Positions 1 to 31,498 of a stretch of 31,498 nt of DNA are shown piece after piece (position 1 is the first letter of the stretch; the number at the start of each line of letters is the position of its first letter). The notes beneath the pieces are model-generated. The model had not been told where the DNA came from. It did not search any database and was given only the letters and a program-made list of their open reading frames with translations. This stretch comes from a virus, in the IMG/VR virus record IMGVR_UViG_3300044613_001775, positions 1 to 31,498 of that record. One strand, given 5' to 3'. Both the position numbers and the translations under genes were made by a program.

Positions 1-428
1 TTGCCGATGACATCCAAGTTAGAGAGGTTGGCGGGAATAATAAGGGAGAATGGGTTGAGGCGATTTTAGAAGGAGTCAAGCTCGGAGAAGGTTATCCTTG
101 GTGTGCAGCGTTTATTGAGTTTTGTTGCGATGTAGCGGGCTTCACCGCTGGCCCAACCGACCGAGCCTCTGCCGCCGTTGATTCATGGCTGACGTGGGCA
201 AGGATGGAAGGGAGAGTGACAAGCAATCCCAAGCGTGGAGACCTCTGCCTCTGGAAGCGTTCAACGGGTAATCATATTGGTATAGTCACCGATTTGACGA
301 TCACGAGTGTGATGAGCATTGAGGGCAACACCACGCCGGGAGCGACTGGCAACCAGAGAGACGGTGGAGGGTGCTACAGACGTACACGCCTCAGAAACTC
401 TTGGACGCACTTTATTTCACTAGGATAA
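1..428 (+). CDS. CHAP-type endolysin, 5'-truncated copy
   Basis: This is the C-terminal part of a peptidoglycan hydrolase; the first full codon is at position 3. It lacks the first 37 residues of the complete copy at 29813-30349. The catalytic Cys of the PWCAAF motif, the His of GNHIGIV and the polar residue of IEGNT are all present, which is the Cys-His-polar layout of CHAP and related NlpC/P60-like amidases/endopeptidases. The only protein difference I found from the other copy is a Lys/Asn change near the start, despite many silent changes. It is followed 7 bases later by a small membrane protein gene, as in a lysis cassette. The truncation comes from the contig end and is not a mutation. 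Confidence 0.8.
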   Translation, partial: ADDIQVREVGGNNKGEWVEAILEGVKLGEGYPWCAAFIEFCCDVAGFTAGPTDRASAAVDSWLTWARMEGRVTSNPKRGDLCLWKRSTGNHIGIVTDLTITSVMSIEGNTTPGATGNQRDGGGCYRRTRLRNSWTHFISLG

Positions 429-435
429 TTCAACC

Positions 436-666
436 ATGGCAACCGAACCACCAAGTAACGACTTCTTCACCGGGCTATCTGGCTTTCTCTCAAGTACCTT
501 CGGCTGGTTATCAACCGTTATTATTGGCATCTTCGGGGGCGGCAAATTGCACCAAAGAATAGTACAACTTGAAAAGGACTCGGAGGGACTTAGCGGTCTC
601 GCCGTTCAAGTGGCAAAGATAGAGGCGAAGATAGACATTCTCCTCGACGACCGAAAGCGGGGGTAA
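436..666 (+). CDS. Small membrane/coiled-coil protein, lysis-associated
   Basis: The 76-residue protein has a short polar N-terminus, one hydrophobic segment at about residues 9-35 (rich in Gly, Ser, Leu, Ile), then a charged helix at about 38-76 with heptad-like hydrophobic spacing (QRIVQLEKDSEGL, VQVAKIEAKIDILL). This suggests a single-pass membrane protein with a coiled coil. Its place between endolysin and metallophosphoesterase fits a holin accessory, an inner-membrane spanin or a haemolysin-XhlA-like protein, but no signature decides between them. It stops with TAA at 664-666. The next gene lies in the same frame with no standard start codon before its conserved motif, so readthrough into that gene is one possibility. 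The homologue at 30354-30584 differs by one residue (Ile/Leu) in the hydrophobic segment. Confidence 0.7.
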   Translation: MATEPPSNDFFTGLSGFLSSTFGWLSTVIIGIFGGGKLHQRIVQLEKDSEGLSGLAVQVAKIEAKIDILLDDRKRG

Positions 667-669
667 CCC

Positions 670-1533
670 ATCAATAATATCAAGACCACTCTTGAGATAA
701 ACGCAAACCAGCCAAAAGCAAGACTTGGGCTTCTATCAGATCTCCACTTTGGAGCCTCTTGTATGGTCAAGCCAGCCCTCAAGTACGACCTTGAGAGAAT
801 GGCTGCCAGCAACTGCCGAATCGGGATAAACGGGGATGTATTCGACTTCATACTCCCCTCAGACCTTAAACGGTTCGACCTCGACGCTCTTGATCGTGAA
901 CTACTACAAGGTGGCCTTAAACCTATTGATGCCGCAATCGAAATGGCTTACGAGTTCTTAAAGCCCTATGCCCACTTGATAGAGTTTATAGGCATCGGTA
1001 ACCACGAAGCCCACGTCTCCAAGAGGCATCATATAGACGTGATGTCTATCTTGCTTTACCGTCTGAATCAACTCCCAAACGTAGAGATTAAGGCGGGCGG
1101 TTGGTGCGGGTATTGGAACGTGACTCTCAAGAGGCAAACCCGCTTAACGAACTTCTTGATGTATCGGCACCACGGAGCGGGCGGGGCGGCTCCCGTGACC
1201 AAGGGCATCATTGACTTTCAACGTATGTTAGCGTGGCAAGGAGACGTAGACGCACTTTGGATTGGTCACAAGCATAATAAATTCGTTGACCTCGCAACCA
1301 AGATGGAATACCGCACCAAGAGAAACGAGGCGAGAACCAAGCAAGTAACGTGCATTATGACTGGCTCATACCTTAGCACCTACGGAACAGAGGCGGGAAC
1401 CAATCCGAGTTATGCTCAAGCGTGGAATCTTGCCCCTCAACAGTTTGGAGGGGTTATACTTGAATTGTCACAGAGAGAGTTTTATGTCGGCAAAGAGCAG
1501 ACAGTAACCGTACAATGTACGGCTATCTTGTAA
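670..1533 (+). CDS. Calcineurin-like metallophosphoesterase, noncanonical start
   Basis: This is a metal-dependent phosphoesterase. Conserved motifs in order are SDLHFG (metal ligands Asp and His), NGDVFDF (GD motif), GNHEAH (GNHE motif) and WIGHKHNK (GHxH motif). The substrate is unknown; the family includes nucleases such as Mre11/SbcD and protein phosphatases. The first ATG in frame, at 763, falls after SDLHFG and would delete a metal-binding motif. The frame is open upstream only to the TAA at 664-666 and contains no ATG, GTG or TTG. Codons 667-762 show 10 silent and 4 replacement codon changes against the second copy and no indel, so the stretch is translated. I place the start tentatively at the Ile codon at 670 (ATC here, ATT in the other copy), 6 bases after a GGGGG run. 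Readthrough of the preceding TAA is the alternative. Confidence 0.72.
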   Translation: MNNIKTTLEINANQPKARLGLLSDLHFGASCMVKPALKYDLERMAASNCRIGINGDVFDFILPSDLKRFDLDALDRELLQGGLKPIDAAIEMAYEFLKPYAHLIEFIGIGNHEAHVSKRHHIDVMSILLYRLNQLPNVEIKAGGWCGYWNVTLKRQTRLTNFLMYRHHGAGGAAPVTKGIIDFQRMLAWQGDVDALWIGHKHNKFVDLATKMEYRTKRNEARTKQVTCIMTGSYLSTYGTEAGTNPSYAQAWNLAPQQFGGVILELSQREFYVGKEQTVTVQCTAIL

Positions 1534-1545
1534 GGGAACCTAACA

Positions 1546-1734
1546 ATGAATGAACTAGTAAAGAAAATAATTGCCGGGGCTTTGTCCGGCTTTGTATCGG
1601 CGTTTCTCGTTGACCTCAACGCATGGAAAAGCAACGAGGCGATGGAGCACTTCAACTATGCCTTAGCTATCAAAAGATGGTTAGCGGGTGCGGTGAGCGG
1701 AGCCTTGACGGGGCTTGGGTTCGGTCAACTATGA
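1546..1734 (+). CDS. Small two-helix membrane protein, candidate holin
   Basis: The 62-residue protein has two glycine- and alanine-rich hydrophobic segments, at about residues 7-24 and 45-61, separated by a polar loop containing WKSNEAMEHFNY. Size, hairpin topology and position one gene after the endolysin group suit a class II-type holin, which would form membrane lesions to release the endolysin. No family-specific motif is visible, so the function is inferred from topology and context. An AAGGGAA run 7 bases upstream of the ATG could act as a ribosome binding site. The stop overlaps the next start as ATGA. A truncated homologue begins at 31466, with two extra A bases before its ATG. Confidence 0.65.
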   Translation: MNELVKKIIAGALSGFVSAFLVDLNAWKSNEAMEHFNYALAIKRWLAGAVSGALTGLGFGQL

Positions 1735-1919
1735 ACGCCAACTTCCGCATCGGCTTTAACCTTGGCGGTCTACTCAAGAACGTTGGAGTATTCGTGGTAA
1801 AGGTATCTCAAGAGGACGGAGAGCGGATTATCATGGTCTGCGACCAGCTCAGATTGGCTCTGATTCTGGCGGGGCAAGGGGTTCTGGCCGACCGTTTGAT
1901 TGCCGAGTTTAGAAAATAG
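1731..1919 (+). CDS. Small hypothetical protein
   Basis: The 62-residue product begins with MNANFRIGFNLGGLLKNVG. I chose the ATG at 1731 because it overlaps the upstream stop as ATGA, the junction used throughout this block. The same frame stays open upstream, but that part lies inside the membrane protein gene in another frame. The product has a hydrophobic stretch (LLKNVGVFVVKV), a charged middle and a C-terminal amphipathic helix (LILAGQGVLADRLIAEFRK). There is no recognisable domain. It sits between lysis genes and the terminase, so it could serve either module. Confidence 0.6.
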   Translation: MNANFRIGFNLGGLLKNVGVFVVKVSQEDGERIIMVCDQLRLALILAGQGVLADRLIAEFRK

Positions 1920-1933
1920 TAGGCGGGTAAAAT

Positions 1934-1941
1934 CGTCTTAA
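1934..1941 (+). promoter_or_regulatory. Repeated leader motif CGTCTTAA before terminase
   Basis: The octamer CGTCTTAA sits 4 bases before the ATG of the small terminase gene and directly after a TAAAAT that resembles a -10 box. Closely similar sequences precede two tail-fibre genes, at 19200-19207 and, with two extra T bases, at 19686-19695. These are the few places in the late block where genes do not overlap. Function is unknown; an internal late promoter or an RNA-level signal are options. Confidence 0.3.
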
Positions 1942-1945
1942 GTTT

Positions 1946-2374
1946 ATGAGCCAAGAAAACCACGGTGAAAACCACGGTCAAGAAAATGAGATGATTCCTC
2001 AGCCTCACGGAGGAGCATTGAGGAACGGTGGAACCAATAGAGGCGGGACGGGCAGACCAAAGAGTGAGATACGCAAGGCTTGTGCTGAGGCTTTCGACAG
2101 CCGAATACCTCGGCTCCTACAGATAATGGATGAGGCAAGCACCCCAGCCGAGTACATGAAGGCTCTTGACCTTTTAGGAAAGTATGGAGGACTCCAACAA
2201 ATTGACGCAACCAGCGGAGACAACCCACTCCAAGGGCTTACCGAATCCGAGCGAATTGAGAGAATTGCTTCGCTCATTAACCTTGCAAGAGCAAGAGGAA
2301 CTGTTGAGCCACCTCCAAGCAATGCCCTTGACGTTCAGCCAATGGTATCAGACTCAGAAGCCGAAGCACTATAG
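1946..2374 (+). CDS. terS: Terminase small subunit
   Basis: The 142-residue protein has a glycine/asparagine-rich disordered N-terminus, then GRPKSEIRKACAEAF, a start typical of small terminase DNA-binding regions. This is followed by a helical middle (IPRLLQIMDEAST, EYMKALDLLGKYGGL) suited to oligomerisation and a tail with LTESERIERIASLINLARARG. The small subunit recognises the packaging site and feeds DNA to the motor. The identification rests on this pattern plus the large subunit next door. Its last 191 bases overlap the large-subunit gene in another frame. Confidence 0.78.
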   Translation: MSQENHGENHGQENEMIPQPHGGALRNGGTNRGGTGRPKSEIRKACAEAFDSRIPRLLQIMDEASTPAEYMKALDLLGKYGGLQQIDATSGDNPLQGLTESERIERIASLINLARARGTVEPPPSNALDVQPMVSDSEAEAL

Positions 2375-3635
2375 TTACCCAAGGCACGTTGAGTACTTGT
2401 GCGAGATCGTAGACAAAACCATAAAAGGCGAGTACCAGAACGTAGCTATCTCCCTTCCACCGGGTCATGGTAAGAGCCAGACCATTACCACGAGGCTTCC
2501 TATTTATTGGGGCATGAGGAACCCACAAGATGCGATTGTGTTCACGGGCTACTCTCAAGACTTCGCCGACCGTAACCTCTCAAGACCCGCTAGAGAGCTT
2601 GCCAAGGAGCTTAACATTCTTGACGAGTCCTCTAATGCGATGAGCGAGTGGAGGTTGACCAACGGTGCGAGATTGGTTGCTCGAGGAGTGGGTTCAGCTC
2701 CAACGGGTATTAACCCCATCTCTCTCTTAGTTTGCGATGACCCCATCAAAGACCGTATGCAAGCCGAGAGCGAGACAGAGAGGAATAATATCTGGGACTG
2801 GTGGACTGGAAGCGTGGTACAACGCTTCTTCCCTCGAACGAAGGCGTTTGTGATTGCTACCCGCTGGCATCATGATGACTTGATTGGACGGCTCAAGGCT
2901 CAAGGTGATGATAGCTGGACGTTTATTAACCTTCCCGCCATTGCAGAAGAGAATGACCCGCTTGGAAGGGCTGAGGGCGAGGCGTTGTGGCCGGAGGTAA
3001 AGCCGTTAAACTTTCTTGAGGCCGTCAGAAGGCAGATGGGAGAATACAACTTTCAAGCCCTCTTCCAAGGTAACCCAAGCCTTCGAGACGGTGCAATATT
3101 CAAGGTAGACAAGGCGAGCTTCATAGATGAGCGGGAACTACCGCCGATGGTTGAGCGGGTGAGGAAGTGGGACGTGGCAGCGAGTAGCGGAAAGGGTGAC
3201 TATACGGCGGGTGTACTGGTAGGCAAGGATGCCAACGGGCGGTATTATGTCCTCGACGTTCAACGCTTTCAAGAAGGAACCGATGCGAGAAATCAACGGA
3301 TGTTAGCCACCGCAAGACAAGACGGGGTATCGGTTCGGGTGGTGGTTCCCGAAGATCCCGGCTCGGCGGGTAAAGACCAAGCCCTCGCTTACCTTCGGCT
3401 CTTGAGTGGCTACAATGCCAAAGCGGTAAGGGAGACGGGGAGTAAGGAGACCAGAGCGGACGGTATTGCATCACAATTCAACGGTGGTAACGTCTCTCTT
3501 ATTAGGGCTAACTGGAACACCGCCTTTATAGAAGAGCTTAGGCAATTCCCCACGGGCAAGCATGATGACCAAGTGGACGCTTTAGCGGGAGCCTTTAATG
3601 AATTGGTGAGTAGCAATAATGTTTGGAATTGGTAA
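2184..3635 (+). CDS. terL: Terminase large subunit
   Basis: This is the 483-residue packaging motor and nuclease. The ATPase half carries the Walker A motif LPPGHGKSQ (about residues 91-99) and the Walker B motif LLVCDDP (about 180-186). The RNase H-like nuclease half carries acidic residues in KWDVAAS (about 328-333), GDYTAG (about 337-342) and KHDDQVDALAGAF near the C-terminus. The start at 2184 has AGGAAAG just upstream and includes an N-terminal helix (ELRELLRSLTLQEQEELLSH) of a kind common in large terminases. A shorter start at 2322 would keep every catalytic motif and reduce the gene overlap to about 53 bases. It is followed after 3 bases by the portal gene. Confidence 0.95.
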   Translation: MEDSNKLTQPAETTHSKGLPNPSELRELLRSLTLQEQEELLSHLQAMPLTFSQWYQTQKPKHYSYPRHVEYLCEIVDKTIKGEYQNVAISLPPGHGKSQTITTRLPIYWGMRNPQDAIVFTGYSQDFADRNLSRPARELAKELNILDESSNAMSEWRLTNGARLVARGVGSAPTGINPISLLVCDDPIKDRMQAESETERNNIWDWWTGSVVQRFFPRTKAFVIATRWHHDDLIGRLKAQGDDSWTFINLPAIAEENDPLGRAEGEALWPEVKPLNFLEAVRRQMGEYNFQALFQGNPSLRDGAIFKVDKASFIDERELPPMVERVRKWDVAASSGKGDYTAGVLVGKDANGRYYVLDVQRFQEGTDARNQRMLATARQDGVSVRVVVPEDPGSAGKDQALAYLRLLSGYNAKAVRETGSKETRADGIASQFNGGNVSLIRANWNTAFIEELRQFPTGKHDDQVDALAGAFNELVSSNNVWNW

Positions 3636-3638
3636 CGC

Positions 3639-4994
3639 ATGAAGATTTTTGGACTAGAAATTAGAGCAGTCGGGCGGGAGCCTCGGAACCGAGACCAACA
3701 ATTTACGGGGCTACCCTTTGTCGGTGGAACCTCGACAATGGGTGGCTACCTCCGATACGGGGCAACTGACCGCAACTGGCGAACCGAAGCGGGACAAATT
3801 GAAAGCAATTCCACGGTAGCTATCGGACTTGGTAAGATTGCTCAGAAGGTGGCTCAAGCCAAACTCACCGTTAAAACAATAAACCCAGACGGAAGTTACT
3901 ACTACAAGCCAGACCCACGTTTATTCTCTTTTACAGCTCCGATGCCGGGGCTCGATGAGGCAACCATACTTAAAGCGATTGCTTGCCCTCTCAAAGTGTA
4001 CGGCAATGCCTACCTTCTCAAGAGACGAAGTAAGACGGGGTTCTTGATTGGCTTGGCTCCGCTCATGCCTTGGCAAGTCGTGCCGAAGTCAGATATTCAC
4101 GTTGACGGTACACCAAACAACGGCAATGAGCTTATCACCCGATACCAGATAACCCCTTACGGAGGCGGTGCGATGTTCTACGCCGCTCCTTCTGAGATTA
4201 TCCATTTTAGAGACGGCATGGTAGACGTGGCAAACCCAGCCCTTGGGATGTCCCCATTGATGGCCGCCCTTCGCCAAGTGGTCACCGATAACGAGGCGAG
4301 CAACTACGCCGCTACCTTGATGACCAATATGGGTATCCCCGGCGTTATCTTCTCGCCGAAAGACCCTAATGCAATGGAGCCAACGCAAGAACAGCGGAAG
4401 TCTATGCGTGATCGTTGGCAGAGCTTCAGCCGTGACCGAAGAGGGCAAGCAATGGATTTGCCCGGAGCGTTCGAGATTACACGGGTTGCAATGTCACCAA
4501 CCGACATCAAAGCCATTGAGCAAAAGGTGCATACAATGACCGAGCTTCTTGCCTCGCTCGGCGTTGACCCGATGATTGTTGGACTTCCGAGCGATTCCAA
4601 GACATATAACAACATCTCAGAAGCCAGAGAGATATTTATTGAGGACACAATTTTATCCTTGCTCTCCGTCATCTCGGCGACCCTTGACAAGGCGTTTGCC
4701 GATGAGGGGCTAGGGCTTAAACCGAATGAGTTTCTCGCCTTCGACCCAAGCGTTTACCGTGAGCTCGATGAGGACATCACCGCCAAGTACACAAGGGCAG
4801 AATTGGCGTTCAAGGCTGGAGCCTCTACAAGAGGTGAGTTCAGAAAGGCTCTCGGATTCCAAGAAGACTTAGCAGACCCTCGAACGTGGTTCGATATGAA
4901 CGCACTAGCCTCACCGCTCCCAGCCTCACCCACTAGCAAGCGATACGATAAAGCCCAGTTAAGAAGGCTCGAAGACATCCAACTCGAAAGCTAA
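3639..4994 (+). CDS. Portal protein, HK97 family
   Basis: The 451-residue protein matches the HK97-type phage portal family. Such portals form the dodecameric ring at the capsid vertex through which DNA passes and to which the terminase docks. Recognisable stretches are the PLKVYGNAYLLK region, PWQVVPKSDIHV, APSEIIHFRDGMVDVANPALGMSPL and the helix with GVPGVIF-like GIPGVIF. The length is normal for the family, and the C-terminal 60 residues look disordered. It is placed between terminase and minor head protein, the canonical order. Its stop overlaps the next start as TAATG. Confidence 0.95.
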   Translation: MKIFGLEIRAVGREPRNRDQQFTGLPFVGGTSTMGGYLRYGATDRNWRTEAGQIESNSTVAIGLGKIAQKVAQAKLTVKTINPDGSYYYKPDPRLFSFTAPMPGLDEATILKAIACPLKVYGNAYLLKRRSKTGFLIGLAPLMPWQVVPKSDIHVDGTPNNGNELITRYQITPYGGGAMFYAAPSEIIHFRDGMVDVANPALGMSPLMAALRQVVTDNEASNYAATLMTNMGIPGVIFSPKDPNAMEPTQEQRKSMRDRWQSFSRDRRGQAMDLPGAFEITRVAMSPTDIKAIEQKVHTMTELLASLGVDPMIVGLPSDSKTYNNISEAREIFIEDTILSLLSVISATLDKAFADEGLGLKPNEFLAFDPSVYRELDEDITAKYTRAELAFKAGASTRGEFRKALGFQEDLADPRTWFDMNALASPLPASPTSKRYDKAQLRRLEDIQLES

Positions 4995-5707
4995 TGCCTT
5001 GTAACCATATCACCGAAAGCACCGCAAGAAAGCTCACCTTCATTCCCAAGGTGGTAGAAATTCGTGCAATGCCGGCCGCCTTTGAGAAGCCGGGTCGGAG
5101 CTATCAAAAGTGGTATGAGGATATGCTTAACTTCAACTGGAACACCGCTAAGAACGCAAGCAATCGATTGGTAAACGGTGGCAACGTTGAGGCATGGGCA
5201 GATAACTTCTTTGATGCAATCCTACAAGCCAACGCCAACTCTCATTGGATTGGGCGGGACTTGGTAAGCCTTGACCCGACAACCTTTGAGGAGTTGGACA
5301 TTCTAGCCGCCAGAGCGATTGCAGACGATGACGCCGAATACCTTCAAGGGTTTATCGATGACATCCTCGACGGTAGATACACGGATGAGGACGGCGAGTT
5401 AATGCTTGACCAAATCTTGAACCGCCAGAAGTTGTATATGGGCAAGGCGAGGGGCATAAGTGCTCAAGCCTCGGTAGACAATCTTGATCTCGAAACAGAA
5501 ATAACTTGGGTGCTTGGAGGAACTGAGAAGCATTGCTCAGATTGTCCACGGTTGGCAAGCATCTCCCCGTACTTCAAGGATGACCTCTTTACAACACCGG
5601 GAGCTTGTGACACCCCTTGCCTTGGTAACTGTAAGTGCCACTTGGAATTCGAGATAGGCGGTAAGAAGGTGCAGACAATAAAACCCGTAACATTGGAGAA
5701 TGATTGA
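4994..5707 (+). CDS. Minor head (head morphogenesis) protein
   Basis: The 237-residue protein has a helical N-terminal two thirds and a C-terminal cysteine motif (EKHCSDCPRLA, then PGACDTPCLGNCKCHLEF). This matches the Cys/His-rich end of the Mu gpF-like head morphogenesis family. These proteins associate with the portal and are packaged in small numbers in the head. The motif probably binds zinc. It overlaps the portal gene (TAATG) and the protease gene (TGATG). It is shorter than many family members, which often carry extra toxin or transferase domains; none is seen here. Confidence 0.82.
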   Translation: MPCNHITESTARKLTFIPKVVEIRAMPAAFEKPGRSYQKWYEDMLNFNWNTAKNASNRLVNGGNVEAWADNFFDAILQANANSHWIGRDLVSLDPTTFEELDILAARAIADDDAEYLQGFIDDILDGRYTDEDGELMLDQILNRQKLYMGKARGISAQASVDNLDLETEITWVLGGTEKHCSDCPRLASISPYFKDDLFTTPGACDTPCLGNCKCHLEFEIGGKKVQTIKPVTLEND

Positions 5708-6855
5708 TGGCAGATAATATAATGGTTCCACCCGTAGGAGTGCAAAGAGCGTGTAAGCGTGGGCTTCAGATGTTTGAGGAAGGTAAGGGCGGGGATGGTT
5801 TAGAGCCAGCCACAATCAAAGAAGCCCGCTCGATGGCACGAGGTGAGGAGCAATCCGAGGCAAAGATACGCAAGGGTAACCGATGGTGGGCAAGAAATGC
5901 CCGCTTCTTGGATGAGCCGGATGACAGCCCCGCAATGGTGGCCGCCCTTCTTTGGGGAGGCGAGCCGGGTATGCGATGGTTCAAAAGGGCGTACGAATCC
6001 GTCATAAAAGAAGAGAAGTCTTTACAAATGAATTTCAATACAAGACAAGAAAGACAATTTGAACTCCGCATGGAAGGGGCAGAAGCTTCTAACGGTGGAC
6101 TCAAGGGCATGGCACTTAAGTACGGGGAACTTGATTCTTATTGTTCCGTATTCGCTCCCGGCTCAGCTACCGCCGCCCTTCCCGACTTCGTAGCGAACGG
6201 TTCCTTCCTTGAATCTCATGATGCCGACGATCTCGCTATTGGCTATATCAAGTCCGCAACGGATAACGGCGTTGGCGTTGAGGTTGAGGTGGAATATCAT
6301 AGCACCGCAGACGCTAAAGACGCCCGAACCGTGGCTCTTGAAAGGTTAGCCGCTGGTAAGAAAGTGGGTCTCTCAATCGGCTTTACGATTGGCGACTACC
6401 TTGAGTTCGAGAACGGGGAAGAGATGCTCCGAATGGTTGACACCTTGGGCATGGACAAGAACCTATTTAATGTTGAGTCCATCCGAAAGTGTAACCGTGA
6501 GTGTTATCTTATCATGAGGCTTGCGAAAATCTACGAGGTCTCACAAGTCAACTTCCCGGCGGTTCCAGAATCGGAAGCCTCGGAAGTGCGTAACAGTTTG
6601 AAGGGTGCTCATGCTGGCTCTTCCTTCGCAGACGAACTTTGTACGGTTCTTGATGCCGTCGAAGGGGTAACAACCAGAGCCAACGAGGTACTCGTACTTC
6701 GAGAAGCTCAAGACAAGACACTTGGCAAATCGACCCTTGAGCGGTTGGAAGCAATTCGGAGCAATCTGGACGAGCTACTGACCCGAGCAAATGAGCCAAC
6801 GGTTCAAGAGCTTCAAGCGGTGAAGTTTGCCCAGTTGGAGAAATTACTAAAATGA
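5707..6855 (+). CDS. HK97-type prohead protease with fused N-terminal domain
   Basis: The 382-residue protein has two or three parts. Residues 7-94 form a separate domain (VPPVGVQRACKRGL, GGDGLEPATIKEAR, PAMVAALLWGGEPGMRW) that phages often encode beside or fused to the protease. Residues of about 108-290 are the serine protease, with catalytic His171 in ESHD and Ser223 in GLSIGF, the U35 pattern. The last about 90 residues are charged and coiled-coil-like (LERLEAIRSNLDELL, QELQAVKFAQLEKLL) and may act as a scaffold. The protease trims the capsid protein's N-terminal domain during maturation. I use ATG 5707, which overlaps the upstream stop as TGATG, rather than the TTG one codon earlier. Confidence 0.88.
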   Translation: MADNIMVPPVGVQRACKRGLQMFEEGKGGDGLEPATIKEARSMARGEEQSEAKIRKGNRWWARNARFLDEPDDSPAMVAALLWGGEPGMRWFKRAYESVIKEEKSLQMNFNTRQERQFELRMEGAEASNGGLKGMALKYGELDSYCSVFAPGSATAALPDFVANGSFLESHDADDLAIGYIKSATDNGVGVEVEVEYHSTADAKDARTVALERLAAGKKVGLSIGFTIGDYLEFENGEEMLRMVDTLGMDKNLFNVESIRKCNRECYLIMRLAKIYEVSQVNFPAVPESEASEVRNSLKGAHAGSSFADELCTVLDAVEGVTTRANEVLVLREAQDKTLGKSTLERLEAIRSNLDELLTRANEPTVQELQAVKFAQLEKLLK

Positions 6856-8063
6856 AATCTAACCAAGAACTCAACCAACAGTTGAGCGAAGCGGTGGCTT
6901 TTGTTGATGCGACTCGAAGCGAATATGCTGGCAAGAAAGTTATGCCCGCTGACGTGGAAGCCCGCTTTGACAAGGCAGTTGCCGATATGCTCGACGCAAA
7001 AAAGGAGCTTGAACTACGCTCCCAAATCGACAACGCACGATCCTTCCAAATGGCAGAAGGTAACAACCCTTCCATCATGGGTGGAGTGGCACAAGACAGC
7101 AAGCAAGAAGACGCACTTGTTCGAGCATGGAGAGGTTACCTTCGAGGTGACAACAGCCAACTCGCACAAATCCGGGCGGCTCAGCAAGTCAACCCTAATA
7201 CAGCGGGTGGCTTCCTTGTTCCTAACGCGATTGCTCAAGAGATTATCAAGCCGGTTGACAACCCAATCTTCATGCGACAAATCTCTAATGTTCAGCAAAT
7301 CAATGCGAACGTTGCGATTCCTCGGCAAAATACCCGTCTTACCGCTTACTGGCAAGGCGAGACAGAAACCGCTCTTACCTCTTCGGTGCAAGTGGGTCAA
7401 CGAGATTTCAAGCCTCACCGGGTAACGGTGCGAACTTCGGCTTCTCGATTGCTTATCGACCAGTCGGTTATCAATGTTGAGCAATGGCTTGGCGGCGAAC
7501 TTGACTACGCTTCAAGGCTCAAGGAAGAAGATGCGGCGATGCAAGGTAACGGTGTAGGCCAGTGGCTTGGTATCTTTACAGCATCCGCTGACGGTATCCC
7601 AACTTCAAGAGACGTTCCAACCGTTGGAGCGGCGATTGCGGCTGATGACATCATCTCAACCTTGATGAATGTTAAAGCAACCGTTCGAGACCGAGGTAGC
7701 TGGGTTGGCTCTCGCCAATTCGTTACCGCCGTTATGAAGCTCAAGGACTCCGCAAACCAGTACATCTTCACAGAAAGTGCTGGCATCGGTAACGTGCTTG
7801 CAGTAGGTACTCCAATGTTCCTCAAGGGGCGACCTTTGTACGAATCGGAAAGTGCTCCAACGACTCTCGCTGCTGGCACCTACGCCGCAGTCTTCGGAGA
7901 CTTCAACTTCTACCGCATCTACGACTTCTTGAACCTCTCGGTACAAGTGCTCGACCAAGACCCATACGCCAGCAACGGCGAATACGGTTACGTCATGCAC
8001 AAGTTCAGCGACGGTGCTCCAGTCCTCGACGAGGCGTTCAGCCGACTCCAAGTGAAACCATGA
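6852..8063 (+). CDS. Major capsid protein, HK97 fold
   Basis: The 403-residue protein is a typical HK97-fold capsid protein. The first about 100 residues are a charged helical delta domain (MKSNQELNQQLSEAVAFV and DAKKELELRSQI) expected to be removed by the upstream protease. The shell domain begins around NPNTAGGFLVPNAIAQEI. Typical core features follow: PIFMRQISNV, IPRQNTRLTAYW, RTSASRLLIDQS, DAAMQGNGVGQWLGIF and the C-terminal VFGDFNFYRIYDFLNLSVQ strand region. The gene starts as ATGA overlapping the protease stop and is one of the more GC-rich genes here (35 of 60 bases on one sampled line). Confidence 0.96.
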   Translation: MKSNQELNQQLSEAVAFVDATRSEYAGKKVMPADVEARFDKAVADMLDAKKELELRSQIDNARSFQMAEGNNPSIMGGVAQDSKQEDALVRAWRGYLRGDNSQLAQIRAAQQVNPNTAGGFLVPNAIAQEIIKPVDNPIFMRQISNVQQINANVAIPRQNTRLTAYWQGETETALTSSVQVGQRDFKPHRVTVRTSASRLLIDQSVINVEQWLGGELDYASRLKEEDAAMQGNGVGQWLGIFTASADGIPTSRDVPTVGAAIAADDIISTLMNVKATVRDRGSWVGSRQFVTAVMKLKDSANQYIFTESAGIGNVLAVGTPMFLKGRPLYESESAPTTLAAGTYAAVFGDFNFYRIYDFLNLSVQVLDQDPYASNGEYGYVMHKFSDGAPVLDEAFSRLQVKP

Positions 8064-8518
8064 TGGCTACATTTAATGAATTCCAAATCGTTACCGTCTT
8101 CCCAGATGCCACCGCCGCAACCACTAAAGGGCTTGCCGCTGGTACTACTGACGTTAACTCTTCGACAATCGACTGCTTGGGTTGCTATGCTCTCAACGTG
8201 GTTATCGACCTTGGAGCGGTTACTGCTACTGGCGTTGGAACCTTCCAGCTTCAGCGAAGCGACAATAACTCTTCGTGGGCAAACATCACCGGGGCGTCTT
8301 ACGCTTGGACAGATGCAGATACCAACAAGACGGTCACCATTGCTCTCTCTGAGTTGACAAATCGGTACATCCGAATTGTTACCGACCGAGGAACCGCCAA
8401 CACCGTTATCAGCGGTATCAAGGCGTACATCGCTCCACGAGCAGTTGCGGTTACTCAAGCGACCGGAGCCAACCAGAACGCCGCTCAACCAGTAGTGGTT
8501 GCTGGCTCCTACCTCTAA
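8060..8518 (+). CDS. Putative head decoration protein
   Basis: The 152-residue protein lies directly after the capsid gene. It is rich in Thr, Ala and Val with predicted beta structure. The middle part (FQLQRSDNNSSWANITGA, then ELTNRYIRIVTDRG) reads like a beta-sandwich domain often found next to siphophage capsid genes. Capsid decoration is inferred from position and beta composition; a minor structural role elsewhere is possible. Two adjacent ATG codons (8060 and 8063) could both start it, and the first forms ATGA with the capsid stop. Confidence 0.6.
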   Translation: MMATFNEFQIVTVFPDATAATTKGLAAGTTDVNSSTIDCLGCYALNVVIDLGAVTATGVGTFQLQRSDNNSSWANITGASYAWTDADTNKTVTIALSELTNRYIRIVTDRGTANTVISGIKAYIAPRAVAVTQATGANQNAAQPVVVAGSYL

Positions 8519-8524
8519 ACACGA

Positions 8525-9127
8525 ATGGCATATATCACCACCACCGACTTAAACTCATACCTTGTGGCAAAGGGCTTTGTAGATGACGATCTCGAATCGG
8601 CAGACCTTACACGGCTTTTGAATACAGCTATCGGGGAATGGGAAAAGTTGGTGGGGGTGACGCCATTCCAAGCCGTCTCAAGCATTAAAACCTTTGATGT
8701 TCGAGACATCCAAGCGGATAGGCGGGGTTACATTCTTGACCTCGCCGTTCCCTTGTCAGCCGCTCCAACCTTAGTTAAGAGTGGCGTGGAGACGGGCAAC
8801 GTTGGGCAGACGATGAACCAGTACGATGACTGGCTCCTACCCGACTATTCAGCCCCGTACAACCAACTTATTTTCAGAACCAAGCCATCCTTTCGACTTG
8901 AGATAACCGCCCCGTGGGGTTACATGGCTTCTGGCTCTATTGGTGATCCAATCAATGACGCCATTCTATACCTCGTATGTGCGAGAGTCATGGAAGAGAA
9001 TGACGGTAAGCAAGGGCGGGTCTCACGTCTCAAAACGGGTCTTGTTGAAATGTCCATGCCCGATGATTCAAGCGAAATCTTCCGCAAGAGGGCTAGAGAC
9101 ATTGCCAAGGGCTATAGGCTTTCATGA
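8525..9127 (+). CDS. Head-tail connector (adaptor) protein
   Basis: The 200-residue protein starts with YITTTDLNSYL followed by an acidic stretch and a helix (LLNTAIGEWEKLVG), and ends with a helical region (DAILYLVCARVMEEN; EIFRKRARDIAKGYRLS). This is the pattern of gp6/gp15-like adaptor proteins that form the first ring under the portal, where proteins open with Tyr/Val-Thr-xx-Asp/Glu-Leu. Position immediately after the head genes supports this. It overlaps the next gene by ATGA. Confidence 0.72.
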   Translation: MAYITTTDLNSYLVAKGFVDDDLESADLTRLLNTAIGEWEKLVGVTPFQAVSSIKTFDVRDIQADRRGYILDLAVPLSAAPTLVKSGVETGNVGQTMNQYDDWLLPDYSAPYNQLIFRTKPSFRLEITAPWGYMASGSIGDPINDAILYLVCARVMEENDGKQGRVSRLKTGLVEMSMPDDSSEIFRKRARDIAKGYRLS

Positions 9128-9468
9128 GCGTACCTTTCAAACCTCATACCTTCCGCATCTTCCTCCAAGAGGCTCGTATTGTTGCCAACCAAGTTATCCA
9201 AGGCTACGACCCTTTGGAACCGGGACAATCGGTGCGGGGATGTGCTCAACACCTCTCACCGTCTGCTTCTTATGATGCCTTTGCAAGAGAAGTTAACAAC
9301 GGCTTTGCCTTCTACCTTGACCCGACCGATATGAATAAAAGCGTTACTCAAGTCGGCGGGACGATTGAGTATAACGGCGACCTTTACGCCATTGAGAAAG
9401 TTCAGATCAACGAGCAAGGAATTGCCACCGACCATATAGCGGTGTACGCCGTACAAGTGAGACATTAA
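9124..9468 (+). CDS. Head closure (stopper) protein
   Basis: The 114-residue protein has beta-strand-rich sequence (ATIEYNG-like GGTIEYNGDLYAIEKVQIN, then ATDHIAVYAVQVRH), the profile of small head-tail joining stopper proteins that plug the connector. The assignment relies on size, strand pattern and order: connector, stopper, then tail-completion genes. The start overlaps the upstream stop as ATGA and its stop overlaps the next gene as TAATG. Confidence 0.55.
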   Translation: MSVPFKPHTFRIFLQEARIVANQVIQGYDPLEPGQSVRGCAQHLSPSASYDAFAREVNNGFAFYLDPTDMNKSVTQVGGTIEYNGDLYAIEKVQINEQGIATDHIAVYAVQVRH

Positions 9469-9905
9469 TGCCGCATTACACTTCCCTCTTTAATGCTATT
9501 GCTGGTCATATAAAGACGGCGTGGGACGTTGAGACTACCTCCGCGGGTAGAGCAGCCAAACCAACGCCTCAACTTCCAAGAGCGGTAGTCACGCTCGAGA
9601 GTTGTGATCGTAACCAAGCGGGAAGAAGCGTCGAGCAAACATGGACGTTCACGATTGGCGGTGAGTTCGCCTTACCTCTAACTCCCGACCCTCAGCAGTT
9701 TATAGCAAATCAAGCCGAGGCACTCATTGACCTCTTAACCCCGTTCTCGGAAAGTTCTGGAAGTATTCCCACGGTTCCGGCCGCTTTCGGTGGTGTTGGC
9801 TACCAGCCCTTTGTAACAACGTGGACGCCTATCCCAATGGATGACGCCGATAACTCTTGTGGCGTCTTAATTACCTTCACGGCGAGGACTACCGTATGGC
9901 AGTAA
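9468..9905 (+). CDS. Tail terminator or tail completion protein
   Basis: The 145-residue protein begins with a helix (SLFNAIAGHIKTAW) and continues with strands such as RSVEQTWTFTIGGEFAL and a C-terminal strand GVLITFTARTTVW. This helix-plus-sheet layout and the neck position suit tail terminator (gpU-like) proteins that cap the tail tube. The alternative is the other neck completion protein, since the following gene also belongs to this group. It ends overlapping the next start at 9896. Confidence 0.5.
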   Translation: MPHYTSLFNAIAGHIKTAWDVETTSAGRAAKPTPQLPRAVVTLESCDRNQAGRSVEQTWTFTIGGEFALPLTPDPQQFIANQAEALIDLLTPFSESSGSIPTVPAAFGGVGYQPFVTTWTPIPMDDADNSCGVLITFTARTTVWQ

Positions 9906-10432
9906 AGCGAACCCCGACTCAAAGCTACTTTGCGACTATTGAGAAGTTTAAGCAAATCAATGCGAACATGGAAGAGGGTGCGAAGGAGATAAAAAAACAA
10001 ATTGAAGAGGACTTGAAAGAGTTTACAACTGGAGCAAGCCCAAGCGGTAAAAAAGCTCGCCAAAAGTGGTTACGCAAGCTGGGCCACCCTTACGGTCGGG
10101 GTAAAACGTCTGCCTTATCAACTCCAACTGGCAGAAAGCGGGGAGCGGGAAGGAAAGGCAAAGCACCTCAGTTGCCAATGGGTGAAATGTCTGGAAGTCT
10201 TCGGCGTTCAAGGTTCGCAAGATTAACGAAGCCCGGAGGAAGGCATATTATCACGGCGGGGTTCAATAAGAGTGCTAAAGGTGCATTGTTCGCCGTCTTA
10301 CCTAGTGGTACAAAGAAAATGGTCGGAAGAGGTCTCTTCGGAAAGGGAGACCAAGGAGCCTTAGGAAAACGAGTTAAAGAGTACCGCAAAGCCTTTAGAG
10401 ACACTTTTCAAAAGAGAAATAGACAACCATGA
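9896..10432 (+). CDS. Basic HK97 gp10-like neck/tail protein
   Basis: The 178-residue protein is strongly basic, with an N-terminal charged helix (NMEEGAKEIKKQIEEDLKEF), a Lys/Arg-rich middle (SPSGKKARQKW; GRKRGAGRKGKAP) and a C-terminal helix (KRVKEYRKAFRDTF). The helix, the SGSLRRSRF-like segment and the position before the major tail protein fit the HK97 gp10 family of minor structural proteins. I use ATG 9896, which overlaps the previous stop; the frame is open 39 bases further upstream, but that lies within the preceding gene. The basic middle region is unusually long and could contact nucleic acid. Confidence 0.5.
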   Translation: MAVKRTPTQSYFATIEKFKQINANMEEGAKEIKKQIEEDLKEFTTGASPSGKKARQKWLRKLGHPYGRGKTSALSTPTGRKRGAGRKGKAPQLPMGEMSGSLRRSRFARLTKPGGRHIITAGFNKSAKGALFAVLPSGTKKMVGRGLFGKGDQGALGKRVKEYRKAFRDTFQKRNRQP

Positions 10433-11193
10433 AATACGCCGCCGGAGACTTAACAGCATATACACTCGGAGGTACAAGCTACCTTGCCGAGTTTTCTAAC
10501 GTGTCCTTCAAAGTAGGAGTCAAGACTGAGGAGGGCAAAGCGGGAGCCGCTCGCCATGCTCAAAGCACCCCAGTCAAGCGAATGTTTGAAGCTAAGACCG
10601 AGATCATGCGAACCGTGACCTCGACCCGCCAAACCTCGCTGACGCTTACCGTGGCTTCGATTGTGGCAAGCGTCACCGCCAAACTTCGCTCATGCACGAT
10701 CAACGTAACCACCGCCTCTCAAGAGTGCTCGGCACTTGCGGACGGCTTCGAGACTTACCAAGCCACGGGAACCAAATTTACTGGCTCGGGTGTTCTTCAA
10801 ATCTTGGACGCTGACACAACCACGTTAATGGAGACGGTAAACAATGCCACTCTCTCAAGCGTTGAAACTTCGCTCTCTTTGAGCGTTGGTGGCGTGGTGT
10901 TAGTCCTTCCAATCACCTTGACCTCGGCTGAGATTGCGACTGAGCGAGATGGGCTTATTCTTGTTAACATCGAGTTTGAGCAAAGAGGAACCCCGACCAC
11001 CGTTAGCGGTTCAACCCTTCTCACCTCGGTACTCACGGGTACTACCTTGATTGCGTTTGTAGCGACTATTACCACCATTGGAACCTACACGGGCTCCACG
11101 CTGATTGACTCGGCTACATTCACGGTTCCAGAGCAAGGGATTGTGACCGAGCAGTACAACTTCAAAGGACTTGGTACTCTCGTTAAGTCGTAA
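10429..11193 (+). CDS. Major tail protein (tail tube), probable
   Basis: The 254-residue protein is rich in Thr, Ser, Val and Ala, with almost no long helix and many alternating strands (TSLTLTVASIVASV; LSLSVGGVVLVLPITLTS; GLILVNIEFEQRG), as expected for a tube subunit. It follows the neck genes and precedes the tail chaperones, the standard slot for the tube protein. The ending (VTEQYNFKGLGTLV) resembles the last strand of tube proteins. There is no family signature I can name with certainty. It starts as ATGA overlapping the basic neck protein. Confidence 0.72.
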   Translation: MKYAAGDLTAYTLGGTSYLAEFSNVSFKVGVKTEEGKAGAARHAQSTPVKRMFEAKTEIMRTVTSTRQTSLTLTVASIVASVTAKLRSCTINVTTASQECSALADGFETYQATGTKFTGSGVLQILDADTTTLMETVNNATLSSVETSLSLSVGGVVLVLPITLTSAEIATERDGLILVNIEFEQRGTPTTVSGSTLLTSVLTGTTLIAFVATITTIGTYTGSTLIDSATFTVPEQGIVTEQYNFKGLGTLVKS

Positions 11194-11206
11194 GGTAACC
11201 TAACAA
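11189..11206 (+). repeat. Intergenic motif shared with 1528-1546
   Basis: The end of the major tail protein gene and the bases after it read GTAAGGTAACCTAACAAT. The end of the metallophosphoesterase gene and the leader of the holin candidate read GTAAGGGAACCTAACAAT, differing at one base. In both cases TAA is the stop codon. The role is unknown; shared translation-initiation context or chance are both possible. Confidence 0.35.
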
Positions 11207-11215
11207 TATCTTTGT

Positions 11216-11221
11216 AAGGAG
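11216..11221 (+). promoter_or_regulatory. Strong ribosome binding site AAGGAG
   Basis: AAGGAG lies 8 bases before the ATG at 11230. It is notable because most late genes here rely on overlapping stop-start junctions and show weak or no Shine-Dalgarno match. It supports the reality of the very short gene that follows and probably sets independent initiation for the tail chaperone group. Confidence 0.7.
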
Positions 11222-11229
11222 AACGAACA

Positions 11230-11346
11230 ATGGCAAAAGAAGAAAAGGTACAAGAACTCGGTGGAGGCTTTAAGCCCGTGAACTGCGAACCAGAAGTTAA
11301 GGAAGAACCCAAGGCAGACAAGCCAGAGGTTAAAGAACAAGCATGA
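11230..11346 (+). CDS. Short charged protein before tail chaperones
   Basis: The 38-residue product begins MAKEEKVQELGGGFKPVN and continues as a Lys/Glu/Pro-rich tail ending in KEQA. It has no hydrophobic core and is likely disordered. A strong AAGGAG site precedes it and its stop overlaps the following ATG at 11343 as ATGA, so it is probably translated and may couple initiation to the tail assembly chaperone. No function is recognised; the composition resembles short Lys/Glu-rich extensions seen near tube proteins. Confidence 0.6.
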   Translation: MAKEEKVQELGGGFKPVNCEPEVKEEPKADKPEVKEQA

Positions 11347-11795
11347 TAGGCGACCTCGTTAGCAAGATTCTTGAGGCGTCAGCACCGCCCTCTGATGAGG
11401 TCGAGATAACAATTATTCGGGACGTGAAGTGCAAGTTCCGAGTGTTGTGCGACCTTGAAGAAAGAATCAAAGTTGAAGAGGAAGTTAAGCGGTGGGCAAC
11501 CGATATGCAGAAGAGCGTACAAGGTGGCCGTCTGATGGGAGAATGGAAAGAGGTTGCGACAGAGAGCCTTGTAATTCTTGCTCAAGTTAAGATGCTGGCA
11601 ATGCTTGCCTTGACTGAGGACTTCCAGAGCGAGCTGGCTTGGCTCACGATTGCGAAGCGGGCGGCTCCGGTGTTTGTGGGTGTTACTACCGCTCTTGATG
11701 AAGCGGCAGCCAATAAAACCTCTGACTATGCGGTTTTCCTTGAGGGAAAAGGCTCCTTGAAGGAAACCCAAATTACGCCCAAAAGTGCCGAGTAG
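11343..11795 (+). CDS. Tail assembly chaperone, short (G-like) form
   Basis: The 150-residue protein sits between the major tail protein and the tape measure, the position of the G-type chaperone in siphophages. These proteins bind the tape measure and bring tail tube subunits during assembly and are absent from the virion. Sequence features are an N-terminal strand region (EVEITIIRDVKCKFRVLC) and a mostly helical remainder. It carries a -1 slippery heptamer at 11744-11750 near its end, giving an extended second product. No other function is suggested by its sequence. Confidence 0.75.
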   Translation: MIGDLVSKILEASAPPSDEVEITIIRDVKCKFRVLCDLEERIKVEEEVKRWATDMQKSVQGGRLMGEWKEVATESLVILAQVKMLAMLALTEDFQSELAWLTIAKRAAPVFVGVTTALDEAAANKTSDYAVFLEGKGSLKETQITPKSAE

Positions 11796-11920
11796 CAGTA
11801 GACGTATACGGTGAATGGTTCGATGATCTCGATGCTCACCGAAAGGTACGGGTGTTGCAGATATGTGCTCTCAATGAGGTCTGCCCACCGAGACCTCAAC
11901 AAGTGATAATGGTAGGTTAA
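11343..11920 (+). CDS. Tail assembly chaperone, -1 frameshift (G-T-like) form
   Basis: A -1 slip on G GGA AAA at 11744-11750 would take ribosomes past the TAG at 11793 into an open frame that ends with TAA at 11918-11920, giving about 192 residues: 136 from frame 0 and 56 from the new frame. The new tail reads RLLEGNPNYAQKC, then VAVDVYGEWFDDLDAHRKV and VLQICALNEVCPPRPQQ, which is ordinary protein-like sequence with no start codon of its own near the slip. An in-frame TGA at 11741-11743 just before the heptamer prevents any earlier entry into this frame. The tape measure starts 3 bases after the stop. The lambda G/GT arrangement is the known precedent. Confidence 0.78.
11744..11750 (+). promoter_or_regulatory. 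Programmed -1 frameshift site G GGA AAA
   Basis: The heptamer GGGAAAA is in the correct register: codons GGA (11745-11747) and AAA (11748-11750) of the chaperone gene can re-pair as GGG and AAA one base back. This is a classical X XXY YYZ sequence. The -1 frame is closed by TGA immediately upstream and open for 168 bases from 11750. Confidence 0.8.
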
Positions 11921-11922
11921 AA

Positions 11923-13596
11923 ATGGCAAGTGTAGTAGTCGAAGAAGTTATCAGTAAGTATATTCTTGATGCATCGAAATTTGAGTCTGGGATGAGCAAG
12001 GTACTCGTCGCCGCTCAAAAAGGGAAGACTATTGCTAGTGGCTTTGGGGAAGGTATCAGCAAGGTTGGGGGATTCCTCAAGAATACAGCCGTTGGAGCTG
12101 GGCTTGCCGCCTTGCCTATTATTGGGCTTGGGGTAACCGCTATTAATGCCGCCGCCGACTTTGATACCTTGAGCCGTTCTTTAACTGGGATGACCAGAGA
12201 TGCAAAAAGAACCGCTGAGATACTTGCCTTCGTGGATCAAATGTCTATACCCTCTATCTTTACGAGTGCTGAGCTTGGAAAGGCTGCCGCATTACTTCAA
12301 GCCTACGGTCTGCAAGTTGAGCAGTTCTTACCAGTAGCGGACGCAATGGCAACGGGAATGGGCATGAGTGCTGAAGGTGTCGATATTGTTATCAGAGCCT
12401 TAGGAAAGTTAAAGTCTGGTAGCTTTGGGGAAGGGTTCCAAGCATTGAGAGATGCCTTCGGCGTCAGCAATGAAGAGCTTGCAAAATTCGGGGCTACGTT
12501 CTCAAAAACCAACGAGTTTACCGGAAGCATTGAAACCGCTCTTGAAAGTGTTCGGCTACTTGCGATTGAGAAGTTTGGAGGTATTGCGAAGGAGATGGCT
12601 GGAGGCCCAGCGGCGGCGATGGCTTCCTTGATGGACAATATAAACCGCTCGATGAGGCAAATTGGACAGACGTTACTTCCTTTGCTTTTACCGATGATTG
12701 AGAAGATAACGAAGGCGTTCGAGACGATGGTCAAAACCGGAGCCTTTGAAAAGATGGTTAACGGGTTGATTAACTTGATTGGCATGGATAAGATTGCCAC
12801 CCAGCTCTATGACACTTTTATCTCCATGAGCGTGGTAGTGGTTAACCTCCCAAGAATCCTTGATGGGGTACGCCGAACTATGGTGACGAGTTTTAACGAG
12901 ATTCGCCAGACCATTATAAATACAGTTGCGGTTCTTGGTGGTCTCCTTTTCAGTACGGCGGTGTTTGTTGGGTTCGCAAGGATAGTTAAGGCAATTCAAG
13001 CGGTAAGTGCCGCCTTCAAAGAGCTTGCTATATCTGAGGCTATTCTTGAAGCGATTGCCACTAAAGGAAAGTCGTTAGTACCCGCCGCTCTTTCTATCTC
13101 GGCGGGTCTTGCTATGGCTCTGGCATTGCAAAAGGGCTTAGACGCTATTATTCCGCAAGTGGCTTTAGGAGATGGAACGGGAGAGACTTTTAACCTTGGG
13201 GAAGAGACTAAGAAGTTCAGAGACCAGCTTGAGAAAAGTGGTGGGGTAGCAACTCAGACAACTAACTTTAGCTCAGCACTTGACCAAGTTATAGGCAACC
13301 TTGAGAACAAGCAGAAGAGCGGTGGAGCATTGCAGAACATTGCAACCAATACCAAGGCGACCGCCGAAAACACCCAGAAGTTGGCAGACATTCAAGACCA
13401 GATTTTAGGCGGCGGTTCACTCGGAAGCCGTGGTTTATCCAGACAAGAGTTGAGCGACATCCAGACGGGTAGAGGGGCAAGTGGAACCCGTGAAATCAAG
13501 ACCATTCTGGTTGAGCTTGGAGTTGCGATTGAGCGGGGCATGAGCAGAACAGCGGCGAGAGCGATTGGTAACAACGTCTCACGGCGGGAGGTTTAA
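11923..13596 (+). CDS. Tail tape measure protein
   Basis: The 557-residue protein is mainly helical, with an N-terminal region (VISKYILDASKFESGMSKVL) typical of tape measures. It has several hydrophobic segments (GAGLAALPIIGLGVTAINAA; TLLPLLLPMIEKI; VAVLGGLLFSTAVFVGFA; LVPAALSISAGLAMALAL) and a helical C-terminus. Tape measures fix tail length and help DNA entry. At about 0.15 nm per residue this predicts a tail near 80 nm, short for a siphovirus. No lytic domain is seen. It follows the chaperones by 2 bases and overlaps the next gene as TAATG. Confidence 0.9.
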   Translation: MASVVVEEVISKYILDASKFESGMSKVLVAAQKGKTIASGFGEGISKVGGFLKNTAVGAGLAALPIIGLGVTAINAAADFDTLSRSLTGMTRDAKRTAEILAFVDQMSIPSIFTSAELGKAAALLQAYGLQVEQFLPVADAMATGMGMSAEGVDIVIRALGKLKSGSFGEGFQALRDAFGVSNEELAKFGATFSKTNEFTGSIETALESVRLLAIEKFGGIAKEMAGGPAAAMASLMDNINRSMRQIGQTLLPLLLPMIEKITKAFETMVKTGAFEKMVNGLINLIGMDKIATQLYDTFISMSVVVVNLPRILDGVRRTMVTSFNEIRQTIINTVAVLGGLLFSTAVFVGFARIVKAIQAVSAAFKELAISEAILEAIATKGKSLVPAALSISAGLAMALALQKGLDAIIPQVALGDGTGETFNLGEETKKFRDQLEKSGGVATQTTNFSSALDQVIGNLENKQKSGGALQNIATNTKATAENTQKLADIQDQILGGGSLGSRGLSRQELSDIQTGRGASGTREIKTILVELGVAIERGMSRTAARAIGNNVSRREV

Positions 13597-15929
13597 TGCC
13601 ACGTCCAGAGTTTGATGTCACCATTGACGGAGCACAAGCGAGACAAGCCCGTGATCGTATCGGCTTCTCAGCGGGTGGGGACGACTTCAACACGGGTTCT
13701 TTCTTCAGCGATACATACATTGACCCGCTGACATCTACTTTAATGCTTCGCCCTCGACCGCTTTACACGGCGTTCTATACGAGCAACACCGCACCCTATG
13801 ACAAGCTAGGGCTGGCAGACTTCGGACTAGGTGCGACTTGGAAGGTGGCAGACTTAACGGGGGTTGGTGGAAGTAAATTCTTACAAGGGCCGACCTCAGC
13901 GTTAGGAACGGCGGTAGTAACCTCCGCAACGCTTGCCAAGAACACGGGCTTTTATCTCGGGTTCTTTGCCTACTCAGACGGTTCAGATTACATTCTCGCA
14001 GAATTCGGCTACGCCAACAGCGGGAGCCTAACGAGTGAGACGGCCTTCAGATTGTATTCTAGCGGGCTTCTTGAGGTCTGGAGGGCGGGGGTTAAGATTG
14101 CAGAGGGTGAGGTCTCGGGTGCGTCGAGCGGGAACAACGTACAAAACAAGCTCATACACCTCATGATAATTCCTTGTAGACGGCGGGAGATTCTTGTTAT
14201 CTCTTCCGAGGGTCAAGGAGTGAGAGCGGTGATGCCCGATATTCTCGAGAGCGATACGAACCCCACAATCACCCCAGCTACTTCCTTTTGGGTGCGGATG
14301 TATAAGAACTTTGTCTTCCAAGCGGCTCCCTTGAAGTACGCCACCTCTGGCTACGCTTGCTCTCAACCTTATAATCTCGCTCAAGCACCGCCAACGGGTG
14401 CGAGCCTTGAGACTTATACAAATCCCGCATGGGCTTCTGGAGTCGGTCGAGTGTACGGTGACCAAAGCTACCGAACTGGTAACACCGATGCGGTGGTATC
14501 AAGCATCACCCAGACAGACGGAACAACGGCTTTCGTAGCGAACGGAACCCTTGACACCTTGAGAATGAAGGCGGCTCTCACGGGTGACGGCTTATCTTCT
14601 CCCGTGGTGTACGGCATCAACGGCGGGTATGAAAGAACCACCGCCAACACCGATGCCACCGAATCAGCAACCCTTAATGATAAGTGGCAGAGAATGACTT
14701 TTGAATGTCCAGAGACGGGCGGCGGCTCGGTCTCCTTTGATGTAGTCAATCCAGCGAATACCGCTATTGTCGGGGTGTACAGCCATGCCAACAAACCAAG
14801 CCTTGTTCTCCTTGGCACTACTTACGTTCACGAGGGGATGACTGAGCCCGTTGAGTTCTCAAGAGGAAGCGTAGCAGCCAACGACCGAATTACAATCAAA
14901 AGCAACAGCCGTATAACTCAACTCCTAAAAGACTATATGTTCAGAGAGCGGATGGTATTCGACGGGTTGCCAATCTCCCACGCCTCGAATGATTGCGTCA
15001 TTAAGAGATTGGTGGACTTGGTAGGCGGTGGCACTCTTGACCTCGAGACGGCTACGGTGACGGCCGGAGAAATTGCACCCGCTAAGTGCGGCGAGTTCTC
15101 AGAGATTGCGGACATCGGCGAGAACGCTTGGTCTTACCTTTCACGGGTAATGCAAGACTATCTTGGAGGTTGGTGGTACGGAGAATATCCCGGAGCCTCG
15201 GGTGTAGCATTCACGACCAAAAGCCCAACCACGATAAACGCCGCCGCCTCTAAATACACTTATTACCAAACGATTGCGGACGCTATCTCTATTGGTGGAA
15301 AGAGTACTGATGACGCTTGGAGATATGTCTATCGTCAGCTCAGATGGCACTATATCAACCCAGAAGCCAATGAGATTGTGGTTACTGGCTTTGACCCTCG
15401 AATTCAGCAGCCAGTACAAGCGGTGAAGCGAGCCTCTACTTCTATTGACCCCACGGTTAAACCTTCTTTGCGTCCTACCAACTGGGTCGGTGGAACTACA
15501 AGGCTTGGGCTAATCAACAAGGGCATTGCAAGTCAGACCATAGCCAATGACGCCGCCTCTCTTTTGTATGATAGATGCTCACCTTCAAGAACGGTGACAG
15601 AGATTACCGTTGAGCTTCCAGTACGCTCGGACGCTACGGGCTTCCCTATTTGGGTGAGTGACAAAATAACCTTGTACGGAGATCAAGATTATATAGTGAC
15701 CTCTATCAATGGCGAGGTGGTAAAAGACCCCGATGGAGCGGGAGACCAATGGATGTGGCGACCCGTCACTCTCATTCTCTCAAACATTGTAGGCTACTCC
15801 AACAGTTCAGACTTTGATGATATAGTGCAGTTCCAAACCATGAACGGCTACCGCTCAGCTATCGCAAGACGTGGCTTTATTGATGGCTCAATGACACGAG
15901 TACCGATTGTCACAAGGGATATTCTCTAA
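13596..15929 (+). CDS. Large tail-tip structural protein
   Basis: The 777-residue protein lies directly downstream of the tape measure, where siphophages place distal-tail and hub proteins. The N-terminal two thirds is beta-rich and Gly/Ser/Thr-rich with a lectin- or sandwich-like region (about 95-230: NTGFYLGFFAYSDGSDYIL, LIHLMIIPCRRREIL). The C-terminal part (IKSNSRITQLLKDYMF, ENAWSYLSRVMQDYLGG, then SDKITLYGDQDYIVTSING) resembles hub/tail-associated proteins, which often contain late-control-D-like folds. Carbohydrate contact for the N-terminal part is a guess. It overlaps its neighbours as TAATG on both sides. Confidence 0.6.
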   Translation: MPRPEFDVTIDGAQARQARDRIGFSAGGDDFNTGSFFSDTYIDPLTSTLMLRPRPLYTAFYTSNTAPYDKLGLADFGLGATWKVADLTGVGGSKFLQGPTSALGTAVVTSATLAKNTGFYLGFFAYSDGSDYILAEFGYANSGSLTSETAFRLYSSGLLEVWRAGVKIAEGEVSGASSGNNVQNKLIHLMIIPCRRREILVISSEGQGVRAVMPDILESDTNPTITPATSFWVRMYKNFVFQAAPLKYATSGYACSQPYNLAQAPPTGASLETYTNPAWASGVGRVYGDQSYRTGNTDAVVSSITQTDGTTAFVANGTLDTLRMKAALTGDGLSSPVVYGINGGYERTTANTDATESATLNDKWQRMTFECPETGGGSVSFDVVNPANTAIVGVYSHANKPSLVLLGTTYVHEGMTEPVEFSRGSVAANDRITIKSNSRITQLLKDYMFRERMVFDGLPISHASNDCVIKRLVDLVGGGTLDLETATVTAGEIAPAKCGEFSEIADIGENAWSYLSRVMQDYLGGWWYGEYPGASGVAFTTKSPTTINAAASKYTYYQTIADAISIGGKSTDDAWRYVYRQLRWHYINPEANEIVVTGFDPRIQQPVQAVKRASTSIDPTVKPSLRPTNWVGGTTRLGLINKGIASQTIANDAASLLYDRCSPSRTVTEITVELPVRSDATGFPIWVSDKITLYGDQDYIVTSINGEVVKDPDGAGDQWMWRPVTLILSNIVGYSNSSDFDDIVQFQTMNGYRSAIARRGFIDGSMTRVPIVTRDIL

Positions 15930-18900
15930 TGCTCAGAGGGAGAATTATTACCCTCAACAAGTGGGAAGCCTTCTTTGATGCGAACGCCACCTTTACGACT
16001 ATTGGAACGGGCGACCTCAAGAATTGGGGGGCTCAGATATACAACTATTACTCAGATTCCTACATCTCAACCGCCGTAGGCTTCCAGATGACGATGAGCG
16101 GGGTCGAGATGACACCCGCCCTTAATGCAACGCTTGATATTCCCGACCTTGGTATCTCTGAGGCTCGGGCTTATGCCTACGCTGATAACGGCGATTGTCG
16201 GCTCCTCTTTGAAGATATAACTATTTATACAGATACGACCGGAACTTGGAAGATGACCATTGGCTCGGTGACGTGGACGGTAAACGGAACGGTCGAGTTT
16301 GTAGACAATACACTTCCGACGCTGACGGGTGGGATGGCGGTTGCTCAACCTTCCTTGATGATATTCGGCACTCCTCCGGGGCTAACTGGCTCGATTCAGA
16401 ACAGCGTTATCCCGCCGACCATTGGGTGCAACACTTCCTCATTCGGAACGGGTTGGACTGCTGACGGGTATATCATCGTCGAGGGCGGGTATCGCTTTGA
16501 TGAGACGGGGACATGGGAGAATTTGCCCGTGGCTTGGAACCACGCCGACCAAAACCCAGACGCCTACGTTCAAGGAACTACCACCGATGCGATAGAACTT
16601 AGAAGTGCCTTCTCGACCTCGGCTACTGGCTATGATTCCGAGGTGATAACGTGGCAGTCTGATGCGTTCATGATCGTGCCGCAGCTTACAAAGAAACTCA
16701 CAAGGATTCAGACCGATTATGAGGAACTGGTTTACCGCTCTGGCTTCCAAGGAGTACGGCGTTGGGACTTCTCATTCACGGGTGAGGAGCTTGATTGTAC
16801 ATCCGAGCCAATAGACCCCGGCACTACCTCAAGCGTCTATACAAATACCTACCCAAGTAAGACGGAAATTCTTGCCAATGTGAGGGACACAACCCACGCT
16901 CTCGAGGATGTATTCGGCGTGACCACCTACTCACCCGCCGGAGTATCTTACCAACGCTCATGGGCGGGGCAATTCTCTTATGGCTCTGATGGAGCAAACT
17001 CCCGCTTTGGGGTTGACCAGTACGATACCGGAAACCTACCACCGTATCATTCGTTCGGAGGTGCTCAAGGTTGGAGATCTAACTTCATGGCGTGGACTTC
17101 TCCCGGCTGGCTAATGTGCCCTTGGTTCCCGCCTAACACCGCCTCTTCTTCTATTCGGTGGGACTTACTTGGAGCCGATTCCGACATTGACTACTGGTTC
17201 AAGATTCGTCAGCAGTACGGTTATCACCCATCCTTGCCAAGCGGTGAGAACACCTTACACCGAATAAACGTTGAGAGCGACTTAATCAACCAGAACGCCT
17301 TGAACGGGGTGACGCTCGCCGCCTTCGACCTTCCTTGTTGGTGGGGCTTGTCAAGAACCAATATCTTGAATCAGAGCGATTGGTTGACCTCGGTTACCAC
17401 CAACGCAAGTACCTCTTCTCGGTGGTCATTCTGGGACGGAACTTCGGCGGGTGTCGGCTCGGTGACGGCAACGGATGTCACCTTGACCACGGGTGATGCT
17501 ATCGAGTTCGCAATGGCTTCATACACGGTTTACCCGTTCATGTACCCGACCGTCTGCGATCGTATCGCCATTAACTGGACAGATACAAACATTGCTACCG
17601 TGAATTGCTATGCGGTTGGATATGACGGGGAGAAGGTTCTCATTGGCTCAACGGTGGCAACTCATCGAATTCCAGCGGGGCGGGCTTCTAAGTGGGCAAC
17701 AAGTGGCGGGCAAGACTTCGGTGCGGGCTACCTTACCGATGAGTACCAAAGGATAAAGAATCCAAGCAGTAAGGACATCTCAGCTACCGTGGCAAGTGAT
17801 GTAAACCTTATCACCAACTATGCCCTTCTACCCGGCTTTGCTTGCTCGAAGATTCGCTTCGAGATAACAAGGGTGAACCCCGCTAACCCCGTAAGTATCA
17901 AGCACCCGACCTTCTACCTCGCACCGATTGAGGACGCTAAGGTTTTCTATGAGACGGGCAGAATCTCAACATTGCTCTTTGCTGATGGAAACGCTATCAG
18001 ATACGGAACTCTATCCTTCTTTAACTATACAACGAAGGCCGCCATCTCTACTCCTCTTCCCGCTGACCTTGAATACGCTCCAACCATTGGAGATTGTTGG
18101 GCTTTTGAGAATTGCTTCTTTAGAGCAAGGGATGCACTTACCGACCTCTCAACAAGGCTGGCTGCTGAGTTTGTCTTGAATGAGGAGTACACGATTGTCA
18201 AGCACCTTTGGACAAATCCAGACGATGAGATTACAAGTATAAGCGGGGTTTGGTATGGCGACAATTCCCCGGTCTTTTGGTACGGCAATACTTACCGAAG
18301 CATCCCGCCCATGAACCTCTTCCCAGAAAAGGAAAGAACCAAGGCCGCCGACTGGCAACCAACGGGTACTCGAATGAGCCAGATGGTTAGCTACGCAACG
18401 GGCAAGCACCCGTTCATTGTTCCCTCGACGACCACCGCTCCAGAACTTAAGCTTGGAACGGGAGCCAACCTTTTGACGCCCGTAACCTCGGTGACGGGTT
18501 GGAGGGTTTCGAGTTGGTCACCCACGCCGAATAATAATGAGGGGTATGACTACTCGCTTTGGTGGTCTGGCGTTGAGTGGATAAAGGTACGACCGTGGCG
18601 AGGGTTCTTTAACGTCCTCGACTTTCTCTCGAACGGTTGCAGACTTTCAGCCGATATAGACTTTGCCTCAAATGTCCATGTAAGAGCGTTCGCAGACAAC
18701 GCCGGGAACGTCCTCATATACAAGGCCGATAACTCACTCAGCTTTAGTCTGGTGAACACGCTGGCATTAAATGCCACTTCGGCCTCTATTCGCATTGATC
18801 GTCAATCCAATGACCAGAAACTTTACCTTGTGGTTGAGGATGAACCAGATATTAAGCTCTATGTCGGCGACTCAGCCGAAGGGACATTTACACTCATGAG

Positions 18901-19180
18901 AACAATCGCAACGGGCAAGAAGCCTATTATCGTTATCGGACGGGACGGGAACCGATACATTTATTGGCTCGACGGCACTTCAATCAAAGGCGAGAAGACA
19001 GACCGGGCAGATACTATTCTCGCCACGGGCTTCACGGTGGTTGCGTCCGGCGTAGATGATGAGTGCATGGCGGTGGATGAGGATGTATACGATGGCGGGA
19101 AGCGGCGGTTAGTGCTCTTTGATGTTGAGAGTGGGAGCGTGATTCAACGCACCTCAGAAGACGGCGAGACCTTCGTATAA
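15929..19180 (+). CDS. Very large tail-tip/fibre protein with beta-propeller-like end
   Basis: The 1083-residue protein is the largest in the genome. It is rich in Trp, Tyr, Thr and Asn, with beta-strand patterns throughout. The last about 200 residues contain repeats of the type VHVRAFADNAGNVLIYKADN, KLYLVVEDEPDIKLYVGDS, KPIIVIGRDGNRYIYWLDG and KRRLVLFDVESGSVIQRTS, a propeller-like rhythm reminiscent of sialidase Asp-box or YWTD blades. This suggests a host-surface binding or glycan-handling tip. No catalytic residues are identifiable. Its place after the hub-like gene and before the fibre cluster fits a central fibre. It ends at TAA before the first real intergenic gap of the tail module. 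Confidence 0.6.
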   Translation: MLRGRIITLNKWEAFFDANATFTTIGTGDLKNWGAQIYNYYSDSYISTAVGFQMTMSGVEMTPALNATLDIPDLGISEARAYAYADNGDCRLLFEDITIYTDTTGTWKMTIGSVTWTVNGTVEFVDNTLPTLTGGMAVAQPSLMIFGTPPGLTGSIQNSVIPPTIGCNTSSFGTGWTADGYIIVEGGYRFDETGTWENLPVAWNHADQNPDAYVQGTTTDAIELRSAFSTSATGYDSEVITWQSDAFMIVPQLTKKLTRIQTDYEELVYRSGFQGVRRWDFSFTGEELDCTSEPIDPGTTSSVYTNTYPSKTEILANVRDTTHALEDVFGVTTYSPAGVSYQRSWAGQFSYGSDGANSRFGVDQYDTGNLPPYHSFGGAQGWRSNFMAWTSPGWLMCPWFPPNTASSSIRWDLLGADSDIDYWFKIRQQYGYHPSLPSGENTLHRINVESDLINQNALNGVTLAAFDLPCWWGLSRTNILNQSDWLTSVTTNASTSSRWSFWDGTSAGVGSVTATDVTLTTGDAIEFAMASYTVYPFMYPTVCDRIAINWTDTNIATVNCYAVGYDGEKVLIGSTVATHRIPAGRASKWATSGGQDFGAGYLTDEYQRIKNPSSKDISATVASDVNLITNYALLPGFACSKIRFEITRVNPANPVSIKHPTFYLAPIEDAKVFYETGRISTLLFADGNAIRYGTLSFFNYTTKAAISTPLPADLEYAPTIGDCWAFENCFFRARDALTDLSTRLAAEFVLNEEYTIVKHLWTNPDDEITSISGVWYGDNSPVFWYGNTYRSIPPMNLFPEKERTKAADWQPTGTRMSQMVSYATGKHPFIVPSTTTAPELKLGTGANLLTPVTSVTGWRVSSWSPTPNNNEGYDYSLWWSGVEWIKVRPWRGFFNVLDFLSNGCRLSADIDFASNVHVRAFADNAGNVLIYKADNSLSFSLVNTLALNATSASIRIDRQSNDQKLYLVVEDEPDIKLYVGDSAEGTFTLMRTIATGKKPIIVIGRDGNRYIYWLDGTSIKGEKTDRADTILATGFTVVASGVDDECMAVDEDVYDGGKRRLVLFDVESGSVIQRTSEDGETFV

Positions 19181-19199
19181 TCAATTCAACTCTTTAGAA

Positions 19200-19207
19200 C
19201 GTCTTAA
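19200..19207 (+). promoter_or_regulatory. Second CGTCTTAA leader motif
   Basis: The octamer lies 10 bases before the ATG at 19218, after TTTAGAA. It repeats the motif before the small terminase gene (1934-1941). A variant with two extra T bases is at 19686-19695, before the gene at 19713. Confidence 0.3.
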
Positions 19208-19217
19208 TGGTAAAGAT

Positions 19218-19676
19218 ATGGCAAGTGTAAATAAAATAATTGATGGTGGCTTTAGTAACATCATTCAGACAAGAGCACCTTTCGAGAGTATTGAGGGAAC
19301 TTGGAACCCCGTGATGACCTCGCCGGGTGGCACTCTTAACTTTAACACCTCAATAGTGAGTGGCTATTACCAAAAAGTCGGCAACCTTGTACATATCTCA
19401 TTCGCCTTTAGCGGCAACGGTTTTAATCCAAACGGGGAGAGCGGCAACTTACAAGTGGGTGGGCTTCCCTTCCCCATTGGCTCGGTCGGTGATGGCCCTC
19501 CCTCTCTTGGCGTTGCTTATTCAACCACCGATTCTATCGACTCTTGTGCGGCGTGGGCAAACGGCTCGGTACTCAACCTTATTCACAATGTAAGCTTTGT
19601 CAATGTCGGGGTAGTAGGCAATGGTTCAAACTTCACCGTGTACGGCTCATGCTCGTACTGGGTGGCAACAATCTAA
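19218..19676 (+). CDS. Tail fibre tip protein, first paralogue
   Basis: The 152-residue protein has a short N-terminal segment followed by a fibre-tip domain: SIEGTWNPVMTSPGG, GYYQKVGNLVHISFAFSG, GNLQVGGLPFPIGS and a final strand FTVYGSCSYWVATI. This order (EGxWxP, Y-x-KVGN, GLPF, aromatic end) is common at the C-terminus of phage tail fibres, where it forms trimeric knobs that bind receptors. The same layout recurs in the gene at 20036. Receptor binding is inferred from this resemblance and from position. It is preceded by a 37-base gap with the CGTCTTAA motif. Confidence 0.68.
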   Translation: MASVNKIIDGGFSNIIQTRAPFESIEGTWNPVMTSPGGTLNFNTSIVSGYYQKVGNLVHISFAFSGNGFNPNGESGNLQVGGLPFPIGSVGDGPPSLGVAYSTTDSIDSCAAWANGSVLNLIHNVSFVNVGVVGNGSNFTVYGSCSYWVATI

Positions 19677-19685
19677 GTAGTGTAA

Positions 19686-19695
19686 CGTCTTTTAA
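19686..19695 (+). promoter_or_regulatory. Third leader motif variant CGTCTTTTAA
   Basis: This 10-base variant of CGTCTTAA occurs 17 bases before the ATG at 19713 and follows TGTAA. It is the third occurrence ahead of a late gene that does not overlap its upstream neighbour. Confidence 0.25.
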
Positions 19696-19712
19696 GTAAA
19701 GGTCTCTAACTC

Positions 19713-20036
19713 ATGGCATATAACAACGTAGCAAAACGAAATTCCGTCACCGTCGATTCGACCACTCCTATCAAGATTTTTGATACCAACACCGCTACCC
19801 GAATTGGTTGGCGGGTGGTCTTGCCAACTACGATCACAGCGGGAGTGGGCGTTCGATTCCAAGTACAAACCGCTGGCTCAACTGCCCCAACAAAGGCTGA
19901 TATGCTGGTTGGTTGCTCGGCTCGAGGTGAGGCGGGTGCGTTGGTGGTAGATGGTGCAGCTTCTTCTCTTGACATTTATGCCGTTCTTGAGAGCGGTGCA
20001 TCTATCACGCTCAAGGGCGAGGAAATTCTGAGCTGA
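19713..20036 (+). CDS. Small beta-rich structural protein in fibre cluster
   Basis: The 107-residue protein has alternating strands: RNSVTVDSTTPIKIF, TRIGWRVVLPTTITAG, VRFQVQTAGSTAP and a C-terminal SLDIYAVLESGASITLKGEEIL. The composition and size resemble small jelly-roll-type virion proteins (decoration or fibre-adaptor units). It is flanked by two fibre-tip paralogues, so an adaptor, collar or alternative head-group role is plausible. Its stop overlaps the next start as TGATG. The family is not recognised. Confidence 0.55.
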   Translation: MAYNNVAKRNSVTVDSTTPIKIFDTNTATRIGWRVVLPTTITAGVGVRFQVQTAGSTAPTKADMLVGCSARGEAGALVVDGAASSLDIYAVLESGASITLKGEEILS

Positions 20037-20557
20037 TGTTTCAACCCGATTTAACGCAAGTCGAATACACTTGGCAACCAGCGGGAGTTACTAAGGCTAA
20101 CACCTTCTCCTCACTTCAGACGTTCTCAGCGGGGGTACAGTTTGGCGGCGGTACTACCGTTCTCAACTATTATGAGGAGGGGCCGTGGACTCCAGCGTTT
20201 ACGGGTTCTGGTGTTACAGTAACGTACACTTCAAGAACTGGCAGTTACCAAAGAATCGGAAACTATGTATTTCTCAATGCAACCATGGTTATTGCGACAT
20301 CGACCACAACGGGCGCAAAGGTCACGGTGACGGGTCTTCCGTTCACTCCAGCAGCGGGAGAAGTCTTTAGCGGGAGCGGGTTTTTAGGTGGAACTGGCAA
20401 CACAAGAGGGACGTTGACAACGGGCTATAACAACGCTTTTCGAGTTTCGCTTATTGCGAACACTACTTCGGATGGTGAGTTCACAGATACTATCTTGAAC
20501 ACCATTGCCTCGAACACTTACACAATCAGCATTAACTTGAGCTATAAGGTGGCATAA
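20036..20557 (+). CDS. Tail fibre tip protein, second paralogue
   Basis: The 173-residue protein has an N-terminal segment (NTFSSLQTFSAGVQFGG) of the kind used for trimeric fibre shafts. It then carries the same tip layout as the gene at 19218: EEGPWTPAFTGSGV, GSYQRIGNYVFLNATM, KVTVTGLPFTPAAGE and a final strand YTISINLSYKVA. The two tips share motif order but little exact sequence, so they are old paralogues or separately acquired relatives. Receptor recognition is inferred. Confidence 0.68.
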   Translation: MFQPDLTQVEYTWQPAGVTKANTFSSLQTFSAGVQFGGGTTVLNYYEEGPWTPAFTGSGVTVTYTSRTGSYQRIGNYVFLNATMVIATSTTTGAKVTVTGLPFTPAAGEVFSGSGFLGGTGNTRGTLTTGYNNAFRVSLIANTTSDGEFTDTILNTIASNTYTISINLSYKVA

Positions 20558-20558
20558 C

Positions 20559-20960
20559 ATGGAGATTAAAAAGAAAGTACTTGAAATCATTTTTAACCTT
20601 GCCACCGAGCAAGTTATTAGCCGAACGAAGGAAGTCATTCTTGACAATGGAATTGAGATTGGTACATCTGAAATAGGTCAACAAGTTGAAGTGCTACCCG
20701 TTGATGAGAAGGAGCGAGAACTTATTAACAAGATTGTCAAGCTTGAAAAGAATGAGAAGTTACTTGCCTTGAACTTTGCTGAGGATAACAACAATATCGG
20801 CGTAAGTGTTGCAACTTATAAGGAAATTCTTGACGGCTCGAAGGTCATTGGTGCAACGCCAATCCACCGCCGCTTTGTTGATCTAACCGCTGCCAATCAA
20901 AAGCTCGTAAATGCCTACTGTAACTTTGTGCCAGCGAAGTTACCGCCAGCCGAAGCTTAA
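20559..20960 (+). CDS. Hypothetical protein at end of late block
   Basis: The 133-residue protein is charged and helical in its first half (MEIKKKVLEIIFNLATEQV; DEKERELINKIVKLEKNEKLL), with a possible coiled coil at about 48-68. It ends in a Pro/Ala-rich tail (AKLPPAEA). It follows the second fibre gene by one base and is the last gene before a strong terminator. Fibre assembly chaperone or a structural accessory would fit the position, but nothing in the sequence proves either. Confidence 0.6.
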   Translation: MEIKKKVLEIIFNLATEQVISRTKEVILDNGIEIGTSEIGQQVEVLPVDEKERELINKIVKLEKNEKLLALNFAEDNNNIGVSVATYKEILDGSKVIGATPIHRRFVDLTAANQKLVNAYCNFVPAKLPPAEA

Positions 20961-20985
20961 CAACTTGTCTCTAATCCTCTACCCC

Positions 20986-21013
20986 AGCCCTCTTCGGAGG
21001 GCTTTCTATTTTA
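20986..21013 (+). terminator. Rho-independent terminator of late block
   Basis: The stem AGCCCTC (20986-20992) pairs with GAGGGCT (20997-21003) across a TTCG tetraloop, followed by a T-rich stretch TTCTATTTT. It lies 26 bases after the last late gene and before the oppositely oriented accessory block. Confidence 0.9.
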
Positions 21014-21033
21014 CGAGACTCAGATAAACGGAA

Positions 21034-21055
21034 CCCCACCTTTTAAGGGGTGGGG
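21034..21055 (-). terminator. Hairpin facing the leftward accessory block
   Basis: CCCCACC (21034-21040) pairs with GGTGGGG (21049-21055). On the minus strand the stem is followed by TTCCGTTTATC, a weak T tract, and the hairpin sits 56 bases beyond the last leftward gene. It probably ends the leftward transcript, opposite the rightward terminator. No gene lies in 20961-21110. Confidence 0.6.
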
Positions 21056-21110
21056 CAATGACCAACACAAACAAACGCTTTCAACACGTTCAAAGATAGT
21101 ATACGATACT

Positions 21111-21575
21111 TTAGAGCATATCGACTTCCATATCCCGAAGATCTATGTAAGCATTGTTGCGAAGAATTCTCTCGACCTTCTTCGAGTCCTTCCAAGTTAG
21201 GCTCTCACGGTACTCAACTTGGGGCAGAATGTCCCCGTAGTGGTTGCTCACCTTGAGGATGCAGTCCGCATCTTCAAGCCCTATGATGATGGAGAAGCCA
21301 ACGCCAAGAGCCTTGCCCGTTGCAACCCCTTGCCTCATCTTCTCCTCGGTGATGATATAGCTTCCGTACTTTTGCAACTTCGCTAACTCCATATCTCGGC
21401 ACTTCGCCTCAAATACCGTTTTAATGATTCCGTTCTTGGTGAGTATCCCGTCGAGCGGGGCATACTCAAAAGATGAGGTAGCGGCCTCCATTCCGTACCT
21501 CTGTGCCACTCGTTCAATCATCTCATTCTGCCTCTTGATGTTGGCGACTTGGAGCGAGCTATCGCCTCTTATCAC
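21111..21575 (-). CDS. PD-(D/E)XK nuclease-like protein
   Basis: The 154-residue protein contains the core pattern Asp42 in EYAPLDGILTKNG and Glu57-Ala-Lys59 in VFEAKCRDM, after a helix (IKRQNEMIERVAQRYG). This Asp...Glu-x-Lys order, with strands around it, is the active site of PD-(D/E)XK nucleases, a large group that includes restriction enzymes, resolvases and phage repair nucleases. A later aromatic-basic region (YRESLTWKDSKKVERILRN) completes the protein. The start is GTG at 21573-21575, supported by AAGGAG 7 bases upstream. It is the last gene of the leftward block. Target and partner are unknown. Confidence 0.6.
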   Translation of the reverse strand: MIRGDSSLQVANIKRQNEMIERVAQRYGMEAATSSFEYAPLDGILTKNGIIKTVFEAKCRDMELAKLQKYGSYIITEEKMRQGVATGKALGVGFSIIIGLEDADCILKVSNHYGDILPQVEYRESLTWKDSKKVERILRNNAYIDLRDMEVDML

Positions 21576-21702
21576 GCTTCCGCTCCTTGTAGGTGGCTAT
21601 GCCTAGGTAGAAGACGATCACAAACACAAGGCACTCAATGGCGAGGGAGCCAAACAGCAAGGTAAGTTTCTCGGCTTGTGTCCACGCTTGTTCCTCATTC
21701 AT
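21559..21702 (-). CDS. Short single-pass membrane protein
   Basis: The 47-residue product starts MNEEQAWTQAEKLTLLFG, has one hydrophobic segment at about residues 13-36 (including IECLVFVIVFYLGIA) and ends in a strongly basic tail (KERKRDKRR). By the positive-inside rule the tail should be cytoplasmic. The gene overlaps its upstream neighbour by 8 bases and the nuclease-like gene by 17 bases; its 3' end holds the AAGGAG used by that gene. No function is recognised. Candidates are superinfection exclusion or a membrane anchor for neighbouring products. Confidence 0.6.
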   Translation of the reverse strand: MNEEQAWTQAEKLTLLFGSLAIECLVFVIVFYLGIATYKERKRDKRR

Positions 21703-21913
21703 ATTCCCAACCCTCTCTCATTGCTACCGCTACCAAGTCATTGCCAGTGATAATATCAAGGCTCTCTTTGGTGCTGAACTTCGATAAGCCAAACATCCCG
21801 CCAACGTGAGTTTTATAACTTTGAGGGTAGTCCCCGCTGATATTATTAGCTCTAAAGTCGGTGTTGAGGTTGAGCCAACCAAGAGCTTTCAATGCCCTCA
21901 AGTAGTCACTCAT
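21695..21913 (-). CDS. Small MSDY-family protein, paralogue A
   Basis: The 72-residue protein starts MSDYLRALKALGWLNLNT and ends NDLVAVAMREGWEYE. The gene immediately upstream encodes a protein with the same start and end pattern (MSDYxxAxxAxxWLxxNT and a final helix before GWE-x-E), so the two are paralogues. I use the ATG at 21913 because it overlaps the upstream stop as ATGA; the frame is open three codons further. The likely fold is helix, strands, helix. No function is recognised. Confidence 0.65.
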   Translation of the reverse strand: MSDYLRALKALGWLNLNTDFRANNISGDYPQSYKTHVGGMFGLSKFSTKESLDIITGNDLVAVAMREGWEYE

Positions 21914-22104
21914 TCTTCCCACCCCAACTCTTTTGCCATCTCTATCAGTTCAACTCCGCTGACTGTTTCGGAGCTTTCAATTCGCACAAAGAACTTTCCA
22001 CCAGTCTCTTTAGACTTGAACCCACTTTCATCATCAATGTAATGGGTTTCCGTATTCTCAACAAGCCACTTCATGGCTTGCACCGCTTTCTCGTAATCAC
22101 TCAT
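21910..22104 (-). CDS. Small MSDY-family protein, paralogue B
   Basis: The 64-residue protein is MSDYEKAVQAMKWLVENT at the start, GGKFFVRIESSETVSG in the middle and VELIEMAKELGWEE at the end. It is paralogous to the next gene downstream. A weaker match of the second half (GxFxI, then IIDLAREMEDEE) occurs in the 51-residue product at 22973-23128. The start lies 3 bases after the upstream stop, within a GAATGAGTGAT box found at three junctions in this block. Function is unknown. Confidence 0.65.
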   Translation of the reverse strand: MSDYEKAVQAMKWLVENTETHYIDDESGFKSKETGGKFFVRIESSETVSGVELIEMAKELGWEE

Positions 22105-22107
22105 TCT

Positions 22108-22884
22108 TTACACCCCGCACATACCTTCGCACTCAAACTTAAACAATTCATTTTGATACTCATGCAAAAAGACAACATTGCTTAAAGGTTTCCCGGATCG
22201 GTGCAAAAATGCTTTTCCTTTAACTCTGCAATATTTCCGAATTTTGTTATCAAAGTCAATCGCTTCGGCAAACTCTTCGGGGCGTTGATTTTTCATTTCT
22301 ATCCAAAAAGCATCGGAGTGAAAAGGACAACCAATGCAACTACTTTTAGGCGTTTCGCCCCATCCAATGGATTTTAGATAAGCTATGCAATGGATTCTTG
22401 AAAGCCCTAATTCTAAAAGGGGGAATCGGTTTTCAATGTATTTTACATTTGATGTTTTTGCTCGGTGCGATTCATCCGTTGAGATTCCAATCCATTGTTC
22501 AACTTTTTTTACATCATGAATTAAACGTAATTCTTGAATTCGTTTTCTTATAGGCTTAATTTTATAGTGCTGAGTACAAGCACGGTTTATCATGCCAACC
22601 TTACCTTTTTGGTTAGAAACAAAGAAAGGCATATTCGCAAACCATTTTCCAGAATGTACACCGTCAAGAGTTTCTTTCTTTATGTTGCCCTCTGAAACAA
22701 TTTCAATAGGAATGCTACCAATTGATTTTAACTTTTCCAGATGTTTGTATACGGGATCTGGCTCAAAACCAGTATCCGCAAAAATAGCAACGTCTGGTTT
22801 GACTTCCCATTTTTCTGCCATTAAGTAAAGTGCGGTTGATTGGATCCCCGCACCCAAACTCAATACTCTTAGTTTATCACTCAT
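22108..22884 (-). CDS. PP-loop / PAPS-reductase-like enzyme
   Basis: The 258-residue protein begins with the PP-loop LSLGAGIQSTALYLMA (about residues 8-23), followed by VAIFADTGFEPDPVYKHL, MPFFVSN, INRACTQHYKIKPIRKR and a Cys pair in SSCIGCPFHSDAFW. This is the phage branch of the adenine nucleotide alpha-hydrolase superfamily related to PAPS reductase and DndC. Such enzymes adenylylate or thiolate substrates; DndC relatives act in DNA phosphorothioation. Here no dndA, dndD or dndE partner is visible, so the substrate is open. GC is about 30-38% on two sampled lines against nearly 58% in part of the capsid gene, suggesting transfer. It overlaps the upstream gene as ATGA. Confidence 0.78.
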   Translation of the reverse strand: MSDKLRVLSLGAGIQSTALYLMAEKWEVKPDVAIFADTGFEPDPVYKHLEKLKSIGSIPIEIVSEGNIKKETLDGVHSGKWFANMPFFVSNQKGKVGMINRACTQHYKIKPIRKRIQELRLIHDVKKVEQWIGISTDESHRAKTSNVKYIENRFPLLELGLSRIHCIAYLKSIGWGETPKSSCIGCPFHSDAFWIEMKNQRPEEFAEAIDFDNKIRKYCRVKGKAFLHRSGKPLSNVVFLHEYQNELFKFECEGMCGV

Positions 22885-22976
22885 TCGTCCCCAAACTCCT
22901 CTGCCGAAAGAAAGGCAAAGCTAATGATGAAGAACACCACTAGGACGAAGACAATTATGCCAAGGACAATCTTCAT
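22881..22976 (-). CDS. Very short membrane peptide
   Basis: The 31-residue product is MKIVLGIIVFVLVVFF at the start and continues as a hydrophobic segment to about residue 23, ending in an acidic tail (SAEEFGDE). It is a single-pass membrane or signal-anchor peptide. Overlaps of ATGA type on both sides and a GGAGG 9 bases upstream of its start support translation. Its stop lies inside the start of the PP-loop enzyme gene. Function is unknown. Confidence 0.58.
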   Translation of the reverse strand: MKIVLGIIVFVLVVFFIISFAFLSAEEFGDE

Positions 22977-23128
22977 TCCTCATCCTCCATTTCTCTTGCT
23001 AGGTCTATGATGTTTTGCTCGCTGACAATATCAGCTTCACCGCCATTGTAGGCTATGGTAAAAACACCCCGATTTACTTCAACAATCTCATAATCGTTCA
23101 AAACTTCTATTGCCCTTTGTATGGTCAT
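22973..23128 (-). CDS. Small acidic protein, possible MSDY relative
   Basis: The 51-residue product starts MTIQRAIEVLNDYEIVEVN, continues GVFTIAYNGGEADIVS and ends IIDLAREMEDEE. An ideal ribosome binding site, GGAGGT, lies 7 bases before the ATG. The second half resembles the C-terminal half of paralogue B at 21910-22104 (GKFFVRI..., VELIEMAKEL), so it may be a third, distant member of that family. It overlaps both neighbours as ATGA. Confidence 0.62.
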   Translation of the reverse strand: MTIQRAIEVLNDYEIVEVNRGVFTIAYNGGEADIVSEQNIIDLAREMEDEE

Positions 23129-23232
23129 CTAAACCACCTCCGTATTGCTTGCCAAAATCCCATTCTAGGCGTCTCAACTGCCTCCCCCTTATCGGAAGAG
23201 GCAATGCCGAAGAGAAAGTCAGAGAGGCTCAT
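23125..23232 (-). CDS. Short hypothetical protein
   Basis: The 35-residue product starts MSLSDFLFGIASSDKGEA and ends with an amphipathic basic/aromatic helix (FWQAIRRWFR). Both ends overlap neighbours as ATGA, and an AGGTGG run lies about 6 bases upstream of its start. The last helix could bind membrane or nucleic acid. No family is recognised; the gene is accepted on its junctions and ribosome binding site. Confidence 0.5.
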   Translation of the reverse strand: MSLSDFLFGIASSDKGEAVETPRMGFWQAIRRWFR

Positions 23233-23660
23233 ATTTCCACCTCTGCCCATCGTGGAAAGTCTATCTGATTTAGCAAGTCAAAGATTGCTTGCTCGTGATC
23301 GTCGAGGTGAGTTTGCTCAATCTTCTTTGCCATATCTCCGCAAAACCGTCTATTAACCAAATTGGTATGAACAGATAATTCAAGTTGCTCTCTAAACATC
23401 TTTCTAAACTCATCATTATCAAACATTTCACCAAGAAAAGTACTCAAAGTGTATGTAGAATTGGAGCTTATAAATTCCCAAATCAGATTGTCTGCCAACT
23501 CGTCTGGCATTTTGATGGCAACCGTGTATTGGTCTTTCACCTCTTCTTTGTCACTCAACTTGAACAGCCAAGAGAAATGCTCTGCATTGGCGTCAAGGAT
23601 GTTGATAGTCTTGATATACGAAAATCTCAATCCAAGGTTCTGGCAGTGAATGTAAATCAT
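23229..23660 (-). CDS. Hypothetical protein
   Basis: The 143-residue protein has a beta-rich start (MIYIHCQNLGLRFSYIKTIN), a middle with VAIKMPDELADNLIWEF, and helices rich in acidic and aromatic residues (FLGEMFDNDEFRKMFREQL). The C-terminus is DFPRWAEVEI. There is no recognised domain. It overlaps both neighbours by 4 bases and lies in the AT-richer part of the genome. Confidence 0.65.
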   Translation of the reverse strand: MIYIHCQNLGLRFSYIKTINILDANAEHFSWLFKLSDKEEVKDQYTVAIKMPDELADNLIWEFISSNSTYTLSTFLGEMFDNDEFRKMFREQLELSVHTNLVNRRFCGDMAKKIEQTHLDDHEQAIFDLLNQIDFPRWAEVEI

Positions 23661-24097
23661 AGTGACACAACCTCAAAGCTCTTACCAGTTGCGACCTCAA
23701 AGAAGTCACGGGCAAAGGCTTGAACCAAGGCAATTTGAACGAATGACAATTCTGGTGGGAGGCTAATAAACCAATTATTGTTCAAATTGTCTGGAGTGCC
23801 GGGGATCTTCCATTTTTGAATGTTTAACCATTCTTCAAACATTTCTTGAGTCAAAGAAGGCATCTCTGTAAGGTCTTCCCAGTCAAACATGGCGAGAGGG
23901 TCATTCATAAACTCGTCCCACTCCTTGAGGTCTTGTTCAGCCGATAAGCCGTCACCCGTGTACGGTGGCTCACCGCATCCACTTTCTGAGTTGAAGTACC
24001 CGCTATGTGATGAGTGGTCACCGTGTTTGGCAGTGTGGTCTGTCTCGGTGAGAATTGCGTCCCACGCTTCCTTCAGTTTGAGTTGTTTTTGTGTCAT
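23657..24097 (-). CDS. First gene of leftward accessory block, hypothetical
   Basis: The 146-residue protein starts MTQKQLKLKEAWDAILTE, contains a His/Ser/Gly-rich segment (TAKHGDHSSHSGYFNSES) and an acidic aromatic region (LKEWDEFMNDPLAMFDWED), and ends with a helix (QIALVQAFARDFFEVATG). I chose ATG 24097 because it lies about 28 bases after a good extended -10 element and because the open frame upstream runs through the promoter region. The acidic character could suit a protein that mimics DNA or binds a host factor; this is speculation. No domain is recognised. Confidence 0.65.
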   Translation of the reverse strand: MTQKQLKLKEAWDAILTETDHTAKHGDHSSHSGYFNSESGCGEPPYTGDGLSAEQDLKEWDEFMNDPLAMFDWEDLTEMPSLTQEMFEEWLNIQKWKIPGTPDNLNNNWFISLPPELSFVQIALVQAFARDFFEVATGKSFEVVSL

Positions 24098-24131
24098 TTT
24101 TGAAACCTTGTCAGCCGATGCCGACAGAAAT

Positions 24132-24140
24132 AGTATATCA
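24132..24140 (-). promoter_or_regulatory. Leftward promoter, extended -10
   Basis: On the minus strand the sequence reads TGATATACT, an extended -10 element (TGn plus TATACT). The region 17 bases upstream reads GTGCAA, a poor -35, which the TG extension can offset. Initiation near 24125 would give a leader of about 28 bases to the ATG at 24097. Confidence 0.55.
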
Positions 24141-24154
24141 GCAATTATTCCACT

Positions 24155-24183
24155 TTGCACAAAATTATTCATAATTGTATAAA
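24155..24183 (+). promoter_or_regulatory. Rightward early promoter
   Basis: TTGCAC (24155-24160) and TATAAA (24178-24183) are separated by 17 bases. Initiation near 24190 would leave about 13 bases before the ATG at 24203. It is back to back with the leftward promoter and shares its -35 zone, so one regulator could act on both. Confidence 0.65.
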
Positions 24184-24196
24184 AATTGTGTACAAT
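24174..24196. promoter_or_regulatory. Operator-like repeat over early promoter
   Basis: ATTGTAT at 24174-24180, a run of five A (with the A shared), then the near-palindrome ATTGTGTACAAT at 24185-24196 overlap the -10 box and start site. A related arrangement (ATTGTG, A run, TTGTACAA) is at 29673-29691 beside the other divergent promoters. The small helix-turn-helix protein encoded at 24203 is the obvious candidate ligand. Confidence 0.45.
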
Positions 24197-24202
24197 CAAG
24201 TC

Positions 24203-24373
24203 ATGGTTAGAAAAGACCAAATAGCAGAAGAGGTGCTGAGGCTAAGGGCGTTGGGTGTTCCCGCCGTCCGAATAGCTAACGATCTCGGCATCCATCGTAA
24301 CACGGTGGGGAACATCGTTAAACGAACCGCCGAACAAGAACAATCAGAAGAGCAATCTTCACCGACCAAATAA
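24203..24373 (+). CDS. Small helix-turn-helix regulator
   Basis: The 56-residue protein is essentially one helix-turn-helix: DQIAEEVLRLRALGVPAVRIANDLGIHRNTVGNIVKR, where the second half (IANDLGIHRNTVGNIV) has the recognition-helix pattern of resolvase/Hin-like and homeodomain-like domains. A Gln/Glu/Ser tail follows. I start it at ATG 24203, 13 bases after the predicted transcription start; the frame is open 48 bases further upstream, but that is promoter DNA. As the first gene after a divergent promoter with a dyad it may control both directions. No dimerisation domain is visible. Confidence 0.72.
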   Translation: MVRKDQIAEEVLRLRALGVPAVRIANDLGIHRNTVGNIVKRTAEQEQSEEQSSPTK

Positions 24374-24379
24374 GAAACA

Positions 24380-24925
24380 ATGAGCCAATACAACATAATT
24401 GATAACCTCGTAGTTGACCCCGAGACCGGAGAGGTGCTTGGTAACGCCATTTCTGACGCTGGAGAAATCAGCAGCCAAACCGCACTTGAAGCCATCCTTG
24501 AGAAGATTGCAGACGTTGAGGGACGCTTGACCGCTCAACAGCTAAGACACCAAGCCATCTTGGAGAATTGCCGAAAGCTCGAAGTAAGAACGGCCTCATA
24601 CCTTGCCTACCTCAATGCTCAGTATGAACCTCATATCGAGGCTTATGCCAAGAACCGCTTAGAGGGTCAGAAGTCTAAGACACTCACAACTCCTTACGGC
24701 TCGGTCTCCTTCCGCACCGTAAAGGGTGGCTTGAAGGTGGTAGACCCAAGTCTCGCTCTATCGGTGGCTCAAGCTCACGGTTGGATTGAGGCAATCAAGG
24801 TTACTGAGTCATTTCAAATATCGAAGCTATCAGAAGAGCAAAAGAACATTCTTACCGCTGAGATGCCAGACGGCTTTGAATACGCGTTAGACCGAGAAAC
24901 CATGAGCATTAAGGTGATGGCATGA
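24380..24925 (+). CDS. Gam/Gp157-like recombination accessory protein
   Basis: The 181-residue protein has a long N-terminal helix region (ALEAILEKIADVEGRL; LRHQAILENCRKLEVR), followed by LTTPYGSVSFRTVKGGLKV and then WIEAIKVTESFQISKLSEEQ. A coiled coil followed by TPYGxxSFRxxK is typical of Gam-like host-nuclease inhibitors and the Gp157 group, which are found next to single-strand annealing proteins. Here the next gene is Erf, which supports the call. It would protect phage DNA ends from host nucleases. The start ATG follows the HTH gene by 6 bases; the stop overlaps erf as ATGA. Confidence 0.65.
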   Translation: MSQYNIIDNLVVDPETGEVLGNAISDAGEISSQTALEAILEKIADVEGRLTAQQLRHQAILENCRKLEVRTASYLAYLNAQYEPHIEAYAKNRLEGQKSKTLTTPYGSVSFRTVKGGLKVVDPSLALSVAQAHGWIEAIKVTESFQISKLSEEQKNILTAEMPDGFEYALDRETMSIKVMA

Positions 24926-25593
24926 AGCTCGCTCAAAAGGTTCTCAAGGTAAGCCAATCTATTGGTTGCGTTGAAAAGAATGGACTCAACGCCCACTTCA
25001 AATTCAAGTATCAAGCATGGGATGATGTACTCCCAGCCGTGAGGAACGCTTGCATTGAGCATGGAGTACAGATTACGCCGACCGTCTTAGATGCGAGAAA
25101 TGATAACGGCCACGTCATTGTTCATATGATGTTCTTGGTGAAGGATGTTGACTCAGACCAAGTGGACGAGTTCGCATGGTTCGGTGAGGCGAAGGGCAAC
25201 GATGATAAGGGAATTCAGAAAGCTATCACGAGTTGTACCAAGTACGCTTTGCTCAAGTACTTCATGATCCCGATTGTCGATGATACCGACCCAGACGGTG
25301 ACACACCGAAGAAAGCTAAAGAAGAGCCAACCAAGGTAGACCTTCCTTCCGCTCGCTCCGTCTTCACTCGCAAAGTGTATAACGATTGGGTGAGCATTGG
25401 AGGGACATTGAGCCAGTTCGAGCAACTCAAGACCAAGCTGGCATCTATTAAGTTCCCAACAAAGGCGACCGACCTCATTAACCATGCGATGGCAGAAGAG
25501 GGATGTACGACCGTCGAGGAAGTACACCGATGGATTGCAAGCACTCACAAGGAACTAACCCACCCGTTCAAACTTGAAAATCCAATTAGTTGA
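24922..25593 (+). CDS. erf: Erf-family single-strand annealing protein
   Basis: The 223-residue protein matches the Erf family. Conserved stretches are GLNAHFKFKYQAWDDVLPAVR, ACIEHGVQITPTV, WFGEAKGNDDKGIQKAIT and TKYALLKYFMIPIVDDTDPD. Erf proteins form rings that anneal complementary single strands in phage recombination and genome circularisation. The first about 125 residues are the conserved core; the rest (QFEQLKTKLASIKF and a helical C-terminus) is variable. It is grouped with Gam-like, SSB and RusA genes. It overlaps the next gene by 20 bases. Confidence 0.9.
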   Translation: MKLAQKVLKVSQSIGCVEKNGLNAHFKFKYQAWDDVLPAVRNACIEHGVQITPTVLDARNDNGHVIVHMMFLVKDVDSDQVDEFAWFGEAKGNDDKGIQKAITSCTKYALLKYFMIPIVDDTDPDGDTPKKAKEEPTKVDLPSARSVFTRKVYNDWVSIGGTLSQFEQLKTKLASIKFPTKATDLINHAMAEEGCTTVEEVHRWIASTHKELTHPFKLENPIS

Positions 25594-25807
25594 CGTAGTA
25601 GACGGGGAAGCCCTCTTTATTGTAAGCTCCCAGACCTTTTGGGGGCTATCTTACGAAGTCTTCATAAACCAACACGGGCAGACCACTTGTGAATGTATGG
25701 ACGCAAGCTGCCGAAAGAAATCTCCCCACTTCGTTGACCTCATACAAGGCAACAACAACCACGCTTGCAAACATATGCGAGCAATTGTAAAGGAACTAAA
25801 AGCATGA
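25574..25807 (+). CDS. SWIM-type zinc finger protein
   Basis: The 77-residue protein shows CEC (about residues 39-41) and, after about 22 residues, CKH (about 64-66), the CxC...CxH zinc-binding pattern of SWIM domains. Such domains bind DNA or protein partners and occur in recombination proteins (Sws1-like) and helicases. The best start is TTG at 25574, inside the end of erf; no ATG or GTG exists before the conserved part. It overlaps ssb as ATGA. A role with Erf and SSB in single-strand handling is inferred from context. Confidence 0.68.
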   Translation: MKIQLVDVVDGEALFIVSSQTFWGLSYEVFINQHGQTTCECMDASCRKKSPHFVDLIQGNNNHACKHMRAIVKELKA

Positions 25808-26208
25808 GCTTGAACAGAATAACACTCGTAGGACGTCTTACCCGAGACCCAGAACTCAGAACCACCTCGACCGGAAAGGATGTCGTGGAGTTCTCTATCG
25901 CCGTCAATAAGCGGATTAAGCCACAAGAGGGAGCGGACGCCGACTTCTTCCGTGTCAAGGCTTGGGGGCAGACCGCCAGCTACGTTAATGAGTACATCGG
26001 TCGGGGACGGTTGGTGGCAGTTGATGGCCGTCTCGAGTCTCGCAAGTACACCGACAAGGACGGTAACAACCGTGAAATCGTGGAGATCGTGGCAGATAAT
26101 GTAAACGCCCTCGACCGACCAAGAGAGGACGCCGAGCCAAGGCAAGAATCAAGAGGTAAGGCAAAGCCCGCTCCAGATGCCTATAATCCCTTTGAGGATG
26201 AGGATTGA
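25804..26208 (+). CDS. ssb: Single-stranded DNA-binding protein
   Basis: The 134-residue protein is a clear SSB: MSLNRITLVGRLTRDPELR, FSIAVNKRIKPQEGADADFF, VKAWGQTASYVNEYIGRGRL, DGRLESRKYTDKDGN and a flexible C-terminus. The OB fold spans about residues 1-105. The end is unusual: bacterial SSBs normally end in acidic residues plus Ile-Pro-Phe, where the terminal Phe docks partners, but here the end is NPFEDED, with Phe followed by four acidic residues. I start it at ATG 25804 (ATGA overlap) although the frame is open 39 bases upstream. Confidence 0.95.
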   Translation: MSLNRITLVGRLTRDPELRTTSTGKDVVEFSIAVNKRIKPQEGADADFFRVKAWGQTASYVNEYIGRGRLVAVDGRLESRKYTDKDGNNREIVEIVADNVNALDRPREDAEPRQESRGKAKPAPDAYNPFEDED

Positions 26209-26447
26209 TGCAAGATACCAACCTTTTAAGCGAGAAGGTTCAAGAGCTTGAGATAGCTATGAAGAACTCAACGGGGGTCGAGGCGATGGCAATGGCGGGA
26301 GTACTGACGGCGACTAAGAAGAAGCTGGCCGGAACTACCACGGGTATCAACATTAACCCCGCCAGATTATCACCTCAAGACCGAAAGGTGGAGAGCCTAA
26401 GAATGAAGGAGCATTGGCATGGATGTACAAGCATTGATGACCTCTGA
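26208..26447 (+). CDS. Hypothetical protein between ssb and rusA
   Basis: The 79-residue protein starts MQDTNLLSEKVQELEIAM, is helical in its first half, has MAGVLTATKKKLAG and ends polar (RMKEHWHGCTSIDDL). The ATG at 26208 overlaps the ssb stop as TGATG; a TTG lies one codon upstream. Its 3' end overlaps rusA and contains the AAGGAG that probably serves rusA. No domain is recognised. Confidence 0.6.
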   Translation: MQDTNLLSEKVQELEIAMKNSTGVEAMAMAGVLTATKKKLAGTTTGININPARLSPQDRKVESLRMKEHWHGCTSIDDL

Positions 26448-26805
26448 GCAATCGGTGGCGGTTCCCATGCCACCAAGCACTAACACCCTCTTTATCAACA
26501 TTCCCGGACGGGGACGGGTGAAGAATGGCAAATATCGTACTTGGCAACTAGAGGCTATCCCAATCTTGAGAACCAACCTTGAGCCCATTCAAGGGGCGGT
26601 ACGGATGCACTACCACCTCACGCTCGGAACCTCTTTCAGAGGCGACATCAGCAACCGCATAAAAGCCCTTGAGGATGCGGTGGTTGAGGCGGGAATCATC
26701 GAGGGTGATACTCATCGGATAGTAAGCGAGATTCTGATAACGAGAGATTATATCTCTGGAAAGAATTCGTATATCATTCTCAGAATTGCGAAAGCTGAGA
26801 TATAA
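26419..26805 (+). CDS. rusA: RusA-like Holliday junction resolvase
   Basis: The 128-residue protein follows the RusA pattern: PMPPSTNTLF near the N-terminus, RVKNGKYRTWQLEA, then the acidic active-site region GDISNRIKALEDAVVEAGII followed by EGDTHRIV. RusA is a dimeric metal-dependent nuclease that cuts Holliday junctions, used by phages to resolve branched DNA before packaging. AAGGAG lies 7 bases before ATG 26419, so I prefer this over the ATG at 26437. It overlaps its upstream neighbour by 29 bases. A gap to the next secure gene follows. Confidence 0.85.
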   Translation: MDVQALMTSEQSVAVPMPPSTNTLFINIPGRGRVKNGKYRTWQLEAIPILRTNLEPIQGAVRMHYHLTLGTSFRGDISNRIKALEDAVVEAGIIEGDTHRIVSEILITRDYISGKNSYIILRIAKAEI

Positions 26806-26846
26806 TAAGGGTGGCTCCTTGGGGCGGCGGTTTTTTCCATTTACCA

Positions 26847-26939
26847 ATGCCCCGAACAAAGCCAAAATACTCAAGGGTGGAAGCTCGAAGTAGCTCCGAG
26901 CGGAAGCCCTTAAGTGAGCTACATAATGAGAAAAGATAA
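26847..26939 (+). CDS. Possible short basic peptide
   Basis: A 30-codon frame reads MPRTKPKYSRVEARSSSE and continues to a TAA at 26937-26939, overlapping the start of the replication gene by 14 bases in another frame. It is basic and polar with no predicted structure and no clear ribosome binding site. It may be an unused frame in the 120-base spacer between rusA and the replication initiator. Confidence 0.2.
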   Translation: MPRTKPKYSRVEARSSSERKPLSELHNEKR

Positions 26940-27846
26940 CCTAGACGCTAAGGCGTCATCCAAAACATCTACACCTATTGGCTGGTACAAGTGGTACAGC
27001 CGTGACTTCTGGGCATCTATGACCGTTCGGTCAATGTCTCCAATAGCTCGAAGCATTTACCGTGACCTCCTAGACGTTCAGTTTGAGCATGGTTGCCTTC
27101 CACCCAAAGAAAGATTCATGCGGGCTTTGGGATGGTCTGAAACAGACTGGCAAGAGTTCGAGCCATATCTTGAAGAGTGCTTCCCTAATGGCATGAATCC
27201 AAAGATGGATGAGATTCGCCAACAAGCTATTGAGGATCGTGAGAAGCAAATACGAGCCGGAAAGAAATCGGGTGAAGCACGTTCAAGCATGGGAAAATCT
27301 GAACCTAAAACGAACACCCGTTCAACGGATGTTCAACGCACGTTCAACGGATGTTCAACGGATGTTCAACAAGTGTTGAACCAAACAGAAACAGAAACAG
27401 AAACAGAAACAGAAACAATTAAAGATAAGAAGGATGCTATCGCACCTTCCTCTCGAAAGGGAAAGGTTGATTTTCTCTCTTTGGCTAAGGATGCTGGCTT
27501 TGAGGATGATATGTTCTTAAAGGCATGGAGCGAGTTTGTTGAGCACCGGAGGGAGATTAAGCACCCGATGAGCGAACGTGCAGCCAACTTGATTCTTGCC
27601 AAGCTCAAGAAGTTCTCCATCGAGGTTGGGGTGGAAGCAATCAACCGCTCAATCTCCAGCGGGTGGCGGGATGTCTTCCCAGAGAAGGCGAGCCAGCGGG
27701 TAGGAGCGAAAGGTAGACCGTCAAGGATGGGTTCAGCCCTTGAGTACATGGCGAGCAATAGGGATAATGTCCAAGAGCCAGAGTACTTCAATGCTGAGTT
27801 TAAGGAGATAATATTAAAGCGACAGAAGGCTCTGGAGGGCAAATAA
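26926..27846 (+). CDS. Replication initiator with internal origin
   Basis: The 306-residue protein begins with a winged-helix-like region of the DUF1376 type (GWYKWYSRDFWASMTVRSMS, IARSIYRDLLDVQFEHG, EERF-like KERFMRALGWSE, then the basic helix DREKQIRAGKKSGEARS). A low-complexity linker (about 125-170) follows, then a C-terminal helical domain (FLKAWSEFVEHRREIKHPMSE; LILAKLKKFSIEVGVEAI; SGWRDVFPE) seen in phage replication proteins. The linker DNA holds five iterons plus one inverted copy, an arrangement like lambda O and its origin. The start could be ATG 26926 or GTG 26914. The linker encodes an alternating Thr-Glu run. It overlaps the next gene as TAATG-like (27846). Confidence 0.8.
   Translation: MRKDNLDAKASSKTSTPIGWYKWYSRDFWASMTVRSMSPIARSIYRDLLDVQFEHGCLPPKERFMRALGWSETDWQEFEPYLEECFPNGMNPKMDEIRQQAIEDREKQIRAGKKSGEARSSMGKSEPKTNTRSTDVQRTFNGCSTDVQQVLNQTETETETETETIKDKKDAIAPSSRKGKVDFLSLAKDAGFEDDMFLKAWSEFVEHRREIKHPMSERAANLILAKLKKFSIEVGVEAINRSISSGWRDVFPEKASQRVGAKGRPSRMGSALEYMASNRDNVQEPEYFNAEFKEIILKRQKALEGK
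27320..27381 (+). repeat. Iteron array, probable replication origin
   Basis: GTTCAAC recurs at 27320, 27331, 27342, 27353 and 27364, spaced exactly 11 bases, about one helical turn. Four of the five units continue as CGGAT or CGCAC. The array ends with an inverted copy, GTTGAAC, at 27375-27381. It lies inside the replication initiator gene and is followed by a skewed A/C/G-only hexamer repeat that could serve as the melting region. Confidence 0.8.
27383..27412 (+). repeat. Hexamer repeat AAACAG x5
   Basis: Five perfect tandem copies of AAACAG follow the iterons, continued by AAACAATTAAAG. The strand has no T in the array, and the region is low in GC. It encodes alternating Thr and Glu in the initiator's linker. 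It may be the DNA unwinding element of the origin or a slippage-prone tract. Confidence 0.75.
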
Positions 27847-28388
27847 TGAAAGGCGGTCGACTAAAAGAAGAAGTTCTATACGCTATGTGCTTAATGATTG
27901 ATGGCGGGTTTAATACCTACGGTGGCTTTACCGAGACTCAGTTAGAAAACAAGGCACTTGTTTATTCAATCGTGGTATCAGAGGATGAGTCCATTGATGA
28001 GGAAATTGTGGTGTTAACGGGCATGAGGTACTTGAGGGGTGAGGTCACGGTCTACAATGACGGAGCACAGATACCCGCCTCCCACGACTTCCCAACAGCC
28101 CCAGAGTTCTACAACGCTTGTAAGCAAACCTACCACGCCTTGTACCGAATGATTGAGGTGGGAGAGACCGAGCGGGATGGCATCGTTTATTCGCACACTC
28201 TCAAGGTTCGGCGGGACATTAACAAGCACCAACTGGATGAGATGGTGACCGAGGAACGTAGGCGGTTGGGCTTGCCAGTAGCGGAACCGCACAAGCCACT
28301 CTCTTACGATCAAGAACGCAAGGCGAGCGAGATAATACGGCGAGTGTTCGGGGACGCTCCAAAGCTCAACAAGGACGGGCAAGAATGA
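27846..28388 (+). CDS. Replication-associated protein, possible helicase loader
   Basis: The 180-residue protein has a helical N-terminus (RLKEEVLYAMCLMIDGGF; ETQLENKALVYSIVV), a middle with IPASHDFPTAPEFYNACKQ and a charged C-terminus (KPLSYDQERKASEIIRRVFG). A small helical protein with a PTxxEF-type segment placed right after the initiator resembles phage helicase loaders such as SPP1 G39P or the lambda P slot. The match is loose, and the call is mainly positional. No ATPase motif is present. The start overlaps the initiator stop and the end overlaps the next gene as ATGA. Confidence 0.45.
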   Translation: MKGGRLKEEVLYAMCLMIDGGFNTYGGFTETQLENKALVYSIVVSEDESIDEEIVVLTGMRYLRGEVTVYNDGAQIPASHDFPTAPEFYNACKQTYHALYRMIEVGETERDGIVYSHTLKVRRDINKHQLDEMVTEERRRLGLPVAEPHKPLSYDQERKASEIIRRVFGDAPKLNKDGQE

Positions 28389-28573
28389 GCTTTGAAGAGG
28401 CGGTGAAGGTTCTTGAGAGCAAGGGCTATCGAGTCCATGCCACGGTAACCGAGCCGAGCGGGTTAAGGTCTATTCTCTTCACACGTAAGGGCAAGATGAA
28501 GCAAGCCTCGGAGCTTACGGTTATTGCCCTTGCTCAAAGCTATGAGCAACCAAGCATGGAGCTTGATGGGTGA
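28385..28573 (+). CDS. Small hypothetical protein
   Basis: The 62-residue protein starts with a helix (MSFEEAVKVLESKGYRVHAT), has strands (SGLRSILFTRKG) and a second helix (ASELTVIALAQSYE). The helix-strand-strand-helix order recalls the small MSDY-type proteins of the leftward block, although sequence identity is low. It overlaps its neighbours by 4 and 8 bases. Function is unknown. Confidence 0.55.
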   Translation: MSFEEAVKVLESKGYRVHATVTEPSGLRSILFTRKGKMKQASELTVIALAQSYEQPSMELDG

Positions 28574-28784
28574 CTACCTCCGAGAAGATGCGGGGTGCTT
28601 CCATGAGCAACGCACCGGGAGTACTCCTAACCCAGATAGAAAGAGCAACGGGGCAAAGCGTCGAGCCAGAATGATTGTTATTGGCTCGGAGACCCATGAA
28701 AGATGGTGGTTGGATGTCGAGGCTGGAATGTTGCGGCTTGAGGTTATCCAAGAGGTTCTGAGAGTTCGCTACGGCCGTAAATAG
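28566..28784 (+). CDS. Last gene of early block, hypothetical
   Basis: The 72-residue protein starts MGDYLREDAGCFHEQRTG, has a basic stretch (NPDRKSNGAKRRARM) and a C-terminal part (ERWWLDVEAGMLRLEVIQEV) that could be strand then helix. I use ATG 28566, which overlaps the upstream stop; the frame is open 42 bases further upstream. A strong bidirectional terminator begins 3 bases after its stop. No domain is recognised. Confidence 0.55.
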   Translation: MGDYLREDAGCFHEQRTGSTPNPDRKSNGAKRRARMIVIGSETHERWWLDVEAGMLRLEVIQEVLRVRYGRK

Positions 28785-28786
28785 AA

Positions 28787-28810
28787 AAGCCCTCCAAGTG
28801 CGGAGGGCTT
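28787..28810. terminator. Bidirectional terminator between convergent blocks
   Basis: AAGCCCTCC (28787-28795) pairs with GGAGGGCTT (28802-28810) around a 6-base loop. On the minus strand it is followed by a T-rich run (TTTTCTATTT counting the stem end). On the plus strand TTGAGTCTTT follows. It ends both the rightward early block and the leftward block that begins near 29604. Confidence 0.88.
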
Positions 28811-28829
28811 GAGTCTTTATGAGATAGTC

Positions 28830-28964
28830 TTAGTCATACATGGCGTTCTCGATGAGCTTGATGATCGTACCTCTGATGGAACCTTGAGACTTAAGCCACT
28901 TGACCATGTGGACGGGGAGCCAGAAGCAAATCTGGCGGGCGTCCTCGCTGATGGGTGCGGGCAT
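28830..28964 (-). CDS. Short ribbon-helix-helix-like peptide
   Basis: The 44-residue product contains RQICFWLPVHMVKWLKSQG followed by SIRGTIIKLIENAMYD. One strand, a helix, a turn with Ser-x-Arg-Gly and a second helix is the pattern of Arc/MetJ/CopG ribbon-helix-helix DNA-binding proteins, which are about this size. Its ATG overlaps the upstream stop as TAATG. It could be a phage regulator; homology cannot be proved from this length. It is the last gene before the bidirectional terminator. Confidence 0.55.
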   Translation of the reverse strand: MPAPISEDARQICFWLPVHMVKWLKSQGSIRGTIIKLIENAMYD

Positions 28965-29200
28965 TACTTAACACCTCCGATGAAGAGCCAGAGAATGAAG
29001 AGGGCAACGGTGAAGATACCAAAGGCAAAGCTGGCTACCTTGTCCCAGTCGGTTACCCGTCGGTATCGCTTTGGTTCGGCTTGGAGTTGGCGGCTCTCGA
29101 TGATTCGCTCCATCACCTCGTGGCAGAAGCGGTCTTGATCGTGTAGGTTCTCACCTTTCTTGGGAGTGCGAAGGTCGGCGAAGTAGTTCTTGTCGCTCAC
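28964..29200 (-). CDS. Tail-anchored small membrane protein
   Basis: The 78-residue protein is polar and charged for about 50 residues (KNYFADLRTPKKGENLHD; CHEVMERIIESRQLQAEP) and ends in one hydrophobic segment (VASFAFGIFTVALFILWLFI) close to the C-terminus. It starts with GTG at 29198-29200, supported by a GAGGTG a few bases upstream and by the GTGA overlap with the previous gene. A membrane-localised moderator of infection is possible, but no family is recognised. Confidence 0.65.
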   Translation of the reverse strand: MSDKNYFADLRTPKKGENLHDQDRFCHEVMERIIESRQLQAEPKRYRRVTDWDKVASFAFGIFTVALFILWLFIGGVK

Positions 29201-29391
29201 TTGCTCACCTCAACTTCTACCACCTTGACGCCGCCGACCTTTTGAGCTACAATGCAAGCCTCTTCAAAGCTGGTGAATGTTCTTGCCCAGTTTGCTGAGC
29301 GGGTGAATTGATGGCGGCCTCCGGGCATAAGATAGGCGGTGACGCCTTGGAGTGCTGAGTGTCGATGTTCGAGTGCGAATGTTTTGTTCAT
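29197..29391 (-). CDS. Small hypothetical protein
   Basis: The 64-residue protein starts MNKTFALEHRHSALQGVTAY, has GGRHQFTRSANWARTFTSFE and a helix EEACIVAQKVGG before a final strand KVVEVEVS. It resembles a compact strand-helix-strand domain. AAGGAAC lies 8 bases before its ATG. The 51 bases upstream, up to the zinc-ribbon gene, hold a hairpin. Function is unknown. Confidence 0.55.
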   Translation of the reverse strand: MNKTFALEHRHSALQGVTAYLMPGGRHQFTRSANWARTFTSFEEACIVAQKVGGVKVVEVEVSK

Positions 29392-29416
29392 TTTGTTTTG
29401 TTCCTTGTTGGTTGGT

Positions 29417-29434
29417 GGGGAGGTTGCCCTCCCC
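29417..29434. other. Intergenic hairpin in leftward leader
   Basis: GGGGAGG (29417-29423) pairs with CCTCCCC (29428-29434) around TTGC. In the leftward transcript it lies between the zinc-ribbon gene and the next start at 29391 without a T tract, so it is not a typical leftward terminator. Read rightward it is followed by GTTGGTTTTT and could stop stray rightward transcription or adjust expression of the two downstream genes. Confidence 0.5.
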
Positions 29435-29442
29435 GTTGGTTT

Positions 29443-29604
29443 TTACTTTCTAATAATTTGTGCCTTTACTTTGAAGTTCAGAATTTCAAGGCATTGGCAA
29501 CACATCTTTTGCTTGCCAAGTGAATCTTTCCAAAATCCACCTTCCAGAGTTTGAAGAGTCTTTCCGCATCGTGAGCATTCTGTGTTTTTGTTTTCGTTGT
29601 TCAT
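29443..29604 (-). CDS. Small zinc-ribbon protein
   Basis: The 53-residue protein has a Cys pair ECSRCGKTL and a second cluster MCCQCLEIL about 20 residues later, a four-cysteine zinc-ribbon layout. The ends are polar (MNNENKNTE) and basic (FKVKAQIIRK). It is the first gene of the short leftward block, about 29 bases after a good promoter. Small zinc ribbons in phages often bind nucleic acid or host polymerase; this specific role is not shown here. Confidence 0.65.
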   Translation of the reverse strand: MNNENKNTECSRCGKTLQTLEGGFWKDSLGKQKMCCQCLEILNFKVKAQIIRK

Positions 29605-29625
29605 TTCGTGTTCCGTGTAACCTCA

Positions 29626-29654
29626 TTGGCTACATAATTATTATAGACTATACT
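29626..29654 (+). promoter_or_regulatory. Rightward promoter toward late block
   Basis: TTGGCT (29626-29631) and TATACT (29649-29654) are separated by 17 bases. A start near 29661 would give a leader of about 150 bases to the endolysin ATG at 29813, containing the operator-like motif and the dyad. A second weak option is TATAGT at 29800-29805, which would give a leaderless or nearly leaderless transcript. Confidence 0.45.
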
Positions 29655-29668
29655 TTCTCAGAACACAA
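29640..29668 (-). promoter_or_regulatory. Leftward promoter for zinc-ribbon block
   Basis: On the minus strand TTGTGT and a perfect TATAAT are separated by exactly 17 bases. The start would be near 29633, about 29 bases before the ATG at 29604. It overlaps the rightward promoter, so the two may compete. Confidence 0.75.
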
Positions 29669-29672
29669 GTGT

Positions 29673-29691
29673 ATTGTGAAAAATTGTACAA
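29673..29691. promoter_or_regulatory. Operator-like motif with palindrome TTGTACAA
   Basis: ATTGTG, a run of A and the perfect palindrome TTGTACAA (29684-29691) lie next to the divergent promoters. The same elements in the same order and spacing type are found at 24174-24196, suggesting one phage regulator acts at both regions. Confidence 0.45.
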
Positions 29692-29728
29692 AAAAAGTAA
29701 AAATGGCGTATTATCTAGACATCGCCTT

Positions 29729-29769
29729 GCTATCGGCTACTAGAAATAGCCCGTTCAGACCGTGATAGC
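29729..29769 (+). other. Two-part dyad in late leader
   Basis: The outer arms GCTATC (29729-29734) and GATAGC (29764-29769) enclose an inner stem GGCTA (29735-29739) and TAGCC (29747-29751) with a 7-base loop and a 12-base asymmetric strand. It could fold in the leader RNA of the late block or mark a protein or packaging site. Confidence 0.4.
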
Positions 29770-29812
29770 GAATCCCTTTATATAACTTTCTCAGTCTTTT
29801 ATAGTGGTTCCC

Positions 29813-30349
29813 ATGAATAACGCCCAAGCAATTACCGAGGTTCGAGCTATCTTGAATCGGCGTTATCAAAATTACAACCAGCTTCCCAACTCAGAGCGGG
29901 TACTTCTTGCCGCCGCCGTTCTTGCCGATGACATCCAAGTTAGAGAGGTTGGCGGGAATAATAATGGTGAGTGGGTTGAGGCGATACTTGAGGGTGTCAA
30001 GTTAGGCGAAGGGTATCCATGGTGTGCCGCCTTCATTGAGTTTTGTTGCGATGTAGCGGGGTTTACTGCTGGCCCCACCGACCGAGCCTCTGCCGCCGTT
30101 GATTCATGGCTGACGTGGGCAAGGATGGAAGGGCGGGTAACAAGCAATCCCAAGCGTGGAGACTTATGCCTCTGGAAGCGTTCAACGGGTAACCATATTG
30201 GTATAGTCACCGATTTGACGATCACGAGCGTGATGAGTATTGAGGGCAACACCACGCCGGGAGCGACTGGCAATCAGCGAGACGGTGGAGGGTGCTATCG
30301 ACGTACACGCCTCAGAAACTCTTGGACGCACTTTATTTCACTAGGATAA
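29813..30349 (+). CDS. CHAP-type endolysin, complete copy
   Basis: This is the complete 178-residue peptidoglycan hydrolase. The N-terminal helical region (about 1-45) precedes the papain-like fold with Cys71 in YPWCAAF, His128 in TGNHIGIV and the Glu144-Gly-Asn146 segment, the usual Cys-His-polar active site of CHAP amidases/endopeptidases. There is no signal peptide, so release depends on a holin, and no separate wall-binding domain. I chose ATG 29813; a GTG three codons upstream is in frame but overlaps a TATAGT. It opens the late block, which is unusual since lysis genes are commonly late-distal. A truncated strain copy is at 1-428. Confidence 0.82.
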   Translation: MNNAQAITEVRAILNRRYQNYNQLPNSERVLLAAAVLADDIQVREVGGNNNGEWVEAILEGVKLGEGYPWCAAFIEFCCDVAGFTAGPTDRASAAVDSWLTWARMEGRVTSNPKRGDLCLWKRSTGNHIGIVTDLTITSVMSIEGNTTPGATGNQRDGGGCYRRTRLRNSWTHFISLG

Positions 30350-30353
30350 TCTT

Positions 30354-30584
30354 ATGGCAACCGAACCACCAAGTAACGACTTCTTCACCGGCTTATCTGG
30401 CTTTCTCTCAAGTACCTTCGGCTGGTTATCAACCGTTATTCTAGGCATCTTCGGGGGTGGCAAATTGCACCAGCGAATAGTACAACTTGAAAAGGATTCG
30501 GAGGGGCTTTCTGGTCTCGCCGTACAAGTGGCAAAGATAGAGGCGAAGATAGACATTCTCCTCGACGACCGTAAGCGGGGGTAA
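30354..30584 (+). CDS. Small membrane/coiled-coil protein, second copy
   Basis: The 76-residue product is identical to that at 436-666 except for one Ile/Leu difference in the hydrophobic segment. It starts 4 bases after the endolysin stop, whereas the left copy has a 7-base gap. It has the same single hydrophobic segment followed by a coiled-coil-like helix. It ends TAA, in frame with the following metallophosphoesterase and with no standard start codon between them. Confidence 0.7.
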   Translation: MATEPPSNDFFTGLSGFLSSTFGWLSTVILGIFGGGKLHQRIVQLEKDSEGLSGLAVQVAKIEAKIDILLDDRKRG

Positions 30585-30587
30585 CCC

Positions 30588-31451
30588 ATTAATAATATCA
30601 AGACAACTCTTGAGATAACAGCCAAAGAGCCAAAAGTCCGACTTGGACTACTTTCTGACCTCCACTTTGGAGCCTCTTGCATGGTCAAGCCAGCACTCAA
30701 GTACGACCTCGAGAGAATGGCTGCCAGCAACTGCCGAATCGGGATTAACGGCGACGTGTTTGATTTTATTTTGCCGAGCGACCTTAAACGATTCGACCTC
30801 GACGCTCTTGATCGTGAACTCCTCCAAGGCGGACTTAAACCCATTGATGCCGCAATCGAAATGGCTTACGAGTTCTTGAAGCCGTATGCCCATTTAATTG
30901 AGTTTATAGGCATTGGCAACCACGAAGCCCACGTCTCCAAGCGACACCATATAGACGTGATGAGCATCTTGCTATACCGCTTGAATCAACTACCTAACGT
31001 AGAGGTTAAGGCGGGAGGGTGGTGTGGTTATTGGAACGTGACACTCAAGAGGCAAACCCGCTTAACAAACTTTCTCATGTACAGACACCACGGGGCGGGC
31101 GGGGCGGCTCCAGTTACTAAGGGAATCATTGACTTTCAGAGAATGTTAGCTTGGCAAGGGGACGTAGACGCCCTCTGGATTGGTCACAAGCACAACAAGT
31201 TTATTGACTTGGCCACCAAGATGGAATACCGCACCAAGAGGAACGAGGCACGTACCAAACAAGTCACTTGCATTATGACTGGAAGCTACCTCTCGACCTA
31301 TGGAACAGAGGCGGGAACCAATCCGAGTTATGCTCAAGCGTGGAATCTTGCCCCTCAGCAGTTTGGAGGGGTTATACTTGAATTGTCACAGAGAGAGTTT
31401 TATGTCGGCAAAGAGCAGACAGTAACCGTACAATGTACGGCTATCTTGTAA
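30588..31451 (+). CDS. Metallophosphoesterase, second copy, noncanonical start
   Basis: The product from the first in-frame ATG (30681) has 256 residues and differs from the left copy at only two positions (Ile/Val and Val/Ile). The first metal-binding motif SDLHFG lies before that ATG, encoded by codons that differ silently from the left copy. The candidate start at 30588 is ATT, where the other copy has ATC. The other motifs, NGDVFDF, GNHEAH and GHKHNK, are intact. The strong silent-to-replacement bias shows purifying selection on the enzyme. Confidence 0.72.
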   Translation: MNNIKTTLEITAKEPKVRLGLLSDLHFGASCMVKPALKYDLERMAASNCRIGINGDVFDFILPSDLKRFDLDALDRELLQGGLKPIDAAIEMAYEFLKPYAHLIEFIGIGNHEAHVSKRHHIDVMSILLYRLNQLPNVEVKAGGWCGYWNVTLKRQTRLTNFLMYRHHGAGGAAPVTKGIIDFQRMLAWQGDVDALWIGHKHNKFIDLATKMEYRTKRNEARTKQVTCIMTGSYLSTYGTEAGTNPSYAQAWNLAPQQFGGVILELSQREFYVGKEQTVTVQCTAIL

Positions 31452-31465
31452 GGGAACCTAACAAA

Positions 31466-31498
31466 ATGAATGAACTATTAAAGAAAATAATTGCCGGG
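31466..31498 (+). CDS. Candidate holin, 3'-truncated by window end
   Basis: The first 11 codons (MNELLKKIIAG) of the small membrane protein are present, with one Val/Leu change from the copy at 1546. The leader here has two extra A bases before the ATG. Confidence 0.6.
   Translation, partial: MNELLKKIIAG

Follow-up and report, generated by a model that had tools for sequence, protein, structure and literature searches.

A phage metallophosphoesterase gene probably initiated at an AUC/AUU codon behind a strong Shine-Dalgarno sequence

To our knowledge, very few natural genes are started at AUU or AUC. A study of 61,358 reconstructed ancestral AUG starts retrieved one switch to AUU (PMC5622118). 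The infC gene starts with ATT in Escherichia coli and with ATC in Streptomyces (PMC5472188), and with AUA in Staphylococcus aureus, where AUU/AUA starts with extended Shine-Dalgarno sequences (SDs) reach about 10% of the AUG yield in reporters (PMC13009471). Proteogenomics of the cyanobacterium Nostoc has also revealed ATT and ATA starts (PMC8557916). Starts of the AUC/AUU type are rare, and they normally keep protein output low. We describe here a metallophosphoesterase (MPE) gene located in a stretch of 31,498 nt of viral DNA, analysed as a whole and referred to as “the window”. From sequence comparison, we consider it highly probable (roughly 0.9) that this gene is started by fMet at the AUC/AUU codon 670/30588 behind a strong SD; this initiation is probably coupled to translation of the upstream gene, and output is likely low.

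The gene belongs to a cassette with the order CHAP endolysin, 76-aa membrane/coiled-coil protein, MPE and 62-aa holin-like protein, followed by terminase and head genes (Table 1). The ends of the contig (1-1578 vs ~29921-31498) are 90% identical at the nt level, 7 positions being gapped, as expected from the mixed-strain circular closure of a unit genome of ~29.9 kb. Assembly of a circular genome out of a mixed population accounts for the second strain copy of the MPE gene at the far end, and the record should not be taken for a genome with two cassettes; the first-copy CHAP endolysin is truncated (3-428). Pfam and PHROG searches with the 76-aa protein gave no match, and it is XhlA-like by appearance only; the last codons of its gene, CGG GGG TAA, contain the SD of the MPE gene. 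For the terminase (2184-3635; a Microcystis phage, 47% identity) and the portal (3639-4994; 27%), the nearest named relatives belong to phages of Microcystis and Synechococcus, which weakly suggests a freshwater cyanobacterial host.

Table 1. Position of the features of the MPE locus in the window.
Feature	Position	Strand	Basis
Membrane/coiled-coil protein, 76 aa, lysis cassette	436..666	+	ORF list; homologues in the same place in relatives
Shine-Dalgarno GGGGGU; GGGG and the next T invariant in 13 sequences	659..664	+	Duplex energy
TAA stop ending the upstream gene (TAG/TGA in relatives)	664..666	+	
CCC between stop and start, invariant in 13 sequences	667..669	+	
Putative MPE start codon, ATC (second copy: ATT, 30588-30590)	670..672	+	Alignment with relatives' starts
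Calcineurin-like metallophosphoesterase, 287 aa from the putative start ATC 670	670..1533	+	PHROG 7339; predicted fold
Putative holin-like membrane protein, 62 aa, downstream of MPE	1546..1734	+	ORF list; homologues downstream of MPE in relatives
CHAP-domain endolysin ahead of the second copy of the cassette	29813..30349	+	Pfam CHAP; PHROG endolysin
Second, strain-variant MPE copy, start ATT	30588..31451	+	Versus first copy: 98% aa, 88% nt identity

The MPE carries the metal motifs SDLHFG, NGDVFD, GNHE, RHHG and IGHKHN, and the motif residues (D-x-H, GD-x2-D, GNH-E/D, GH-x-H) are invariant in 23 sequences. It matches the DNA repair exonuclease family PHROG 7339 (E 6e-17); Pfam Metallophos was found in 4 of the 23 members, the window protein itself not being among them, and a PDB sequence search gave no match. 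The predicted fold matches the archaeal PolD exonuclease subunit and the Ap4A hydrolase SapH, and motifs and predicted fold together place the product among the calcineurin-like metallophosphoesterases. In the AlphaFold model (mean pLDDT 83; 90-94 over residues 1-30) strands occupy residues 4-9 and 16-22, just ahead of the D-x-H motif; residues 1-30 are thus predicted to form two confident core strands leading to this metal site. Two distant relatives (L036 and L032, in archaeal and Planctomycetota metagenome bins) show a canonical ATG near the expected start. Inside the gene, the DLHFGA codons contain CTCCACTTTGGAG (742-754), a hairpin of 5 bp that is possibly an RNA feature or chance; just 4 fourfold codons, GGA 751 among them, are invariant in the 13 sequences of the clade described below. 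The run GCGGCTCC at 1186-1193 (Ala-Ala-Pro) is nucleotide-invariant in the same 13 sequences, including two fourfold Ala codons, and thus shows conservation at silent sites.

The MPE frame is open from 667, directly after the TAA at 664-666, to the TAA at 1531-1533, and its first ATG/GTG/TTG is the ATG at 763, downstream of SDLHFG. The preliminary description of this DNA had noted that no such codon stands between the upstream stop and SDLHFG, neither in this frame (667-1533) nor in the second copy (30585-31451), and both statements hold. Its count of the differences between the copies over 667-762 (10 silent and 4 replacement codons, no indel) is exact; read in the other two frames, the changes become 0-1 silent vs 10-11 replacement, and stops are present. 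The pN/pS ratio is 0.076 for codons 2-31 vs 0.057 for the rest of the gene (10 close sequences). The silent excess, the pN/pS values and the stops in the other frames agree with the earlier claim of translation and, judged by this codon-level constraint, the stretch upstream of ATG 763 is clearly translated. The arrangement recurs on independent contigs (13 distinct sequences, 12 samples), which rules out sequencing error. Gene finders limited to ATG/GTG/TTG would drop the first metal-binding site of the enzyme.

Searches of IMG/VR yielded 18 and then 29 related loci, and querying IMG/VR further with L011, L013 and L016 added no new member to the clade having an Ile codon at the start. This clade, a group of freshwater phages, comprises 13 distinct sequences (66-92% nt identity, 12 samples), all of them reading GGGG-T[AA/AG/GA]-CCC-AT[C/T]-AA. 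By alignment, the Ile codon is homologous to canonical starts of relatives, which have ATG (L017, MYNIRTEF; L024, MNNIRTEI) or TTG (L016, LNNIQTTF; L021-L023 and L026, LKHFVSEF) at this codon. L024 keeps the clade layout with ATG (AAAGGGGTAG-TGC-ATG-AAC-AAC-ATC), GGGGTAG standing directly before TGC-ATG; two IMG/VR scans that left the start codon free turned up no canonical start among clade members in this context. On the tree, outgroups included, the start codon changes state at least 7 times. The start-aligned Ile codon is ATC or ATT in 13/13 clade sequences and ATA in none, though 15 of the 16 aa-invariant Ile sites have ATA in one or more of these sequences (30% overall); because of this avoidance, the codon can be said to behave as a start. 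The gene thus shows what is expected of a natural AUU/AUC start, namely no in-frame canonical start, homologous canonical starts and an SD at proper spacing. The alignment of this locus had been proposed as a check in the preliminary description, which asked about the Ile codon, the G run and the TAA: the first is kept (as ATC/ATT), the second is kept as GGGG but not always as five G, and the third is not kept, TAG and TGA also being found.

The SD duplex has an energy of -10.0 kcal/mol at 659..664, and of -10.7 for CAGGGGUGA in L011/L013/L014, as computed with a 16S tail that may not be the host's; deeper relatives carry AGGGGUGA in place of GGGGGU. The GGGGG run ends 6 nt before ATC. Only one listed start of the phage has a stronger SD, and of positions drawn at random from the window just 4% attain -8. 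The SDs of relatives with canonical starts are mostly weaker (-2.0 to -8.4), the distant L018 (-11.6) being the exception. That a strong SD makes up for a weak start is no more than suggestive here, because few independent lineages were sampled; such a pairing has been described for the AUU/AUA starts of S. aureus (PMC13009471). Mechanistically, an SD situated within the last codons and the stop of the upstream gene would set the ribosome on the weak AUC/AUU codon, where the initiator tRNA would be used. Ribosomes finishing the upstream gene would be well placed to restart at the Ile codon, and such a restart is plausible because the stop lies 3 bases upstream and overlaps the SD; re-initiation in E. 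coli is favoured by a short distance and an SD (PMC2268962). Output of the enzyme would then be low and coupled, the same messenger yielding much more lysis protein, and the enzyme is likely scarce. Relatives use a canonical start for the same gene, AUC/AUU being kept throughout this one phage clade.

The CCC preceding the start does not behave as a translated codon, because it is invariant while all 7 invariant Pro codons of the MPE vary (two to four codons each); fourfold sites also vary widely (62/66) in the 13 sequences, and 4/66 are invariant. A GGG-GUAA/GUGA/GUAG-CCC mini-hairpin of -3.2 to -3.7 kcal/mol could be formed over the SD, the GUAA form of the window having about -3.5 kcal/mol. 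It could mask the SD as long as the upstream gene is not being translated, which would explain the invariant CCC; the mini-hairpin is itself invariant, so it offers no covariation to read, and an Rfam search at the site found no family. Other candidates considered for this site were rejected: a competing fold over the SD in close sequences (UCUCCUCG...CGGGGG) is not kept in L011 or L013/L014, and an antisense ORF from the CAT in CCCATC, which could have explained the constant CCC, has only 21 codons in most close sequences and a length that varies elsewhere.

Regarding why the Ile start is kept, we tentatively suggest, at somewhat short of even odds, that AUC/AUU is actively maintained as a throttle, together with the stop-overlapping SD and the GGG-GURR-CCC hairpin, the enzyme being made only by ribosomes that finish the upstream gene, at a low set ratio. 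A neutral relic would also place translation at the same codon, and differs from the throttle in the reason for its maintenance: one ancestral ATG-to-ATC change would have been tolerated thanks to the strong SD, with no regulatory meaning. This explanation is possible if rather doubtful. The hypothesis that the Ile start arose only once is not rejected (p-AU 0.34), and C/T transitions are the only alternation seen in the clade; however, ATG is one base away and has been restored in no member despite high silent divergence, and most relatives have a weaker SD.

The preliminary description had left two options for the missing start, initiation at the Ile codon and readthrough of the TAA. The first is strongly supported by the relatives' ATG/TTG at the same codon, the SD and the absence of ATA; the second, by which some ribosomes would pass the stop to produce a membrane/coiled-coil-phosphoesterase fusion, is very improbable. 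Upstream gene, stop, CCC and MPE do share a frame in 13/13 clade sequences and in L024, so that readthrough would be physically possible throughout the clade. Nonetheless, TAA, TAG and TGA all occur at the upstream stop, L024 combines the same in-frame layout with ATG, and CCC would have to be a Pro codon that never varies, unlike the Pro codons and fourfold sites counted above; a shared frame followed by post-stop codons evolving as codons is therefore not what is found. In L016, L017 and L021/L023, where the start is canonical, the upstream gene terminates out of frame with the MPE, so that no fusion is possible in these lineages. Since stops change freely and upstream frames differ, readthrough is not how this gene family is expressed, and it would leave the strong SD and the ATA avoidance unexplained.

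A start at ATG 763, with the conserved stretch before it as an untranslated region or a remnant, has the merit of using the first canonical start in frame, and is more improbable still: the part upstream is under nearly the same coding constraint as the remainder of the gene, the relatives' canonical starts sit at the Ile position, L017, L021 and L024 have Leu or Gln in place of Met 763, and, according to the model, the product would be without both core strands and the D-x-H site. Frameshifting or transcript slippage into the MPE frame at the five-G run directly before the stop can be practically dismissed, since the frame shared up- and downstream requires a net shift of 0 or 3, both single-base shifts hit stops within ~12 codons (window sequence) and the G run is down to four in the deeper members of the clade.

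When other genes were screened for conservation ahead of their first canonical start, mainly overlaps with neighbours came up and, by inspection, no clear second case. Having kept AUC/AUU through high silent divergence, and with canonical-start relatives at hand, the MPE clade provides a clean natural case for studying what selects for such starts and to what extent a strong SD can make up for them.

Initiation of the MPE at AUC/AUU can be compared with several described systems. Phage T4 gene 26 also has a phage product initiated at AUU, from an internal start that gives a shorter second product, whereas the codon proposed for the MPE would be the only start of its gene. The conserved Ile-codon start is a feature shared with infC, encoding IF3, where the codon serves IF3 autoregulation; the MPE is instead an enzyme of a phage lysis cassette, and its SD overlaps the upstream stop. 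In S. aureus, cvfC1 (AUU) and ccpN (AUA) likewise combine rare Ile-codon starts with extended, strong SDs, but they are cellular genes, and the accessible part of the source notes no overlap between their SDs and an upstream stop (PMC13009471). Lastly, the GTC start of Streptomyces sigR is another non-canonical start, one that keeps a protein scarce relative to its partner (PMC5472188), as may be the case for the MPE, although sigR uses a different codon and encodes a cellular regulator.

Follow-up and report, generated by a model that had tools for sequence, protein, structure and literature searches.

Very probable lambda G/GT-type -1 frameshifting in a putative tail-assembly chaperone gene of a small siphovirus-like phage and its relatives

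Gene 11343-11920 of the window (the whole stretch of viral DNA analysed, 31,498 nt, IMG/VR record IMGVR_UViG_3300044613_001775) can be regarded with high confidence as a tail-assembly chaperone gene of a small siphovirus-like phage, read by -1 frameshifting of the lambda G/GT type. The site is real and well supported; the mechanism, very probably -1 ribosomal frameshifting, is a known one, and the two chaperone types described here, families A and B, are not in current family libraries. They add two chaperone types beyond PHROGs and Pfam. Since both libraries miss these types, the long product would escape automatic annotation, which has already happened in the record of at least one named cyanophage. 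The features of the region, all on the plus strand, are as follows.

10429-11193, plus strand: probable major tail protein, 254 aa, named by position only
11230-11346, plus strand: small ORF, 38 aa, its stop overlapping the chaperone start codon (ATGA)
11343-11795, plus strand: frame-0 ORF, putative short tail-assembly chaperone (lambda gpG-like), 150 aa, ATG at 11343
11741-11743, plus strand: TGA of the -1 frame directly 5' of the heptamer, present and not conserved
11744-11750, plus strand: slippery heptamer G GGA AAA, in-frame reading GAG GGA AAA GGC
11750-11920, plus strand: -1 frame extension (lambda T-like), 56 codons (11750-11917, 168 nt) and TAA (11918-11920)
11923-13596, plus strand: tape-measure protein, 557 aa (PHROG phrog_1533, tail length tape measure protein, E 1.8e-5)

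The frame-0 ORF ends with TAG at 11793-11795, 127 nt (11796-11922) before the tape-measure gene. A sequence-only reading of this DNA had proposed a programmed -1 frameshift at G GGA AAA, and the heptamer was indeed found in the right register, followed by a -1 frame open for 168 bases up to the tape measure. This open frame accounts for the 127 bases considered otherwise empty in that reading, and two bases separate its TAA from the tape-measure ATG. The fused product of frame 0 and the extension is 192 aa long. As also proposed, the extension has no start of its own, with no ATG, GTG, or TTG before relative base 510, which is 34 codons in. The TGA noted directly upstream in the -1 frame does exist; however, it is not part of the signal, because the -1 frame of L014 is open from relative base 222.

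Most ribosomes would stop at TAG 11795 and release the 150-aa short chaperone. Others, fewer in number, would shift backwards by one base on G GGA AAA when GGA occupies the P site and AAA the A site; they would then decode GGG AAA, carry on with AGG CTC, and finish at TAA 11920 with the 192-aa long form. By analogy to lambda, the short form may coat the tape-measure protein and the extension may recruit the tail-tube protein, with the short:long ratio presumably set by the slip rate. In lambda, the tape measure is the partner of both gpG and gpGT, whereas the tail-tube protein is bound through the T part (PMC5009743). The chaperone reading is supported by the location of the gene directly before the tape-measure gene (phrog_1533). 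The earlier naming of a tail chaperone agrees with the gene order and the frameshift design; judged by order and design, the product of gene 11343-11920 is probably a chaperone.

Scans of IMG/VR for the same chaperone (family A) returned 12 other contigs, 10 of them full-length across the site. L020 was without the 5' part and was counted for heptamer and extension only, and L015 ended before the site. Including the window, the full-length family A loci numbered 11. Loci cut before the site (L015, L028, and L037) were left out of the counts, and duplicate locus ids (e.g., L001/L004/L008/L016/L029, L002/L005/L011/L017/L032, and L006/L010/L025) were counted once. The fusion was exactly 192 aa long in 11 of the 11 loci. 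The heptamer was GGGAAAA in three of them (window, L008, and L011) and AAAAAAA in the other eight (L009, L010, L012, L013, L014, L018, L019, and L021), the latter being found in L020 as well. Frame 0 stopped after codon 150, 138, or 140, at most 16 codons from the heptamer in all family A members. As the frame-0 stop shifts while the fusion stays at 192 aa, the tail of the short product appears free to vary and the -1 frame does not. In seven aligned relatives, the extension was 93, 89, 66, 68, 63, 63, and 64% identical to that of the window, and the corresponding frame-0 identities were 74, 69, 64, 65, 60, 59, and 59%.

Together, 17 records were compared, i.e., the window, 11 other family A members, 4 family B members (see below), and 1 named cyanophage. 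In 17/17, frame 0 carried an in-register X XXY YYZ heptamer close to its 3' end, from which the -1 frame stayed open until just before the next (tape-measure) gene. Both frames were conserved in the full-length family A relatives, and none of the records had the broken -1 frame or lost heptamer that the sequence-only reading had named as counter-evidence. A base lost or gained by sequencing or assembly error could also break a single 192-aa gene in this manner, and homopolymer-rich sites are where such errors arise. However, the arrangement recurs in all 17 records, which come from different assemblies and include a named GenBank phage; the break is always on a slippery heptamer, and the family A frame 0 always stops within 16 codons of it. 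Such an error is extremely improbable as the explanation.

Selection on the two frames was compared by pN/pS in eight full-length family A loci (of 11). Upstream of the heptamer, frame 0 had a pN/pS of 0.27 and the -1 frame one of 1.60. Within the overlap it was the -1 frame that showed constraint (0.33), frame 0 being unconstrained (1.09), and beyond the frame-0 stop the values were 1.04 for frame 0 and 0.24 for the -1 frame, in line with the extension being conserved as protein. Over the 11 loci, the fast-changing codon position was that of frame 0 at first and that of the -1 frame later on; a change-point estimate that made no use of the motif placed the switch best at relative bases 403-404 (window 11745-11746), inside the window heptamer (relative bases 402-408). 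Selection thus shows that both frames are used as protein, with the switch at the heptamer. The proposal of a programmed -1 frameshift is therefore supported by both the relatives and the selection on the -1 frame.

Alternatively, ribosomes that have finished frame 0 might re-initiate on the extension, which would then be an independent small gene having a start codon of its own; it is annotated in this way in Synechococcus phage Sc-Yong805-2, as a 50-aa gene beginning at an internal ATG. GTG or TTG codons also occur in the -1 frame of several relatives, and an ATG lies far upstream there in L014. However, the first ATG, GTG, or TTG in the window, L008, and L011, at relative base 510, falls past the most conserved block (CRVAVDVYGEWFDDL), and no start position upstream of CRVAVDVYGEWFDDL is common to all loci. 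In addition, the -1 frame comes under constraint from the heptamer onward, where frame 0 is still being read. The pN/pS values, the change point, and the missing shared start together exclude a chance ORF and make an independent gene very unlikely.

The letters of the heptamer vary among the relatives, and runs of 8 or 9 A are present in L009, L010, L012-L014, L018-L021, L027, L030, and L031. Polymerases can slip on A runs of this length, and RNA polymerase rather than the ribosome could then make the shift. Against this, only four A (GGGAAAA) are present in the window, L008, L011, and L036, which have the same architecture, the A AAA AAC of Sc-Yong805-2 has six, and all 17 records keep the X XXY YYZ register. 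Slippage during transcription may occur in the relatives with 8-9 A and is unlikely for the window with four; as the general explanation it has a very small chance compared with ribosomal frameshifting. A point against the -1 frameshift is that A AAA AAA is reported to slip less than A AAA AAG in E. coli (PMC5009743). In its favour, the lysine codon at the slip site is AAA in the window, L008, and L011, although AAA accounts for only 27, 23, and 7%, respectively, of the lysines in their neighbouring tape-measure genes; L009 reached a share of 70%, and the remaining family A loci that were measured ranged over 36-56%.

To what extent such an arrangement would arise by chance was estimated in two ways. 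Among 30 chosen plus-strand ORFs of the window, 17 in-frame X XXY YYZ heptamers were found, and GGGAAAA at 11744-11750 was the only one with a -1 frame running past the stop of its own gene. When codons were permuted within the gene and bases were permuted downstream, 39 of 20,000 shuffles gave a heptamer with a -1 frame extending at least 120 nt beyond the stop. Other candidate heptamers, including AAAGGGC or AAAGGGA (codon 52) and TTTGGGC (codon 75) in family A, and TTTGGGG and CCCTTTA in frame 0 of family B, were not conserved and were rejected. For none of the 8 loci folded did the 100 nt downstream of the site do better than shuffled sequences (z between +0.75 and -1.14); with a lowest z of -1.14 a conserved stimulatory RNA structure is not claimed, which counts against the frameshift.

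Family B (L027, L030, L031, and L036) came to light when the probable major tail protein, and not the chaperone, served as the query. The tail protein of L027, L030, and L031, and also of L028 (cut short), was 96-97% identical to that of the window, and that of L036 was 71% identical. In these loci, the protein in the chaperone slot had no tblastn match to the chaperone of the window. Comparison of the two families by hhalign gave a probability of 59, an E value of 9e-5, and 21% identity over 164 columns, suggesting a remote similarity only. The design was like that of family A in 4 of 4 loci, with AAAAAAA in L027, L030, and L031 and GGGAAAA in L036, so that the slot and both heptamers are shared with the window, whereas the fusion is 202-205 aa long instead of 192. 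The -1 extension had 63 or 65 codons, and its stop codon began 6-7 nt before the tape-measure ATG. The -1 frame showed pN of 0.04 and pS of 0.53-0.61 between L027 and L030/L031, and pN of 0.29 and pS of 0.73-0.85 between these three and L036. A further scan with family B revealed no additional contigs.

DNA of L027 was 91% identical to the window up to 11347 (chaperone start), had no similarity across the following region, and was again 90% identical from 13360. Since DNA similarity is lost between 11347 and 13360, the chaperone (both frames) and the tape-measure body appear to have been exchanged together. In the 16 loci compared, the tape-measure type tracked the chaperone type, with normalised scores of at most 0.24 between A and B. 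Scores within family A fall to about 0.2 as well, and L008 has a type A chaperone with most of its tape-measure gene lacking a DNA match to that of the window; because of these two observations, the link between the two types is no more than suggestive. Given L008, there is only partial support for strict co-evolution of the two genes. It is conceivable, as a tentative proposal, that the chaperone (both frames and heptamer) and the tape-measure body form one exchangeable cassette, from the chaperone start codon to approximately 13360, and that residues shared by the extensions mark a docking surface for the tail protein. Since one nearly unchanged tail protein is served by two very distant chaperone types, the little that is common to their extensions, R-(V/I)-A..VY....D-(D/E)-L, would be this mark. 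With the chaperone and the tape-measure body swapped next to a tail protein that stays 96-97% identical, nature has in effect set up a test of how the parts of the long form are matched to their partners.

Searches in PHROG and Pfam gave no convincing match for the chaperone or the fusion; families A and B were recognised by neither library and were absent from the phage collection at tblastn sensitivity. The predicted structure of frame 0 had a mean pLDDT of 49.6, and its PDB matches (best Z 4.8) are meaningless at that pLDDT. The extension was predicted as two helices (pLDDT 82.5), and no named structural relative was accepted at a best PDB Z of 3.9. Neither model had a PDB match with Z of 5 or higher.

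The gene at 10429-11193 had no match in PHROG or Pfam, and in the relatives, too, the probable major tail protein gene adjoins the chaperone gene. The 38-aa ORF at 11230-11346, between the tail protein and the chaperone, encodes a charged product with a GGGFKPVNC stretch, and a comparable small ORF is located at the same place in L027, L036, and Sc-Yong805-2. At the other side, the tape-measure ATG was 2-15 nt past the first base of the stop of the extension in 16 of 16 loci measured. The final codons of the extension are GTA GGT TAA in the window and ATA GGA TGA in family B. Inspection by eye showed an AGG/AGGA-like stretch in these codons directly before the tape-measure start (region 11909-11923 of the window), and for this reason they may double as the tape-measure ribosome-binding site. 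The two ends of the window (1-1578 and 29922-31498) form an imperfect repeat with 89.8% identity over 1580 columns, 156 mismatches, and 5 gap positions, which includes a 256-aa ORF (763-1533 and 30681-31451). Either two strain variants were joined here during assembly, or the record has a terminal repeat whose copies have diverged.

Among 50,697 phage records, only Synechococcus phage Sc-Yong805-2 (OR075997.1) matched the tail protein, and the match was weak (28% over half, E 8e-4). In this phage, A AAA AAC lies at codon 134 of a 137-aa ORF; the -1 extension has 61 codons and stops where the next large gene begins. As in the window, the order is tail protein, small ORF, chaperone-like ORF, -1 extension, and large gene, and its extension shares the VY....DDL pattern and surroundings with families A and B. 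Unlike the window, its heptamer is A AAA AAC and its frame-0 part is very distant. The record contains two hypothetical genes (WNA09302.1 and WNA09301.1) without a joined CDS, and lets the extension begin at an internal ATG, giving a hypothetical protein of 50 aa in its own right. The 137-aa ORF and the large gene had no PHROG match, and the extension matched only PHROGs of unknown function. A literature search, partly at title level, found no publication on Sc-Yong805-2 or this phage group, and no relatives of the fusion or the tail protein were found in genome_contigs.

The best terminase match was Microcystis phage Mae-JY24 (47%). Based on this match and that of the tail protein to a Synechococcus phage, a cyanobacterial host is only a guess; the best match of the capsid protein, Streptomyces phage Chymera (32%), points elsewhere. 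In Mae-JY24 (L007), gene 9831-10451, located before a large tail-like gene, contains GGGTTTT and TTTTTTA in frame, and its -1 frame runs 155 nt past the stop, possibly representing another unannotated chaperone frameshift.

Compared with lambda, the heptamer of which is GGGAAAG, the window and its family A and B relatives use GGGAAAA or AAAAAAA, and no named chaperone family could be linked to the window by sequence. Like lambda G/GT, the window has an extension without its own start, and a short and a long product are implied. Such -1 frameshifting in tail chaperones is a textbook mechanism (PMC5009743; PMC10885494), and the lambda-type mechanism is described as conserved despite low sequence similarity of the chaperones (PMC5009743).
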